Notes under the pieces: model-generated
What the model was told of the DNA's origin: nothing
Databases searched by the model: none
The model's input: only the letters and a program-made list of their open reading frames with translations
In this document: piece by piece, positions 1-64,000 of the stretch
How positions within the stretch are numbered: the stretch's first letter is position 1
Layout: every line of letters begins with the position of its first letter
Assembly: GCF_014647475.1 (NCBI RefSeq)
Contig: NZ_BMPG01000001.1
Location: forward strand, 310,001 to 374,000
DNA length: 64,000 nucleotides
Direction: 5' to 3'
Origin: Halocalculus aciditolerans
GTDB taxonomy: Archaea; Halobacteriota; Halobacteria; Halobacteriales; Halobacteriaceae
Position numbers and translations under genes: made by a program

Positions 1-3000
1 TCGGCGGACGTCGGCGTCGCGGACTACGGCGCGAACGGGAACAACGTCTCTCTCCGGGTGGCGACGGGGAGCGGCGGCGGGACGACGGACGTCTCGGCGA
101 CGGTGAACGTCTCGGCGACGTACGACGCCGCCACGGAGGACAGCCACCGCCCGGTCGCGGCGACCGCCGTCGACTCCGACGGAGGGCGGGACGCCGACGC
201 GAACGTCACGTTCGCCTCGGTGGCGGACAGCCCGTTCGACGTCACGAACTTCTCCCTCCATCAGGTCGACGGCACGCAGCGCGTGAACGTGACGTTCAAC
301 GCGACGGAGCCGCTCGACACGAGCCAGCTCTCCCTGCGCGGTGACGCGACGACGACCCTCGACCCGGACTACGAGATGACGGAGCACGGCCCGGACGACT
401 ACGCCTACACGGGCGAAGTCCACGCGGGCGAGGACGGGCGCTTCACGGCGACGCTCGACAGCGCGACGGACACCGACGGCGACGCCCTCTACGCCGACGG
501 CGAGTCGACGCACGAGGACGCCGCCACGGTGAACGAGATCGGCATCGACGTGGTGGACGCGTCGGTGACGAACCGAACGGTCAGCGAGGATTCGACGGCG
601 AACCACGACGTGACGGTGAACGTCGAGGGCGTGAGTCTCGACGGGCAGGCCGACCACGTCGAGGTCACGTTCCCGGACGCGCTCTCCGTCTCGGCGGCGA
701 GCGCGAGCTCGCCCACGGCGGACGCGAGCGTGTCGGGAACGACGCTGGAAGACGCTGACGGCGACGGGTCGAAGCGCACGGTCGCGTTCGACGTCGCGAC
801 CGGCGACGGCGGCGGAACGACGAGCGTCTCGGTCACCGTCGACGCGGACCTCGCCTACCCCGACGGTACGGAAGGCGAGCGCTACCCCGTCGACGCGACC
901 GCCGTTGACTCCGACGGCGACAGCGATTCGGAGACGAACCTCACGTACACGCGCGTCCGCGACACCGTCCCCGAGATCGCGAACTACACCGTCTCCGCGG
1001 ACGGCCAAGACGTCGACGTGTCCTTCGACGCGTCGAAGCAACTCGCGTCCGCGACGGTCGAACTCGGCGGGGACGCCAGCGGAACGCTCTCCATCGGCTC
1101 CGGCCTCACGGAATCCGCGAACCGCGACGGCACCTACCGCTACACCGGAAACGTCTCGGAGGGCCAAGATGGGACGTTCTGGGCGAACCTCACGAGCGCG
1201 GCGGACGACGACGGCGACCAGACTGACACCTACGCGGCGAACGCGTCCGTGAACGCGGTCGCCATCGACGTCGTCGGCGGCAGTGTCTCGAACGCCTCCG
1301 TCCACCCGGCGACGACGGTGAGCGAGACCGTCTCGGTGGACGTGACGGGCGCGAGCCGCGACGGAGAGCGCGAGACGGTGACGCTGACGCTCCCGGACGC
1401 GATGGACGGGAACGTCACGGGCGTTCGCGCGACGACCGACGGCGCGACGGTCACCGGCTGGTCGCCGCAGGACGACTCGGCGGACAGCGCGGCGAGGGCG
1501 ACGGTGGCGACGGGCGACGGCGGCGGGACGGCGGCGTTCTCGCTCGCGGTCGACGTCGAAACCACGTACCCCGAATCGACCGAGGGCGAGACGCTGGCGT
1601 TCACGGCGTCCGGGACGGACTCCGACGGCGACAGCGACACCGGCCAGTCCGTGGCGACCGTGACGGTCGTCGAGGAGACGCCGAAGATTACGAACTTCAC
1701 GCTCGTCGCGGACGGGCAGGACGCCGACCTGGCGGTGAACGCGACGGAACCGCTCTCGACGCTCGACGTTTCCCTCTCCGGGGACGCGACGACGAGTTCG
1801 CTCTCGCGGAGCGACTTCGAGGCGGTGAACGCGTCCTCGCACAGCTACCGCGCGGACGTCTCGACGGGCGCTGACGGGACGTTCGAGGCGTCGCTCGCGG
1901 CGGAGGACGCCGCCGACGACGAGGGCCAGCACGTCGCGAGCGACCACAGCGACAGCCGACGCGTGAGCACGACGCGCGTCGCCGTGGTGGACGCGGCGGT
2001 GAACCGGACGAACGTCTCCGCGGAAACGGCGGTCGGCGAGACCGTCACCGTCGAGGTGGCGGACTACAGCCGCGACGGCGGCACGGACTCGCTCGCGGTC
2101 ACGTTCCCCGCGAACGCCTCGGTCTCGAACCCGAGCGCGAGCGTGACAGCCGGGGCCGGGTCGGTCACCGACGCGACCGCGAACGCCCACTCGGTCACCG
2201 TCTCCCTCGACACCGGGAGCGCGCGCGGCACGACCGACGTGACCGTCGACGTCGCCGCGAAACTCGATATCCCCGACGCGGAAGGCCGCGACCTCGTGGT
2301 GAACGCGACCGCCGCGGACTCAGACGGCGACAGCGATGCACAGACGAATCTCACGCGCATCCACGTCACCGACACCGTCCCGGAGATTACGAACTACACT
2401 GTCTCAGCGGACGGCCAAGACGTCGACGTGTCGTTCGACGCGTCGAAGCAACTCGCGTCCGCGACAGTGGCGCTCGGCGGCGATACGTCGGGAACGCTCT
2501 CCATCGGCTCCGGCCTCACCGAGACGGCCAACGGCGACGGCACCTACCGCTACACCGGAAACGTCTCGGGAGGCCGGGATGGTGCGTTCTGGGCGAACCT
2601 CACGAGCGCGACGGACGACGACGGTGACGCGACCGACACCTACGCGGCGAACGCGTCGGTGAACGCGGTCGGTATCGACATCGTCGGCGGCGCGATTACG
2701 CCGGAGACGGTCGACGCCGACGCGACGGCGACGCAGGTCGTGACGGTGAACGCGACCGGCGTGAGCCGGGACGGCGAGGCAGACGCGCTCGCGGTCACGC
2801 TCCCGAACGCCACGACGCAGCTCCGGGTGGTGAACGCGAGCGTGAGCGCCGTCGCGAACACGACGACGGGCGTGAACGCGACGACCGACGCGACCGACGT
2901 GAACGCCACGACTGACGCGACTAACGCGGACGCCGTCGCCGCTTCGCTCGCCGGTAACGTCTCCGTCATCGACGGGGACGACGACGGGCACGCGACCACC

Positions 3001-4227
3001 GCGGTCGTCCCGGTCTCCGTCGGCGACGGCGGCGGCGCGGCCGACGTCTCCGTCACTGTCGCGGTCACGACGCACTACCCGGAGCGCGCCGGCGGCGCGC
3101 GCCTCCCCGTGACCGCGAGCGCCGCTGACTCCGACGGCGACACCGACAGCGCCGGCGACCTCGCGGACGTCTCCGTCGTCGCCGCCAGCACGCCCGACAC
3201 CGGCGGCGGCGCGACCTACGTCTCCGACCCCGAACCGCCGGAGAAAGAGATGCGGATCAGCGTCCTCCGGCCGACCTCGACGAACACGACGGTCTTCGTC
3301 GCAAACTATCAGAACGGCACGACCGTCGACGTCCCCGTCCCCGGCATGAAACATCGGAACGAGACGGCCGTCGAACCGTCGAACGTCCGGCTCAGCGCGG
3401 CGAACGCCTCCGACGTCGGCGTCGTCTTCCGGCCGAACGCCACCGCCGCCGGGAGCGACCCGCTCACGACCGACGGCGTCGCACCCGTCGGCTACTTCGC
3501 CGTGAACACGACCCCGGATGCGGCCTTCGACGACGCCGACGTCAGCTTCAGCGTCGACACCGGGTACTTCTGGAACCCGACGCCCGCGACGACGACGCTC
3601 TACGCCTACGACGACGGGACGTGGACGCCGACGAACGCCACCACGAGCGCCGTCGAGAACGGGACGTTCACGTACACGACGCACACCACCGGGAACGAGA
3701 CGTACGCCGTCGGCGTCGCCCGCGCGAACGTCGCTCTCCGCAACGCGACGCTCGCCACTGACGCCGTTGCGGCCGGCGAGAACGCGACCGTCACCGCCGT
3801 CGTCGAGAACACCGGCGACACCCGCGGCGTCTACTGGCTCGACGTCACCCTCAACGGCACGGAGCACACGCGGCGGTCCGTCGCCGTCGCCGCCGACACC
3901 ACCGAACAGGTGACGCTCGCGTTCGACCCGCCCGGCGGCACGCACGCCGTCGCCGTGAACGGCCGCGCCGTCGGCAACCTCTCCGCCGCGCCCGACGCCG
4001 ACGAGACCACGACGACACGGAACGAGACGACTGCGCAGAACCAGACGACGACCGACGCACCGACCACGACGGCGAATCAGACCGCGCCCGGCGAACCGAC
4101 GACCGCGCAGAATCAGTCCACGACCACTCGGAGCGGGACCACGGTGGACGAGACCATCGACGCCGCCTCCGACCTCGTCTCCGACGCCGTCGACGCCGTC
4201 ACCGACACGCTCGACGACCTCTTCTAG
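1..4227 (+). CDS. Modular repetitive surface glycoprotein, 5' end missing
   Basis: The reading frame is already open at base 1, so this is the last 1408 codons of a larger secreted protein and the true start lies outside the window. Four modules of about 230-270 residues are visible, each opening near ITNYTV or VTNFSL (bases about 229, 961, 1672 and 2371) and each containing a DSDGDSD-type acidic segment that could bind calcium. N-glycosylation sequons (NVT, NAT, NVS) are very frequent, as expected for an S-layer-like or adhesive protein. After the last module come a region resembling the PGF-pre-PGF domain (bases about 3250-3715), a CARDB-like beta domain (about 3720-3990) and a Thr-rich linker. 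There is no PGF-CTERM tail or final membrane helix; the end is an acidic predicted helix. The exact partner or function is unknown. Confidence 0.8.
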   Translation, partial: SADVGVADYGANGNNVSLRVATGSGGGTTDVSATVNVSATYDAATEDSHRPVAATAVDSDGGRDADANVTFASVADSPFDVTNFSLHQVDGTQRVNVTFNATEPLDTSQLSLRGDATTTLDPDYEMTEHGPDDYAYTGEVHAGEDGRFTATLDSATDTDGDALYADGESTHEDAATVNEIGIDVVDASVTNRTVSEDSTANHDVTVNVEGVSLDGQADHVEVTFPDALSVSAASASSPTADASVSGTTLEDADGDGSKRTVAFDVATGDGGGTTSVSVTVDADLAYPDGTEGERYPVDATAVDSDGDSDSETNLTYTRVRDTVPEIANYTVSADGQDVDVSFDASKQLASATVELGGDASGTLSIGSGLTESANRDGTYRYTGNVSEGQDGTFWANLTSAADDDGDQTDTYAANASVNAVAIDVVGGSVSNASVHPATTVSETVSVDVTGASRDGERETVTLTLPDAMDGNVTGVRATTDGATVTGWSPQDDSADSAARATVATGDGGGTAAFSLAVDVETTYPESTEGETLAFTASGTDSDGDSDTGQSVATVTVVEETPKITNFTLVADGQDADLAVNATEPLSTLDVSLSGDATTSSLSRSDFEAVNASSHSYRADVSTGADGTFEASLAAEDAADDEGQHVASDHSDSRRVSTTRVAVVDAAVNRTNVSAETAVGETVTVEVADYSRDGGTDSLAVTFPANASVSNPSASVTAGAGSVTDATANAHSVTVSLDTGSARGTTDVTVDVAAKLDIPDAEGRDLVVNATAADSDGDSDAQTNLTRIHVTDTVPEITNYTVSADGQDVDVSFDASKQLASATVALGGDTSGTLSIGSGLTETANGDGTYRYTGNVSGGRDGAFWANLTSATDDDGDATDTYAANASVNAVGIDIVGGAITPETVDADATATQVVTVNATGVSRDGEADALAVTLPNATTQLRVVNASVSAVANTTTGVNATTDATDVNATTDATNADAVAASLAGNVSVIDGDDDGHATTAVVPVSVGDGGGAADVSVTVAVTTHYPERAGGARLPVTASAADSDGDTDSAGDLADVSVVAASTPDTGGGATYVSDPEPPEKEMRISVLRPTSTNTTVFVANYQNGTTVDVPVPGMKHRNETAVEPSNVRLSAANASDVGVVFRPNATAAGSDPLTTDGVAPVGYFAVNTTPDAAFDDADVSFSVDTGYFWNPTPATTTLYAYDDGTWTPTNATTSAVENGTFTYTTHTTGNETYAVGVARANVALRNATLATDAVAAGENATVTAVVENTGDTRGVYWLDVTLNGTEHTRRSVAVAADTTEQVTLAFDPPGGTHAVAVNGRAVGNLSAAPDADETTTTRNETTAQNQTTTDAPTTTANQTAPGEPTTAQNQSTTTRSGTTVDETIDAASDLVSDAVDAVTDTLDDLF
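961..1281 (+). repeat. Copy 1 of a near-identical 321-base internal repeat
   Basis: This stretch encodes a module segment beginning DTVPEIANYTVSADGQDVDV and ending at DVVGG. It matches bases 2371-2691 at equal length with only scattered substitutions, much closer than the other modules of the same protein match each other. That suggests recent duplication or gene conversion inside the gene. Confidence 0.85.
2371..2691 (+). repeat. Copy 2 of the 321-base internal repeat
   Basis: Second copy, beginning DTVPEITNYTVSADGQDVDV. It has the same length as the copy at 961-1281, with no insertions or deletions seen between the two. It lies two modules downstream, so the duplication spans non-adjacent modules. 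Confidence 0.85.
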
Positions 4228-4469
4228 CTCGTCGTCGCCGCGCCGATTCCCGTCTTCGCCGCGGCGCTCGACGCGAGTTTGACGCCGGCGACGAGCGCGA
4301 GCACGCCCATGTAGCCGAACCACGCCGCGAGCAGCGTCGGCCCGCCGTGATTCACCGTCGCGAGACTCATCGACCCTGCCTCCAGACCGATACCCGCCGT
4401 CACCGCCGCGAGCACCGCGTACACCACCGGGACGAGCGCGTCGAACGCGTCCACGAGGAGTTCGAGCAT
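4224..4469 (-). CDS. Small membrane protein, two predicted helices
   Basis: An 81-residue hydrophobic protein starting MLELLVDAF. Two transmembrane stretches are visible, around LVPVVYAVLAAVTAGIGL and around TLLAAWFGYMGVLALVAGV, with a short Ala-rich tail. A longer in-frame start exists nine codons upstream, but the ATG at 4469 begins at the conserved-looking MLEL. The gene is tail-to-tail with the surface protein: both stop codons lie within the same four bases CTAG (4224-4227). No family was recognised and function is unknown. Confidence 0.55.
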   Translation of the reverse strand: MLELLVDAFDALVPVVYAVLAAVTAGIGLEAGSMSLATVNHGGPTLLAAWFGYMGVLALVAGVKLASSAAAKTGIGAATTS

Positions 4470-4569
4470 ACTCAGCGTTCGGCACCCGGCGCTCAAAGCC
4501 CTTTTCGTCCGTTCACGATGGCGGTCAGAAGAAAAAACACATAGTGTCGAATCCCGAAGGGGAGTGTAT

Positions 4570-4788
4570 ATGGGACGCTATGGCTCAATCGATTACCCGG
4601 CCGTCGTGAAAACCGGAACGCTCGCCAGTCTCGCGCTCGTCGCCATCGGCTTCGCCGGCGCGGCGCTCGGCGCGAGCACCCTCCCCGCGTGGTCCGTCAG
4701 CCTCTTCACCGACGCCGAAGCCGTCGGCGCGCTCGGCGTGCTCTTCGTTCCGTTCGTCTTCGGCGTCGTCCTCCCGCTCACCGAGTAG
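4570..4788 (+). CDS. Small two-helix membrane protein of haloarchaeal type
   Basis: A 72-residue protein starting MGRYGSIDYPAVVKTG, followed by two hydrophobic helices (about residues 15-37 and 50-69). A GTG six bases upstream is also in frame, but the ATG gives the MGRYG start that I recall from a family of short haloarchaeal membrane proteins. It lies just upstream of the HIT gene, 39 bases away, in the same direction and may share its transcript. Function unknown. Confidence 0.6.
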   Translation: MGRYGSIDYPAVVKTGTLASLALVAIGFAGAALGASTLPAWSVSLFTDAEAVGALGVLFVPFVFGVVLPLTE

Positions 4789-4827
4789 GGACCAAGTTTC
4801 ATACTCGCCGCGCACGACGACTCAGCC

Positions 4828-5253
4828 ATGAGCGACGACTGCATCTTCTGCGCCATCGCCGACGGCGACATCCCCGGTCGCATCGTCCACGAGACCGACA
4901 CCACGCTCGCGTTCCTCGACGCGAACCCGCTCGCCCCCGGCCACACGCTCGTAATTCCGAAAGCCCACCACGAACGCCTCAACGACACGCCGCCCGAACT
5001 CGCCGCCGACGTCATGACCGCGCTCCGCGAGGTCACCATCGCCGTCGAGGCCGCCGTCGACGCCGACGCCTCCAACGTCGCGTTCAACAACGGCGAAGCC
5101 GCCGGCCAGGAAGTCCCGCACCTCCACGGCCACGTCATCCCGCGCTTCGAGAACGACGGCGGCCACCCCATCCACGCTATCGCCGGCGACACCCCCGACT
5201 TCGACGACGACGAACTCGACGCCATCGCCGCCGACGTCGAAGCCGAACTCTGA
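4828..5253 (+). CDS. HIT family nucleotide-binding hydrolase
   Basis: A 141-residue protein with the N-terminal CIFCAI segment typical of HINT-branch proteins and the histidine triad HLHGHVIPR at about residues 98-106, where the middle histidines bind the nucleotide phosphate and act as nucleophile. Length matches the family. HIT proteins hydrolyse nucleotide phosphoramidates or dinucleoside polyphosphates; the substrate here cannot be told from sequence. The start MSDDCIF is the only reasonable one. It is followed after 75 bases by a ParA-like gene in the same direction. Confidence 0.9.
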   Translation: MSDDCIFCAIADGDIPGRIVHETDTTLAFLDANPLAPGHTLVIPKAHHERLNDTPPELAADVMTALREVTIAVEAAVDADASNVAFNNGEAAGQEVPHLHGHVIPRFENDGGHPIHAIAGDTPDFDDDELDAIAADVEAEL

Positions 5254-5328
5254 CCGCGACGCCGAAGCCGGCGTTCGCCGCTCGATTCGTGCCAAGCTTC
5301 TAATACCCGGACCGGACCAGCAGTGGCT

Positions 5329-6057
5329 ATGCCTCGAACTGCCGCGGTCGTCGGGACGGCGGGCGGCGTCGGTGCGACGCGACTCGCCGTCGAGTCCGCC
5401 GCCTCGCTCGCCGCCGCCGGCCGCGACGCCGCCGTCGTCGACGTCGCGTTCGCCACGCAGGGTCTCGCGCGCCACGTCGACGGCCGCATCGACGCCGACA
5501 CCGCCGCCCTCCTCGCTGACTCCGCTCGCCCGGCCGCGGACGCCGCACACGAACTCGACATCGACACGCCCGGGTCGGTGACGCTCTACCCGACGTACGC
5601 GCCGTTCACGACGCTCGCGTCCGCGAGCGCGCCGAACGCCGCCGCGACGCTCGGCGACCGACTCGACGAACTCGACGCCGACCACGTGCTCGTCGACACG
5701 CCGCCCGTCCTCGCCAACCCCGCCATCGCCAGCGTCGACGCCGCCGACGCCGTCGCGCTCGTCGCACCCGGCGGCGAACGCGGCGCCGACGCCGTCGCGC
5801 GCACCCGCGGCCGCCTCGCCGACGTCGACGCCAGCGCCGACCTCCTCGTCGCCAACCGCGCGCCCGACACGCCGCTCGACGCCGACGTCGCGATCCCGAC
5901 CGCCGACGCCGCCGATACCGAACGGTTCGCCTACGAGACGCCGCGCGCTCCCTTCTCCCTCGCCGTCGGCGAACTCGCCGAAGCGCTCTTCGACGTCGAC
6001 CTCGCGCTCCCCGACGAGCCCGGACTCGTCGACCGCGCGAAAACCGCGCTCAAGTAG
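5329..6057 (+). CDS. ParA/MinD-like protein with degenerate P-loop
   Basis: A 242-residue protein with the fold signature of the MinD/ParA family: a glycine-rich loop GTAGGVGATRLAV near the N-terminus, a DAAVVDV strand, a VLVDTPPVL Walker B-like strand and VALVAPGG. The loop lacks both lysines of the deviant Walker A motif (KGGxGKT); Ala and Arg stand in their place. CpaE-type proteins also carry GGxGAT loops, so this may be a non-hydrolysing or weakly hydrolysing relative. The ATG at 5329 is preferred over a GTG two codons earlier. Its stop abuts the stop of the convergent gene at 6058. Cellular role unknown; positioning of a structure is one possibility. Confidence 0.65.
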   Translation: MPRTAAVVGTAGGVGATRLAVESAASLAAAGRDAAVVDVAFATQGLARHVDGRIDADTAALLADSARPAADAAHELDIDTPGSVTLYPTYAPFTTLASASAPNAAATLGDRLDELDADHVLVDTPPVLANPAIASVDAADAVALVAPGGERGADAVARTRGRLADVDASADLLVANRAPDTPLDADVAIPTADAADTERFAYETPRAPFSLAVGELAEALFDVDLALPDEPGLVDRAKTALK

Positions 6058-6564
6058 TCAGCCGAGGTCCGTCGGGAGCGTGTCCGCGAGCGCGTCCCGC
6101 TTCGCCACCGCCGCGTCCCCGCCGAGCGCCACCCCGTTCGCCACCGCCCGCGCCCCCGGCAGCGGGTCGTGTGTCTCCACGTAGACGCCGAGCGCGAACT
6201 CGGCCTCCTCGCAGCCCGCGAGCTCGACCGCGTCCGTCCGCGACAGTCGACCGTCGAGCCAGTCGCGGACGACCTCGCGGGCGAGCGGCGAGAGCGGCGT
6301 GATACCCTCGACGCCGAGTAAGTGGAGCGTCTTCGCGGCGGTCGTCGGCGGCACGCCCGCCGCCGACGCCGCACCGCCGACACTGGTCCCGCCGCCGTAG
6401 CCGTCGAGGAGCGCCGCCGCCGCGTCCAGCGAGCACGGCAGGTCCTCTGCGTACGGCGCGAGGCGCTCCGCGAGCGGCGTGTCCCGCGCGTCCACCGTCG
6501 CCACGCCGCGGTCCTCCTGCCGCGCCGTCACTTCCAGACCGGCTGCCAGGTCCGCGAGTCCCAT
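6058..6564 (-). CDS. Conserved haloarchaeal protein with HTH-like segment
   Basis: A 168-residue protein starting MGLADLAAGLEV. The segment TSVGGAASAAGVPPTTAAKT (about residues 59-78) reads like a helix-turn-helix, with a second possible helical pair after LSPLAREVVRDWLDG. The open frame extends upstream without stops, but the ATG at 6564 fits the conserved-looking MGLADL start. It is divergent from TFB, with 158 bases between. It may be a small regulator or adaptor; I could not place it in a named family. Confidence 0.6.
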   Translation of the reverse strand: MGLADLAAGLEVTARQEDRGVATVDARDTPLAERLAPYAEDLPCSLDAAAALLDGYGGGTSVGGAASAAGVPPTTAAKTLHLLGVEGITPLSPLAREVVRDWLDGRLSRTDAVELAGCEEAEFALGVYVETHDPLPGARAVANGVALGGDAAVAKRDALADTLPTDLG

Positions 6565-6687
6565 ACGCACGTCTGTCCGCCCTCTGGTACTTGAACGCTC
6601 GTCCCGGCTCGACGCGCGACGACACCGACCGGTTACCGCTCGGTTCCCTGCCGCGAGACCCCGGGGCACACCCCGTTTCGTCGGGGG

Positions 6688-6693
6688 TTTATA
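6688..6693 (+). promoter_or_regulatory. TATA box of the TFB gene
   Basis: TTTATA, 30-35 bases before the ATG at 6723, within an otherwise GC-rich stretch. This spacing fits a leaderless or nearly leaderless haloarchaeal transcript. Confidence 0.65.
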
Positions 6694-6722
6694 CCGTGAG
6701 TGCGGGGCAAGGTCGAAGTGTG

Positions 6723-7577
6723 ATGAGTCAGGCACGAACCTGTCCCGAATGCGACGGCCCCGTTCGCACCGACAGCACCGAAACCGTCTGCACGCAGTGC
6801 GGGCTCGTCGTCGCCGAAGACGCCATCGACCGCGGCCCCGAATGGCGGAGCTTCCAGGACGGCCCGAACCGCGAACGCACCGGCGCGCCGCTCACGCGCA
6901 GCCGCCACGACCGCGGCCTCAGCACCGAAATCGGCCGTCAGACCCGAGTGAAAGGTCGGAAGCGGCGGCGGCTCGCCCGGATGCGCCGCGAACACAACCG
7001 CGCGCGCATCGCCACCAAACAGGACCGCAACACCGTCTACGCGTTCACCGAAATCCGCCGCGTCGTCTCACAGCTCTCACTCCCCTACGACGTCCGCGAC
7101 CAGGCCTGCGCGCTCTACGACTCCGCGCGGAACGAAGACCTCCTCCGCGGCCGCTCGCTCGAAGGGTTCGCGGCCGCCGCGGTCTACGCCGTCTGCCGCC
7201 AGCGCGGCGTCGCGCGGACCGTCGACGAAGTGCTCGACGTCGCGCGCGCCGACCGCAGGGAGTTCCGCGCCGCCTACGACGCGATGAACCGAGAACTCGG
7301 CCTGCCGACCGGCCCCATCGACCCCCGCGACTACCTCCCGCGGTTCGCCAGCGAACTCGGCCTCGACGCCGCCGTCGAACGCCACGCTCGCCGCCTCCTC
7401 TTGGACTTAGAGGCGGACACGAACCTCGCGGGTCGGAACCCCGGTGGCGTCGCCGCCGCCTGCCTATACACCGCATCTCGCGATACGGAATCACCGGTGA
7501 CGCAGGCCGACGCCGCGGCCGCCGCCGGCGTCACCCCCGTCACCCTCCGCGCCACCTACGCCGACTTACAGGACTGA
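6723..7577 (+). CDS. tfb: Transcription initiation factor B (TFB)
   Basis: A 284-residue archaeal TFIIB homologue. It has the N-terminal zinc ribbon (CPEC ... CTQC), the B-reader region EWRSF followed by GAPLTRSRHDRGLSTEIG, and two cyclin-like repeats, including the second-repeat segment NPGGVAAACLYTA. It recruits RNA polymerase to TBP-bound TATA/BRE promoters. Haloarchaea carry several TFB paralogues with different promoter preferences; which one this is cannot be told. It is shorter than the usual length of about 320. The 3' end overlaps the convergent MinD-like gene by 22 bases. Upstream in-frame codons back to 6591 are ignored because the TATA box at 6688 would lie inside them. Confidence 0.93.
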   Translation: MSQARTCPECDGPVRTDSTETVCTQCGLVVAEDAIDRGPEWRSFQDGPNRERTGAPLTRSRHDRGLSTEIGRQTRVKGRKRRRLARMRREHNRARIATKQDRNTVYAFTEIRRVVSQLSLPYDVRDQACALYDSARNEDLLRGRSLEGFAAAAVYAVCRQRGVARTVDEVLDVARADRREFRAAYDAMNRELGLPTGPIDPRDYLPRFASELGLDAAVERHARRLLLDLEADTNLAGRNPGGVAAACLYTASRDTESPVTQADAAAAAGVTPVTLRATYADLQD

Positions 7578-8218
7578 ACGACCCGCCCGAGCTCCCGCAC
7601 CGCTTCTACCGCCGCGGTTCCCGCCTCGACCGTTCGAGCCGGCCGTCCGTCTCGCACCGCCGCGGCGAGCGCCCGCGACTCCGGCAGCGCCACCGCTCGC
7701 CCGCCGAGCGCGCGCTCGACCGGTTCGAGCGCCACACCGTCACTCCGGTTGAGCGCGACCGCCGCCACGCCCGCGCCGAACCGGACGGCGAGTTCGCGTG
7801 CCCGGACGCCGTCCGCGACCGCCGGCACGCCGGGGAGCGTGACGAGCACGCAGGCGTCAGCCGCCGCGAGCGGTACGCCGACGTCGGCCTTCAACCCCGC
7901 CGCACAGTCCACGACCACGTCGCCGTGCGTCGCCGCCAGGTCGCCGAGCACGCCACCGAGCGCCCGCGGGTCGGCCGCCCGCGCCCCGGCGAGCGACCGC
8001 CCGCAGGGGAGCACGAGCACCTCGCCGAGTCGCTGCACCGCCTCGAAGGGCGCGGCGCGCCCCGCCAGCACGTCGTGGAGGTCCGGGCCGCTCCCTACCG
8101 GGAGGTCGGCCATCGCGAGGTCGCCGTCGACCAGCACCGCGTCGAGCTCCGCCGCGAGGTTGAGCGCGACCGTTGACTTCCCGACGCCGCCCTTGCCGCC
8201 CGTGACTGCCAGAATCAC
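7556..8218 (-). CDS. MinD/ParA-type ATPase, last gene of operon
   Basis: A 220-residue P-loop ATPase starting (GTG) MILAVTGGKGGVGKSTVALN. The deviant Walker A KGGVGKST with both lysines is intact, and VVVDCAAGL and VLVTLPG form the later conserved strands. No C-terminal amphipathic membrane helix is obvious. The GTG start overlaps the stop of the upstream gene in GTGA, implying translational coupling. As I recall, Haloferax MinD2, which affects cell shape and motility and placement of polar structures, is also coupled to a haloarchaea-specific gene just upstream; orthology is inferred from this arrangement and not proven. Confidence 0.8.
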   Translation of the reverse strand: MILAVTGGKGGVGKSTVALNLAAELDAVLVDGDLAMADLPVGSGPDLHDVLAGRAAPFEAVQRLGEVLVLPCGRSLAGARAADPRALGGVLGDLAATHGDVVVDCAAGLKADVGVPLAAADACVLVTLPGVPAVADGVRARELAVRFGAGVAAVALNRSDGVALEPVERALGGRAVALPESRALAAAVRDGRPARTVEAGTAAVEAVRELGRVVQSCKSA

Positions 8219-8712
8219 GACTCGCCCTCCGCAGTCGCCCCGCGGAGCGCGGCCCTCGCGCGCGCCGCGACCCGCCGCAGCGCCTCCCGGTCGGCCGGCT
8301 CCGCCTGCGCTGTCTCGACGCGCGTCGCCGCCGCGTCCAGCCACGAATCCACGGCCTCCGGGACGACTCGCGGCGTCGGCACGGCGTCGCGCGGCGGCCG
8401 CGGGTCACCCAGCGCAGCCACCGGCTGTTCGTCCTCGCGCTCGCCCCCGGCCGGCTCCGTCCACGCCACTTCGACGGGGTTCGCCGCGCGCGCCGGTGTC
8501 GCGAACCCGAGCACCAGCGTCTCCTCGCGGCCGACGACGCCCTCGAAGCCATCGTCGTCCCAGCCGGCGCGCGGCACCCCGTGTCGCCGCGGCGGCCACA
8601 CCGGCTCCACGCCGGCCGCGACCCGCACCCGCCGTCGCTCCCCCTCGTTCGTCACCGTCGCGCTCACGAACGTCACGCCGCCGACCCGCTGCGTCCACGT
8701 CTCTACGTCCAT
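8215..8712 (-). CDS. Haloarchaea-specific protein coupled to the MinD-like ATPase
   Basis: A 165-residue protein starting MDVETWTQRVGGVTFVSATV. The N-terminal half looks like a beta-rich domain (VRVAAGVEPVW, ETLVLGF), resembling immunoglobulin-like folds, and the C-terminal half is an Ala/Arg-rich helix. No catalytic motif was seen. Its stop overlaps the start of the MinD-like gene by four bases, so the two products are probably made together and may interact. It lies 50 bases after the upstream coiled-coil gene in the same operon. Confidence 0.65.
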   Translation of the reverse strand: MDVETWTQRVGGVTFVSATVTNEGERRRVRVAAGVEPVWPPRRHGVPRAGWDDDGFEGVVGREETLVLGFATPARAANPVEVAWTEPAGGEREDEQPVAALGDPRPPRDAVPTPRVVPEAVDSWLDAAATRVETAQAEPADREALRRVAARARAALRGATAEGES

Positions 8713-8762
8713 TACCTCTCGTTCGCCGCGTCTTCGGATTTAAACTTCCAGCGTCCCGGAGC

Positions 8763-9515
8763 CTACGGCGGGTCCGCGAGGACGACCGGCGCGTCGAGGC
8801 AGGCGGCGGCGCGCGTCGCCCGGTCGAACGGTCCGCCGACGAGCACGACGGGCGCGCTCACGCGAGCGGCACGCACGGCCGCGAGCTGCGGCGTTAGCCC
8901 GCAGTCGGGGACCGCCCGCCGAGCGGCCGCTATCGCGTCCGCGACCGCGGCCGCGAGTCGCTTCCGCTCGTTCCGCCGGCCGTCGACGGCTCGGAGCGCC
9001 GCGGCGCGCTCGTCTCGCTGCCCGCGCGCCCGCCGCCGCGCGGACGCCAACGCTTCTTCTGCGGCTGCGCGCTCGGTCTCCGCCTCGCTCAGCGCGCGAG
9101 CCGCCGCCCGGAGGTCGTCCCGCGCCGCCGCCGTCGGCGCGCCGATCGCCCGCCGCGCTTCGAGTCGCCCGCGCGCCCGCGAGACGTCCTCGCGCCGTCC
9201 TTCGACCGCTGCGGTCGCCGCCGCGACGGCCCGCCGCGCGTCCGCCGGGTCGTCGGGGCGCGTCGCTTCGACGACGCGCTCGGAACGACCGAGGCCGCGC
9301 GACCGAGCGACCGCCGCGTGACACGCCTCCCGCGAGAATTCGCGCTCGCTCGTGAGGAGGCCGACGTGCTCGTGGACGGGCCCGGGAGCGCGCGACCGGA
9401 CGCGGTCGTCGCCCCGGTCCCGAATCGCCCGGTACACCGCGGCGGCGTCGACGCCGCTCCCTCGAAGGTCGACCGCGCGCCCGCGCCAGGTCGCCCCGGC
9501 GAACCGGAGTCTCAC
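8763..9515 (-). CDS. Coiled-coil protein of unknown function
   Basis: A 250-residue protein starting MRLRFAGATWRGRAVDLRG. A long Ala/Arg/Glu-rich heptad-like stretch (about residues 90-190) predicts a coiled coil; on each side are compact segments, the C-terminal one (APVVLVGGPFDRAT) resembling a Rossmann-type strand-loop. Start and upstream stop overlap in ATGA (9512-9515), so it is coupled to the preceding gene. A long coiled coil next to a MinD-like ATPase suggests a scaffold or tether, but this is inference. Confidence 0.6.
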   Translation of the reverse strand: MRLRFAGATWRGRAVDLRGSGVDAAAVYRAIRDRGDDRVRSRAPGPVHEHVGLLTSEREFSREACHAAVARSRGLGRSERVVEATRPDDPADARRAVAAATAAVEGRREDVSRARGRLEARRAIGAPTAAARDDLRAAARALSEAETERAAAEEALASARRRARGQRDERAAALRAVDGRRNERKRLAAAVADAIAAARRAVPDCGLTPQLAAVRAARVSAPVVLVGGPFDRATRAAACLDAPVVLADPP

Positions 9516-9850
9516 AGGTCCCGATCCCGCATCGCCGCCACCGACGGGTACTCCGTGCCCGCGCGGAAGGCGTGGTACGGCGTGCTCGCCGAATCGCGGT
9601 CCGCGTAGGCCATCGCCGCCTCCCGCACCGCCTCGGGCGCGCCGGAGAACTCGTTGAACGGCCGCGTCGCCTCCACCTGCACGTCACCGCCGTACCCCTC
9701 TCGTAGCCGGAGTGCGAGGAACGCGCCCAGCTCCGTCGCGTCGAAGAGCGCCGCCCGACCGAACCGCCGCACGACGACGTCCTCGTGGCGGTTGCAGGTG
9801 TTCCGGAGCGCCTGCCGCGCCGGCCGACTGTACGTCACGACGAGTAACAC
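9512..9850 (-). CDS. Small conserved haloarchaeal protein, first gene of operon
   Basis: A 112-residue protein starting MLLVVTYSRPARQALRNTCN. It ends YPSVAAMRDRDL, directly overlapping the next start by four bases. No catalytic motif or membrane segment is visible; it looks like a small soluble alpha/beta protein. It heads the run 9850 to 7556 that ends in the MinD-like ATPase. Function unknown. Confidence 0.6.
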   Translation of the reverse strand: MLLVVTYSRPARQALRNTCNRHEDVVVRRFGRAALFDATELGAFLALRLREGYGGDVQVEATRPFNEFSGAPEAVREAAMAYADRDSASTPYHAFRAGTEYPSVAAMRDRDL

Positions 9851-10102
9851 GACCCGACAGGTTCGTCCCGCGGTAAAAAGCCCCCGCCGCGTATCGAGAG
9901 TCGTGTCACACCGCCGTCCCGACCACGCGACTCTCGGTGGCGAGCGCGACGACCACGACGCCGCGACGACTCGCCGCGGAGGTTTCGTATCGCGCCTTGC
10001 GATTTATGGCTGGTCGTTTCGAGCCCGGGTTTCGTTCCGAGCGGACCATCGGTTCGAACGCACCGGTACCGCTTACTGTGTCACTCTCTTACGTCCGCCA
10101 CG

Positions 10103-10723
10103 ATGGTCAGTATCGAGATCAGCGACGAACAGCGCGAATACTTAGAGCGCCTCCGCGTGCAGCTCGCCGCCGAGCACGTCGGGGAGTACGGCCACGTTCG
10201 AACCCGAGACGCCCTCCAGTACCTCATCGACGACCACGAGGCCGCCGGCGAGGCGGCGTCGGGGGCGCGGTCTACGCCGGCACCCGCCTCCACGGCGGAC
10301 GCCGAGGAAGCGACGACTGACGAAGCGTCTTCGGGCCCGGAGGAGGCGGCGGCCGCCGTGAACGGCGACACGCTCGACGTCGACCTCGACCCGGACGTCG
10401 ACCCCGACGTCGACGCAGCATCCGAGGGGGCGACGGCGGAGTCCGTCGAAGCCGAATCGGCGTCGAGCGAAGGAACCGACGGGGAGAGCGGGAACGACGG
10501 CGATAGTGCGGATGACGGCAGCGATGGTCCGGACGGCGACGACGGGTCGAGCGGCGGGTCCGGACGCCTCCAGCGGATGATGGGCCTCCTCGACGACCAC
10601 GCGGACAAGTGGGACGAAGTCGAGAGCAACCAGGGCAAGTACGTCGTCGAACTCCCGGACGGCGAACACCAGTTCGCGCGCACGAAAGACGAGGTCCGCG
10701 CCGTCCTCTTCAAGCACTACTAG
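10103..10723 (+). CDS. Acidic-linker protein with conserved termini
   Basis: A 206-residue protein in three parts. Residues 1-50 (MVSIEISDEQREYLERLRVQ and on to LQYLIDDHE) are helical, similar in pattern to ribbon-helix-helix or similar small DNA-binding domains. Residues about 50-155 are a very acidic, Ser/Gly/Asp-rich low-complexity linker. The last 50 residues (RLQRMMGLLDDHADKWDEV ... FKHY) form a second conserved-looking domain. The start fits the ATG 13 bases after the last TATA-like segment. Such dumbbell architecture suggests a bridging or regulatory protein; the function is not recognised. Confidence 0.6.
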   Translation: MVSIEISDEQREYLERLRVQLAAEHVGEYGHVRTRDALQYLIDDHEAAGEAASGARSTPAPASTADAEEATTDEASSGPEEAAAAVNGDTLDVDLDPDVDPDVDAASEGATAESVEAESASSEGTDGESGNDGDSADDGSDGPDGDDGSSGGSGRLQRMMGLLDDHADKWDEVESNQGKYVVELPDGEHQFARTKDEVRAVLFKHY

Positions 10724-10773
10724 CCCGACCGCTCGGATACAGATTCAAGTCCGACGGGGGCTAGTGGGCGAGT

Positions 10774-10950
10774 ATGGAGTGTCCGCGGTGCGGCGGAGCC
10801 GTCACGGAGTTCACGCTCGGAGAGCGGTCGGCGGTCGTCTGCGAGGACTGCGGGTACTCGGGCGTCCCCGCCGACCTCCACGCGGAACAACTCGACGGCG
10901 AGGAGTCGTGGTCGGAAGCGATCGCTCGGTTCTACGAAAACCTCGAATAA
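10774..10950 (+). CDS. Small zinc-ribbon protein
   Basis: A 58-residue ORF: MECPRCGGAVTEFTLGERSA, then CEDCGYSGVPADLHAEQ, ending FYENLE. Two CxxC pairs 19 residues apart form a classical zinc ribbon, like those found in many short haloarchaeal proteins. The acidic C-terminal half and clean ATG support it as a real gene. It lies 50 bases after the acidic-linker gene in the same direction. It may bind nucleic acid or protein; target unknown. Confidence 0.75.
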   Translation: MECPRCGGAVTEFTLGERSAVVCEDCGYSGVPADLHAEQLDGEESWSEAIARFYENLE

Positions 10951-11017
10951 TCAGGTGACCGTCTGACCCGGTTCGACAGACGGGTCAGTCACAGATTTGA
11001 CCCGGTTCGACGACGAG

Positions 11018-12049
11018 TCAGTCTTCGGCTTCGACTTCTTCGGCGTCGGCGTCGCCGTCGCCGCCGGTGTCGCCTTCTTCGGAGCGGGCGGCGACGAGCG
11101 CACCGCGGGCGACGCTGTACATGGGTTCGCGGGCGCGGCGGACGCCGCTGATGTTGAAGGGGATGTCGGCTTCGTTGAAGCGTTCGCGGAAGAGTTTCTC
11201 GAAGCCGTCGGGGCTGGAGGTGCCGCCGGTAACGACGACGGGGACGTCGAGGCCTTCTTCGACGTCTTCGTCGTCGACTTCGCGCGCGATGTTCTCGATG
11301 ACGTAGTCGAGGAGGTTGTCGTAGTAGATGGAGAGCGCGCCTTCGATGCCGCCGACGTCGCTCTCGAAGTTGAGGGTGAAGTCGTCTTCCTTCGTGGAGG
11401 TGACCTTATCGACGGGGGTGCCGGTCGCGGTCGCGGCCTGCTCGTCGATCCAGTCGCCGCCGCGGGCGATGGAGAACGTCATGACGGGAACGGCGTAGTA
11501 GGCGAGGCAGACGTTCGTCATGCCCGCGCCGAAGGAGATGCCGAGGCCCGTGAAGTCCTGGTTCGCGAGCTCGGAGTAGATGACGCTCATCCCCTCGTTG
11601 ATTGGTTCGGGCTCGTAGCCCATCTGGCCGAGGATGGATTCGAGGGTCTTCTGGTGGTAGAGCGTCGTCGCGTCGGAGTCCATCGGGTCGGCGGGCGTGG
11701 AGAAGAAGAGCGGTTCGCCCTCGTGCGTGGGTTCGCCGACGACCTGCTCGATGATGAGTTTGATCATCGGAATCGCGGACTTCTCGTCCGCGGAGATGAT
11801 GCCGTGCTTCATCGGGCGGCGGGTCTCGCGGTTGAAGATGTTCGCGAAGTTCAGCGCGTCGTCGCCGACGACGTAGACCTTATCCCCCTTCTTGATGTGG
11901 AGGACGTCGCTGCGGGAGAGCATCTGCTCCGCCATGTCGCTGTAGTCGAGTTCGACGAAGGAGTTTCGCTGCTGGACGAAGACGGTGTCGCCGCCTTCCT
12001 GTCGGGCAGAGATGATGTTCATCGTCCCGACGTCGAGTCCTTTGGCCAT
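11018..12049 (-). CDS. Salactin-like actin homologue
   Basis: A 343-residue actin-fold protein starting [20 protein letters not shown]. The phosphate-1 loop (DVGTMNI), phosphate-2 loop ([10 protein letters not shown], about residue 170) and adenosine motif ([17 protein letters not shown], about residue 275) are all visible, in the order of MreB/actin/Hsp70 ATPases. The sequence agrees with what I remember of salactin, the dynamically unstable actin of Halobacterium salinarum linked to DNA partitioning. An acidic low-complexity tail follows the core. A clear TATA element (12071-12080) gives it its own promoter, while a membrane-protein gene lies 63 bases upstream in the same direction. Confidence 0.85.
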
Positions 12050-12070
12050 ACGCGTACCTTCTTCCGGCAG

Positions 12071-12080
12071 TTAATAAATC
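12071..12080 (-). promoter_or_regulatory. TATA box of the salactin-like gene
   Basis: On the minus strand this reads GATTTATTAA, centred about 26 bases before the ATG at 12049. It lies in the 63-base gap after the upstream membrane-protein gene, so the actin can be transcribed on its own as a nearly leaderless message. Confidence 0.7.
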
Positions 12081-12112
12081 TGCCCCAGGCTTCGATGCAC
12101 GCTCGAATCCCG

Positions 12113-13045
12113 TCAGGAGAACTTCCGTTTCAGCTTCCCGACGAGGCCTTCTTCGGCGGCTTCCTTCTCCTGTTCGGCCTGCTGGCGCTGCCGGAGCTGC
12201 TTCAGTTTGTCCGCCTGGTCGTCGGTGGTGTCCTCGCTCCGCTCTTCTTTCTGCTGGCCGCCGCGGAAGGAGTTGAGCGAGTTCACGGCGTCGTCGACGC
12301 CGCCGCCGCCCTCGCGGCGCTCGTTCGCGCCGACGTCGTCGAAGTTCGCGCGGTCGATGCCGGCTTCGCCCTCGTCCGTCTTGACTTTCAAGCGCTTCGT
12401 GTTCTCCTTCTTGACGCCGCCCCAGGAGAGGTCGGCGTCCCGCATCGCTTCCTCGATGTCGCGTTCGACGTCCGCGGAGGAAACGGATTCGGTGGCGCTC
12501 GCCGCGCCGCCGTCGCCGTCCGAACGCTCGGCGGACGACGCGCTCGCGCTTCCGTCGGACGCGTTCTGCCGTTCGATGTAGTCGGTGACGAGCGAGGAGC
12601 CGATTGCGGCCACCATGACGGCGAGCCCGACGGCGTACGTGCTCACGCCGAGCACGGACTCGTCGCGGCCGGCGACGTTCCAGTGGTAGGGGTACGCCCA
12701 GGCGAAGATGCCGACGGCGACGAGGGTGACGACGCCGCCGGCGGCGGCCGCGTACTGCGTCTTCCGGCCGACCGGCAGGAGGACGGGGATGCTCATGAAG
12801 AACGCGGGCGCGCCGACGCCGACGAGCGCGATGGCGACCTCGCGGAACTGGTAGAAGACGAGGGTGGTGTCCGCGTACGTGTTCCCGACGAGGAAGACGA
12901 GCAGTCCGAGCGCGCCGAGGGCGATGCCGCCGAAGAACAGGCCGAATCCGAGGTAGACGTCGCGGAGCCGGTCGGGCTCCCCGACGTACCGCCGGTAGAG
13001 CGCGACGAGGCGTTCGCCCACCGCGCTCTCGACACTCTGACTCAT
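12113..13045 (-). CDS. Four-helix membrane protein upstream of salactin
   Basis: A 310-residue protein. Four hydrophobic helices lie at about residues 30-54, 66-92, 95-118 and 131-156. The remaining 150 residues are polar and presumably cytoplasmic: an Ser/Ala/Asp-rich stretch, a conserved-looking WGGVKKENTKRLKVKTDEGE block, and a Gln/Glu/Lys-rich likely coiled coil ending in a basic tail (GKLKRKFS). It precedes the actin gene by 63 bases in the same direction. Membrane-anchored adaptors with cytoplasmic coiled coils are common partners of cytoskeletal filaments, so it is a candidate anchor for the actin. No named family was recognised. Confidence 0.7.
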   Translation of the reverse strand: MSQSVESAVGERLVALYRRYVGEPDRLRDVYLGFGLFFGGIALGALGLLVFLVGNTYADTTLVFYQFREVAIALVGVGAPAFFMSIPVLLPVGRKTQYAAAAGGVVTLVAVGIFAWAYPYHWNVAGRDESVLGVSTYAVGLAVMVAAIGSSLVTDYIERQNASDGSASASSAERSDGDGGAASATESVSSADVERDIEEAMRDADLSWGGVKKENTKRLKVKTDEGEAGIDRANFDDVGANERREGGGGVDDAVNSLNSFRGGQQKEERSEDTTDDQADKLKQLRQRQQAEQEKEAAEEGLVGKLKRKFS

Positions 13046-13146
13046 ACTCCGGAATCAGTCGTCCACCGTAATGACTGTTAGCCACGACGCCCGCCGAGCC
13101 CGACCGAGGCTTCGCGCCGACGGTCCCGTCGACGGAGCCGGCGGTG

Positions 13147-13416
13147 TCAGAGCTCGGTGACGTCGAACTCCTCGCTGGTCCCGGTGACGGCGCGGACGCG
13201 CGCTCGCGCTTCGGATTCGCTCTCCGCGGCCACGACGACGCCGTCGACGCCGGGGCCGCTCGCGCGGTAGCTCGCGAGCGCGGCGTCGTCGAAGTCGGTG
13301 GCGTACGACCGGAGGACGGTGAGGACGCGCTCTTCGGTGCGGGCGAGGTCGCACTCGCCCGACTCGTAGGCGGTGAGCGCGTCCTCGACGTTCCGGAGCG
13401 CGCTGATTCGGTCCAT
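13147..13416 (-). CDS. Small conserved haloarchaeal protein
   Basis: An 89-residue protein starting MDRISALRNVEDALTAYESG. The first 45 residues are two charged helices; the last part (GVDGVVVAAESESEARARVR) looks like a small alpha/beta unit. I recall this N-terminal pattern from short conserved proteins in many haloarchaea, without a known role. The frame is open far upstream, but that reading is antisense to the dehydrogenase gene and is not real. It lies 90 bases before, and divergent from, the iron-type dehydrogenase. Confidence 0.65.
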   Translation of the reverse strand: MDRISALRNVEDALTAYESGECDLARTEERVLTVLRSYATDFDDAALASYRASGPGVDGVVVAAESESEARARVRAVTGTSEEFDVTEL

Positions 13417-13506
13417 TACCCTCCGCTCTCTCCTCGCGACGCAAAAACCCACGCCCCGCTCGCGGCGACACGGACCTATATACTTCCGCCAGCCGACCCA
13501 TCGAGT

Positions 13507-14679
13507 ATGCCTCACTCCTTCCGGTTCGAGTACGAGTCGCCGACGATTCGGTTCGGCGCGGGGTCGGTGTCGGGGCTCGCGGACGAACTCGCGGCCGCGG
13601 GCGCGTCGAACGCGCTCGTCGTCACGGGGACGTCCGTGGGCGCGAACGACGACGTGATGGACCCGGTGAGGGCCGGACTGGGGGACGCGCTCGCGGGCGT
13701 GTTCGCGGAGACGACGCCGGAGAAACTGCTCTCCACCGCGCTCGACGGCGTCGACGTCTTCGAGCGCGCGGACGCGGACTCCGTGGTCGCCGTCGGCGGC
13801 GGGAGCAGTCTCGACGTCGCACGCGCCGTCTGCGCGCTCGCCGTCACCGACGACCGCGACGCCGCCGTCGACACCTACGCCGAGACGCACGCGCTGCCCG
13901 TCCCCGACGCCGCCCTCCCGCCGATGGCCGTCGTCCCGACGACGCTCGCCGGCGCGGACCTCTCCTTCGGCGGCGGACTGAACGCCACGGACCCCGACAT
14001 CACTCGAACGCCGATTTCCGGCGGCCTCTCCGACCCGGCGCTCACGCCGACCGCGGCGTTCTACGACCCCGAGCTGGTCGCCACCACCCCGCGGCGCGTG
14101 CTCGCGTCGTCGGCGATGAACGGCTTCGACAAGGGCGTCGAGGCCATCTACACGACGGCGCACACGCCAGTCACGGACGCCACCGCCGTCCGCGGCGTCC
14201 GCCGCCTCACCGAGACGCTCCCCGGCCTCGGCCCCGACGCGGGCGAGACCGACTACGCCGGCATTCTGGAGGGGATTCTCCTCGTCCAGTACGGCATCAA
14301 ACGCCCCGACGGCTCCGGGCTCGGTCTCGTCCACGCGTTCGGCCACGGCCTCACCGCGCATTCGGCCGTCCAACAGGGGAGCGCGCACGCCATCACCGCT
14401 CCGCACGCCCTCGCGTACCTCCTCGAACAGACGGACGCCCGCCGCGACGTCCTCGCCGACGCCCTCGGCGTCGACTCGGACGGAATCGTCGACGCCGTCG
14501 CCGCCGTCCGCGATTCGCTCGGCCTCCCCACCCGCCTCCGCGACGTCGACGACGTCAGCGAATCTTCCCTCGACGCCATCGCCGAGAGCACGCACGCCGA
14601 CGGCCTCCTCGACAACCTCCCCGCCGGCGTCGACCCGACGGTCGCGGACCTCCGCGGCGTCCTCGAAGACGCGTGGTGA
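13507..14679 (+). CDS. Iron-type (group III) alcohol dehydrogenase family protein
   Basis: A 390-residue protein with an N-terminal NAD(P)-binding domain (VVAVGGGSSLDVARAV, about residues 94-109) and a C-terminal metal-binding domain carrying HAFGHGLTAH and GSAHAITAPH (about residues 278-304). The conserved Asp of the metal site is likely in NGFDKGVEA. Length matches the family, which oxidises alcohols or reduces aldehydes with Fe2+ or Zn2+; glycerol or butanol-type substrates are both possible. TATA-like sequence (CCTATATAC) lies about 30 bases before the ATG. Substrate unknown. Confidence 0.85.
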   Translation: MPHSFRFEYESPTIRFGAGSVSGLADELAAAGASNALVVTGTSVGANDDVMDPVRAGLGDALAGVFAETTPEKLLSTALDGVDVFERADADSVVAVGGGSSLDVARAVCALAVTDDRDAAVDTYAETHALPVPDAALPPMAVVPTTLAGADLSFGGGLNATDPDITRTPISGGLSDPALTPTAAFYDPELVATTPRRVLASSAMNGFDKGVEAIYTTAHTPVTDATAVRGVRRLTETLPGLGPDAGETDYAGILEGILLVQYGIKRPDGSGLGLVHAFGHGLTAHSAVQQGSAHAITAPHALAYLLEQTDARRDVLADALGVDSDGIVDAVAAVRDSLGLPTRLRDVDDVSESSLDAIAESTHADGLLDNLPAGVDPTVADLRGVLEDAW

Positions 14680-14693
14680 CTCTCGGACCAACG

Positions 14694-14701
14694 TTTATAT
14701 T
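14694..14701 (+). promoter_or_regulatory. TATA box of the 70-residue gene
   Basis: TTTATATT, 23-30 bases before the ATG at 14724. It lies only 15 bases after the dehydrogenase stop codon and shows that the small downstream gene has its own, probably leaderless, transcript. Confidence 0.65.
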
Positions 14702-14723
14702 GTTCTTCGACGACACGTCTCGC

Positions 14724-14936
14724 ATGGTCACTTCCACGCGCGGCGTCTGGGACGTCCTCGCCGGCTACTTCGAGCGGACGTACGACGACGCCGTCGTCTA
14801 CGGCGACCGCGAGAGCGAGACCGTGCTTCACGAGGGTGAAGTCCGCGTGCTCGCGAACGGCTGGGTCGAACTCCCGACCGGGCGACTCCTCTCCCCGGAC
14901 GCCGTCCACCACGTCGACCCCGTCACCGAGGCCTGA
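14724..14936 (+). CDS. Small hypothetical protein
   Basis: A 70-residue protein starting MVTSTRGVWDVLAGYFERTY and containing two short beta-hairpin-like segments (SETVLHEGEVRVLANGWVEL and TGRLLSPDAVHHV). No membrane helix or metal site. The ATG is fixed by the strong TATA element just upstream. It precedes the P-type ATPase gene by 113 bases. Function unknown. Confidence 0.6.
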   Translation: MVTSTRGVWDVLAGYFERTYDDAVVYGDRESETVLHEGEVRVLANGWVELPTGRLLSPDAVHHVDPVTEA

Positions 14937-15049
14937 CCCTCGCCGCCGTCGCCCGCGAACAGCGGCCTCCGGCTTCCTGTCGGCGAGCGAACGCGAGCTC
15001 GGCGTCGTGAACGAGGGTTCCTAAACCCCCCGCGGACGTAGACGGAGTA

Positions 15050-17248
<2,199 letters not shown>

Positions 17249-17287
17249 CTCGCGGACTCCACCTGCTTCCGCGCGGTTCTCCTTCGC

Positions 17288-17728
17288 TTACTCGTCCGCG
17301 TCGCGGAACAGCCGGTAGGTCGCGCGGCCGGTCGCCGCCTCCGTCCGCTCGCCGCTCGGCTTCGTGGTGTAGATGGTCACGTCGGCGACGCCCATCGTTC
17401 CGCCCGCGCGAACGACCGTCGCGTCCGCCTCCAGGTCGTCCGTGACGGGACGGAGGTAGGAGACGTTCAGGTCCGTGGTCGTCAGCGCCGCGTTCCGCGC
17501 GTCCTCGAACGTCGTCCGCAGCACGAACCCGGACGCCGTATCGACGAGCGTCGCCGCGATTCCCCCGTGCACCGTCGGGTCGTCGCTCGGGTTCAAGAGC
17601 TCCTCGTCGAACGGCACGGAGAGCCGCACGCGTCCTTCTTCGGCTTCTTCGACGGTGACGCCGAGCCACGAGAGGTAGCCGTGGTCGTTCGCGAAATCCT
17701 GGAGCGGCGTGACGTAGTCGTCAGTCAT
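17288..17728 (-). CDS. PaaI-type hotdog thioesterase
   Basis: A 146-residue hotdog-fold protein starting MTDDYVTPLQDFANDHGYLS. The PaaI-family motif appears as PTVHGGIAATLVDTASG (about residues 51-67), where HGG and the following acidic residue form the active site. These enzymes hydrolyse acyl- or aryl-CoA thioesters and often clear stalled intermediates. The ATG at 17728 is preferred over a start seven codons upstream. It is divergent from the crotonase-fold gene, placing it at the edge of the acyl-CoA island. Confidence 0.85.
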   Translation of the reverse strand: MTDDYVTPLQDFANDHGYLSWLGVTVEEAEEGRVRLSVPFDEELLNPSDDPTVHGGIAATLVDTASGFVLRTTFEDARNAALTTTDLNVSYLRPVTDDLEADATVVRAGGTMGVADVTIYTTKPSGERTEAATGRATYRLFRDADE

Positions 17729-17828
17729 ACCGTCTACCCGAACACCCACCGGCGTAAACCCCTCGATTCACACAACCGATGGAAATCTCTGTCTTTATTC
17801 GCACAACGATGTTCAGCGTTCTGCCAAG

Positions 17829-17835
17829 ATTTATC
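17829..17835 (+). promoter_or_regulatory. TATA box of the crotonase-family gene
   Basis: GATTTAT, centred about 28 bases before the ATG at 17860, in the divergent gap with the thioesterase gene. Confidence 0.6.
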
Positions 17836-17859
17836 GGTGTGTGGTAACCACTCCCTCGT

Positions 17860-18657
17860 ATGTCCGAGACCCCCGTGGTACTCGACGTCGACGCCGGCGT
17901 CGCGACCCTGACGCTGAACCGCCCCGACGCCCGCAACCCCCTCACAACCGAACTCTCCGCCGCGCTCCGCGACCACCTCGACGACCTCACCGAACGCGAC
18001 GACGTCCGCTGCGTCGTGCTTCGTGGGGCGGGCCCCGCCTTCTCCGCCGGCGGCGACATCAAAGCCATGCGCGAACGCCTCGACGGCGACGGCTCCCTCG
18101 ACGACGCCGTCCACCGCCTCGAACGCACCACCAATGAGACCATCGCCAGCCTCGTCACCTGCCCCTACCCCACCGTCGCGCTCGTCGACGGCCCCGCCGT
18201 CGGCGCGGGCGCGAACCTCGCCATCGCCTGCGACGTCCAGCTCGGCAGCGAATCCGCGAGCGTCGGCTTCGTCTTCCGACAGGTCGGCCTCTCCGTCGAC
18301 GCCGGCACCTCCTACCTCCTCCCGCGCATCGTCGGCGAGAACGTCGCTAAGGAACTCGTCTACACCGGCGAAATCCTCGACGCCGACCGCGCGCTCGACC
18401 TCGGCCTCCTCAACCACGTCTACCCCGACGACGACTTCGAGGACGAAGCCGCCGCGTTCGTCGAACGCGTCGCCGACGGCCCCACCGTCGCCTTCCGCCA
18501 CGCGAAACGCCTCATCCGCGAAGGCCTCGACAAATCCCTCCAGTCCGCCATGACCGACGAAGCCACAGCTCAAGGCCTCGTCTTCGAAACCGACGACCAC
18601 CGCGAGGGCGTCGAAGCCTTCCTCGAACAGCGCGACCCCGACTTCGACGGCCGATAG
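17860..18657 (+). CDS. Crotonase-fold enoyl-CoA hydratase/isomerase, PaaG-like
   Basis: A 265-residue enzyme of the enoyl-CoA hydratase/isomerase superfamily. The oxyanion-hole segments FSAGGDIKAM and GPAVGAGANLAIACD are present. The two catalytic glutamates of true hydratases are absent: GGGCEL reads GAGANL, and the PEI position reads VGL. Instead an Asp stands in GLSVDAGTSYLLPR, as in PaaG-type isomerases. A double-bond or ring isomerase is therefore more likely than a hydratase. It could act on unsaturated or aromatic acyl-CoA intermediates of the surrounding island; the substrate is unknown. Confidence 0.82.
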   Translation: MSETPVVLDVDAGVATLTLNRPDARNPLTTELSAALRDHLDDLTERDDVRCVVLRGAGPAFSAGGDIKAMRERLDGDGSLDDAVHRLERTTNETIASLVTCPYPTVALVDGPAVGAGANLAIACDVQLGSESASVGFVFRQVGLSVDAGTSYLLPRIVGENVAKELVYTGEILDADRALDLGLLNHVYPDDDFEDEAAAFVERVADGPTVAFRHAKRLIREGLDKSLQSAMTDEATAQGLVFETDDHREGVEAFLEQRDPDFDGR

Positions 18658-18681
18658 CGCGTCGACCGCGCGTTTCGAGTC

Positions 18682-19227
18682 ATGCCCGGAGCGCGCGTGG
18701 TGAGCGGGGAGCGACTCGTCCCCCGAACGATGGAAGAAGAGGACGTGCCGTTCGTCCAGCGGGAGAGCGTCGCGCCGGAGATCCGGTATCCGCTCGGGAA
18801 CGCGGTGCGGTCGCGGGGCGATTTCGAGGTCTCCCCGGAGGGCGCGGACCGCTTCGTCGTGTGCCTCGACGAGTCGGACGCGACCCCCAGCGACCCCGCC
18901 GAGGAGACCGTCACGCGAATCGCCGCGGTGTCCGTCGAGGACGCACGCTACAAACGCCCCGGGCTCGGCTACTGGCTCGCCGCCGACTCCCACGGCGAGG
19001 GCTACGGGACGGCGGCCGCGCTCGCCGTCGACTACACCTTCCGCGAACACCCCACACCCGCCGTCGGCGCGCAGGCGTTCGCGTCGAACGACGCCTCCCG
19101 CGGCCTCCTCGAGTCACTCGGCTTCGAGCAGGAAGGCCGCCGCCGCCAGTTCATGTTCGTCGACGGAGCCTACGAGGACATGGTCCTCTACGGCCTCCGT
19201 CGCGAGACCTGGGCGGACGAGAGATAA
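18682..19227 (+). CDS. GNAT family N-acetyltransferase
   Basis: A 181-residue GNAT-fold protein of the RimJ/RimL type. The acetyl-CoA pyrophosphate loop is SHGEGYGTAA (about residues 107-116), followed by the typical C-terminal FASNDASRGLLESLGFEQEG. It starts 25 bases after the crotonase gene in the same direction and converges on the HAD gene. RimJ/L relatives acetylate protein N-termini or small amines; the acceptor is unknown. Confidence 0.82.
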   Translation: MPGARVVSGERLVPRTMEEEDVPFVQRESVAPEIRYPLGNAVRSRGDFEVSPEGADRFVVCLDESDATPSDPAEETVTRIAAVSVEDARYKRPGLGYWLAADSHGEGYGTAAALAVDYTFREHPTPAVGAQAFASNDASRGLLESLGFEQEGRRRQFMFVDGAYEDMVLYGLRRETWADER

Positions 19228-19233
19228 CCCGAA

Positions 19234-19956
19234 TCAGTCGTCGACGCCGAGGACTTCCAGTACTTCGGCGAGGTCGGTGATGCGGTGAGCGACGGCGGGC
19301 CCGTCGTCCGCGCCGAACGCGACCGGACGGATACCGTGCGCGGCCGCGCCCGCGACGTCGTGGTCGTAGCGGTCGCCGACCATGACGGTTTTCTCCGGCG
19401 AGTGCGGTGATTTCTCCAGCGCCGCCTCGAACATCGCGTCGTCGGGTTTCGTCCGTCCCACCGATTCGGAGGTCGTGACGTCGTCGAGGAACGGCGCGAG
19501 GCCGAGGTGGTCGAGGATGAACGCGCACTCCTCGTCGTCGACGTCGCTGACGACCGCCTGATAGACGCCGTCTCGATGCAGGCGTTCGAGGACGCCGCGG
19601 GCCCGCGGGGTCGCGCGCAGGTGTTCGCGGCCCGCCTCGCGGAACGCCGGGAACCACGCGTCGCGGGGGACGTGCTCGCCGACGATGGCGTCGACGCCCT
19701 TCCCGTACCCCTCCAGCGCGGAGCGGAACGCGGTCCCGTCGCGCTCGCGGAAGTGCGCGCCGACGACTTCCCGCCACTCCGCCAGCGCGTCCGCGACGGA
19801 CACCTCGACGTCGCGCGCCGCGAGGAACTCGCGGAGGAACGCCTCGTGCGACGCCCTCACCGAATCGAGGTCGAGGAGCACGCCGCCGATATCCCAGAAC
19901 ACCGCATCGTACCGCAGCTCGCTTTTGTCCGCGTCGGCGGCTGACTCGTCCGTCAC
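19234..19956 (-). CDS. HAD superfamily hydrolase (subfamily IA)
   Basis: A 240-residue haloacid-dehalogenase-fold protein. Motif I is FWDIGGVLLDLD, motif II lies in VVSDVDD, motif III in GRTKPD and motif IV in VMVGDRYDHDVAGAAAHG. The second Asp of the usual DxD in motif I is Gly, as in other DxGGV members. Probably a phosphatase or dehalogenase-like hydrolase for a small metabolite. Its ATG overlaps the stop of the acyl-CoA ligase gene (ATGA at 19953-19956), so the two are translationally coupled and may work on the same intermediates. Confidence 0.85.
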   Translation of the reverse strand: MTDESAADADKSELRYDAVFWDIGGVLLDLDSVRASHEAFLREFLAARDVEVSVADALAEWREVVGAHFRERDGTAFRSALEGYGKGVDAIVGEHVPRDAWFPAFREAGREHLRATPRARGVLERLHRDGVYQAVVSDVDDEECAFILDHLGLAPFLDDVTTSESVGRTKPDDAMFEAALEKSPHSPEKTVMVGDRYDHDVAGAAAHGIRPVAFGADDGPAVAHRITDLAEVLEVLGVDD

Positions 19957-21512
19957 GCCGCGTCCCCGCCGTCTCCCTCGACGAGTTTGAACTTCTGTAT
20001 CTTCCCGGAGGCCGTGCGCGGGAGTTCGTCGACGAACTCGACCTCGCGGGGGTGTTTGTACTCGGCGAGGCTGTCGAGGCAGAACTGCTTGATTGCTTCG
20101 GGGGTGACGTCGCTGTCGGGGACGGGGACGACGAAGGCTTTCACGGTCTCGTTCCGGCGTTCGTCCGGGACGCCGACGACGGCGGCGTCGGCGACGCCGT
20201 CGTGCTCGTAGAGGAGCTCCTCCACCTCACTGGGGTAGACGTTGTAGCCGGCGGTGTTGATCATGTGCTTCTTCCGGTCGACGATCTCGTAGTAGTTCTC
20301 CGCGTCGCGGCGCGCGACGTCGCCGGTGCGGAAGAACCCGTCTTCGGTGAAGGCCTCGTCGTTCGCCTCGGGGAGGTTGTGGTAGCCTTTCGCGACTTGC
20401 GGGCCGCGGACGAGGAGCTCGCCTTCCGCGCCCACTGGGACGGGGTCGCCGTCGGCGTCGACGACGCGGCAGTCGGTCATCCGGAGGGGCTGGCCGATGG
20501 TGCCGGGTTTCGCGCCGAAGGAGGAGCCGACGCCCGTGTGGGTCGCCGCCGTCGTCTCGGTGAGGCCGTAGCCCTCGCTCATCTCGACGCCCGTCTCGCC
20601 CTCGAAGCGCTCTTGGACGGCGACCGGCATCTTCGCGCCGCCCTCGTTCACGGTGTCGAGGCTGCTGAGGTCGTGGTCGCCGAACGAGTCGTGGTTCACC
20701 ATGTCGACGAACATCGTGGCGACGCCGACGAACCCCGTAATCTCGTACTCCTCGATGGTCGCCATCGCTTCGGCGGCGTCCCACTCGCCGGGGCTGCGGA
20801 GGTGGACTTCGCCGCCGTAGAGGAGCGTCTGCCACGTCGAGTGGACGAACCCCGTGATGTGGTAGAGCGGGAGGACGGCGAGCTCGCGCTGGTCGTCGGG
20901 GTCGAGGTCGGTGAACCCGAATCCCGCGAAGCCCTGCGCGCGGAGGTTCCCGTGCGTCGTGAGCACGCCCTTCGGCTGGCCGGTCGTCCCCGACGTGTAC
21001 GGCTGCATCGCCGTATCGTCCGAATCGCGCTCGACGAGCACGGGGTCGCCGGCGACGTCCTCGAACGCCGCGTCCGCTTCGGGAACCTCGTCGCCGACGG
21101 TGACGACGAGCGGACTCCGGCCGGTTTCTTCGAACGCTCCGTCGAGGTGCTCGCGGAGCGCGGCGTGCGTGACGACCGCGTCGGCGTCGGCGTCGTCGAG
21201 CTGGTAGGCGAGCTCTCGGGATTTGTACTGCGGGTTGACGGGGGAGAGGACGACGCCGGCGCGGAGGCCGCCGAGGATGGCGACGACGTACTGCGGGCAG
21301 TTCGGGAGGTAGACGAGCGCGCGGTCGCCGGGTTCGAGCCCCATCTCGGCGAGGCCGCCGGCGAACGACGCGGCGCGCGCGTCGAGTTCGGCGTAGCTCA
21401 ACTCCGCGCCGCCCATCTCGACGGCGAGGGCGTCGCCGCGCCGCTCGGCCGTCGCGGTGAACAGTCGCGCGGCGTTCCCCTCGTGCTCGCGGAACTCCGT
21501 GGGTACGTCCAT
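19953..21512 (-). CDS. Acyl-CoA synthetase (AMP-forming)
   Basis: A 519-residue ANL-superfamily enzyme that activates a carboxylic acid to an acyl-CoA through an acyl-AMP. The P-loop is YTSGTTGQPKGV, the A5 motif GYGLTETTAATHT, then FFRTGDVARRD and the hinge DRKKHMINTAGYNVYPSEVE. The final catalytic lysine is in RTASGKIQKF. Start chosen at MDVPTEFREHEGN; the frame stays open upstream but that part reads through the divergent promoter. It is a paralogue of the ligase at 33056-34594. Chain length preference cannot be read from sequence. Confidence 0.9.
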   Translation of the reverse strand: MDVPTEFREHEGNAARLFTATAERRGDALAVEMGGAELSYAELDARAASFAGGLAEMGLEPGDRALVYLPNCPQYVVAILGGLRAGVVLSPVNPQYKSRELAYQLDDADADAVVTHAALREHLDGAFEETGRSPLVVTVGDEVPEADAAFEDVAGDPVLVERDSDDTAMQPYTSGTTGQPKGVLTTHGNLRAQGFAGFGFTDLDPDDQRELAVLPLYHITGFVHSTWQTLLYGGEVHLRSPGEWDAAEAMATIEEYEITGFVGVATMFVDMVNHDSFGDHDLSSLDTVNEGGAKMPVAVQERFEGETGVEMSEGYGLTETTAATHTGVGSSFGAKPGTIGQPLRMTDCRVVDADGDPVPVGAEGELLVRGPQVAKGYHNLPEANDEAFTEDGFFRTGDVARRDAENYYEIVDRKKHMINTAGYNVYPSEVEELLYEHDGVADAAVVGVPDERRNETVKAFVVPVPDSDVTPEAIKQFCLDSLAEYKHPREVEFVDELPRTASGKIQKFKLVEGDGGDAA

Positions 21513-21568
21513 GGCGTGATTTCTCACACCAACGTACATTAGGTTTCCGGACGTGGCACTGAGACGAG

Positions 21569-21577
21569 TTTTTATTA
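21569..21577 (+). promoter_or_regulatory. TATA box of the SDR gene
   Basis: TTTTTATTA. Initiation about 25 bases downstream would start the message after the in-frame ATG at 21580, so it supports the ATG at 21631, which also has a purine-rich GGTGG segment before it. Confidence 0.6.
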
Positions 21578-21630
21578 CGATGACGGAGAAAATCGCAGAC
21601 GATGTTACCAGTGCTAACAGGTGGTCGGCG

Positions 21631-22407
21631 ATGAGCACCGAACAGTTCAGCGTCGACGGCCAGACAGTCGTCATCACGGGGTCGAGCTCCGGCATCGGCC
21701 GCGAAATCGCGGAGCGGTTCGCCGCGGACGGCGCGGACGTCGTCGTCTCCTCGCGCGAACTCGACAACGTCCAGCCGGTCGCCGACGGCATCAACGACGC
21801 GGACGGCGGGCGCGCCATCGCCGTCGAGTGCGACGTGACCGACCGGGACGCCGTCGAGGCGATGGTGGACGCGACGGTCGAGGAGTTCGGCGGCGTCGAC
21901 TGCCTCGTGAACAACGCCGGCGCGAGCTTCATGGCCGGCTTCGAGGACATCAGCCCGAACGGCTGGGAGACCATCGTCGACATCAACCTCACCGGCACCT
22001 TCCACTGCACGCAGGTCGCCGGCGAGCGGATGCGCGAGGGCGACGGCGGTACGGTCATCAACCTCGCGAGCGTCGCCGGCCAGAAGGGCTCGCCGCACAT
22101 GAGCCACTACGGCGCGGCGAAGGCAGGCGTCATCAACCTCACCGAGACGCTCGGCATCGAGTGGGCCCCGGAGAACGTCCGCGTGAACGCCATCGCGCCC
22201 GGGTTCGTCGCGACGCCCGGCGTCGAGTCCCAGATGGGCGTCTCCGCGGAGAACATCGAGCGCGACGACGTCGCCCGCCAGATCGGTCACGTCGCCGAAA
22301 TCGCGGACCTCGCGCAGTTCCTCGCGAGCGACGCCTCCTCCTACCTCGTCGGCGAGACGGTCGCCGCGAAGGGCGTGCCGCGCGGCGAGACGTCCCCGGA
22401 CGTCTGA
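21631..22407 (+). CDS. Short-chain dehydrogenase/reductase
   Basis: A 258-residue classical SDR. The NAD(P) motif is TGSSSGIG (about residues 17-24), followed by CLVNNAG and the catalytic set N, S (NLASVAG) and YGAAK. The C-terminal segment VNAIAPGFVATPG is also typical. Probably oxidises a hydroxyacyl-CoA or hydroxy acid within the island. It is divergent from the acyl-CoA ligase, with about 118 bases between, and is followed by the Liv transporter genes. Substrate unknown. Confidence 0.88.
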   Translation: MSTEQFSVDGQTVVITGSSSGIGREIAERFAADGADVVVSSRELDNVQPVADGINDADGGRAIAVECDVTDRDAVEAMVDATVEEFGGVDCLVNNAGASFMAGFEDISPNGWETIVDINLTGTFHCTQVAGERMREGDGGTVINLASVAGQKGSPHMSHYGAAKAGVINLTETLGIEWAPENVRVNAIAPGFVATPGVESQMGVSAENIERDDVARQIGHVAEIADLAQFLASDASSYLVGETVAAKGVPRGETSPDV

Positions 22408-22453
22408 GGCCCGCTCGCCGACGTTCTCTTTGGATGATAAACTCACCCACACT

Positions 22454-22461
22454 ATTTTATA
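22454..22461 (+). promoter_or_regulatory. TATA box of the Liv transport operon
   Basis: ATTTTATA, 28-35 bases before the ATG at 22489, in an AT-rich gap after the SDR gene. It should drive the five-gene run to 27277. Confidence 0.6.
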
Positions 22462-22488
22462 GTTGTTCGTGATAGATGGGTGCAGACG

Positions 22489-23820
22489 ATGGTTAACGAA
22501 GATAATTCAAGAACCGGTCGGGAGACCGATGGTAACGAATCCGGGGTTTCGAGCGGAACACTGTCCAGTCCGAGCCGCAGACGGGCGTTCCTCGGGTCGG
22601 TCGGCGCGGCCGCCGCCGTCGGCCTCGCCGGCTGCATGGGCGGCGGCGGGAGCGGGCCGTCCGGCGCGTTCAAAATCGGCGTACTCGCCCCGGAGCCGTC
22701 GAAGAACCCGATCGGCTCGTCCATCGCGAACGCCGCGAAGTACGCCGCGACGACGCTGAACGAGAACGACGGCGTCCTCGGGAACGACGTCGAAGTCGTC
22801 GTCAAGGACACCCACGAGGACCCCGCGACGGGCAAATCGAAGTACCAGGAACTCACTGTCGGCGAGGAGGTCGACTTCACGACGGGCGTCTTCACGAGCG
22901 AGGTGATGCTCAACCTCATGGACAGCATCGCCGAGCAGTCCACCGTCCACATGAACGCCGGCTCCGCGACGCCGGATACCGCGAAACAGGTGAAAGCGGA
23001 CTACGAGAAGTACAAGTACTACTTCCGGTCCGGCCCGGTGAACTCCCACTACCTCGGGCAGAACATGATCGACTTCGCGGACGCGAAGTTCTCGGACCTC
23101 GGCTGGGACTCCGTCGCCGTGCTCGCCGAGGACTACGCGTGGACCGAACCGGTCACGAGCGTCCTCGAAGACAAACTCGCCGCGACCGGCGTCGACGTCC
23201 CCATCAGCAAGCGGTACGCGAGCGGGACGAGCGACTTCTCCCCCATCTACGACGACATCGAGAGCAGCGACGCGGACGCCGCCTACGTCGTCATGGCGCA
23301 CACCGGCACGTCCGCCATCGTCCAGTGGGCGAAACAGCAGCGCGCCTTCGAGTTCGGCGGCATCCACGTCCCGATGCAGTTCCCCTCCTACTACGGCTCC
23401 GTCAACGGCGCGAACCGGTACGCCGTCGTTCAGAACTCAGCCACGCCGAACGCCGCGGTGACCGAGAAGACGATGCCGTTCAACGAGGGCTACTACGACC
23501 AGTTCGACAGCTACCCCGTCTACACCGGCTACCACACCTACGACGCCGTGATGAGCTACGTCAACGCCGCCACGGCCGCCGACTCGCGGAACGCCGACGA
23601 CGTCATCCCCGAAATCGAATCGCAGTCCTTCACCGGGACCGCCGGCACCGTCTCCTACTACGGGCAAGACCAGGCGTACCCCCACGACCTCGTCTACGGT
23701 CAGGACGCCGCGTGGCCGCTCTGGTTCCAGTGGCAGGAGGGCGACGGCAGCGGCTCGCAGACGACGCTCTGGCCGGACGAACTCGCGAGCGGCAGCTACC
23801 AGAAGCCGCCCTGGGTATGA
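22489..23820 (+). CDS. livK: ABC transporter substrate-binding lipoprotein, branched-chain amino acid type
   Basis: A 443-residue secreted binding protein. A Tat signal SRRRAFLGSVGAAAAVGLAG ends in a lipobox Cys, so it should be folded before export and anchored to the membrane outer face. The mature part begins FKIGVLAPEPSKNPIG, the start of a type I periplasmic binding fold (Leu/Ile/Val, amide or related ligands). First gene of a complete Liv operon, four bases before the next gene. The ATG at 22489 is preferred over an in-frame GTG three codons upstream. The ligand may be a branched-chain amino acid or another small organic acid. Confidence 0.9.
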   Translation: MVNEDNSRTGRETDGNESGVSSGTLSSPSRRRAFLGSVGAAAAVGLAGCMGGGGSGPSGAFKIGVLAPEPSKNPIGSSIANAAKYAATTLNENDGVLGNDVEVVVKDTHEDPATGKSKYQELTVGEEVDFTTGVFTSEVMLNLMDSIAEQSTVHMNAGSATPDTAKQVKADYEKYKYYFRSGPVNSHYLGQNMIDFADAKFSDLGWDSVAVLAEDYAWTEPVTSVLEDKLAATGVDVPISKRYASGTSDFSPIYDDIESSDADAAYVVMAHTGTSAIVQWAKQQRAFEFGGIHVPMQFPSYYGSVNGANRYAVVQNSATPNAAVTEKTMPFNEGYYDQFDSYPVYTGYHTYDAVMSYVNAATAADSRNADDVIPEIESQSFTGTAGTVSYYGQDQAYPHDLVYGQDAAWPLWFQWQEGDGSGSQTTLWPDELASGSYQKPPWV

Positions 23821-23823
23821 GCG

Positions 23824-24684
23824 ATGTCCGGACTCACCAGCACGATTTCGAACGCCGTCATGCTCAGCGCGCTCTACGCGCTCGTCGCCATCGGGTTCAC
23901 GCTCATCTTCGGCGTCGGCGGCGTCCTGAACCTCTCGCACGGGGCGACGATAACCGTCGGCGCGTTCACCGCGTACTTCGCGACGAGCGTGTTCGGCCTC
24001 AACATCTGGGCGGCCGCGTTCGCCTCGATGGTCGTCGGCGCGGCCTTCATGATCGCGTTCTACCTCGGGATGGTGCAGTTCGTCGAGGACCAGCCGATCA
24101 CGGTGATGATACTGACGCTCGTGATGTCCATCGTCGTCGAGGAGGTCGCGAAGATACTCGTCGGGACGCAGCCGCGCGCCCTCCCGTCGCTCGTCGACGG
24201 CCAGATCGCGCTCCTCGGCGGCGTGCAGGCCAATCGCCTCCTCGCGTTCGCCCTCTCCTGGGTCATCATCGCCTTGCTGTTCGCGGGCGTGAACTACACG
24301 CGCACCGGGAAGGCCATCCTCGCGACGAGCATGTCGACGAAGGGCGCGTCCCTCGTCGGCATCGAATCGAAGCGGATGTACCTCTACACGTGGGCGCTCG
24401 CCGGGCTACTCGCGGCGCTCGCCGGCGTCTTCCTCGGCTCCATCCAGACGGTGAGCTGGGCGATGGGACGCGAACCCCTCGTCCTCTCCTTCTCCATCGT
24501 CGTGCTCGGCGGCATCGGCTCCATCAGGGGGAGCATCCTCGGGGCGTACGTCATCGGGTTCCTCGAGGTCTTCACCGTCTCCTACGTGGATTCGAGCCTC
24601 AGCGGCCTCGCATCGCTCGTCGTGCTCGTAATCATCCTGCTCGTGAAACCCGAAGGCCTGTTCGGCCGGGAGCTGACGCATTAA
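23824..24684 (+). CDS. livH: Branched-chain amino acid ABC transporter permease LivH
   Basis: A 286-residue membrane protein, hydrophobic throughout with about eight helices. The start [20 protein letters not shown] followed by NLSHGA is the classical LivH signature, and the [15 protein letters not shown] loop near residue 225 contacts the ATPases. It pairs with LivM to form the translocation channel. It begins four bases after livK and ends two bases before livM, in a single transcript. Confidence 0.93.
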
Positions 24685-24685
24685 C

Positions 24686-25825
24686 ATGACGGGCTACGCA
24701 GACCTCGTCGACCCGCGGTCGCTGTCCGTCCGCCACTTCGCCGGCGTGCTCGGCCTCGTCGCGCTCGCCGCGCTCCCGTTCTGGATACAGCCCCTGCTGG
24801 GGCGCGGCGGCGGCATTCTCGCCGTCGTGAGCGTCACGACCGCGCTCTTCTTCGCGATGTTCGCGATGAGCTGGGACGCCGTCTCCGGCTACACCGGCCA
24901 GATAAGCTTCGGGCACGCGCTCTTCTTCACCGTCGGCGGCTACGGCTCCGCGCTCGCCAACACGGAGCTCGGCCTCCCGCCCGTCGCCGCCATCCTCCTC
25001 GGCACGGCGCTCGCGGCGCTCGCCGGCGTCGTCATCGGCGGCCCGGCGCTCCGCCTCGAAGGCCCCTACCTCTCGCTCATCACGCTCGTCTCGCCGCTCA
25101 TCCTCCTCCAGCTGTTCATCGTGTTCAGCGACACCTTCGGCGGCGAACTCGGCCTCCCCTCCCCCGAGCCGCTCCTCCCGGTGGGCGGCTTCTTCGGGCA
25201 GGCGATGGCGAACTTCTACGTCGCGTTCGCCCTCTTCTGCGTCGTCCTCCTCGTCCTCCTCGCCGTCACCCGGTCGAACGCCGGGTCCGTCTTCACGGCG
25301 ATTCGCGAGGACGAAGCGGCCGTCGCCGCGTCCGGCCTCAACCCCGCGAAGTTCAAGCTCTTCGCGTTCGTGCTGTCCGCGGCCGTCGGCGGCATCGCCG
25401 GCGCGGTCTTCGTCCACACGGTCGGGAAACCGCAGCCGAGCCAGCTCCTCGTGATGACCGTCAGCATCGAGGTCATCATCGCCACCATCGTCGGCGGCAT
25501 GGGCACCATCACCGGTGCGGCCGTCGGCGGGCTGTTCTTCAGCCTCTTCCGCGAGTGGCTCTCCGGCGTCGAAGCCGCGGTTCCCGGCATCGGCGTCTCC
25601 ATCGCCTCCCTCGACCTCCTGCTGTTCTCGGTCGTGACGTTCGCGCTCCTGTTCTTCCTGCCCGAGGGCGTCCTCGGCTGGGCGCTCAGGCGCGGCCGCA
25701 CGCTCACGAACCGCGAGAGCGCGTCCGGCGACGCCGCCCCCGACGGCGGACGCACGCCGCTCGAACAAGTCGTCGCGAACTACCGCGACGCGCTCGCGCG
25801 CATCGGAGGTGACGACGATGACTGA
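24686..25825 (+). CDS. livM: Branched-chain amino acid ABC transporter permease LivM
   Basis: A 379-residue membrane protein. The [20 protein letters not shown] block and the [14 protein letters not shown] coupling loop are the LivM hallmarks; the segment [20 protein letters not shown] is also typical. The C-terminal 50 residues form an acidic cytoplasmic tail. The last eight bases overlap livG, coupling permease and ATPase synthesis. Confidence 0.93.
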
Positions 25826-26573
25826 GTACGCGCCCGACGACGGCCTGCTCGTCATCGACGGCCTCCGCAAGGAGTTCGGCGGCCTCACCGCCGTCGAAGA
25901 CCTCTCCTTCGCGGTGGAGGAGGGCGAGATTCTCGGGTTCATCGGGCCGAACGGCGCGGGGAAGTCCACGACGTTCAACTGCGTCACCGGCGTCTACCCG
26001 CCGACCGCCGGCACCGTCTACTACGACGGCGAGGACGTCACGGGCGAACCCGCCTACGAGATGGTGAAACGCGGGCTCGCGCGGACGTTCCAGGAGTTCC
26101 GCCCGCTCCCCGACCGGAACGTCCGAAAGAACGTCGAACTCGCGCTCGTCCCTGACCGCGTGCTCTCCCTCACGGGGCTCCGCGGCGAGACGCGAGAGCG
26201 CGCCGTCGAAATCTGCGAGCGCGTCGGCCTCGGCGACCGCCTGGAGCAGACGCCGGACGAACTCCCGCACGCCGGCCTGCTCCGCCTCGAACTCGCGCGC
26301 GCGCTCGCCACCGACCCCGACCTCCTGCTCGTCGACGAGCCGTTCGCCGGCCTGTCGAACAGCGAGGTCGAAGCGCTCTCAGCGACCTTAGAGGAGCTCC
26401 GGCAGGACGGGCTGACGCAGGTGGTCGTCGACCACAACATGCGCGGCCTGCTCTCCCTCATCGACCGCGCCATCGTCATCGAGTTCGGCGCGAAAATCGC
26501 GGAGGGCCCGCCGGAGGCCATCCGGGACGACGAACGCGTTCAGGAGGCCTACCTCGGAGGTGAGGACCGATGA
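25818..26573 (+). CDS. livG: Branched-chain amino acid ABC transporter ATPase LivG
   Basis: A 251-residue ABC ATPase. Walker A is GPNGAGKS, Walker [12 protein letters not shown], and the switch histidine lies in VVVDHNM. The signature region reads [15 protein letters not shown], which departs from LSGGQ in the way LivG proteins usually do. The ATG at 25818 follows a strong GGAGGT ribosome-binding site; an in-frame GTG at 25809 lies inside that site and is rejected. It overlaps livM by 8 and livF by 4 bases. Confidence 0.93.
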
Positions 26574-27277
26574 CGGACCGCGTCCTCGACGTCGCCGACC
26601 TCCACGTGCGCTACGGGGAGGTGGCGGCGCTCCGCGGCGTCGACGTCCGCGTCGACGAAGGCGAAATCGTCGGCCTCATCGGGCCGAACGGCGCGGGGAA
26701 GACGACGCTCGCGAACACCGCGTCGGGTTTCCTCGACTACGACGGGACGGTCGACTACCGCGGCGACCCCGTCCGCGACCGGGAGCCGAGCGACCTCGTC
26801 GAAGCGGGGCTCGTCCACTGCTCGGAGGACCGCGACCTCTTCGGGCACCTCTCCGTCGCCGACAACCTCGAACTCGGCGCGTACCGCCACGCCGACGACT
26901 GGGAGGAGCGCCGCGAGTTCGTCTACGACCTCTTCCCGCGCCTCGAAGAACGCAGCGGCCAGCACGCCCGCACGATGAGCGGCGGCGAACAGCAGATGCT
27001 CGCCATCGGCCGCGCGCTCATGAGCGACCCCGACCTCCTCATCCTCGACGAGCCGACGCTCGGCCTCGCACCCGTCATCCTCGACGACATCAGCGAGGGC
27101 ATCGAGGAGATTCAGGAGTCCGGCGTCACCGTCCTGCTCGCCGAGCAGAACGTGACGTTCACGATGAACCACGCCGACCGCGTCTACCTCCTCGAACAGG
27201 GCTCCGTCGAACGCGAGGGCAGCCCCGAGGACCTCCGCGGCGACGACTACATCCGAGACGCCTACCTCGGACAGTAG
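26570..27277 (+). CDS. livF: Branched-chain amino acid ABC transporter ATPase LivF
   Basis: A 235-residue ABC ATPase, partner of LivG. Walker A is GPNGAGKT, the signature MSGGEQQMLAIGRAL, Walker B LLILDEPTLGL, and the switch VLLAEQN. The start overlaps the livG stop in ATGA, with GGAGGTGAG just upstream. It ends the transport operon and converges on the 2-oxoacid dehydrogenase genes. Confidence 0.93.
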   Translation: MTDRVLDVADLHVRYGEVAALRGVDVRVDEGEIVGLIGPNGAGKTTLANTASGFLDYDGTVDYRGDPVRDREPSDLVEAGLVHCSEDRDLFGHLSVADNLELGAYRHADDWEERREFVYDLFPRLEERSGQHARTMSGGEQQMLAIGRALMSDPDLLILDEPTLGLAPVILDDISEGIEEIQESGVTVLLAEQNVTFTMNHADRVYLLEQGSVEREGSPEDLRGDDYIRDAYLGQ

Positions 27278-27378
27278 TCACTCCTCCTTCTTCGCGATGC
27301 TGTCGAGCGCGTCGGCGGTGGCTTCGAGCACGCCCGCGGCGCTTCCGCGTCCGACCACTCAAAAGACGGGGAATCGGG

Positions 27379-28758
27379 CTACAGCCGGCCGACGAGGACG
27401 TCGGTGTCCTCTATCCCTTCGATGACGTACTCCATGAACTCGCTGGCGGTGACGCCGTCGACGAGTCGGTGGTCGTAGGAGAAGGAGAAGCCGACGCGCT
27501 GGCGGACCTCGAAGTCGTCGGGGCCGGTGGCGACGGGCTTGTGCTCGATGCGGCCCACGCCGAGAATCCCGGACTCGGGGTGGTTGATTATCGGCGTGCC
27601 GAACGTCCCGTGCTCGCTGTGGCTCCCGACGTTCGTCACGGTGAACGTGCCGCCGCGGAGGGCGGCGGGGTCGATGGTGCGCTCGCGCGCGGCCTCGGTG
27701 AGCTCTTCCAGCTCTCCGGCGATTTCCACGATGGACTTCTGATCCACGTCCTTCACCACGGGGACGAGGAGGCCGTCCTCGGTGTGCGTCGCGACGCCGA
27801 CGTTATAGTCGTGTTTCTCGACGATCTCGTCGTTCTCGTCGTCGATGCTCGCGTTCACCAGCGGGAACTCCTGGAGCGCGGGAACGACGGCTTTCACGAG
27901 AATCGGCGTGTACGTGATCTTCGCGTCGTGTGCGGCGTCGAGGCGCTCTTTCAGGTCGACGAGCGCGCCCGCGTCCGCCTCGAACCCCGACGTCACGTGC
28001 GGAATCGTCGACGCCGAGCGCTCCATGTTCTCCGCGATCTTCCCCCGCAGGCCGCGGAGCGGCCGGCGGCTCGCCGAGACGCCGTCGGCCTCGACGGCGG
28101 CGTCGGTCTGTCCACTGTCGCTCTCGCTCGCGGGACTCCCGGATTCGCTGCTCGCCGCCGCGCCAGTCGGCGCGCTCGCGGGTTCGGCTTCCGCTCCCTC
28201 CTCCCCACCGGCGGCGTGCGAATCCACGTCCGCTCGGAGGACGCGCCCGCCCGGCCCGGACCCCTCTACGGCAGAGAGGTCGACGCCCTGCTCGCGGGCG
28301 TACTTCCGCGTCGACGGCGCGGCGAACACCCGTCCGTCGCCCGCGCCCGCCGCGGCCGCGTCGTCGCCGGAGTCGGTCGACTCTGAATCCGCCGTGCCGA
28401 CGCGCTCGACGGCGTCGGTGAGGCCGTCGCCGTCGTCGGATGCGCCTGATTCGGCGTCCCCGCCGCCGGCCTCGCGCCCAGTGCTCGCCGTGCCGCTCGA
28501 CTGCTGGCGGGGCGGGCTGTCCGTCTCGATGACGGCGATGACGTCGCCGACCTGCACGACGTCGCCGGGGTCCGCGGCGAGTTCCTCTACCGTCCCCGGG
28601 CAGGGCGCGGGGATTTCGACGACGGCTTTGTCGGTCTCGACGTCGAGGAAGCGGTCGTCCTCCCCGATGTCGTCGCCGGGTTCGACGTACCACGTCTCGA
28701 CCTCCGCCTCCGTCAACCCCTCGCCGGGGTCGGGGAGGCGGTACTCGAACGCTACCAC
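27379..28758 (-). CDS. 2-oxoacid dehydrogenase E2 component (dihydrolipoamide acyltransferase)
   Basis: A 459-residue three-domain enzyme. The N-terminal lipoyl domain carries the lipoylated Lys in ETDKAVVEI; after an acidic Gly/Ser-rich linker comes the E1/E3-binding domain ([12 protein letters not shown] ... [11 protein letters not shown]); the C-terminal catalytic domain has the active-site DHRLVDG. It transfers the acyl group made by E1 to CoA. GTG start with a GAGGTGA ribosome site before it. Third in the order E1alpha, E1beta, E2; no E3 gene is in the window. Position beside the Liv importer favours branched-chain 2-oxoacids over pyruvate, but this is inference. Confidence 0.92.
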
Positions 28759-28785
28759 GCGCGGTCACCTCGACTGGATGTGCTC

Positions 28786-29832
28786 TCAGAACTCATAGTC
28801 CATCACCGCCTCGACGGCGTACTGTGCGCGCTGTGCGTCCGGCATGTAGGCGTCCTCGACCTGATGGCCGGGGAAGTGGACGTCGTAGCCCGTCGCGCGC
28901 TTCACGGGCGCTCGCAGCGAGTCGAGCGCGTACTCGTTAATCAGTGCGGAGAGCTCCGCCCCGAGGCCGAGCGTCCGCCGCGCCTCGTGGAGGACGACGC
29001 AGCGCCCGGTCCTCCGGACGGAGTCGAGGACGGCGTCGACGTCGATGGGGGAGAGCGAACGGAGGTCGAGGATTTCGACGTCCGCGTCGACGCGGTCCGC
29101 GGCGGTCTCCGCGCGCCGCACCATCGCCCCCCACGCGATGAGGGTGACGTCCCCGCCCTCGCGGACGACGCGCGCCTCGTCGAGCGGGAGCGTGAAGTCG
29201 CCGTCCGGCACGGGCTCCTCGAAGCCGCGGTAGATCTTCTTCGGTTCGAGGAAGACGACGGGGTCATCAGAGCGAACACTCGCCGCGAGCAGGCCCTTCG
29301 TCTCTCTGGGTGTGCTCGGGCAGACGACGCGGACGCCCGGCGTGTGCACGAAGAACGTCTCCGTCGACTCGGAGTGGTACTCGCTCGACTTGATGCCGCC
29401 GCCGTAGGGCACGCGAACAGTAACAGGAACGTCGAGCGCGCCCCCGGAGCGCTTGTGCATCTTCGCGAGCGCGTACATGAACTGGCCGAACGCCGGGTAG
29501 AAGAAGCCGAGGAACTGGATCTCGGGCACGGGGCGCTCGCCGCGCATCGCCATCCCGACCGCCGTGCCGAGGATGCCGTTCTCGGAGAGCGGCGTGTCAA
29601 TCACGCGGTCCTCGCCGAACGTCTCGTAGAGCCCGTCGGTGGCGCGGTAGACGCCGCCGATGGGGCCGAGGTCGTAGCCGAGGAGACGGACCGCCTCGTC
29701 GCGGTGGAGTTCGCGCGCCAGCGTCTCGTTCACCGCCGTCACGAGGTTCATCTCCGTCTCGCCTCCGCCGCCCGCCCGCTCGCCGTCCGCCGCGTCGCCG
29801 CCGGCCTCGCCGTCGGTGTCGCGTCCGCTCAT
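28786..29832 (-). CDS. 2-oxoacid dehydrogenase E1 component, beta subunit
   Basis: A 348-residue transketolase-like beta subunit. Conserved pieces include VNETLARELHRDEAV, DTPLSENGILGTAVGMAM and RVPYGGGIKSSEYHSES. The first 27 residues are an acidic Gly-rich extension; the family-standard start would be MNLVTAV (29751), but the upstream ATG overlaps the E1alpha stop in ATGA, which favours 29832. With E1alpha it forms the thiamine-diphosphate decarboxylase of the complex. Confidence 0.9.
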   Translation of the reverse strand: MSGRDTDGEAGGDAADGERAGGGGETEMNLVTAVNETLARELHRDEAVRLLGYDLGPIGGVYRATDGLYETFGEDRVIDTPLSENGILGTAVGMAMRGERPVPEIQFLGFFYPAFGQFMYALAKMHKRSGGALDVPVTVRVPYGGGIKSSEYHSESTETFFVHTPGVRVVCPSTPRETKGLLAASVRSDDPVVFLEPKKIYRGFEEPVPDGDFTLPLDEARVVREGGDVTLIAWGAMVRRAETAADRVDADVEILDLRSLSPIDVDAVLDSVRRTGRCVVLHEARRTLGLGAELSALINEYALDSLRAPVKRATGYDVHFPGHQVEDAYMPDAQRAQYAVEAVMDYEF

Positions 29833-30962
29833 AGGCCACTCCCGTCGAAGTCGGTGAAGGGGTTCTCGCCTCGCTGCTCGGCGCGGAGTTCGGCGCGCTG
29901 GTGGCGTGCAGTCCACGACGGCTCGCCGTGGAGGTGGTTGTCGAACATCCGCTCCGGGTCGGATTCGGGGACCTCGCGGGCGCGCTCGACGCCGGCCTGT
30001 ACCTCGGCGTCGACGTCGGCTCCGACCGCCTCGACCCAGTCGTCGTCGATGACGCCTTCACGCCGCAGGTAGGCGTCGAAGCGGTCGAGCGGGTCGCGCT
30101 CCGCCCAGTATTCGGCTTCCTCCTCGTCGCGGTAGACCCCGGGTTCGTCCGCGGTGTTGTGCTCGACGCGGCGGTAGGTGACGGCCTCGATGAACGCCGG
30201 GCCGCCGCCGTCGCGCGCGTTCTTCACGGCCTCCTTCGTTGCTTCGTACATCGCGAGAACGTCGTTCCCGTCGACGCGCTCGTGCGGGACGCCGTGCGCG
30301 TCCGCCTTCTGCGCGAACGTCTCGGCGGCCGTCTGTCGGTGCGCGGGAACCGAGATGGCCCACTGGTTGTTCTGGCAGACCGTGACGACGGGGGCGTCGT
30401 AGACGCCGGCGAAGTTGAGCGCCTCGTGGAAGTCGCCCTCGCTCGTCGACCCCTCGCCGACGTAGGCGAGCGAGACGGTGTCCGTCCCGCGGAATCGGTC
30501 GGCCATCGCGGAGCCGACGGCGTTCGTCACGTTCACCGTCAGCGGGACGTAGGGCGGCGTGAACACGACGCCTTCTCCCTCTTCGTCCGGCGGCAAGTGC
30601 TCGTTCACCGTCTCCGTCTCCGCGCCCATGAGCGACGCGACGGAGCGGTCGACGGGCGACCCCCAGTAGGCGCGCGCCGCCGTCTGCCGGTACGTGGGGA
30701 AACACCAGTCGCCCGCTGCGAGCGCGGCGGCGGAGCCGAGCGCGACCGCCTCCTCGCCGAGCGACCGCGCGATGATGCTGATCTCGCCGCGGCGCTGCAT
30801 CCGCAACAGCTTCTCCTCCAACCGCCGCGTCTGGAGGAACGACCGGTAGAGCCGCTTCAGCTCGTCGTCGCCGAGTTCGGGCGGGTCGCCGACGAGGCTC
30901 CCGTCGGGCGCGAGCACCCGGTGGAAGTCGTCGCTCGGCCGCCGCTCCGACCACAGTGCCAT
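29829..30962 (-). CDS. 2-oxoacid dehydrogenase E1 component, alpha subunit
   Basis: A 377-residue subunit. The thiamine-diphosphate/Mg site is GEGSTSEGDFHEALNF followed by VVTVCQNN; the usual GDG opening is GEG here, an Asp-to-Glu change. The active-site region with conserved His is in SVPAHRQTAA. First gene of the complex operon, with ATGA overlap into E1beta. It decarboxylates a 2-oxoacid and passes the acyl group to E2. Haloarchaea have several such complexes with different substrates; a branched-chain substrate is suggested only by the neighbouring Liv importer. Confidence 0.9.
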   Translation of the reverse strand: MALWSERRPSDDFHRVLAPDGSLVGDPPELGDDELKRLYRSFLQTRRLEEKLLRMQRRGEISIIARSLGEEAVALGSAAALAAGDWCFPTYRQTAARAYWGSPVDRSVASLMGAETETVNEHLPPDEEGEGVVFTPPYVPLTVNVTNAVGSAMADRFRGTDTVSLAYVGEGSTSEGDFHEALNFAGVYDAPVVTVCQNNQWAISVPAHRQTAAETFAQKADAHGVPHERVDGNDVLAMYEATKEAVKNARDGGGPAFIEAVTYRRVEHNTADEPGVYRDEEEAEYWAERDPLDRFDAYLRREGVIDDDWVEAVGADVDAEVQAGVERAREVPESDPERMFDNHLHGEPSWTARHQRAELRAEQRGENPFTDFDGSGL

Positions 30963-31117
30963 AGTGTACCACTACACACTCGGCCGCCGCGAGTTATAGC
31001 TTCGCCACCCAGAAATAGACGAACGCGGGATGACGATATCCGACGATAGCCGAACCGCCGGGGAACGCGAACGGACTGTGCGCCCACGGCGGCATCGAAC
31101 AGTATCGTTAGATTCCG

Positions 31118-32005
31118 TCAGCGGGTCGTGACGCCGCCCGTCGCGACCGTCCGTCCCTCGCCGGTCTTGACCGTCACGGCGTAGTCCTCGTCGTTCTCGC
31201 TCTCCTCGTCGCTCTCGGTCGCGTCGAGGGCGACGTGGAGGGTGTCGTCGGGGAAGACCTGGGCGGCGAAGCGCGTGCGGAAGCCGGCGAGGTCGCGGAG
31301 GCCGATTCGCTCGCGGGCGACGCGGGAGGCGACGCCGGCGGTGAACATCCCCTGCGCGAAGACGCTCGGGTGGCCGGCTCCGGTGGCGAACGGCTCGTCG
31401 TAGTGAATCGGGTTGAAGTCGCCGCTCGCGCCCGCGTACTGCACGAAGTCGCGGCGTTCCAGTGGGTCCGTCGAGTGGTCGGGGTCGGCGAGCGGGTCGC
31501 CGGTCTCCGCGCTCTCGCTCGGCGCGCCGCTCGTCTCGATGCGGGTGTTCCACGCGGACTGCACGCGCTCGTCGTCCGCGTCGTAGAAGTCCGTCCGCAG
31601 CACGGCGAACGTGAGGTCGGCGCGCCGCCCCTCCCGCTGGAACGCGTCTTCGAGCGTGGTCTCGCCGTAGAGTTCGTCGCCGACGACGAGCGGGCGGTCG
31701 TAGCGGTAGCGCTGCTCGCCGTGGAGGATGTTCGCCTGCTCGAACCCGAGGTCGAATCCGAGGTCCGCGTCGATGCCCTCGGGGCGATACCGGGGGAAGG
31801 CGGCGGTGCGCGTGAACGTCGGCGGCGCGGGAATCGCGTCGAATCCGGCATTCTGCGCGGCGTCGGCGTCCGTGTAAATCGGCGCTGGGTCGCGGACGGC
31901 GCGCGCGAACTCCGCGACCTTCCCCGCCTCGACCCGGAGGCCCTCGGCGGTTCGATGCGTCTCCCCGACCTGTGCTTCGATGTCCGCGAACGGAATCGTC
32001 GGCAT
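31118..32005 (-). CDS. MaoC-type (R)-specific enoyl-CoA hydratase, double hotdog
   Basis: A 295-residue protein with two hotdog units. The C-terminal unit carries the complete hydratase-2 motif YAGASGDFNPIHYDEPFA (Asp and His catalytic); the N-terminal unit (starting MPTIPFADIEAQVGETHR) is the FAS1-like, non-catalytic partner. It hydrates trans-2-enoyl-CoA to (R)-3-hydroxyacyl-CoA, giving the island a second stereochemical route besides the fused hydratase at 37918-39873. Start at 32005; the upstream open frame is a shadow of the SDR gene. Divergent from that SDR across 129 bases. Confidence 0.9.
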   Translation of the reverse strand: MPTIPFADIEAQVGETHRTAEGLRVEAGKVAEFARAVRDPAPIYTDADAAQNAGFDAIPAPPTFTRTAAFPRYRPEGIDADLGFDLGFEQANILHGEQRYRYDRPLVVGDELYGETTLEDAFQREGRRADLTFAVLRTDFYDADDERVQSAWNTRIETSGAPSESAETGDPLADPDHSTDPLERRDFVQYAGASGDFNPIHYDEPFATGAGHPSVFAQGMFTAGVASRVARERIGLRDLAGFRTRFAAQVFPDDTLHVALDATESDEESENDEDYAVTVKTGEGRTVATGGVTTR

Positions 32006-32067
32006 ACCCGACCTACCGGACGCGATGTAAAAAACTCCTCCCCGGAACGAACTCGACCGAGAGAGGT

Positions 32068-32083
32068 ATCGTCGGTTAACGAT
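32068..32083. promoter_or_regulatory. Candidate operator between MaoC and SDR genes
   Basis: Inverted repeat ATCGT-6 bases-ACGAT in the divergent gap, about 50 bases before the SDR start. A similar ATCGG-4-ACGAT-like element (ATCGG ... CCGAT) lies in the other divergent gap at 41072. A shared regulator is possible, but arms are short. Confidence 0.3.
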
Positions 32084-32134
32084 GGTCGGTAAACCACCGC
32101 AATTCCTTTCGTCGTTCGGTCGAGACTGGTGGTG

Positions 32135-32911
32135 ATGACATCGAACGCGAGCCGATTCACGGAGGACACGGTCTTCGTCACCGGCGCGGGCGCGGGTATC
32201 GGGCGGGCCATCGCCGAGCGCTGCGCCGCCGAGGGCGCGACCGTCGTCGTCACCGACGTCGACACCGAGGGCGGCGAAGAGACCGTCGCGCGCATCGAGG
32301 ACGCTGGCGGGGACGCCGCCTTCCACGAACTCGACGTCACCGACCGGGAGGCGTTCGGCGCGGTCGTGGAGACGACCGCCGAGCGCCACGGCCTCGACGC
32401 CATCGTGAACAACGCCGGCATCGCGCCGGACAACGCGTTCGTCGAGGACGTCGACGCCGACACCCTGGAGCGCGTGCTCGACGTGAACGTCCGCGGCGTC
32501 TGGAACGGCTGTCAGGCCGCCCTCCCCGTGTTCAAAGAGCAGGGTTCGGGCGCGATCGTGAACATCTCCTCGCTCGGCGGCATCCTCGGCCTCCCGAAGC
32601 AGGGGCCGTACACGCTCTCGAAGGGCGCGGTCCTGAACTTCACGCGGACCGTCGCCGCCGAAGCCGGCTACCACGGCGTGCGCGCGAACGCCGTCTGCCC
32701 CGGCTTCGTCGAGACGCAGATGGGCGAAGCCCACTTCGAGCACGCCGACGACCCCGCGGCCGCCCGCGAGCGCATGGAGCGCGAATACCCCCTCCAGCGC
32801 CTCGGCTACCCCGAGGAGGTCGCGAGCGCCGTCGCCTTCCTCGCCTCCGACGACGCGTCCTACGTCACGGGCCACGGCCTCGTCGTCGACGGCGGCTACT
32901 CGGTCTCGTAG
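32135..32911 (+). CDS. SDR dehydrogenase, FabG/3-hydroxyacyl-CoA type
   Basis: A 258-residue classical SDR. It has TGAGAGIG for cofactor binding, the Asp in VVVTDVD after the second strand suggesting NAD rather than NADP, IVNNAG, the catalytic S in NISSLGG, and YTLSK. The end VTGHGLVVDGGYSVS is typical of FabG-like enzymes. Divergent from the MaoC hydratase, so it may oxidise the (R)-3-hydroxyacyl-CoA that enzyme makes. The ATG at 32135 is chosen over two in-frame GTG codons directly before it. Confidence 0.88.
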   Translation: MTSNASRFTEDTVFVTGAGAGIGRAIAERCAAEGATVVVTDVDTEGGEETVARIEDAGGDAAFHELDVTDREAFGAVVETTAERHGLDAIVNNAGIAPDNAFVEDVDADTLERVLDVNVRGVWNGCQAALPVFKEQGSGAIVNISSLGGILGLPKQGPYTLSKGAVLNFTRTVAAEAGYHGVRANAVCPGFVETQMGEAHFEHADDPAAARERMEREYPLQRLGYPEEVASAVAFLASDDASYVTGHGLVVDGGYSVS

Positions 32912-33055
32912 CGGGGTTCCCCGACGCCGGCGACGGCTCCCGACCGCCTCCGCGGGCGGTGAGCACTGGAAGGCGACGCGACGGAAGAGATAGCACCGAT
33001 AAACGTTCGTGTCGTATTCGCAAACGATTTACTGCTCGCGGGGGCAGTTCGGGAT

Positions 33056-34594
33056 ATGAATCTCGTCGAGACAGTCGGTGAGGCCGCGGCGGCGCACCCC
33101 GAGCGCCCCGCCATCGTCTACGAGGACCGCGAGCTCTCCTACGAGGCGTTCTGGACGCGCGCCGGCCAGTTCGCACAGGCGCTCGTCGACCGCGGCCTCG
33201 GCGCGGGGACGCGCGTCGCCGTCTACCTCCCGAACCTCCCGCAGTTCGCCACCGCCTTCCACGGCACGCTCCGCATGGGCGGCGTCATCGTCCCGATGAA
33301 CCCCCAGTACAAGCGCCGCGAACTCGAACACCTCCTCGGCGATAGCGGCGCGGAAGTCGTCGTCACCCTCCCGGACCTCGTCCAGCACGTCGAACCAGTC
33401 CGAGACGACACGAACGTCGAACACGTCGTCTCCATCGGCGACGACGCCGGCGACGTCTCCTTCGAGGGCTTCCTCGCCGACGACACCCACCCCGTCGTCG
33501 ACCGCGACGACGACGACGTCGCCTGCCAGCCCTACACCTCCGGCACGACTGGCACGCCGAAAGGCGTCCTCCTCACCCACGAGAACCTCCACTGGGACGC
33601 CGACGCCGCCCTCGACCCCGTCCCCGGCGGCGTCCAACCCGAAGACCGCCACCTCGGCGTCCTCCCCCTCTTCCACATCTACGGCATGACCGTCACGATG
33701 AACGCCACGCTCTTCGCCGGCGCGGCCTACTATCCTGTACCGGAGTGGAACGCGAAGGAGGTCATGGAACTCATCGAGGACGAGGAGCTCACGCTCATTC
33801 ACGCCGTCCCCGCCATGTACAACGACATGGTGAACGAACCCGGCGACTACGACTTTTCCTCTGTGCGCTTCGCGAACTCCGGCGGTAGCGCGCTCCCCAT
33901 GGAGGTCCTCCGCGCGTTCGAAGACCGCTTCGACGTCGACCTCCACGAGGGCTACGGCCTCACCGAGACCAGCCCCGTCACGCACGCGAACCGCGTCGGC
34001 GAACGCCGCGCCGGCAGCATCGGCCGCGCCCTCGACGGCCTCCAGGCCCGCGTCGTCACCGACGACTTCGAGGACGTCCCGCCCGTCGAAGAAGGCCCCG
34101 TCGACGAATCCGAAGTGGACCTCTCCGAGATCACGGGCGAACTCGTCGTCGCCGGCCCGAACGTCATGAAGGGCTACTTCGAGCGTCCGCAGGCCAACGA
34201 GGAGGCGTTCACCGTCGAAGACGGCACGCGTTGGTTCCACACCGGCGACATGGCCTACCACGACGAGGACGGTTTTTACTATCTCGTCGACCGCAAGAAG
34301 CACATGATCGTCACCGGCGGCTACAACGTCTACCCGCGCGAGGTCGAAGAGCTCCTCTTCGAACACCCGGACGTGAAGGACGCCGCAGTAGTAGGAATCC
34401 CGGACGACCGCCGCGGCGAAACGGTGAAAGCCTTCGTCGTCCCCGCGCCGGACGCCACCGCGAGCCCCGAGGACATCAAGCAGTACTGCCTCGAACGCCT
34501 CGCCGCCTACAAGCACCCCCGCGAGGTCGAGTTCGTCGACGAACTCCCCCGCACGACGACCGGCAAAGTCCAGAAGTTCGAGCTGAACGACTGA
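33056..34594 (+). CDS. Long-chain-fatty-acid-type acyl-CoA ligase
   Basis: A 512-residue AMP-forming ligase. Key motifs are YTSGTTGTPKGV, GYGLTETSPVTH, WFHTGDMAYHD, DRKKHMIVTGGYNVYPREVE and the C-terminal RTTTGKVQKF. Paralogue of the ligase at 19953-21512, sharing the same order of motifs. It activates an imported acid for the beta-oxidation enzymes around it. Its promoter gap contains CGATTTACTG about 30 bases before the ATG. Confidence 0.92.
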   Translation: MNLVETVGEAAAAHPERPAIVYEDRELSYEAFWTRAGQFAQALVDRGLGAGTRVAVYLPNLPQFATAFHGTLRMGGVIVPMNPQYKRRELEHLLGDSGAEVVVTLPDLVQHVEPVRDDTNVEHVVSIGDDAGDVSFEGFLADDTHPVVDRDDDDVACQPYTSGTTGTPKGVLLTHENLHWDADAALDPVPGGVQPEDRHLGVLPLFHIYGMTVTMNATLFAGAAYYPVPEWNAKEVMELIEDEELTLIHAVPAMYNDMVNEPGDYDFSSVRFANSGGSALPMEVLRAFEDRFDVDLHEGYGLTETSPVTHANRVGERRAGSIGRALDGLQARVVTDDFEDVPPVEEGPVDESEVDLSEITGELVVAGPNVMKGYFERPQANEEAFTVEDGTRWFHTGDMAYHDEDGFYYLVDRKKHMIVTGGYNVYPREVEELLFEHPDVKDAAVVGIPDDRRGETVKAFVVPAPDATASPEDIKQYCLERLAAYKHPREVEFVDELPRTTTGKVQKFELND

Positions 34595-34636
34595 GCGGCC
34601 GAACGCTTTTCCCGTCGCCTTCCAAACACGTTCTCG

Positions 34637-35827
34637 ATGCCCTCCAGACGCCAGTTCCTCACCGGCCTCGGGGCGGCCGGTCTCGCGGGAGTCGCCGGCT
34701 GCGCCGGGAGCGACGACACCGGCGTGCAGCCGGGGAGCGACGGGTCGACCACGTGGCCGCTCCCCGACTACTCCCCTCGGTCGACCGCGTACGCCTCCGA
34801 CGCCGCTGCGCCCAGGTCACGTGTCACGGAGCGCTGGACCGTCTCGACCGGCCGCGCGACGGGGCGCGCGGTAATCGCCGGCGGCCGCGTCTTCCTCCCG
34901 ACCGCCGACGGGCTCGAAGCCCGCTCGCTCGCCGACGGCGCAGAAGAATGGACGCTGACCGGCGAGCGCTCTCGCTGGGCGAACGCGCCCTCGCTCGTCG
35001 ACGGCACGCTCTACGCGACCTTCCGCGGCGAGCCGGGGCTGCGCGCGCTCGACCCCGCGACGGGTGCGGAGCGCTGGCGCGTCGACACCCGCGATGCGAT
35101 TCGCGCGGGCGTCCTCCCGACGAACGAAGGCGTCGTCACCGGAGACGAGAGCGGCCGGCTCTACGAGGTCACGCCGGACGGCACGGTGCGCGCGACCCGC
35201 GACCTCCTCGGCGCGGTCGCCGCGCTCGCGACGTTCGCCGGCGAGGTCCTCTCCGTCGGCACGCGCGGCGGCCAGGTCTACTCGCTCTACCACCGCGGCG
35301 ACCGCCTCCAAGCGCTCTGGCGGCGTCGCGTCCCCGGGGCCGTCACCGACCTCGCGGCCGCGGGCGGCAGCGGCGTCTACGTCACCGTCTTCGGCAACCA
35401 CGCCTTCCGGCTCATGGGCGGCGCGCACGCCGGCGCGAACGCCTGGACGGTCCCGGAGATGGGCGAACACCTCGTCGCCGCGAACGACGTCTTCCTCACC
35501 AATCAGGCCGCCGTCACCCGTCTCGACACCGGTCCCGGGATGGGGCAGGCCTCGACGGGATGGGCGACCGACCACGGGAGCTGCGCGCCCGCCGCCGCCG
35601 GCGACACCCTCTACGTCGGCCACGGCGACACCGCCGGCCCCCCGGAGTCCGGCTTCGTCGCCGCCCTCCCCCTCGACGCCAGCGGCTTCCTCGGCGGACC
35701 GCCCCGCGAGCGCTTCCGCCACGACGTCGGCGGCCGCCCCGTCGGCGTCTCCGTCGCCGACGGCGCGCTCTTCGTCCCCGTCCACCGCGCCGACGGTCAC
35801 GCCCTCCTCGCACTCGACCCCGCCTGA
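34637..35827 (+). CDS. Secreted PQQ-like beta-propeller lipoprotein
   Basis: A 396-residue protein. The Tat signal SRRQFLTGLGAAGLAGVAGC includes a lipobox Cys, so it is exported folded and lipid-anchored. The mature part shows repeated blades of the type GLRALDPATGAERWRVDT, characteristic of PQQ-like/YncE beta-propellers. These may bind a cofactor or serve as a protein scaffold; there is no clear PQQ-dehydrogenase active site. It lies 42 bases after the acyl-CoA ligase in the same direction, but a functional link is not evident. Confidence 0.85.
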   Translation: MPSRRQFLTGLGAAGLAGVAGCAGSDDTGVQPGSDGSTTWPLPDYSPRSTAYASDAAAPRSRVTERWTVSTGRATGRAVIAGGRVFLPTADGLEARSLADGAEEWTLTGERSRWANAPSLVDGTLYATFRGEPGLRALDPATGAERWRVDTRDAIRAGVLPTNEGVVTGDESGRLYEVTPDGTVRATRDLLGAVAALATFAGEVLSVGTRGGQVYSLYHRGDRLQALWRRRVPGAVTDLAAAGGSGVYVTVFGNHAFRLMGGAHAGANAWTVPEMGEHLVAANDVFLTNQAAVTRLDTGPGMGQASTGWATDHGSCAPAAAGDTLYVGHGDTAGPPESGFVAALPLDASGFLGGPPRERFRHDVGGRPVGVSVADGALFVPVHRADGHALLALDPA

Positions 35828-35855
35828 CGCTTACACCGGTTCGGCCTTCAGCGAA

Positions 35856-35864
35856 AATATTAAA
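35856..35864 (+). promoter_or_regulatory. TATA box of the first acyl-CoA dehydrogenase gene
   Basis: AATATTAAA, 24-32 bases before the ATG at 35888, in a short AT-rich patch after the beta-propeller stop. Confidence 0.65.
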
Positions 35865-35887
35865 CGCTACTGGTGGGATATTCGGGT

Positions 35888-37033
35888 ATGGCTTTCCAAC
35901 TCTCAGACGAGCACCGCGCCATCCGACAGGCAGTGCGCGAGTTCGGCGAGAACGAAATCAAGCCCGTCGCGGCCGAGCACGACCAGGAGCGCTCCTACCC
36001 CTACGAGGTCGTCGAGAAGGCGGCGGAACTCGACCTCCTCGCGCCGAACATCCCCGTCGAGTACGGCGGCCCCGGTATGGACACGCTCTCCTCCGTTATC
36101 GTGACGGAGGAACTCTGGCGCGCGGACCCCGGCATCGGCTCCGCCGTCGGCTCCCGCGGCTTCGGGTCGAACATGATCCAGAAGTACGGCGACGAGTGGA
36201 TGAAGGAGGAGTGGCTGCCGCGCATCGCCAACGGCGAGTCCGCGTGCTGTAGCTGTATCTCCGAGCCCGCGCACGGCTCGAACGTCGCCGGCATCGAGAC
36301 GCGCGCCGAGAAAGACGGCGACGAGTACGTCATCAACGGCGACAAGATGTGGATCACGAACGGCTCTATCGCCGACGTCGCCGTCGTCATGACCGTCACC
36401 GACCCCGACGCGGAGAGCCCGCACCGCGGCATCACCGCGTTCCTCGTCCCCGCCGACACCGAGGGCTTCGAGCCGACGAAGATCAACAACAAGCTCGGCA
36501 TTCGCGCCTCCGACCTCGCCGAGATCAAACTCGACGACGTCCGCGTCCCCGAGGAGAACATCATCGGCGAGCTCAACAAGGGCTTCTACCAGCTGATGGA
36601 CTTCTTCGCGTCCGGGCGTTCCAGCGTCGCCTCCCAGGCTGTCGGCGTCGCGCAGGCCGCCATCGACGCCGCCACCGACTACGCGAACGAGCGCGAACAG
36701 GGCGGGAAGCTCATCAAGGACTACCAGGCCGTCTCCCACAAGATCGCGGACATGGCCGCGAACACCGAGGCCGCGCGCGCCCTCACCTACCGCGCCGCGA
36801 GCGAAGTCCAATCCGGCGACGATCAGCTCGCCACTCGCTTCGCCTCCATGGCGAAACTCACCGCCTCCGAGAACGCCGTCGACGTCGCCGACGACGCCAT
36901 CCAGGTCTTCGGCGGTGCCGGCTTCGTCTCCGACCACCCCGTCGAGCGCTACTACCGCGACGCCCGCATCACGAAAATCTACGAGGGCACCAGCGAGATT
37001 CAGCGCAACATCATCGCCGACCAGGTCATCTAA
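35888..37033 (+). CDS. Acyl-CoA dehydrogenase
   Basis: A 381-residue FAD-dependent enzyme that makes trans-2-enoyl-CoA from acyl-CoA. Conserved pieces are CISEPAHGSNVAGIETRAEK, MWITNGSIADV and the catalytic C-terminal IYEGTSEIQRN, in which the Glu of YEG is the base. Start at MAFQLSDEH, five codons inside a slightly longer frame, fits the TATA box. The regulator at 37154 follows. Canonical active site, in contrast to the second dehydrogenase at 41134-42357. Confidence 0.93.
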   Translation: MAFQLSDEHRAIRQAVREFGENEIKPVAAEHDQERSYPYEVVEKAAELDLLAPNIPVEYGGPGMDTLSSVIVTEELWRADPGIGSAVGSRGFGSNMIQKYGDEWMKEEWLPRIANGESACCSCISEPAHGSNVAGIETRAEKDGDEYVINGDKMWITNGSIADVAVVMTVTDPDAESPHRGITAFLVPADTEGFEPTKINNKLGIRASDLAEIKLDDVRVPEENIIGELNKGFYQLMDFFASGRSSVASQAVGVAQAAIDAATDYANEREQGGKLIKDYQAVSHKIADMAANTEAARALTYRAASEVQSGDDQLATRFASMAKLTASENAVDVADDAIQVFGGAGFVSDHPVERYYRDARITKIYEGTSEIQRNIIADQVI

Positions 37034-37153
37034 CGCTCCCGCCCGCGTCCTTCTCGCGACCCCGTTCTCGACCCGCGTCCTACCAGGGCTAAGGCCGCAG
37101 GAGCCGCCGCGAAAAGCTGTAAACCTAAGACCCCGCGCGTTCACGTCCACGCC

Positions 37154-37675
37154 ATGGCCGAGGACGCACCCGACTGGGAGTTCAAAGAACGCGACATCGT
37201 CATCCTCCGCGAACTCGCCCGCGACCCACAGATTAGCTCGCGCGAACTCACCGACGTGCTCGACGCCGAGTACGACATCGACGTCTCACACGTCACCGTC
37301 AGCGAATCCATCCGGAAGATGCGGGACGCCGGCGTCTTCAGGGAGGCCATCATCCCCAACGAGGACTACTTCATCTTCGGGCTCTTCGAGTTCAAATTCA
37401 ACCCCGAGCACTTCGCCGACGAGTGGCACGACGCGATGACGTACATCCGCGACTCCAAGAACACCCTCCTCTACTTCCTCTCCGACGGCGAGTACCAGTG
37501 GAAATCCGTCATGATGTTCCCCTCCCGGAACGCCGAATCCCGCTGGATCCACGAGTTCTACAAAGAACACGGCAAAGTCGTCTCCAACATCCGGAACTCC
37601 GTCATGACGAACGTCCTCAAGTTCGCCAGCGAACCCGAACTCTTCGACACCCTCTCCGAGACGAAACGCCGGTAA
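37154..37675 (+). CDS. Winged-HTH transcriptional regulator, Lrp-like N-terminus
   Basis: A 173-residue protein. Residues about 12-60 form a winged helix-turn-helix (ERDIVILRELARDPQISSRE, then VSHVTVSESIRKMRDAGVF) like that of Lrp/AsnC factors. The rest (EAIIPNEDYFIFGLFEFKFN onward) resembles an effector domain, though not a standard RAM domain. Its place in the middle of the island makes it the best candidate for a local regulator responding to an acyl-CoA or amino acid. A short gap follows before the convergent fusion gene. Confidence 0.8.
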   Translation: MAEDAPDWEFKERDIVILRELARDPQISSRELTDVLDAEYDIDVSHVTVSESIRKMRDAGVFREAIIPNEDYFIFGLFEFKFNPEHFADEWHDAMTYIRDSKNTLLYFLSDGEYQWKSVMMFPSRNAESRWIHEFYKEHGKVVSNIRNSVMTNVLKFASEPELFDTLSETKRR

Positions 37676-37917
37676 CCCGCTCTCGCGGCTCTCCTCCCGC
37701 TCCTAGCGCGTTTCTCCTGTTCTCGCTTTTCTGGCCCCCTCCTCTCGCTCCCCTTTCGCTCTCGCTCGCCGGTTCCAGACTCCGCTCCGCACTGCCCGCG
37801 CGGTCGTCGACGCCCGCGTGCCGTCGGACAGCACTCCCGCTCGGCGCGCGTCGAGAACGAGAAAACCGCGGGGAGTGGAAGAACTGGCCGCGTGCAGGGG
37901 GTCGGCGTGCGTCCGCT

Positions 37918-39873
37918 CTATTTCCCTTCGAACTCGGGGTCTCTGTCCTCCATGAAGGCGGTGGTGCCTTCGACGACGTCCTCCGTGCTGAAGAGGAGGC
38001 CGAAGCCCTGGCTCTCCATGCGGAGGCCGGCGTCGAGGCTGGCGTCCTGGCCGTCGTTCATCACCTGCTTCGCGACCTTGAGGGCGATGGGCGGGCCCTG
38101 CGCGAGGTCGTCGACGAACTCTTCTACTACGTCGTCGAATTCGTCTTCGGGGACGGCGCGGTTCACGAGCCCCCAGTTCTCGGCGCGCTCCGCGGGGACG
38201 TGGTTCCCGCGGAAGACCATCTCCTTCGCGCGCGTCTCGCCGAGCAGGCGGATGAGGCGCTGCGTGCCGCCGCCGCCGGGGATGAGGCCGAGGCCGATTT
38301 CGGGCGCGCCGAACGCGGAGTCCTCGGTGGCGAGGCGGAGGTCGCAGGCGAGCGCGAGTTCGAGGCCCGCACCGAGGCAGAAGCCGTCGACTTTCGCGAG
38401 CGTCGGGCGCGGGAAGTCGTTCACCGTCTCGAACGTCGGCGTCACCTCGGACATGTCGGTCGGGTTCACGCTCGCGAACCCGGTGATGTCCGCGCCCGCG
38501 GAGAACGCGCGGTCGCCCGCGCCCTCGAAGACCACACACCGAACGTCGTCCGTGTCGACGTTCGTGAGGAGGTGGTCGATCTCTTCGAGGAGGGATTCGG
38601 AGAGCGCGTTCATCCGCTCGGGGCGGTCGAGTTCGACCTCCAGTACGCCCGCGTCAGTCACCGCGAAGTTGAGGTACTGGTAGCTCCCGACGCCCTCTGT
38701 GTCGTACTCGTAGAACCCCTCGCCGGCGTCCTTCCCAGTTTTTCCGTCGGCGACGAGCGCTTCGAGGTAGTCCGCGGGCTCGAAGCGGTCCTTTCCGGTC
38801 TCCTCGTGGAGGTCCTCGAGTTTCTCGAGAATCACGTCGAGGCCGAGTTCGTCGGCGCGCGCACACGGGCCTTCGGGGAAGCCCGCACCGAGGCGCATCC
38901 CGGTGTCGACGGCGTCCGGCGTCGCGACGTCGTTCCCGATGAGCTTCGCCGCCTCGTTCACCATCCGCGCCTCGACGCGGAGCGTATCGAAGCTCCCCGC
39001 GTCGTCCGGCTCGTAGTCGACGCCCGGGCCGTCCTCGTAGTCGTAGTAGCCCTTCCCGGTCTTCCGGCCGAGCTCTTCCGCGTCGACTTTCTCCTGGATG
39101 ATGGGCGGAATCTCCTTGCCCGCCTCCTTCCGCACGTGGTAGCCGACGTCGATGCCGGTGAGGTCGCCGAGTTCGAACGGCCCCATCGGGTAGCCGCGCT
39201 CGTGCACCATCGCCGCGTCCGCCTCGCGAATCGTCGCCTCGTCGTTCGACACCATCCACGCGGCCTCGTCCATGAACGGCCCGAGGACGGAGTTCACGAC
39301 GAAACCGTTCACGTCCTTCCGCACGTAGATCGGCGTCTTCCCGATGGACTCCACGAACGCGTAGGTCGTCTCTGCGGTCTCGTCGTCGGTGTCCTCGCCG
39401 TAGATGACCTCCACGAGGTCCATCTTCACGGGCGGGTTGAAGAAGTGCATCCCGACGACCCGGCTCGGGTCGTCAGCCGCCGATTGAATCTCCGAGATGG
39501 AGAGACTCGACGTGTTCGTCGCGAGAATCGCGTCCTCGGGCGCGTACTCCGAGAGGTCCGAGAAGATGTCGTGTTTCAACTCCATCTGCTCGGGCGCGGC
39601 CTCGACGACGAGGTCGACGTCCGCCACCGCCTCCTCCAGGTCGGTCGTCGTGTCGATTCGCGCGAGGACGTCCTCGGGCGCGTCGTCGAGGCGGTCTTTC
39701 TCCGCGAGCTTCTCCAGGCTCCACTGGATGCTCTCGTAGCCGTCCTCGACGAACTCGTCTTTGATGTCCCGCATCGTCACCTGATAGCCCGCCATGGCGA
39801 CGACTTCGGTGATACCGTGACCCATGTTGCCCGCGCCGAGCACGGCCACGCGTTCGATTTCGTCTACGTCCAT
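37918..39873 (-). CDS. 3-hydroxyacyl-CoA dehydrogenase/enoyl-CoA hydratase fusion
   Basis: A 651-residue bifunctional enzyme. The N-terminal half is the NAD-binding dehydrogenase (VAVLGAGNMGHGITEV, then FFNPPVKMDLVEV) with its C-terminal helical domain; the last 250 residues are a hydratase with both glutamates present (GLELALACD and APEIGLGLIPGGGGTQR). The order dehydrogenase-hydratase is the reverse of bacterial FadB and matches other archaeal fusions. It performs two successive steps of beta-oxidation on the (S)-isomer. No thiolase was found in the window, so the last step must be encoded elsewhere. Confidence 0.93.
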   Translation of the reverse strand: MDVDEIERVAVLGAGNMGHGITEVVAMAGYQVTMRDIKDEFVEDGYESIQWSLEKLAEKDRLDDAPEDVLARIDTTTDLEEAVADVDLVVEAAPEQMELKHDIFSDLSEYAPEDAILATNTSSLSISEIQSAADDPSRVVGMHFFNPPVKMDLVEVIYGEDTDDETAETTYAFVESIGKTPIYVRKDVNGFVVNSVLGPFMDEAAWMVSNDEATIREADAAMVHERGYPMGPFELGDLTGIDVGYHVRKEAGKEIPPIIQEKVDAEELGRKTGKGYYDYEDGPGVDYEPDDAGSFDTLRVEARMVNEAAKLIGNDVATPDAVDTGMRLGAGFPEGPCARADELGLDVILEKLEDLHEETGKDRFEPADYLEALVADGKTGKDAGEGFYEYDTEGVGSYQYLNFAVTDAGVLEVELDRPERMNALSESLLEEIDHLLTNVDTDDVRCVVFEGAGDRAFSAGADITGFASVNPTDMSEVTPTFETVNDFPRPTLAKVDGFCLGAGLELALACDLRLATEDSAFGAPEIGLGLIPGGGGTQRLIRLLGETRAKEMVFRGNHVPAERAENWGLVNRAVPEDEFDDVVEEFVDDLAQGPPIALKVAKQVMNDGQDASLDAGLRMESQGFGLLFSTEDVVEGTTAFMEDRDPEFEGK

Positions 39874-39962
39874 GTTCGATGCGTCTCACTTCTCCGCCAT
39901 CAATCTTCCCCAAACCCTGAACAACGGTAGAAGTATGAGTGTATAGTTGAGCGCCGGAAACC

Positions 39963-41033
39963 TCAGAGGGGTTCGTCGCCGTCGATGATGCGCGCCGCTC
40001 GCTCGGCGAGCGCCGGAACGCGCTCGCGCATCTTCGGATACATCGGGTCGTCCGCGTTCCCCTCCAGATGCCGGCGGAAGAACATCTCGCCCAGCCCGGC
40101 GAGTTTGTACACCGCGAGCGCCCGGTAGAACCGCTCGTTCTCGAACGTCCGGCCCGTCTGTTCCTCGTAGCGCGCGACGAGTTCGCGGCGCGTCGGATAC
40201 CCCTCCGCCTCCATGAACGTCGCCGTCAGCTCGGGAATCGTCGGCTCCGGGTCCTTCGCGTCCCGCCAGTACGAGAGCATCCACCCGAGGTCCGCGAGCG
40301 GGTCCCCGAGCGTGCTCATCTCCCAGTCGAAGACCGCGTCGAGCGCCGGCGGCGTCCCCGGCGCGTAGAGGACGTTGTCGAGCTTGTAGTCCCCGTGAAC
40401 GAGCGCGTGGTCGTGCTCCTCGGGGCAGTGGTCGTCCAGCCAGTCGCCGACCCGGTCGAGCTCCGGAATCTCCCGCTCGTCCGCCGTGACCTCGAACGCC
40501 CAGTCGAGCTGTTTCTCCCAGCGGTCCACCTGCCGGCGCGTGTACCCCGCCGGCCGCCCGAACTCGCCCAGCCCCACGGCCTCCACGTCGACTTCGTGGA
40601 CGGTCGCGAGCGTGTCCACGAGCTCCTCGCCGACGCGCGCTCTGCTCTCCGGATTCGCGAAGCGTTCCGGCTCCCCGCCGCGGAGCACGTCGCCCTCGAC
40701 GCGGTCCATCACGTAGAAGTCGCTCCCGATGACGTCGTGGTCCTCGCAGGCCGCCACCGTCGGCGGCACCGGCACGTCCGTGGCCTGGAGCGCGTCCATC
40801 ACGCGGTACTCGCGGAGCACGTCGTGGGCGGTGTCCGCCGTCTCCCCGGGCGGCGGCCGCCGAATCACCAACTCCCGACTCCCCCACGTCACGAACAGCG
40901 TCTCGTTCGAGTGACCCTCCGCGTGCCGCGTAACGTCGTACGCTTCGACCGGACCGAATTCGGCTTCGAGGAAGTCCGCCAGCCGCTCCTCGTCGACGAG
41001 CCGCCCGAAGTACTCCTCGCTTGACTCAGACAT
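39963..41033 (-). CDS. APH-fold phosphotransferase, ACAD10/11-kinase-like
   Basis: A 356-residue kinase of the aminoglycoside/choline phosphotransferase fold. The Brenner motif is LVHGDYKLDNVLY and the metal-binding Asp lies in FDWEMSTLGDPLADLGW. Relatives next to acyl-CoA dehydrogenases phosphorylate the hydroxyl of 4-hydroxyacyl-CoA (LvaA in bacteria, the kinase domain of ACAD10/11 in animals). It is divergent from just such a dehydrogenase, with 100 bases between, so this role is more likely than drug resistance. The evidence for substrate is context only. Confidence 0.8.
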   Translation of the reverse strand: MSESSEEYFGRLVDEERLADFLEAEFGPVEAYDVTRHAEGHSNETLFVTWGSRELVIRRPPPGETADTAHDVLREYRVMDALQATDVPVPPTVAACEDHDVIGSDFYVMDRVEGDVLRGGEPERFANPESRARVGEELVDTLATVHEVDVEAVGLGEFGRPAGYTRRQVDRWEKQLDWAFEVTADEREIPELDRVGDWLDDHCPEEHDHALVHGDYKLDNVLYAPGTPPALDAVFDWEMSTLGDPLADLGWMLSYWRDAKDPEPTIPELTATFMEAEGYPTRRELVARYEEQTGRTFENERFYRALAVYKLAGLGEMFFRRHLEGNADDPMYPKMRERVPALAERAARIIDGDEPL

Positions 41034-41071
41034 ACCACCCCGTTCTCGTTCACTGTACGAATAATTACCCC

Positions 41072-41085
41072 ATCGGGTTACCGAT
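41072..41085. promoter_or_regulatory. Candidate operator between kinase and dehydrogenase genes
   Basis: Perfect inverted repeat ATCGG-GTTA-CCGAT near the centre of the 100-base divergent gap, where one dimeric regulator could control both genes. Compare the similar element at 32068. Confidence 0.4.
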
Positions 41086-41104
41086 ACTGACTTTACCCGC
41101 TAGA

Positions 41105-41112
41105 CTTTTACC
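41105..41112 (+). promoter_or_regulatory. TATA-like box of the second acyl-CoA dehydrogenase
   Basis: CTTTTACC, 22-29 bases before the ATG at 41134. Confidence 0.5.
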
Positions 41113-41133
41113 AGATTCTACCACACATACAGT

Positions 41134-42357
41134 ATGGCCATCGAGTACACGGACTCCGAACTCGCCAGCGAGTTCGCCGAACGCACCCGAGAGTTCATCG
41201 ACGACGTCGTCGTCCCCGTCGAACGCGACCACCTCGGCGGCGACGCCGTCGACGAATCCACCGTCGCCGACCTCCGCGAGCAAGCCCGCGACTACGGCGT
41301 CTACGCCCCCCACCTCCCCGAGGAGTACGGCGGACAGGGGCTCAGCTACCGCGACATGCTCCCCGTCTTCGAAGCCGCCGGCCGCAGCCTCCTCGGCGCG
41401 ACCGCCGTCCGCGTCGACGCCCCCGACGAAGGCAACATGCATACCCTCGAGATGTTCGGCACCGAGGACCAGAAAGAGGAGTGGCTCCGCCCGCTCGTCC
41501 AGGGCGACGCCCGCTCCGCCTTCTCCATGACCGAACCCAACCCCGGTGCCGGCTCCGACCCCAAGATGATTCAGACGACCGCCGAGAAAGACGGCGACGA
41601 GTGGGTCATCGACGGCCACAAATGGTGGACGACGCAGGGCACCGAAGCCGACGTCCTCATCGTCATGGCGAAGACCGACCCCGACGCCCACCCCTACTCC
41701 GGCTGCTCGCTCTTCCTCGTCCCCGCCGACGCCGACGGCGTCGACGTCGTCCGCGACATCCCGCACGTCGGCGGCGGCGTCACCGGCATCGGCCACGCCG
41801 AAATCAAATACGACGACGTCCGCGTCCCCGAAGACGCCCTCCTCGGCGAACGCAACGAGGGGTTCTCACACTCCCAGCAGCGCCTCGGCCCCGCCCGCCT
41901 CACCCACTGCATGCGCTACTCCGGGATGGCCGAACGCGCCCTCGACGTCGCGAAAGCCTACGCGGACGACCGCGACGCCTTCGGCGAACCGCTCTCCGAG
42001 AAACAGCACACGCGCTTCCGCATCGCCGAAGCCGAGACGAACCTCCACGCCGCCCGCACGATGGTCCGCCACGCCGCCGACCAGATCGAAGCCGGCGAAG
42101 AAGCCCGCGTCCCCGTCTCCATGGCGAAAGTCTTCACCGCCAACACCGTGCAGGACGTCATCGACGACTGCATCCAGCTCTGCGGCGGCAGCGGCATCGG
42201 CAAAGACCTCCCGCTCGCCGACTTCTACGAGAACGTCCGCCAGTTCCGCATCGTCGACGGCGCGGACGAAGTCCACAAACGCGTCATCGGCCGCGACGCC
42301 TTCGACCAAGACCCCCACGCGGAAGAGCTCGCGAACCTCCCCGACTACCAGGTCTGA
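41134..42357 (+). CDS. Acyl-CoA dehydrogenase, ACAD10/11-like
   Basis: A 407-residue enzyme of the acyl-CoA dehydrogenase family: FSMTEPNPGAGSDPKMIQTT for FAD/substrate binding, WWTTQGTEADV, and the C-terminal FRIVDGADEVHKRVIG. At the position of the usual catalytic YEG the sequence reads VDG, and DEVH follows, as in ACAD10/11 proteins, where Asp stands in place of Glu. Those enzymes, with a partner kinase, convert 4-hydroxyacyl-CoA into enoyl-CoA via a phosphorylated intermediate. The divergent kinase gene at 39963 supplies the partner. Confidence 0.88.
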   Translation: MAIEYTDSELASEFAERTREFIDDVVVPVERDHLGGDAVDESTVADLREQARDYGVYAPHLPEEYGGQGLSYRDMLPVFEAAGRSLLGATAVRVDAPDEGNMHTLEMFGTEDQKEEWLRPLVQGDARSAFSMTEPNPGAGSDPKMIQTTAEKDGDEWVIDGHKWWTTQGTEADVLIVMAKTDPDAHPYSGCSLFLVPADADGVDVVRDIPHVGGGVTGIGHAEIKYDDVRVPEDALLGERNEGFSHSQQRLGPARLTHCMRYSGMAERALDVAKAYADDRDAFGEPLSEKQHTRFRIAEAETNLHAARTMVRHAADQIEAGEEARVPVSMAKVFTANTVQDVIDDCIQLCGGSGIGKDLPLADFYENVRQFRIVDGADEVHKRVIGRDAFDQDPHAEELANLPDYQV

Positions 42358-42446
42358 GTCCCGCCCGCTCGCCGAACGGCGAACCCGCGGCCAACGCACT
42401 CCGACTCCCGGTCCATGCACTCCAACTGCGGCCGACGCGGTCGGCG

Positions 42447-45074
42447 TTACGTCGTCCGCAGGTGGCCGTTCGACGGCTCGTAGACCTCGCCCTGTTTCTT
42501 CAGCTTCTCGATCTCGTGTTCGGCCTTCCCCTCGTCGATACCGACTTCCTCCGCGCGGGCGAGGACTTCGTCCACCGGCGCGCCCTCGTCGAAGTCGTCC
42601 TCGATGTCGCTGATGAGGCCCTTCACGTTCCGGATGCGGTCGCGCTGCGTCTTCGACCGCCCCGTCTCCACCACGTCGGCGTCGAACTCGCCCGTCTCCG
42701 GGTCGACGCCGATGTCCTGCAGGCAGGAGCGCGTAATCTCGATGACGCGGTCCGCGTCCTCCTTCTCCACCGTATCGGAGAGGCGGACGCGCGCCGACGC
42801 CTCCGCGAGGCGCACGAGCCCTTCGAGCTTCCGCGCCGTCACCGGCACGGGCGCGTCCTCGTCCGCGCCCTTCGCCCGGAGATTCACGTAGAAGTCCTCG
42901 ATGGCCTGCCGCGCCTCCGCGCTCATCGTCGGATAGCACTTCCGCCGCGAGTACGCGATGTACTTCCGCAGGAGGTCCGCGTCGATCGCCGGCGCGACCT
43001 CCTCCGTCTGCGCGTCCACCTCGTCCTCCGTGTGCGGCGAGTTCGCGATCTTCGTCCGCTGCGTGTTGAGCTCGCCCGCGTAGTTCGTCTGCAGGATGTG
43101 CTTCGCGAGCTTCGAGTCCTCCTCCGGGTCCGGCTTGTCCGTCACCGTGAAGATGAGGTCGAAGCGCGACACGAGCGCGGGCTCTAAGTCGATCTGCTCG
43201 CCGATAGGCTCGTACTCGTCGAACCGCCCGTACTTCGGGTTCGCCGCCCCCAGCAGGCTACACCGCGACTTCAGCGTCGCGTTGATACCCGCCTTCGAAA
43301 TCGAAATCTTCTGCTGCTCCAGCGCCTCGTGCATCGCCGAGCGGTCCTCCGGCCGCATCTTGTCCAGCTCGTCCACCGCCGCGATCCCCTGGTCCGCGAG
43401 GACGAGCGCCCCCGCTTCCAGCGTCCACTGCTGGCCGTCGCCGAAATCGTCGCGGACGGCGGCAGCCGTCAGACCCGCGCTCGACGACCCCTTGCCGGAG
43501 GTGTAGACGGAGCGCGGCGCGATGTTCTGGATGTACGAAATCATCTGGGAGTTGTGGGAGACGACGCCGTTCGTCAGGTAGTTGTGGACACCCGCGACTT
43601 CGAGGTCGTACACCCACTCCTCCTCGGGCTCGATGGCTTCGATGGACTCGATGCGGTCGAACGTTGCACGTGTCGGGACGTTTGCTGTGCTTCCAGCGGC
43701 GGCGACGCCGCCGTCAGTCGCCATTCGCGGGGCGACAGCGATGAACTCGCCTGTTTCGAGGGCTTCCGCGCGTACCGCTTCGTGGCGGCCGTTCCGCTGT
43801 ACGAACAGCGGGTGCGAGGGCGTGACGTCGACTTCACGGCCGCTCGACGTGCGAACGCGATACAGGCTTTCGGGCGCTTCGCGCTTCCAGACGCGCGTCG
43901 CGGTGTGCTCCGTGATGTGGCTGTCCGGGTCGAGGCCGGGGAGCGCGATTTCGGCGTCGTCCCAGACGCCGTCGTCGATCGGTTTCGGCTCGTCGAGATT
44001 CTCCTCGACGAGTTCGCGAATCGGCCGCTCCGTCCCGTCGGCGAGCGTGACGCGTGTGTCTCCGGATACACACTTCCCCGTCCCGGGGTCCCCGATGAGG
44101 AGCATGTGGAGGTCGCCGCGGATTCGGGAGCCGTCGGGGAGGTTCTTCGTGACGCCGGAGAAGAGCTGGAGGATCATCGCGAGTTTCGCCTGGCGGTGGC
44201 CGTAGATGGCGGGAGCCATCGAGTCCACCATGTCCTCGTAGAGGCTGTCGCTGTCCGATATCTCGATGATCTCGCGTTTGTCCTCGTCCGTGATGTCCAT
44301 CTCCTCGAACTCCTCGTCCTCGACGACGACGGAGACGCCGTCGAGGTAGACGTCGAAGATGGGGGATTCGTTCTGCGCCTCGGACTGGTCGAGGCGGAGG
44401 ACGCCCGTCGTGGTGACGTGGTCGCCGGGCGTGACCTCGCCCGTGATGTCGTCCTCGACGTGCACGTCGATGCTCTGCGGCGTCTCCCCGCCCGCCAGCC
44501 CCTCCGGGCTCTCCTGAATCCGGAGTTTCTGCGAGTCCACGAACTCGGAGCGCTCGGCGTTCAGCTTGAACGGGCCCTGTCGCTCACAGGACTCACACTG
44601 GTAGGGCTCCTGGAAGCCCGCGTCCGCCTGCGGGACGACGGTCTCGTGCCCGCAGCGCTGACAGACGAAGACGGCCTCGCGGATTTTCGGCTTCACGTCC
44701 GTCGCCTTCCGCACCATCCCCTGCACGCCGACGAGCGTGTTCAGGTTCTCCGCGCGGATATCCCGAATCTCCGTGTACTCCTCCAACCCTTCCACGCGCA
44801 CGTGCGCCTGCCCGAGACTCACGTCGATCGGGAGGTCGTAGAGCCGGAGCGCCTCCTCCGCCGCCTGCTGTAGCTGGTCCGGATGCTGGAGGTAGTCGTC
44901 CGCTAAGTCCGTATCGAACTTGTAGAGGTCGCCCCACTCCAGCGTCAGCGATTTCTGCTCGCGCGGATACTGCCGCGCCAGCTCCCCCACCTCGTCGCTG
45001 TAGTACCGCCGGAAGAACTCCTCGAACCGGTCGACGAGCTCCCCGTCCGGATTCGGGTTCGCGGCCTGCGCCAT
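42447..45074 (-). CDS. mcm: Replicative DNA helicase MCM with an intein
   Basis: An 875-residue precursor; 701 residues after removal of a 174-residue intein. N-terminal domain with zinc ribbon (CQRCGHE ... CESCERQ), then the AAA+ helicase core: Walker A GDPGTGK is split by the intein before the next Ser, Walker B is ALVLADQGIAAVDELDKM, the sensor is GAANPKYGRFDEY and the arginine finger lies in LVSRFDLIF. A C-terminal winged helix (about the last 75 residues) follows. Start MAQAANPN at 45074. It unwinds DNA as a hexamer at replication forks; the intein must splice out for activity. Confidence 0.96.
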   Translation of the reverse strand: MAQAANPNPDGELVDRFEEFFRRYYSDEVGELARQYPREQKSLTLEWGDLYKFDTDLADDYLQHPDQLQQAAEEALRLYDLPIDVSLGQAHVRVEGLEEYTEIRDIRAENLNTLVGVQGMVRKATDVKPKIREAVFVCQRCGHETVVPQADAGFQEPYQCESCERQGPFKLNAERSEFVDSQKLRIQESPEGLAGGETPQSIDVHVEDDITGEVTPGDHVTTTGVLRLDQSEAQNESPIFDVYLDGVSVVVEDEEFEEMDITDEDKREIIEISDSDSLYEDMVDSMAPAIYGHRQAKLAMILQLFSGVTKNLPDGSRIRGDLHMLLIGDPGTGKCVSGDTRVTLADGTERPIRELVEENLDEPKPIDDGVWDDAEIALPGLDPDSHITEHTATRVWKREAPESLYRVRTSSGREVDVTPSHPLFVQRNGRHEAVRAEALETGEFIAVAPRMATDGGVAAAGSTANVPTRATFDRIESIEAIEPEEEWVYDLEVAGVHNYLTNGVVSHNSQMISYIQNIAPRSVYTSGKGSSSAGLTAAAVRDDFGDGQQWTLEAGALVLADQGIAAVDELDKMRPEDRSAMHEALEQQKISISKAGINATLKSRCSLLGAANPKYGRFDEYEPIGEQIDLEPALVSRFDLIFTVTDKPDPEEDSKLAKHILQTNYAGELNTQRTKIANSPHTEDEVDAQTEEVAPAIDADLLRKYIAYSRRKCYPTMSAEARQAIEDFYVNLRAKGADEDAPVPVTARKLEGLVRLAEASARVRLSDTVEKEDADRVIEITRSCLQDIGVDPETGEFDADVVETGRSKTQRDRIRNVKGLISDIEDDFDEGAPVDEVLARAEEVGIDEGKAEHEIEKLKKQGEVYEPSNGHLRTT
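43551..44072 (-). other. Mini-intein inside MCM Walker A motif
   Basis: 174 codons from Cys1 (block A CVSGDTRVTLADGTE) to the final His-Asn (VVSHN), with Ser as the first residue of the C-extein (SQMISY). Block B is VDVTPSHPLFV and block F is EWVYDLEVAGVHNYLTNGV. No LAGLIDADG endonuclease blocks fit in the short middle part, so this is a splicing-only mini-intein that cannot home by itself. The insertion lies between GDPGTGK and S, a known hotspot in archaeal MCM genes. Confidence 0.93.
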
Positions 45075-45167
45075 TCTGACGCATAGGTAGCGCGCGCCGC
45101 CGTATGAACCTTCGCAAAGGGCAGTGAAAGTGAACTCAAACGTCCCGACCGCCGTCGACGCCCACCA

Positions 45168-45259
45168 CACCTCACGCTCGTCGACGGCGAGCGACACAGC
45201 GGTCGCTCGCGTTTCGAACTCGGTAGAAGTGGGACCGCCCGGATTCTGAACCTCGGTCG
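45168..45259. repeat. Tandem repeat copy 1 with decayed tRNA 3' end
   Basis: A 92-base unit with only three mismatches to the copy at 45293. Its last 31 bases resemble the 3' end of the neighbouring tRNA-Pro: GGGACCGCCCGGATT is identical, but the T-arm is altered by an inserted base. After the unit come CTCCCTGGTTCAAATCC-type bases, which again resemble a T-arm, on the opposite strand. Confidence 0.8.
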
Positions 45260-45292
45260 CGGCGAAGCCGCTCCCTGGTTCAAATCCGTGGT

Positions 45293-45384
45293 CACTTCAC
45301 ACTCGTCGACGGCGAGCGACACAGCAGTCGCTCGCGTTTCGAACTCGGTAGAAGTGGGACCGCCCGGATTCTGAACCTCGGTCG
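45293..45384. repeat. Tandem repeat copy 2 with decayed tRNA 3' end
   Basis: Exactly 125 bases after copy 1, ending in the same tRNA-Pro-like segment. It is followed by CTCCCTGATTCAAATCCGG, a second T-arm-like piece, and 81 bases later by the real tRNA-Pro. The region 45075-45464 holds no gene; it consists of these repeats and their spacers. Confidence 0.8.
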
Positions 45385-45464
45385 TTCCGCTTCGCTCCAC
45401 TCCCTGATTCAAATCCGGCGGCGATACGTCTGGCTCCTCACGTTCGTTCGTCGCACAGAAAGTA

Positions 45465-45537
45465 TGGGACCGCCCGGATTTGAACCGGGGTCACGGGCAC
45501 CCAAGGCCCGAAGTATACCAGGCTAACCCACGGTCCC
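45465..45537 (-). tRNA. tRNA-Pro (anticodon UGG)
   Basis: 73 bases without encoded CCA. Acceptor stem GGGACCG pairs with CGGTCCC, discriminator A; the anticodon stem CGGGC/GCCCG closes a seven-base loop CTTGGGT, whose positions 34-36 are TGG; the T arm is CCCGG-TTCAAAT-CCGGG. No intron. It reads CCA and probably other proline codons. It sits next to the tandem repeats that contain copies of its 3' end. Confidence 0.95.
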
Positions 45538-45600
45538 GCACTCCTCTCTATCCGCCGTGCGGGGGTAAGCGTTACGTTGTGTCCGCTCTCCCCTTCGGGT

Positions 45601-45885
45601 ATGGTGTCGATGCTGGAGGTCGTCCTCCTCCTCGTGGTGTTGGCGGCGCTCGTGGGCGCGTACCGTGTGGTGAACGCCGTGAAACCGTTCGTGGTGAACG
45701 CCGTCGTCGGCCTGGTGACGCTCTTCGTGGCGCAGGCGGTGTTCGGCGTCGACGTCGCCATCACGCCGCTCACGCTCCTCGTCGTCGCCATCGGCGGGTT
45801 CCCCGGCGCGCTGCTCGTCCTCCTCCTGTCCGTCTCCGGCGTCGCGTTCGTCCCCGGCCTCCTCGCCGCGGGCGCGCTCGCCTGA
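45601..45885 (+). CDS. BofA-like small membrane protein
   Basis: A 94-residue, almost wholly hydrophobic protein, starting MVSMLEVVLLLVVLAALVG. It contains VVNAVKPFVVNAVVGLVTLF and ITPLTLLVVAIGGFPGALLV, the pattern of proteins annotated in archaea as pro-sigmaK processing inhibitor BofA family. There is no sigma-K in archaea, so the role here is unknown. Its stop directly abuts the stop of the convergent helicase gene with no base between. Confidence 0.75.
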   Translation: MVSMLEVVLLLVVLAALVGAYRVVNAVKPFVVNAVVGLVTLFVAQAVFGVDVAITPLTLLVVAIGGFPGALLVLLLSVSGVAFVPGLLAAGALA

Positions 45886-47955
45886 TTAGGCCTCTTCGTT
45901 CTCCTTGAGTTCGAGGTCGGCGATGATGTCGAAGGGGTCGAGGTCCTTGCGGAGGTCGTCGATGATGAGGAAGGCTTCGTCGGGGTCGAGGAAGTGCGTG
46001 GTGACGACGCGGCCGAGCGGCGTCGGTCGGAACCCGTCGATGAAGTCGTACTCGATGAGCTTCCCGAGCGCGTGGCGCGTCGGAACGTCGCCGACCATGC
46101 GGTCGTTCAGTCGCTTCGCCTGCTTGCCCGCGACGGTGACGTTCGCGAGCGTCTCCGCGATGGCGGCGTTCTCGTCGTATCGCGTGATGACGTCCTCCAT
46201 GTCGCCTTTGAGGAGTTTGAAGGAGACCTCGTCCTCCGTCATCTCCATCGAGCTGTGGTAGACGGCGTCCGGCTCGACGAGCATGTAGACCTTGCCTTTG
46301 TCGTGGTAGTCCGGGCGGCCGGCGCGCCCGAGCATCTGCTCGAATTCTTGTACCGTTAGCCACTCGATACCCATCGCGAGCGAGTCGAAGACGACCTGGC
46401 TCGCCGGGAAGTCGACGCCCGCGGCGAGCGCCGCCGTGGTGACGACGGCGGCGAGGTCCTGGTTGCCGAACTCTCGCTCGACCTGCTTGCGCTTCCCGTA
46501 GTCGAGACCCGCGTGGTAGGGCGCGGCGTTGTAATCGAGCTTCCGCGAGATCTCGTGGCACCGCCGCCGGGAGTTCGTGAAGACGATGGTCTGCCCGCGA
46601 TACCCCTTCGAGGACTCCTTATCGAACTCCCGGCGGACGAGCTTGTTGATGATGTCGGGTTTCTCCTGGCCGTCCGCGAACGTCACGTGCCGCTCGATGG
46701 GCACCGGGCGCTCCTCGAACTCCACGAGGTTCGCCTGGAGTTTCTCCGCCAGCCCACCGGGGTTCCCGACCGTCGCCGAGAGGTAAATCCACTGCGCGCC
46801 CCCGTACCCGCTCTTGCGCTCCGCGCGCTCCTCGCAGTAGTGTTTCAGGCGGGTGATGAGGCCGTCGAGGCGGTGACCGCGCCCCTCCTCTTGGAGGGTG
46901 TGCACCTCGTCGATGACGACCGTGCCGACGTCGCCGAGGTTCTTCCCCGTCCGCAGCGAGTGGTCGATCCCCTCGTAGGTCCCGACGATGACGTCCGCGT
47001 TCGGGTCGAACGCGTGCCCGTCGTCGCGGATGCGCGACGCCCCGACCCGAATCGTCACCTCGCCGAGGTGGCCGTAGCGCTCCTCGAAATCCTCGTGTTT
47101 CTGGTTCGCGAGCGCGACGAGCGGCACGAGGAAGAGGAACTTCCCGTTCCCGCTCAGGTGGCGGTGCATCCCCGCCATCTCCCCGATGAGCGTTTTACCT
47201 GTCGCCGTCGCGGATACGACGAGCTGGTCGTCGCCGTCGAGGAGCCCGTTCTCCGCCGCGAGGCTCTGCACGGGGAGCAGCGTGTCGAAGCGGTCGACGA
47301 GCAGGTCCTTCATCCCCGGATGCAGGTCGAGGTCAGAGACGGGAACGGGGTCGATGTCGTCCGTGTTCGCGCTGATGGTGTCGAACTTCGTCAGGTCCGG
47401 GTCGAGATTCCCCGACAGTAGGTTCACGATGCGCTCTAAGTCCTGCACTTCGAGCAAGAGGGCCTCAAGCCGGTCCTGCGCCGCGCCCGTCATGCTCCCC
47501 TTGAACGCGAGTTCGCGTTCGAGCTCCTGCTTCGCGCAGTCCGGGCAGATGCGTTCGCCCTGCGCCGTCTCGATGGCCGTCTCGCTCGTAATCGGCGAGT
47601 ACGACCCCGCGTTCGCGCAGAACCGGCACGTCCGCACGACCTTCGCCTTATCGCGGAGCTGAAAGCCCTCCAGGAGTTCGCGGAGCTCCCGGCGGCCCGA
47701 TTGGCGCGTCTGCTCGCTGATGCGGATGCGGGTCGCCCGCCGCGCGATCTCCACGAACTCGTCCGGTCTCCGCGGCTCCTCTGAGGAGCCGCCCGTCTTC
47801 ACGCGGAACTTCGCCGGCCGCGCGCCCGCGTCCGTCTCCTGCAGCTCCAGCTTCCCCTCGAACAGCTTCTCTCCCTCGCGCTCCGCCACCACCGCGTAGC
47901 GGTCCTGCGTCTGGTGGAGGAACAACGTATCCACGTGCTGAACCTGCGTCGCCAC
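45886..47955 (-). CDS. Ski2-like DEAD/DEAH-box helicase with N-terminal zinc site
   Basis: A 689-residue superfamily 2 helicase. Residues about 105-145 hold a zinc-binding pair (CRFCANAG ... CPDC). The helicase core has motif I SATATGKTL, motif II VVIDEVHTL, motif III YLSATVGN, the second RecA domain (TIVFTNSRRRCHEISRKL) and motif VI QMLGRAGRPDY. Likely an ATP-dependent nucleic-acid helicase for repair or RNA metabolism. GTG at 47955 chosen because AGGTGGG lies seven bases before it; an alternative GTG is four codons upstream inside that site. Confidence 0.9.
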   Translation of the reverse strand: MATQVQHVDTLFLHQTQDRYAVVAEREGEKLFEGKLELQETDAGARPAKFRVKTGGSSEEPRRPDEFVEIARRATRIRISEQTRQSGRRELRELLEGFQLRDKAKVVRTCRFCANAGSYSPITSETAIETAQGERICPDCAKQELERELAFKGSMTGAAQDRLEALLLEVQDLERIVNLLSGNLDPDLTKFDTISANTDDIDPVPVSDLDLHPGMKDLLVDRFDTLLPVQSLAAENGLLDGDDQLVVSATATGKTLIGEMAGMHRHLSGNGKFLFLVPLVALANQKHEDFEERYGHLGEVTIRVGASRIRDDGHAFDPNADVIVGTYEGIDHSLRTGKNLGDVGTVVIDEVHTLQEEGRGHRLDGLITRLKHYCEERAERKSGYGGAQWIYLSATVGNPGGLAEKLQANLVEFEERPVPIERHVTFADGQEKPDIINKLVRREFDKESSKGYRGQTIVFTNSRRRCHEISRKLDYNAAPYHAGLDYGKRKQVEREFGNQDLAAVVTTAALAAGVDFPASQVVFDSLAMGIEWLTVQEFEQMLGRAGRPDYHDKGKVYMLVEPDAVYHSSMEMTEDEVSFKLLKGDMEDVITRYDENAAIAETLANVTVAGKQAKRLNDRMVGDVPTRHALGKLIEYDFIDGFRPTPLGRVVTTHFLDPDEAFLIIDDLRKDLDPFDIIADLELKENEEA

Positions 47956-48059
47956 TGTTGAACCCACCTACGCGACTCCGCTATTTCAGCCGTTCGCCTC
48001 CCGCTGCACGAAACCCACCAGTGAGCCGTCCGCCGCCCGCCAGCGTTCGCTCGGGGCGG

Positions 48060-48614
48060 TCAGCGTTCGCCCGCGACGTACCGGTCGCCAGCGCGCGCGG
48101 TCAGCCGAGCGACGCGCAGCGGCTCGGGCCGCCCGCCTTCGGGCGTGTACGCGGTGACGACGCGTTCGGCGTCGACGTCGCCGAGAGCGCGCACGTAGAC
48201 GGTCTCGTCGTTCACCGAAACGGGACGGCGGTCGGGGAGCGCGTCGTAGCGTTCGAGGCGCTCCGTGAGTTCGTCGCCGTCGAAGTGCTCGCGCAGCGGC
48301 GCTTCGAGCCCCGTGGACGCCTCGAAGGAGACGGCGAGAACGGGGCGGTCGACGGCGTCGTGGATGCGCCGGAGGTCGAGGACGTTGTACCACGCGGGCG
48401 CGACGCCGGCGAGAAAAACGAATCGAACGTCTTCGCGGTCGAGGCGCGTCCAGAGGTCGAGGACACGCTCCGTCGCGTCCGTGCCGCCGACAGCGCACGA
48501 CGCGAATTCGACGCCGTCGACGACGCGGTCGGCACGGACGACGACGCCGGCCAGGGTGCTGCGGTCGCCGCGGAAGGACTCCGCGACTCCGAGCGCCCTC
48601 GTGCCGGCTTTCAC
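48060..48614 (-). CDS. DUF99 (UPF0215) family protein
   Basis: A 184-residue protein starting MKAGTRALGVAESFRGDRST, the family signature, followed by LAGVVVRADRVVDGVEF and VFLAGVAPAWYNVLDL. DUF99 has an RNase H-like fold related to endonuclease V and is found through the archaea; its substrate is unknown. The start overlaps the preceding short gene in ATGA (48611-48614). Confidence 0.88.
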   Translation of the reverse strand: MKAGTRALGVAESFRGDRSTLAGVVVRADRVVDGVEFASCAVGGTDATERVLDLWTRLDREDVRFVFLAGVAPAWYNVLDLRRIHDAVDRPVLAVSFEASTGLEAPLREHFDGDELTERLERYDALPDRRPVSVNDETVYVRALGDVDAERVVTAYTPEGGRPEPLRVARLTARAGDRYVAGER

Positions 48615-48787
48615 TGCTCTTTGATGTCTTTGAGTTTGTCGATGAGCTCGTCGTTCGACGCGCCGTTCGTGAAGTCGATGCGGCCGTTGTGGGTGCTCTC
48701 TTCGGTCGTAACGGTCGACCCGTCCTGTTCGTCCGAGTCGAAGCTCTGGCGTTCCTGCTCAGATTCGTCGTAACTTCCGAAGCCCAT
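48611..48787 (-). CDS. Short acidic protein, DUF5786-like
   Basis: A 58-residue protein starting MGFGSYDESEQERQS and ending DELIDKLKDIKEQ. The MGFGSYDESEQ start is one I associate with a family of very short haloarchaeal proteins (DUF5786, from memory). A flexible acidic part is followed by a short C-terminal helix. It overlaps DUF99 by four bases and probably shares its transcript. Function unknown. Confidence 0.75.
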   Translation of the reverse strand: MGFGSYDESEQERQSFDSDEQDGSTVTTEESTHNGRIDFTNGASNDELIDKLKDIKEQ

Positions 48788-48859
48788 TCCACTCTCACAT
48801 ATGGATTTCGACCCCAAAAATGGAACGCCTATTTGTCGCTTCGACCCGACGACCCGCAT

Positions 48860-49471
48860 ATGAACGTCGTGAACGTCACGGAGGACGCAGACGAGTTCAC
48901 CTGTAACGCCTTCCTCGCCCTCGGCGACCGGCCGGCGCTCGTCGACGCCGGCGCGATGCCCGGCGTCGCGGACGTCGTCGCCGACCACACCGAAGCAATC
49001 GACACGGTCGTGCTCACCCACCAGCACGGCGACCACGTCCAGGAGCTCGACGCCGTCGTCGACGCCTTCGACCCCGACGTCTACGCCTACGACACGCACC
49101 CGCTCCGCACGCGCGAACTCGACGACGGCGACACGCTCGTTCTCGGCGACGAGTCCTTCGACGTCGTCTACACGCCCGGGCACGCCGACGACCACGTCTC
49201 CCTCGTCTCCGACGCCACGCTCTTCTCCGGCGACGTCGTCGTGTACGACGACGGCGCGTTCGACGACGGGAGCTTCGGCCGCACCGACATGCCCGGCCAG
49301 AGTCGGGAAGCGCTCATCGAGAGCATCCAGCGGCTCCTCGACCGCCTGCCCGCGAGCGTCGAACACATGTACAGCGGGCACGGCGATGTCTTCCACGGCG
49401 ACGTCCGCGCCGTCGTCGAACGCGCGCTCGAACGCGCCGAGCGCCGCGAACCGAAGTACCCCGACCAGTAA
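48860..49471 (+). CDS. Metallo-beta-lactamase-fold hydrolase
   Basis: A 203-residue metal-dependent hydrolase. The zinc motif THQHGDH (about residues 53-59), the later TPGHADDHVSL, LFSGDVV and YSGHGD supply the other ligands. Compact length as in glyoxalase II-like enzymes. Starts at MNVVNVTEDADEF, divergent from the DUF5786-like gene. Thioester or lactone substrates are possible; none is indicated by the neighbours. Confidence 0.88.
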   Translation: MNVVNVTEDADEFTCNAFLALGDRPALVDAGAMPGVADVVADHTEAIDTVVLTHQHGDHVQELDAVVDAFDPDVYAYDTHPLRTRELDDGDTLVLGDESFDVVYTPGHADDHVSLVSDATLFSGDVVVYDDGAFDDGSFGRTDMPGQSREALIESIQRLLDRLPASVEHMYSGHGDVFHGDVRAVVERALERAERREPKYPDQ

Positions 49472-49576
49472 CGCCGTTCTCTCGTCCGTTCTCGCCACTC
49501 CCTCGCGCGTTCTCGCCGCCTTCCCTCTCAGCCGCGCACCCGACCAGCCACGGAATCAGCTAACCGGAACCGATAA

Positions 49577-49594
49577 GATTAGAAGAATCTAATC
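49577..49594. promoter_or_regulatory. Palindromic operator over the NRAMP gene promoter
   Basis: Perfect inverted repeat GATTAGA-AGAA-TCTAATC, ending 13 bases before the ATG at 49607. It occupies the place where the TATA box of a leaderless gene should be, so a bound repressor would block TBP/TFB. The TTAG...CTAA core resembles sites of DtxR/MntR-type metal regulators, consistent with a metal uptake gene. Confidence 0.6.
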
Positions 49595-49606
49595 CACAGT
49601 TATCCC

Positions 49607-50848
49607 ATGTCGAATTCTCTGCGGAACGCGCGGGAACTCCTGACGTATCTCGGTCCGGGCTTCCTCATCTCCGTCGCGTACATGGACCCGGGGAACTGGG
49701 CGACTAACATCTCCGGCGGCGCGAAGTTCGGCACCGCCCTCCTCTGGGTCATCGTCCTCGCCAGCGTGATGGCGATGGGCATCCAGATCCTCGCCGCGAA
49801 ACTCGGCATCGCGACCGGGAAAGGCATCGCCCAGCTCTGCCGCGAACACCTCCCTAGCCTCGTCGTCTGGGTGCTCTGGGCCGCCGCCGAACTCGCGATG
49901 ATCGCCACCGACATGGCGGAGATCATCGGCGCGGCCATCGGCTTCAGCCTCGTCTTCGGCCTCCCGCTCGCCGCGGGCGCGGTCCTCGCCGGCGTCTCCA
50001 GTTTCGTCCTTCTCGGTGTTCGCTCCGCCCACCGCCGCGGCTTCCGCGCCATCGAGTTCGCCATCATGGCGCTCGTCGGCGTCATCGCCCTCGCCTTCCT
50101 CTTCGAAGTCTGGCTCGCGAAACCCAGCGCCGCGAACGTCGCCGCCGGCCTCGCCCCCTCTCTCCCGGACGCCACCGCGCTCTACGTCGCCATCGGCATC
50201 CTCGGTGCGACCGTCATGCCCCACTCCATCTACCTCCACCCCTATATCGTCCAGGACAGGCGAAAGCGACTCGTCGCCGAATCCGGCGACACCGACGACG
50301 TCCACCGCCGCCACCTCCGCTTCGAGTCCGTGGACACGATTCTCGCGCTCTTCGGCGCGATGTTCGTGAACGCCGCGATGCTCGTCGTCGCCGCCGCCGC
50401 CCTCACCGGCACCGGCATCGAAACCCTCGAGGAGGCCTACCTCACGCTCGCCGGCGTCTTCGGCGCGAACGCCAGCCTCGCCTTCGGCGTCGCCCTCATC
50501 GCCGCCGGCCTCTCCTCCTCCCTCGTCGCCACCATGTCCGGCCAGACCGTGATGGACGGCTTCCTCGACTGGAACGTCTCCGTCTGGGTTCGACGCTCCG
50601 TCACGCTCGTCCCCAGCATCGCCGTCGTCGCCGCCGGCTTCGACCCCACGAGCGTCCTCGTCGCCAGCCAGGTCGCCCTCTCCTTCGAACTCCCCTTCGT
50701 CCTCCTCCCCCTCCTCTACTTCACCCGCGAGAAACGCCTCATGGGCGCGTTCACCAACCGCCGCCCCACGACCGCCGCGCTCGGCGTCGTCGTCGCCGTC
50801 GTCGTCGCCCTCAACGGCTGGCTCCTCTACGCCACCCTCCTCGGCTGA
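49607..50848 (+). CDS. NRAMP family divalent metal transporter
   Basis: A 413-residue membrane protein with about eleven helices. The metal-binding helix 1 has the hallmark YMDPGNWATNI (DPGN) and helix 6 has ATVMPHSIYLH (MPH). These transport Mn2+ or Fe2+ with protons. The ATG is set by the leaderless promoter; the palindrome just upstream suggests repression when metal is plentiful. It is monocistronic, with a GNAT gene 55 bases downstream in the same direction. Confidence 0.93.
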   Translation: MSNSLRNARELLTYLGPGFLISVAYMDPGNWATNISGGAKFGTALLWVIVLASVMAMGIQILAAKLGIATGKGIAQLCREHLPSLVVWVLWAAAELAMIATDMAEIIGAAIGFSLVFGLPLAAGAVLAGVSSFVLLGVRSAHRRGFRAIEFAIMALVGVIALAFLFEVWLAKPSAANVAAGLAPSLPDATALYVAIGILGATVMPHSIYLHPYIVQDRRKRLVAESGDTDDVHRRHLRFESVDTILALFGAMFVNAAMLVVAAAALTGTGIETLEEAYLTLAGVFGANASLAFGVALIAAGLSSSLVATMSGQTVMDGFLDWNVSVWVRRSVTLVPSIAVVAAGFDPTSVLVASQVALSFELPFVLLPLLYFTREKRLMGAFTNRRPTTAALGVVVAVVVALNGWLLYATLLG

Positions 50849-50903
50849 GACGCCCTCGCACACCCCCCGACCGCTTTTCACGCCCTCCGTCCTCCGAACG
50901 CGT

Positions 50904-51458
50904 ATGCCCGGCTCCGTCTTCGCCCACGGCGACACCGTCGACCTCCGAACCATCGAGGAAGCCGACCTCGACGTCCTCCGCGACGCCGTCAACGACCCGC
51001 GCGTCCGCACCACCATCGGCATGCGAACGCCGAAGAACACCGCGCAGGAACGCGAGTGGCTCGAAGAGTACGTCACCGACGAAGACCACGTCGACCTCGC
51101 CATCGCCGCCGACGGCGAAACCGTCGGCGTCGTCGGCCTCGGCCCCACCGACCACCCCGCCGGCTCCGCCGAACTCGGCATCTGGGTCGCCCCCGAGCAC
51201 TGGGGGAACGGCTACGCCACCGACGCCGCGAGAACGATGACCGACTACGCCTTCGACACCCTCAGAAAGCACCGCGTCACCGCGCGCGTCTTCGACGGCA
51301 ACGACGCGTCACGCCGCGTCTGGGAGAAACTCGGCTACACCCACGAAGCCGTCCACCGCGACGCCCACTTCCACTCCGGCGACTACGTCGACGTCCACTA
51401 CTACGCCGTCCTCGAAGACGAATGGCGGAGTCGCTCACCCGGCTCGACAGACGGGTGA
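50904..51458 (+). CDS. GNAT family N-acetyltransferase (RimJ/RimL type)
   Basis: A 184-residue acetyltransferase with DTVDLRTIEEADLDVLRDAV at the start, the acetyl-CoA loop WGNGYATDAARTM (about residues 99-111) and VFDGNDASRRVWEKLGYTHE near the end. Similar in type to the protein at 18682-19227 but not a close copy. Substrate unknown; ribosomal protein or peptide N-termini are typical for this group. Confidence 0.85.
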   Translation: MPGSVFAHGDTVDLRTIEEADLDVLRDAVNDPRVRTTIGMRTPKNTAQEREWLEEYVTDEDHVDLAIAADGETVGVVGLGPTDHPAGSAELGIWVAPEHWGNGYATDAARTMTDYAFDTLRKHRVTARVFDGNDASRRVWEKLGYTHEAVHRDAHFHSGDYVDVHYYAVLEDEWRSRSPGSTDG

Positions 51459-51528
51459 GTCAGCACAGAAGGGAGCACGCAGCCCGGGCTACGGGGCGTG
51501 AGAACAGCCGAGAAACCCGAACGGCGCG

Positions 51529-51675
51529 TTATGCGGCGCGCGCTTCGCGAGCCTTCGGGCGGAGTTTCTTGTAGCCACACTTCCGGCACTGGTCCGCGTC
51601 CCTCGGGTTCCGCGCGTTACAGCGCATGCAGATCATCTTCCCGAGGAGACGGTCTTCGATGTCCTGGTCAGCCAT
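51529..51675 (-). CDS. rpl40e: 50S ribosomal protein L40e
   Basis: A 48-residue [23 protein letters not shown], then [20 protein letters not shown], ending KAREARAA. The two CxxC pairs (CMRC, CRKC) form the zinc ribbon of archaeal/eukaryotic L40e, and the length fits the archaeal family. It lies 76 bases after the Tsr3 gene in the same direction, consistent with a ribosome-biogenesis transcript. Confidence 0.95.
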
Positions 51676-51751
51676 ACCCGAAGTATCCCCTCCCGCGCGT
51701 TTAAACGATTCGGAGTCGACCGCAGCGTCCCGTCGCTCACCGCCGCTCGCT

Positions 51752-52252
51752 TCACTCCTCGGCCATGTCGAGGTACTCCTGCTGGATCTCGACGACTTCC
51801 GTGGAGTCCTCGGCGTTCGCGTATCTCCGAAGCGGCTCCTCGTTCAGTTCCAGGAAGGTGTGGCCCCAGCGGAACTTCCCCATCACGCGTTCGGCGAAGT
51901 TCGGATAGCCCAGGATGTGGAGGCCGGCCGCGAACGCCTCCGCCGTGTTGAGCTGGAACGGCCGCCCGTGATTCACGGGGTTCCCGGCGACGAGGAACGG
52001 GAGCGCGCGGTGGTCGCCGTCCATCTCGAACATCGCTCTCTCCGCCGTTTCCCACGAGCAGTCGAGCGCGACGAGCGTCTGGTGGTCGTCGTCCGCCGGC
52101 GAGAGCGCCTGCTCCGCGTGCGGATTGAGCACGACGCCGTACGGCGTCGCACGCGCCGTCTCGTGGAGGGTCGCCATATCGAAGCGCGCGAGCTTCCGCG
52201 CCGTGCACTTCTTCGGGTCGTCGTCGCCCTCGTAGCGGACGTGCAGGTCCAT
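51752..52252 (-). CDS. tsr3: Tsr3-type rRNA aminocarboxypropyltransferase (DUF367)
   Basis: A 166-residue protein with the conserved [36 protein letters not shown] and [11 protein letters not shown] segments of the Tsr3/DUF367 family. Tsr3 transfers the aminocarboxypropyl group of S-adenosylmethionine to a modified uridine of small-subunit rRNA during ribosome maturation. Pairing with L40e is a recurrent archaeal neighbourhood, as far as I recall. The ATG at 52252 is the only good start. Confidence 0.9.
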
Positions 52253-52346
52253 CTACCCGTGGTAGTCCGCGCGGAGAGAAAAGTCGCGCGCTCGCCGCCG
52301 CATCGCGGGAGTCACCCCTTCCGGCGGCTCACGGGTCGTTCTTCCC

Positions 52347-52404
52347 CGCGCGGGCTCGCGTGTCGCTCCGTCCAGTCGCTCTCGCTCGCCTTCTCGCGGT
52401 TCTC
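52347..52404. repeat. GC-rich direct repeat, copy 1
   Basis: 58 bases beginning CGCGCGGGCTCGCGTGTCGC and ending CTCGCGGTTCTC. Matches 52482-52540 with a few changes. The gap 52253-52574 between Tsr3 and SerRS contains these two units and CGCTCG-rich filler but no convincing gene. Confidence 0.7.
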
Positions 52405-52481
52405 GCGCGAGCGCTAACGAGTGCGAGCAGAGGAGCTTGCTCCGACCGTGCTCGCTCGCGCCGTCGGCGCTCGCTCCGAAC

Positions 52482-52540
52482 CGCGCGGGCTCGCGTGTCG
52501 CTCCCTTCCAGTCGCTCCCGCTCACCTTCTCGCGGTTCTC
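52482..52540. repeat. GC-rich direct repeat, copy 2
   Basis: Second unit, 135 bases after the first, ending in the same CTCGCGGTTCTC. It lies 35 bases downstream of the SerRS stop on the minus strand. Confidence 0.7.
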
Positions 52541-52574
52541 CTTCACTCGCTTCGCTCGCTCAGTCCGAACCGCG

Positions 52575-53948
52575 TTACTCTCCCGCACCGAGCGCGGACT
52601 CGCCGACCTTCTCGCCTCCCTCGATGACTTCCTGGCCGTTCATGTACGGCTGGAGGGCGTCGGGGACGTCGACGGTGCCGTCGTCGTTCTGGTAGTACTC
52701 CAGAATCGCGACGACGATGCGGGGGACGGCGAGCCCCGAGCCGTTGAGCGTGTGGAGGTACTCGGCGGACTCGTGGCGCTCCGGTCGGTACTGGATGCCG
52801 GCGCGGCGCGCCTGGAAGTCCTCGAAGTTCGAGACCGAGGAGACCTCGAGCCACCGGCCGCCGACGTCCGGGCCGTCCGCCATGTCGTCGCCGGGGGCCC
52901 AGACTTCGAGGTCGTACTTCTTCGCCTGCGTGAACCCGAGGTCGCCCGTACACATCTCGAGGATGCGGTAGGGGAGTTCGAGGCGGCGGAGGACTTCCTC
53001 GGCTTCGTCGACGAGGCCCTCGAAGCGCTCGTAGGACTCGTCGGGTTCGACGAAGTTCACCATCTCGACCTTGTTGAACTGGTGGACGCGCACGATGCCG
53101 CGGGTTTCCGTGCCGTGCTCGCCGGCCTCCCGGCGGAAGTTCGGACTGTAGGCCTGGTGTTTGAGCGGGAGGTCCTCTCTGAGGAGGATCTCGTCCCGGT
53201 ACATGTTCGTCACGGGGACTTCGGCGGTCGGGAGGAGCCAGAGGTCGTCGTCCTCGTAGTCGGCCTCGTTCACGTCGCCGATGCGGTAGGCGTCCTCGAC
53301 GAACTTCGGGAACTGGCCCGTGCCCTGCATCGACTCCGAGTTCACGGGAATCGGCGGGAACACGTCGACGTACTCCTGCTCGCGGTGGACGTCCAGCATG
53401 AACTGGACGAGCGCGTGCTCTAAGCGCGCGCCCTCGCCCTTCGCGAAGTAGAACCCGCCACCGGAGACTTTCGCGCCGCGCTCGAAGTCGAGGATATCCA
53501 ACTCCTCGCCGAGGTCGTAGTGCGGGACGACGTCGTCGGGCAGGTCACGGAGGTCGTCGAAGCCCTCGCGGCGGCGCTCGACGTTCTCCTCCTCGGAGTC
53601 GCCGACGGGGACGTCCTCGTGCGGGATCATCGGCAGGGTGAGGAGGAGGCGTTCGAGCTCCGACTCCAGCTCGTCCGCGCGCGCCTCGACCTCCTCGAGT
53701 TCGGCTTTCAGCTCACCGGACTTCTCGATGGCGTCCTGGGCTTCCTCCTCTTTGCCCTCCTGTTTCAGCTGGCCGATCTTCGAGGAGACTTCGTTGCGTT
53801 CGTGGCGGAGGTCGTCGCCCTTCTGCTTCAGGTTGCGCCACTCTTCGTCGACGTCGAGCAGTCGGTCGAGGTCGGCGTCGACGCCCTTCTTGTCGAGGGC
53901 GTCACGCACGACGTCCGGGTTCTCCCGGACGAACTGTCGGCTGAGCAT
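52575..53948 (-). CDS. serS: Seryl-tRNA synthetase
   Basis: A 457-residue class II synthetase of the common (bacterial-type) SerRS. Residues about 25-105 form the long antiparallel coiled coil that binds the tRNA-Ser variable arm. Class II motif 2 is in SPNFRREAGEHG with RVHQFNKVE, and motif 3 in LNGSGLAVPR. It charges tRNA-Ser. Start MLSRQFVRENP at 53948. Confidence 0.96.
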   Translation of the reverse strand: MLSRQFVRENPDVVRDALDKKGVDADLDRLLDVDEEWRNLKQKGDDLRHERNEVSSKIGQLKQEGKEEEAQDAIEKSGELKAELEEVEARADELESELERLLLTLPMIPHEDVPVGDSEEENVERRREGFDDLRDLPDDVVPHYDLGEELDILDFERGAKVSGGGFYFAKGEGARLEHALVQFMLDVHREQEYVDVFPPIPVNSESMQGTGQFPKFVEDAYRIGDVNEADYEDDDLWLLPTAEVPVTNMYRDEILLREDLPLKHQAYSPNFRREAGEHGTETRGIVRVHQFNKVEMVNFVEPDESYERFEGLVDEAEEVLRRLELPYRILEMCTGDLGFTQAKKYDLEVWAPGDDMADGPDVGGRWLEVSSVSNFEDFQARRAGIQYRPERHESAEYLHTLNGSGLAVPRIVVAILEYYQNDDGTVDVPDALQPYMNGQEVIEGGEKVGESALGAGE

Positions 53949-54056
53949 ATCCCGGCTTCGACGCCGCTACGCAAAAAGGGAACGCAACTGCGTCAACGCT
54001 CGGCAAGGACGGTCGAGACTAACCACGAGAGATGAACGACGAGCATACCGTCGTAA

Positions 54057-54680
54057 TCACGGCTGACCGAGTCGAATACTGAACCCCCACGAACTCCCGT
54101 CTTCGAAGTACGACTGCTGTGAGAACCGATAAGTGCCCTCTGCCAGACAGCCGCGACTCTCTGTCTGACTGAGGACGGAATACGTTTCTTTGACTGTGTC
54201 TCCCGACGGGAGGGTGACTGTTCGTTGACGCTCCCATGACGCGAACTGACTACGTGCCTTCCAGCAACCGTCCTGCGCCTCGCTGGGGACGATCGTCTCC
54301 TCGGGAGTGTTCGACGGTTGCTCGCCGGTCTCTCCTGTAGCGTTCACCGCAGAAATCGCGCTCTGGTCGTCGGGAATGATGACCAAGTCGCTGTCCGCGG
54401 ACCAGTATTCGGAAAACGGCGGGGTCGGGCCGAACGAAACTGACCGTTCCTCGTCTGCTGTATTCGTGTACGCTATCTCTAATCTCGCAGGGCTACCGTC
54501 GCTGAATCCATCGACGATATCCGCCGTCATCTCGGCATCGCCGTCTTCGACTGTATCAGGCTCGGCCGTCGCCGTCGGATACTCCGTGTTGGATTCCGTT
54601 CCACTGCAACCTGCCACGGACACGATGGCGGCGCAGGCCCCGGTGAGGACAAAGCGCCGGTTCTGTGATATTCGGTCCAT
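54057..54680 (-). CDS. Secreted lipoprotein of unknown function
   Basis: A 207-residue protein with a twin-Arg signal NRRFVLTGACAAIVSVAGC ending in a lipobox Cys. The mature part is acidic and beta-rich, with two further cysteines (DGCWKA and RGCLAEG) that could form a disulfide, and GTYRFSQQSYF near the end. No family was recognised. Base composition here is visibly less GC-rich than the surrounding genes, and codon choice is more mixed, suggesting recent acquisition. Confidence 0.65.
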   Translation of the reverse strand: MDRISQNRRFVLTGACAAIVSVAGCSGTESNTEYPTATAEPDTVEDGDAEMTADIVDGFSDGSPARLEIAYTNTADEERSVSFGPTPPFSEYWSADSDLVIIPDDQSAISAVNATGETGEQPSNTPEETIVPSEAQDGCWKARSQFASWERQRTVTLPSGDTVKETYSVLSQTESRGCLAEGTYRFSQQSYFEDGSSWGFSIRLGQP

Positions 54681-54804
54681 CTGATATCACTGTGTGAGTA
54701 TTCGGGTGAGCCAGCATCAAACACGGATATGTGGTATTTTTCGGACATTATCCTCCGTGTTATCGCCGCTCTTCTCGATTCGAACGACGCTCCGAGCCCT
54801 GCAC

Positions 54805-55134
54805 TCACAAAAAATCTCTGACGTCGCTGTACCACATGTCGTGGTGGTCGACTTTATCGACTCGCTCGGCGATGTCGACGGCGAGGGCGTGCCAGCAGGG
54901 TTCGTCGGGTTCGAGGTTGTAGGTTGAGTCTTCGCAGGTGCAGCCGCCGTCTTCGATGACGTATTCGTCGGCGTGGCCGACGACGACGGTGAAGTCGCGG
55001 TACTGTTTGACTCTGCTTTCGCTGACGGCTTCGATGGCGCGGCGGCCGCGGTCGCCGTGGGCGTCGAGGATGCGGCGGACTACGTCGGGGGTGAGTTCGC
55101 CGGCGGCGGCGAGGTCGTCGCGCCAGTCTGTCAC
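54805..55134 (-). CDS. SWIM zinc-finger protein
   Basis: A 109-residue protein starting (GTG) MTDWRDDLAAAGELTPDVVR. The SWIM motif CxCxnCxH is seen as CTCEDSTYNLEPDEPCWH, and the fold is completed by VKQYRDFTVVVGHADEYVIE. SWIM domains bind DNA or protein partners. Stand-alone small SWIM proteins are common in haloarchaea; role unknown. It is divergent from the glyoxylate operon. Confidence 0.85.
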   Translation of the reverse strand: MTDWRDDLAAAGELTPDVVRRILDAHGDRGRRAIEAVSESRVKQYRDFTVVVGHADEYVIEDGGCTCEDSTYNLEPDEPCWHALAVDIAERVDKVDHHDMWYSDVRDFL

Positions 55135-55240
55135 GGCCGTGTCTTCGCGCGCGGTGGGTGAAAGGCGGTTCGGTCGCCGGGATTCGCTCGGATCGTTCGG
55201 CGTCGCCGCACGCAGATTGTGTGGGACGTTACCGCGTGTC

Positions 55241-55300
55241 TATTATATTCGTTAATGACGTATGCGGACTCCATGGCTGATTATACATAATCTTTAATTA
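55241..55300 (+). promoter_or_regulatory. AT-rich promoter region of the glyoxylate operon
   Basis: Two TATA-like stretches, TATTATATTC (55241-55250) and TTATACATAATCTTTAATTA (55281-55300), stand out from the GC-rich surroundings. Either would give a 5' leader of roughly 70-130 bases before the ATG at 55397, longer than usual here. Confidence 0.5.
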
Positions 55301-55396
55301 CAAACCTCTGGTTCTGTCGGATGCGATGGTATCGAAACACGCACGCGGCACGACGAATCGGCGCACGACCACCCGACGACCCACCGACCCACCACG

Positions 55397-55540
55397 ATGC
55401 CCGAATACACTGACATAGAGAACACCGGCCTCCCGGTCGTTCCCGACCTCACCGGCCGTACCGACCCCCGCGAGGAGATGACTGAATCGGCGTGGAGCCA
55501 CCGGCTCGACGAACCGAACGCGACCCAGACCGACCGATGA
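55397..55540 (+). CDS. 47-residue ORF leading the glyoxylate operon
   Basis: [20 protein letters not shown] and on to NATQTDR, 47 residues, ending in a TGA that overlaps the isocitrate lyase ATG (ATGA, 55537-55540). The composition is soluble, Pro/Thr/Asp-rich, with no motif. The overlap and the clean ATG after the promoter suggest it is translated and couples to the lyase. It could be a leader peptide or a small partner protein. Confidence 0.5.
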
Positions 55541-56589
55541 CGGACACTACCAGCCAGGACTACACGTACCGCGACATCGACAACCCCGCCGGCCGCGAGT
55601 TCCGCCGCCTCCTCGACGAGCAGGAGTACACGTTCGCGCCCGGCATCTACCACGCGCTCGACGCTCGGCTCGCCGAACGCGCCGGTCTCGACGCCGCCTA
55701 CATGAGCGGCTACTCCACCGTCCTCGGCCAGTTCGGTTTCCCTGATTTGGAGATGGTCTCCATGACGGAGATGGTCGAGAACGCAAAGCGCATGGTCGAC
55801 GCCACGAACCTCCCCGTCATCGCGGACTGCGACACCGGCTACGGCGGCATCCACAACGTCCGCCGCGCCGTCCGCGAGTACGAGAAGGCCGGCGTCGCCG
55901 CCATCCACATCGAGGACCAGACCACGCCGAAGCGCTGCGGACACATCGCCGGGAAGCAGATCGTCTCCCGCGAGAAGGCGCGCTCGCGCTTCGAAGCCGC
56001 CGTCGACGCGAAGCAGTCCGAGGACACCGTCATCATCGCGCGCACGGACGCCTACGGCTCCGCGAACGGCGACTGGGAGGAACACTTAGAGCGCGGCCGA
56101 ATCTACGCCGACGCCGGCGTCGACCTCGTCTGGCCGGAGATGCCCGACCCGAGCAGAGAGGACGCCGTCGAGTACGCCGAGACCATCCACGAGACGCACC
56201 CCGACCTCGACCTCGCCTTCAACTACTCCTCGTCGTTCGCGTGGAGCGAGGAGGAGGACCCGCTGACGTTCGAGGAGCTCGGCGACCTCGGCTACGGCTA
56301 CATCTTCATCACGCTCTACGGCCTCCACTCGGGCGCGCACGCCACCTTCGAGGACTTCCAGAACATCCGTGAGAACGCCGAAGAAGCCCAGTTCGACCTA
56401 GAGGACCGCTATCTCGGCCACGAGACCGAATCCCACCACGACCTCTCGCTCGTCTCCCGCTATCAGGGTATCGAGAAGCAGTTCGACCCGGAGGCGCGCG
56501 AACGCATCGAATCCTCGGAGGGTTACAGCGAGGACGAATCCGACCCCATCAGCAGCGGGGAGACGCCCGAGCCGACGCAGGATGACTGA
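55537..56589 (+). CDS. aceA: Isocitrate lyase
   Basis: A 350-residue enzyme of the isocitrate lyase/PEP mutase superfamily. The catalytic cysteine loop is KRCGHIAGK (about residues 127-135); metal-binding acids lie in [11 protein letters not shown] and AAIHIEDQ. The KRCGH loop distinguishes it from 2-methylisocitrate lyases and mutases. It cleaves isocitrate to succinate and glyoxylate. The compact size is that of haloarchaeal enzymes. It overlaps malate synthase by eight bases. Confidence 0.93.
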
Positions 56590-57904
56590 ACGCTCGCGCA
56601 CTACGGACCGGCACTACGAGCGCGCGTTCGTGCGGTCGTTCTTCACGTCGCCCACGGCGGTCGACGAGGACGACTCCGCGAAGATGCTGCGGCGCGCGGC
56701 CGCCCTCCGCGGGATGGAGGCTCCGGACGTCTGGGTGCCGGACAACGAGGACGCCACCGCGCCGTCGATGCGCGACGAGGGCGTCGAGAACATCCGAGAA
56801 GTCGTCGCCGAACACGGCGGCGACTTCCCGGGCGAGATTCACCCGCGCGTCGTCTGGCACCGCGACGACCCCGCGACGCGCTACGAGGGCTTCCAGCAGA
56901 TGCTCGCTATCACCGACCCCGACGCGGGCGCGGTCGAGCACATCGACGGCTTCGTGATTCCCGAAGTCGGCGACGTGGACGACTGGAAGAAGGCCGACGA
57001 GGCCCTCCAGCGCGTCGAGACCGAACACGGCCTCGACCCGGGTAGCCTCTCGATGTCGGTCATCGTGGAGTCCGGGGAGGCCGAACTCGCGATGGGCGAC
57101 CTCCGCACGGAGATGGGGAAGCCGTCGAACACGCTCGAACGGCTGTTCCTCCTCGTCGACGGCGAGGTCGACTACACGAAGGACATGCGCGCGATGACGC
57201 CGACGGGCGAACTCCCCGCGTGGCCGGAGCTCCGGCACAACACCTCGCGGGGCGCGAGCGCCGCCGGCCTGATCGCCGTGGACGGCCCCTACGACGACAT
57301 CCGTGACGTCGCCGGCTACCGCGAGCGGATGCGCGAGAACCGCGCGAAGGGGATGACCGGCATCTGGGCGCTCACCCCGAACCAGGTCGTGGAGTCGAAC
57401 ACCGCGCCGCTCCCGCCGAAAACGGGGCGCTGGCTCCTCCACGCCGGCGGCCGCGACATCGACCTCGACCGCGAGGACGACCGCCACGTCTACCGCGGCG
57501 ACGCCGCAGACCTCGACGCGCTCGGCGACGACCGCTACCGCCTCCGGCTCGGCGACGACGAACGCGAACTCGAAGCGGAGGAGCTCCGCGAGGCGCTCGT
57601 GGACGCGACCTCGTACGTCCCGAGCATGACCGACATCGTCGACTCGATGGAAGAGTTCGAAGCCGCGAAGGAGAATGGGAGGGGCGCGATCGCGATGACG
57701 CAGTCCGCGACGCTCGACATCGACGGCGTGACCGTCGACGTCGAGGCCGACCGGATGTGGGACGAAGCGACCTATCAGGCGGCGAAGACGCCGATAACGC
57801 TCTTCCAGGACGTCTACGCGCACCGGCCCGACCAGCGCGAGGCGTTCGCGGAGCGCTACGGCGAAGCCGTCGTCGAACGCGCCACGGAGGTGGGAGACAC
57901 GTAA
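56582..57904 (+). CDS. aceB: Malate synthase, haloarchaeal type
   Basis: A 440-residue protein of the CitE-like TIM-barrel group, not of the usual 720-residue or 530-residue malate synthases. Recognisable pieces are [35 protein letters not shown] and [13 protein letters not shown]. As known for Haloferax, this short form condenses glyoxylate and acetyl-CoA to malate. The overlap with aceA makes a two-enzyme glyoxylate-shunt operon, which allows growth on acetate or fatty acids. Confidence 0.9.
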
Positions 57905-58021
57905 CGGACGCACGGACGCCACGAGGGTATACAGCGGTCGCTCTGCGCGCGCTCGTAGTCGTGCTCATCTCGGCGCGCGCGTTTCGCGGTCTTTTTTCGC
58001 GGGGCGGTGCGGAGTGCGAGT

Positions 58022-59167
58022 ATGGAAATCACGGAGGGACGGGTCTCCGTCTCGGTCGAGGAGGCGTCGGGGAGCGGGTCGGGCGCGGCGGCGGGCGTGT
58101 TCTTCAACCCCGATCAGGAACTCAACCGGGACGTCACGGTCGCGGCGCTCCGCACCTACCGGGAGCGCGAGCGACCCTCGGGCGCGGAACGCGGAACGCC
58201 GTCCTATCTCGACGCGATGACGGCGTCGGGCATCCGCGGGTGTCGCGCCGCCGCCGAGGGCTTCGACGTGACGATGGCGGACGTGGACGACGAGGCGGTC
58301 GCGCTCGCCCGCGACAACCTCGCGCGGAACGACCTCGACGCCGACGTCGTCGGCGAGGACGCGAACGCCGTCCTCCACCGTCGCGGGCGCTCCTTCGACG
58401 TCACCGACCTCGACCCGTTCGGCACGCCGACGCCGTTCGCGGACGCCGCGTTCGCGAACACCCGCGACCTCGTCTGTGTCACCGCCACCGACACCGCCCC
58501 GCTCTGCGGCGCGCACTTCGAATCCGGCGTGCGGAAGTACGACGCCATCCCGCGAAACACCGAGTACCACCCGGAGATGGGGCTTCGGGTCCTCCTCTCG
58601 ATGCTCGTGCGCACGGCGGCGCGCTACGACGTCGCCGCCCGCCCCGTCCTCTCCCACGTCAGCGACCACTACGCGCGCACCTACCTCGCGCTCGACCACG
58701 GCGCGTCCGTCGCGAACCAGGCCTTAGAGGGACTCGGCTGGACGTACCACTGCCAGCAGTGCCTCCACCGCTCGTTCGAACGCGGCCGCGTCCCCGACGC
58801 CCCCGACGAGTGCGCGCACTGCGGCGGCGACCAGGTCCTCGTCGCCGGCCCCGTCTACCTCGACCGCCCGCACGACCCCGACTTCGTCGCGGCGGTCCGC
58901 GGGAACCTCGACGACACCATGGGCGCGCGGAAACGCGCCACACGACTCCTCGAACGCATCGAGGGAGAACTCGATGCCCCGATGCACTACGACCAGCACA
59001 AACTCTACAAGCGCTGGAGCGAGCCCGCCATCGGCATGGACGACTTCCTCGAAGCGCTCCGCGAGGCCGGCTACGAGGCGTCGCGCGCCCACTACGGCGG
59101 CACGACGTTCAAGACGCACGCGTCCGTCGCCGAGATCCGTGACGCCGTTCTCGACCGCTCGGAGTAG
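58022..59167 (+). CDS. trm1: tRNA (guanine(26)-N2)-dimethyltransferase Trm1
   Basis: A 381-residue methyltransferase. SAM-binding and catalytic pieces are [25 protein letters not shown]-like [11 protein letters not shown], and [14 protein letters not shown]; a C-terminal zinc site has CQQC and CAHC pairs. It dimethylates G26 at the junction of the D and anticodon stems of tRNAs. The ATG at 58022 gives MEITEGRV, the archaeal family start; five extra codons upstream are ignored. Confidence 0.95.
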
Positions 59168-59205
59168 CGCGAAGCCTTTACTGCTCCCCGGAGAACGACG
59201 AACAC

Positions 59206-60378
59206 GTGACCTCTCCTGCTTCCCTCCTCGACACCGGCAGAGCCGTCGTCGCCGAAGCGCGCGACGACCAGGTGACGTTCCTCGCCGCCGCCGTCGCCTA
59301 CTACGGCTTCGTCTCCCTCGTCCCGCTCCTCCTCCTCACCATCGCCGTCGGCACCGCCGTCGGCGCGAGCCAGGTCGCCGACGCCGTCGTCGGCGCGACC
59401 GGCGCGTTCCTCACGCCGACCGGCGAAGCCCTCGTCCGCACCGCCCTCGAAAACGCCGCCGGTCGCGGCACCGCCACCGTCGCCGGCGCGCTCCTCCTCC
59501 TCTGGTCCGGCCTCCGCCTCTTCCGCGGCCTCGACCAGGCGTTCGCCGACATCTACGGGAAACCGAACGTCGAACCCCTCCTCCAGCAGGTGGCGGACGG
59601 CCTCCTCGTCCTCGGCTCCATCGCCGTCGCCGTCGTCGCCATGGCCGCCCTCGGCGTCGCCCTCCCCGTCCTTTCTACCGTCTCTGTCCCGCCGGTCGTC
59701 GGCAGCCTCCTGCTCGTCGTCGTTCTCGCCGTCGTCTTCGTCCCGGTCTACTACATCTTCCCCGACGTCGAACTCGACGTCGAGGAGGCGATTCCGGGCG
59801 CGGCGTTCGCCGCCGTCGGCTGGACGCTGTTCGCCGAAGCCTTCCGCGTCTACGCCGGCTACGTCGGCGACTACCAGCTATACGGCATCCTCGGGGCCGC
59901 CATCCTCGTCGTCACCTTCCTCTACATTGCAGGTATCGTTATAATGGTCGGGGCGGTACTCAACGCCGTGCTCGCCGGACGGACCGAGGAGACCGACGAA
60001 CCGGACGACGAAGTGGAGCCACCGGAGGCCGCGCCCGACCTCGCCGAGATGGCCGGTGACCTGGAAGCGATCCGCCGCCGCCTCGACGAGAAAACGGTCG
60101 ACCGCGACGACTTGGAGCGCGACCTCGAAGGCTACGTGGACGCGCGCGTCCGCCGCAACCACGCCCGCGGCTGGGGGCCCTACCTCGTCCTCCTCTACGG
60201 GACCGTGATGACGCTCGGCGCGTTCTTCTGGCTCGGCGGCTGGGCGTCCGTCGCCGCCATGGTCGTCATCTGGCTCTCCACGCTCGGCCTCTTCACGCTC
60301 ATGGTGCTCTTCGGCGCTGGCCTGAACGCCGCCGGCATGCCGGGGAAGGTCGCCTCCTGGGTCAACTCCCGCCGGTAA
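59206..60378 (+). CDS. YihY/BrkB family membrane protein with extra C-terminal domain
   Basis: A 390-residue protein starting (GTG) MTSPASLLDTGRAVVAEARD. Six helices fill about residues 20-270; FLAAAVAYYGFVSLVPLLLL and LFRGLDQAFADIYGKP are YihY/BrkB hallmarks. It was once called ribonuclease BN, now considered a transporter-like membrane protein. After an acidic, helical cytoplasmic segment (about residues 265-310), two more helices follow, an extension not present in short bacterial forms. A TATA-like CCTTTAC lies about 30 bases before the GTG. Confidence 0.85.
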   Translation: MTSPASLLDTGRAVVAEARDDQVTFLAAAVAYYGFVSLVPLLLLTIAVGTAVGASQVADAVVGATGAFLTPTGEALVRTALENAAGRGTATVAGALLLLWSGLRLFRGLDQAFADIYGKPNVEPLLQQVADGLLVLGSIAVAVVAMAALGVALPVLSTVSVPPVVGSLLLVVVLAVVFVPVYYIFPDVELDVEEAIPGAAFAAVGWTLFAEAFRVYAGYVGDYQLYGILGAAILVVTFLYIAGIVIMVGAVLNAVLAGRTEETDEPDDEVEPPEAAPDLAEMAGDLEAIRRRLDEKTVDRDDLERDLEGYVDARVRRNHARGWGPYLVLLYGTVMTLGAFFWLGGWASVAAMVVIWLSTLGLFTLMVLFGAGLNAAGMPGKVASWVNSRR

Positions 60379-60431
60379 ACTACCCCACCTACTCGCTCGG
60401 CCCATACGGACCTCGCTTCGTTGAGAGTGTC

Positions 60432-60454
60432 GTCAGAACGCGTCACGTTCTGAC
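60432..60454 (-). other. Outer hairpin at the tnpB 3' side
   Basis: Inverted repeat with nine-base arms GTCAGAACG/CGTTCTGAC and a five-base loop. It lies downstream of the tnpB stop, in the place of the right end of IS605-type elements. Confidence 0.75.
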
Positions 60455-60460
60455 TGCTAA

Positions 60461-60481
60461 CCAGAAATCAGAGATTTCTGG
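60461..60481 (-). other. Inner hairpin at the tnpB 3' side
   Basis: Perfect nine-base arms CCAGAAATC/GATTTCTGG around a three-base loop, 31 bases after the tnpB stop codon. Possibly the 3' stem of the guide RNA or a transcription signal. Confidence 0.75.
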
Positions 60482-60511
60482 TGATGGGGCTTTGATGTGG
60501 ACTCCCGGCGA

Positions 60512-61765
60512 TCAGTCTCCGGCAATCTGCCGGTAACTCTTGCCGTTCAACGTCCCACCAGTCACACGCAGGTCTACTTCTGCGTCTCCGCTCCCCGACT
60601 TGGGCGAGGAACGGAGTCTGTGTGTCTGTTTTCGGGCGTAGCGTAGCCCGATGTTCTTCGCACCGTTGTAGTCAGCGTTCACTTCGTACCCGCACCTTTG
60701 GCACTTGAAGTGTTCTCCGTGACGGTTGTCCTCGTGCGTGAACCCGCAGTCAATCCGTGAACAGCGTTGAGACGTATGGTTCGGCTCAACCTGCTCAATG
60801 GAAACGCCGCGCTCCGGCGCTTTGTAGGAGACGTACTCGAAGAGGCGTCGGAACGCCCAGATGTGATGCCACTTCGCGTGCGAAAGGCGCTCTCGGATGT
60901 CGGTCAAGTCCTCGAACACAATAACGTCACAGTCGTGTTTGACGGCTTCAGAGACAAGTTCGTTGGCGACCGTGTGGATGTACTGTTTCCGCCATTCTTC
61001 GCGCTTACCGAGGCGAAGTAGGGCGTTGTGCGCGGCTTGCGTGCCGCGTTGTTGCAGCTCTCCACGTCGCTTTTCGAACTCACGGCACCAGTGGTCGTAG
61101 TCGTCTCCCTGCCAGAAGCGCCCGGTGGAGGCGACGGCGAGACTGTTGACGCCGAGGTCGATACCGAGGACTGTTTGGTGCTCAGTATCGTCCGAAACCC
61201 CGGACGACTCGCCGGCTCCTTCGGAGTCGTACTTCCGGGTAGTGATGTGGAAATAGAACTCGTCGTTCACTGCGTCGTACTGGAGCGTACTCGCTCGGAA
61301 CTCGAACTCCTCGGATAGCACGTACTGCTCATACGGTGTGGGACTGTCCGCGGGGAGTTCGAAGTCGCACTCAACGCGTCCGTTGACAGTCGAGAGCGAG
61401 ACTTTGTTCCGGTAGAAGGTGGCGCTGCGTTTGTCGTAGAGCATACTCCACGACGTGAACTCCGGTTGGCTCACTCGTTTCCCTTGTTTCCACCGTTCGA
61501 CGCATCCAGTGACAGCTTGGACGCCCCGTCGGATGGCTTCTTGAACGAGATTCGCGGTGAGGTCGGTTTCGTCGCGGAGTTCGTCGTAGAGTGCATCTCG
61601 TGCGGTCGTATTGGCCGTGATGCACTCGGTGTAGGAGTGATCGGTCCAACAGAATTCAGTGGTGCGGTTGGCACAGTGAAGGAATTGTCGGGAAGATTCG
61701 TGGAGGTCATCGCGGTACTCCTCGGGAACGATGAGTTTGACGTGCGCAGTACGCCGGACCTCCAT
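60512..61765 (-). CDS. tnpB: TnpB, RNA-guided endonuclease of IS200/IS605 group
   Basis: A 417-residue protein with a complete RuvC-like site: Asp in GIDLGVNSLAV (about residue 200), Glu in VFEDLTDI (about 285) and Asp in NADYNGAKNIG (about 370). The zinc finger CSRIDCGF ... CQRCGY lies between the last two. N-terminal helical domain intact. TnpB uses an RNA from the element end to cut matching DNA next to a short TAM and so favours element retention. No frameshift was seen, so it may be active. Confidence 0.93.
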   Translation of the reverse strand: MEVRRTAHVKLIVPEEYRDDLHESSRQFLHCANRTTEFCWTDHSYTECITANTTARDALYDELRDETDLTANLVQEAIRRGVQAVTGCVERWKQGKRVSQPEFTSWSMLYDKRSATFYRNKVSLSTVNGRVECDFELPADSPTPYEQYVLSEEFEFRASTLQYDAVNDEFYFHITTRKYDSEGAGESSGVSDDTEHQTVLGIDLGVNSLAVASTGRFWQGDDYDHWCREFEKRRGELQQRGTQAAHNALLRLGKREEWRKQYIHTVANELVSEAVKHDCDVIVFEDLTDIRERLSHAKWHHIWAFRRLFEYVSYKAPERGVSIEQVEPNHTSQRCSRIDCGFTHEDNRHGEHFKCQRCGYEVNADYNGAKNIGLRYARKQTHRLRSSPKSGSGDAEVDLRVTGGTLNGKSYRQIAGD

Positions 61766-61852
61766 ATTTCAGATATACAACTAAGTATTCTTAAATGTCC
61801 GGGAGTCAGGTGGCCACAGTGCGCCGGTTGTGTCGTCCCATGTCGGTTTCCT

Positions 61853-61895
61853 CCCCGACCTACTCTCTCACCTCGTTCGTTCCTTGAGGTCGGGG
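61853..61895. repeat. Inverted repeat near the tnpB 5' side
   Basis: Nine-base arms CCCCGACCT/AGGTCGGGG separated by 25 bases, about 90-130 bases upstream of the tnpB start. Possibly the subterminal structure of the left end of the element. Confidence 0.5.
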
Positions 61896-61944
61896 GCTCC
61901 ACCTCGAATCTGCTGAACCGGACGCCTATCTGAACCAACGACTG

Positions 61945-62010
61945 CGTCGATCATCGACTACCGCGCTCCGTCGACCATCGACTGCCGTGCTTTGTCGACT
62001 GCTGCGCTCC
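61945..62010. repeat. Imperfect 24-base tandem repeat
   Basis: Two full units, CGTCGATCATCGACTACCGC... and CGTCGACCATCGACTGCCGT..., followed by a shortened third unit. It lies between the tnpB element and the end of glnA and contains no gene. Confidence 0.65.
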
Positions 62011-62054
62011 GTCGACGCCGCGGTCGCGAGAAAGAAACCGGATGGGGTGGCCGC

Positions 62055-63425
62055 TCAGAACGTCTCGAGGTACTGCTCCAGCTCCCAGTCGGAGACCTGG
62101 ACGCGGTAGCCCGTGTGTTCTTCGCGTTTCGCCTCGATGAACTTGTTCGTGATGTGGTCGCCGAGCGCGTCTTTCACGACGTCGTTCGTTTCGAGCGCGT
62201 CCACGGCTTCGCCGAGGTTCGTGGGGAGCGTCTCGATGCCGTACTCCTCGCGTTTCTGCTCGTCGAACTCGTAGATGTTCTCGCGGACCGGGTCGGGGGC
62301 GTCGAGGCCCTTCTCGATGCCGTCGAGGCCCGCGCTGATGAGCGCCGCGAACGCGAGGTAGGGGTTGCAGGACGGGTCGGGGAAGCGCGCTTCGATGCGG
62401 GACGCGGCCGGGATGCGCGCCGCGGGCTTCCGGATGAGCGCGGAGCGGTTCCGGTCGGACCACGCGACGTAGACCGGGGCCTCGTAGCCGGGGACGAGGC
62501 GCTTGTAGGAGTTCACGGTCGGGTTCGAAATCGCCGTGATGGCGGGCGCGTGTTCGAGGATGCCCGCGAGGAACTGGTGGGCGACCTCAGAGAGGTTGAA
62601 GTCGTCGTCCTCGTCGTGGAACGCGTTCTCGCCGTCCTCGAAGAGCGAGAAGTGCGTGTGCATCCCGGAGCCGTTGATGTTCGCGATGGGCTTCGGCATG
62701 AACGTCGCGTGCAGGTCGTGCTCCGCGGCGATGGCGCGAACGACCGTGCGGAACGTCGCGACGTTGTCCGCGGTCGCGAGCGCGTCGTCGTACTCGAAGT
62801 TGATCTCGTGTTGGGATTCGGCGACTTCGTGGTGGGACGCCTCGATCTCGAAGCCCATCGACTCCAGGCCGCGGATGATGTCGCGGCGGACGTCGGAGGC
62901 GGGGTCTTTCGGCGCGAGGTCGAAGTAGCCGCCGAAGTCGGAGAGCTCCGTCGTCGCGCGGCCGCGTTCGTCCTCCTCGAAGAGGAAGAACTCGGGCTCC
63001 GGTGCGGCGTTCACCGTGTACCCCATGTCCTCGGCGCGTTCGAGGACGTTCTTCAGGACGCGGCGCGGGTCGCCCTCGAACGGCTCACCCGTGGAAGTGT
63101 TGATGACGTCGCAGATGAGGCGGGCGGACGCGCCGTCGTCGAGGTCCCGCCACGGCAGCACGGCGAACGTCTCGGGGTCCGGCTTGAGGCGCATGTCGGA
63201 CTCCTGAATCCGGACGAACCCCTCGATGGAGGAGCCGTCGAAGTAGATCCCGTCGGTGAAGGCCTTCTCCGCCTGCTCGGCGGGGACGGAGACGTTCTTC
63301 ACCGTGCCGAGGATGTCCGTGAACTGGAGGCGGAGGAAGTCAACGTTCTTCTCCTCGATCTCGTCCAGCACGTCCTGTTCCGTCTCGCTCAGACCGCCGT
63401 CTGTCATCAGTTTCCCGTTTGTCAT
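62055..63425 (-). CDS. glnA: Glutamine synthetase type I
   Basis: A 456-residue enzyme. Metal-binding and catalytic signatures are [40 protein letters not shown] and [15 protein letters not shown]; the start domain has [15 protein letters not shown]. It makes glutamine from glutamate, ammonia and ATP. Three starts are possible (GTG 63437, ATG 63425, ATG 63407); 63425 fits a TATA-like TTTAGTA about 35 bases upstream. Divergent from lrp, the arrangement seen in Halobacterium, where Lrp regulates glnA. Confidence 0.95.
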
Positions 63426-63515
63426 CGGTTTCGTCACCCGAATCCTACACTCCCACTACTAAAGCGCTGGCGGTCCGCGCAAATCTGCCGACGGTGAAAG
63501 AGAACTGGACATTCG

Positions 63516-63526
63516 TAAAATTCTAA
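63516..63526 (+). promoter_or_regulatory. TATA region of the lrp gene
   Basis: TAAAATTCTAA, 25-35 bases before the ATG at 63551. It is flanked by TGGACA (63506-63511) and its inverse TGTCCA (63535-63540), a possible autoregulatory site. Confidence 0.55.
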
Positions 63527-63550
63527 TCCCCCCGTGTCCAATGGAACGCC

Positions 63551-64000
63551 ATGACCTACGAGAACCTCGACGGCCAACTCATCAACGCGCTGCTCGGCGA
63601 CGGCCGCGCCAGCCTCCGCAGCCTCGCCGAAGACCTCGACGTCTCCGTCACTACCGTCTCCAACCACCTCTCCGACCTTGAAGACGCCGGCGTCATCAAA
63701 GACTACACGCCCGTCGTCGACTACGACGCCCTCGGCTACGACGTCACCGCTATCCTCCAGCTGAAGGTGGAGGGCAACGCCCTCCCCGACCTCTCCGACC
63801 GCCTGCGCGGCCACAAACAGATGGTCTCCGTTTACGAAGTCACCGGCGACTACGACATCGTCGCCGTCGGCAAATTCAGAGACACCGACGACATGAACCA
63901 CCTCATCAAGAAACTCCTCGGCGACGCCGACATCAAGGAGTCCAACACCAGCGTCGTCCTCAACGCCGCCGCCGAACACGAACAGTTCGAACTCGACGTC
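63551..64000 (+). CDS. lrp: Lrp/AsnC family regulator, cut at window end
   Basis: The first 150 residues, starting [20 protein letters not shown], with no stop before the window edge. Residues about 5-50 are a winged helix-turn-helix ([20 protein letters not shown]) and residues about 65-140 the RAM ligand-binding domain ([33 protein letters not shown]). Probably only a few residues are missing. Divergent from glnA, so likely a regulator of nitrogen metabolism; in Halobacterium an Lrp in this position acts on glnA. Confidence 0.93.

Follow-up and report, generated by a model that had tools for sequence, protein, structure and literature searches.

Volactin and a co-conserved four-helix membrane protein in archaea: a candidate anchor for actin filament tips

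Very few archaeal actins have been studied in living cells, and volactin (VolA, HVO_2015 in Haloferax volcanii; Pfam PF25216) is among them. The published account describes filaments in H. volcanii that polymerise and depolymerise dynamically, a deletion of volactin that was only partial, and a promotion of the change to disk shape; this is the only species for which filament dynamics in living cells and an effect on shape have been shown (PMC10869688). According to the same account, the filament tips attach to the membrane with no known anchor, volactin-binding factors have been proposed, and the filaments depolymerise abruptly, with a turnover that appears regulated; a partner gene is not named, and the text found contains no discussion of the gene upstream of volactin (PMC10869688). 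Volactin has also been implicated in mechanical development (PMC7617734). It reaches from membrane to membrane and is reported to be near-essential. Salactin (VNG0153C of Halobacterium salinarum; NCBIfam NF053533) is likewise a haloarchaeal, dynamically unstable actin homolog, whose synteny within its own genus is poor (PMC10746226).

The window analysed here is a stretch of 64,000 nucleotides from Halocalculus aciditolerans, the genome of which (3.38 Mb, 27 contigs) contains one volactin gene and two genes of the DUF7139 type, one adjoining volactin and the other located elsewhere. The open reading frames of the window bear out the two genes of the initial annotation, including their coordinates and the position of the membrane protein gene directly upstream of the actin. 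The genes are co-oriented and separated by 63 bp, with the DUF7139 gene first. The features referred to below are as follows.

11018..12049, minus strand: volA, encoding volactin, an actin-family filament protein of 343 aa (match to Pfam Volactin PF25216)
12113..13045, minus strand: DUF7139 membrane protein of the volactin-linked type, 310 aa, the proposed membrane partner of volactin (PF23600 match of 149 bits, co-occurrence and synteny)
12072..12078, minus strand: TATA-like element TTTATTA, which precedes the volA start codon by 29 bases (own locus and a survey of 80 loci)
12530..12967, minus strand: four-transmembrane domain, residues 27-172, common to the CdpA-like paralog (AlphaFold2 helices and PF23600)
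12371..12478, minus strand: tail motif 1, residues 190-225, an acidic helix and an xSWGGVxKxxTxRL block (alignment of 34 homologs)
12257..12301, minus strand: tail motif 2, residues 249-263, GVDxxVxxLxxLrGG, first repeat copy (homolog alignment)
12179..12226, minus strand: tail motif 3, residues 274-289, xDDQxxxLxxLR, second repeat copy (homolog alignment)
12119..12151, minus strand: C-terminal short helix of the GLVGKLKRKF type, hydrophobic moment ~0.53 (AlphaFold2 model; similar ends in most homologs)

The actin had been annotated as salactin-like, an identity that was rejected on both the model score and the distribution among genomes. The protein matched the Volactin model PF25216 with 451 bits (cut-off 35; E 2.8e-135) from end to end, with residues 1-321 covering all 321 model positions, and is a full-length member of that family. 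Against the salactin model NF053533 it scored 14.6 bits, short of the equivalog cut-off of 400, and no protein of its own genome exceeded that cut-off. Models of MreB, MamK, FtsA and actin were matched weakly. The protein is 75-84% identical to 26 homologs, and the closest named volactins are those of Halarchaeum, with 87% identity. The alignment of these 27 sequences contains the invariant positions D6-V-G8-T9-M-N11, G168-L-G170..G174-A-G176 and T274-G-G-T277, and the actin-type nucleotide-binding motifs are present as the DVGTMN, [10 protein letters not shown] and TGGTxxPxGF blocks, as assigned by eye. An AlphaFold2 model of volactin (mean pLDDT of 40) was set aside as too poor. Among the 243 genomes of the order, salactin was over the cut-off in 80 and volactin in 120, with both present in 41; the two are separate actin systems, and the genome of the window has volactin only. 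As the actin is volactin and not salactin, the check on DNA partition suggested in the initial annotation concerns a different actin.

Of 80 volactin loci, 72 had a TATA-like element at -22 to -38, which in 71 of these lay at -29 to -31 relative to the volA start codon; none of the control windows had one. The volA gene is predicted from this element to have its own core promoter, and the haloarchaeal pair is thus not necessarily a single transcript. Two genes for ParA/MinD-like ATPases, at 5323-6057 (+) and 7556-8344 (-), lie less than 6 kb from volactin; the nucleotide motif of the former is apparently degenerate, as judged by eye.

The upstream protein matched DUF7139 (PF23600) with 149 bits (cut-off 30; E 9.7e-44) over residues 12-160. 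Its AlphaFold2 model, generated from a 34-row alignment (mean pLDDT of 74), comprised an N-terminal helix followed by four long hydrophobic helices (27-54, 62-89, 94-117 and 129-172) and a tail of 138 residues, consistent with the four membrane helices and long cytoplasmic tail read from the sequence at the outset. The tail contained helical pieces at 190-203, 250-262 and 274-309, the last of these a single 36-residue helix; the rest was of low confidence and mostly predicted to be disordered. Three motifs are conserved in the tails of 34 volactin-linked homologs: SWGGVEK.ET.RL, GVD..V.GL..L.GGE and DDQTAAL.ELRE. Within motif 1, a D and two G residues are invariant, with I, A, W, V and L nearly so. 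The likeness of motifs 2 and 3 exceeded the best score of 200 column shuffles, so they probably form an internal repeat. The tail had also been credited with a basic conserved block (206-225), a reading that we rejected because the charge of this segment, +3 here, ranges from -3 to +4 across the 34 homologs; the entire tail carries a net acidic charge, of -10 here and between -30 and -4 in the homologs. No relatives of the membrane protein with solved structures were found by sequence. By fold, the best match of the membrane domain to solved structures was to leukotriene C4 synthase-like four-helix bundles and was not significant (E 0.11), and the tail had no significant match. No enzymatic or known actin-regulator domain was detected in the tail, including by Pfam scan.

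Because the membrane domain is common to other paralogs, a profile of the tail only was built from the homolog alignment and searched, together with volactin over its cut-off, in 243 genomes of the order. Volactin and the tail were both found in 119 genomes and neither in 122, with volactin alone in one and the tail alone in one (Fisher p 2e-68, a value that ignores relatedness and is only indicative). Both discordant genomes carry remnants, leaving 119 with an intact pair and 124 in which intact volactin and the tail are both missing. In the volactin-only genome (G014), a deletion has destroyed both proteins: the ~43 N-terminal residues of the membrane protein now run in frame into the last third of volactin, a remnant located at L198:1384-1791. 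The match in the tail-only genome was a 33-column fragment of 21 bits. Ten genera contain both states, with exact tracking in eight; the other two contain the two remnants. The tail was absent from all 39 salactin-only genomes and present in 78 of the 79 salactin-free genomes with volactin. The initial annotation had proposed phylogenetic co-occurrence as a check on the partnership, and actin homologs without the membrane protein as evidence against it; the check gave the 119 joint occurrences and two remnants above, and no intact volactin without the membrane protein was found among the 243 genomes.

The membrane protein gene lies immediately upstream of volactin on the same strand in 104 of the 119 genomes, with a median gap of 110 bases between the matched stretches. 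Twelve of the 15 exceptions fall in a single genus, g11, the named loci of which suggest that it is Halorubrum. All 12 nevertheless retain both genes, at widely separated positions, and the two genomes of the genus without volactin also have no intact tail. This retention of unlinked genes tells a functional association apart from mere linkage. Among 80 named loci, the membrane protein gene was on the fetched stretch in 63 and upstream in 62 of these, and no other neighbour in the 80 loci was conserved like DUF7139. One apparent fusion of the two proteins (L122) was discarded, as the two share an open frame in which the tail is frameshifted. Across the order, the tail and volactin have been gained and lost together, and retained together where the genes moved apart.

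The pair extends beyond the haloarchaea. Of 120 genomes drawn from the phylum, 15 outside the order contained volactin, counted at >375 bits. In each of the 15, a DUF7139-like gene immediately preceded it on the same strand, often with a gap of a few bases or an overlap. Full-length matches (at least 278 bits) to the non-haloarchaeal partners were found in exactly these 15 and in no other genome outside the order. Seven belong to one family, in which methyl-coenzyme M reductase (MCR) was absent from the five members tested and dissimilatory sulfite reductase was present in 6/7 genomes; we infer that this family is Archaeoglobus-like. The tested members of the remaining two volactin-bearing families have MCR. 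The haloarchaeal and non-haloarchaeal profiles aligned colinearly from the membrane domain to the C-terminus (E 1.8e-21); the tails alone aligned with E 1.5e-4 and a probability of just 52%, and motif 1 is missing from most tails of the Archaeoglobus-like genomes. The two genes were already neighbours before the haloarchaea split from related archaeal classes. The presence of the pair in haloarchaea, Archaeoglobus-like archaea and methanogens means that volactin is not a haloarchaeal peculiarity. Weaker DUF7139-like membrane-domain matches were observed in four genomes of an MCR-bearing family without volactin (G305, G329, G262 and G325 of f19), where the domain sits in longer frames of 536-638 aa.

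Co-occurrence, synteny and remote conservation strongly support the candidate partnership with which the analysis began, and we regard the membrane protein as almost certainly an obligate partner of volactin. In the mechanism that we propose, volactin polymerises, and the cytoplasmic tail of the four-helix protein would work only with volactin. The membrane domain would be embedded in the cytoplasmic membrane so that its two ends face the cell interior, and the conserved tail, with its doubled short helical motif, would bind a volactin monomer or filament end, with the repeat possibly providing two volactin-binding sites. Such binding would anchor the filament tips to the membrane, and the membrane protein probably also influences where filaments start, stop or disassemble. 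That anchoring of the tips is the main job of the protein seems to us a reasonable expectation, held with much less assurance than the partnership itself. The overall reading, an old and conserved two-part module of volactin and a membrane protein with a volactin-specific tail that anchors filament tips, is one that we consider probable.

The main rival is that the membrane protein regulates volactin, by nucleating, capping or severing it at the membrane or by relaying a signal from the membrane or envelope such as tension, curvature or growth phase. The abrupt depolymerisation and apparently regulated turnover described for H. volcanii (PMC10869688), together with the implication of volactin in mechanical development (PMC7617734), would fit such a role, and the doubled helical motif would suit the binding of actin subunits; the tail, however, has no detected enzymatic or known actin-regulator domain, and we consider this explanation rather unlikely. 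Anchoring and regulation are not exclusive, and control of nucleation or disassembly may be combined with anchoring. As the membrane domain has no significant match to a solved structure, it is also conceivable that the protein may be a receptor, a channel or a lipid-handling protein. The link could alternatively be indirect, with both proteins serving the same programme of cell shape, such as envelope growth or a transporter-like function, and having no contact. In keeping with this, volA has a promoter of its own, but near one-to-one, tail-specific co-occurrence across several archaeal classes exceeds what is usual for a shared programme, and no other neighbour is comparably conserved, which makes an indirect link improbable. 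Adjacent genes can persist by descent and be lost in one deletion, as in G014, but a neutral relic of shared ancestry without a functional tie is scarcely credible, as it is already contradicted by the far-apart genes kept in 12/12 g11 genomes and by the persistence of the pair across deep divergence.

DUF7139 was found in 228 of the 243 genomes of the order, with a second type that is nearly universal and independent of volactin. These near-universal paralogs form a separate clade (support 100/100), with the window protein outside it. In the two sets compared, their similarity to the non-haloarchaeal proteins is confined to the membrane domain, and the volactin tail was not found in them. The Haloferax paralog ends in a four-cysteine finger (DUF7140), and such a finger is also seen in the sequence of the paralog of the window genome (L001); a Pfam scan found no DUF7140 in the window membrane protein. 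A CetZ gene and an FtsZ gene (ftsZ1) bracket the paralog in one Haloferax genome, where it is the sixth open reading frame from cetZ. If this cetZ is cetZ2, which we take to be HVO_0745, the paralog would be HVO_0739, presumably the protein named CdpA. HVO_0739, predicted to be a membrane protein, decreases along with FtsZ2 and SepF on CdrS repression, and its single-gene mRNA of ~1,052 bases (PMC8406309) fits the size of the Haloferax open reading frame. A review places CdpA among the division proteins, and the near-universal DUF7139 paralog is probably this protein.

A third DUF7139 type was observed in three genomes with Halorubrum volactin loci (L161, L162 and L163), in which a coiled-coil-like stretch and YegP/DUF1508-like repeats, as judged by eye, come after the membrane domain. 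To judge from this further tail, the membrane domain seems to act as a platform whose tails can be exchanged. A second volactin-domain protein was present in at least 28 genomes, in open frames of ~650-1360 aa (e.g., L188:3312-6863(+) and L191:1742-4342(-), and also L189, L190 and L192). These five proteins begin with a volactin domain, continue into a long acidic region in which coiled-coil-type matches are numerous, and end in a membrane helix. They look like membrane-tethered, coiled-coil actin paralogs; the first nucleotide loop of the L188 protein differs from that of volactin.

The actin itself, and membrane anchors of filaments as a functional class, are already known. Neither the partner with its tail nor the phylogenetic depth of the pair was described in the open-access journal literature searched, in which neither DUF7139 nor HVO_2016 gave any matches. 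The membrane protein is the best candidate yet for holding volactin filaments at the cell membrane, and its gene, a single neighbour that co-occurs with volactin almost one to one, offers a directly testable answer in H. volcanii.

In its proposed role, as a membrane protein whose cytoplasmic tail holds a filament, it resembles RodZ for MreB and SepF or FtsA for FtsZ. No sequence relation to these anchors was found, and they attach through one helix or an amphipathic helix, in contrast to the four membrane helices here. Salactin, although also a dynamically unstable haloarchaeal actin, belongs to a separate family with a separate distribution and has no link to this membrane protein. The CdpA-type protein HVO_0739 shares with the window protein an N-terminal four-helix membrane domain followed by a long cytoplasmic part, but carries the DUF7140 finger in place of the volactin tail, is near-universal and falls in its own clade. 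It is possible, if somewhat short of an even chance, that the volactin partner is the original form and that CdpA derives from it through a duplication and a swap of the cytoplasmic tail. If so, one four-helix membrane platform with different tails would serve both actin and tubulin-type cytoskeletons; a membrane domain in common with a protein encoded between tubulin-type genes in Haloferax suggests that the archaeal actin and tubulin systems may draw on one type of membrane platform.
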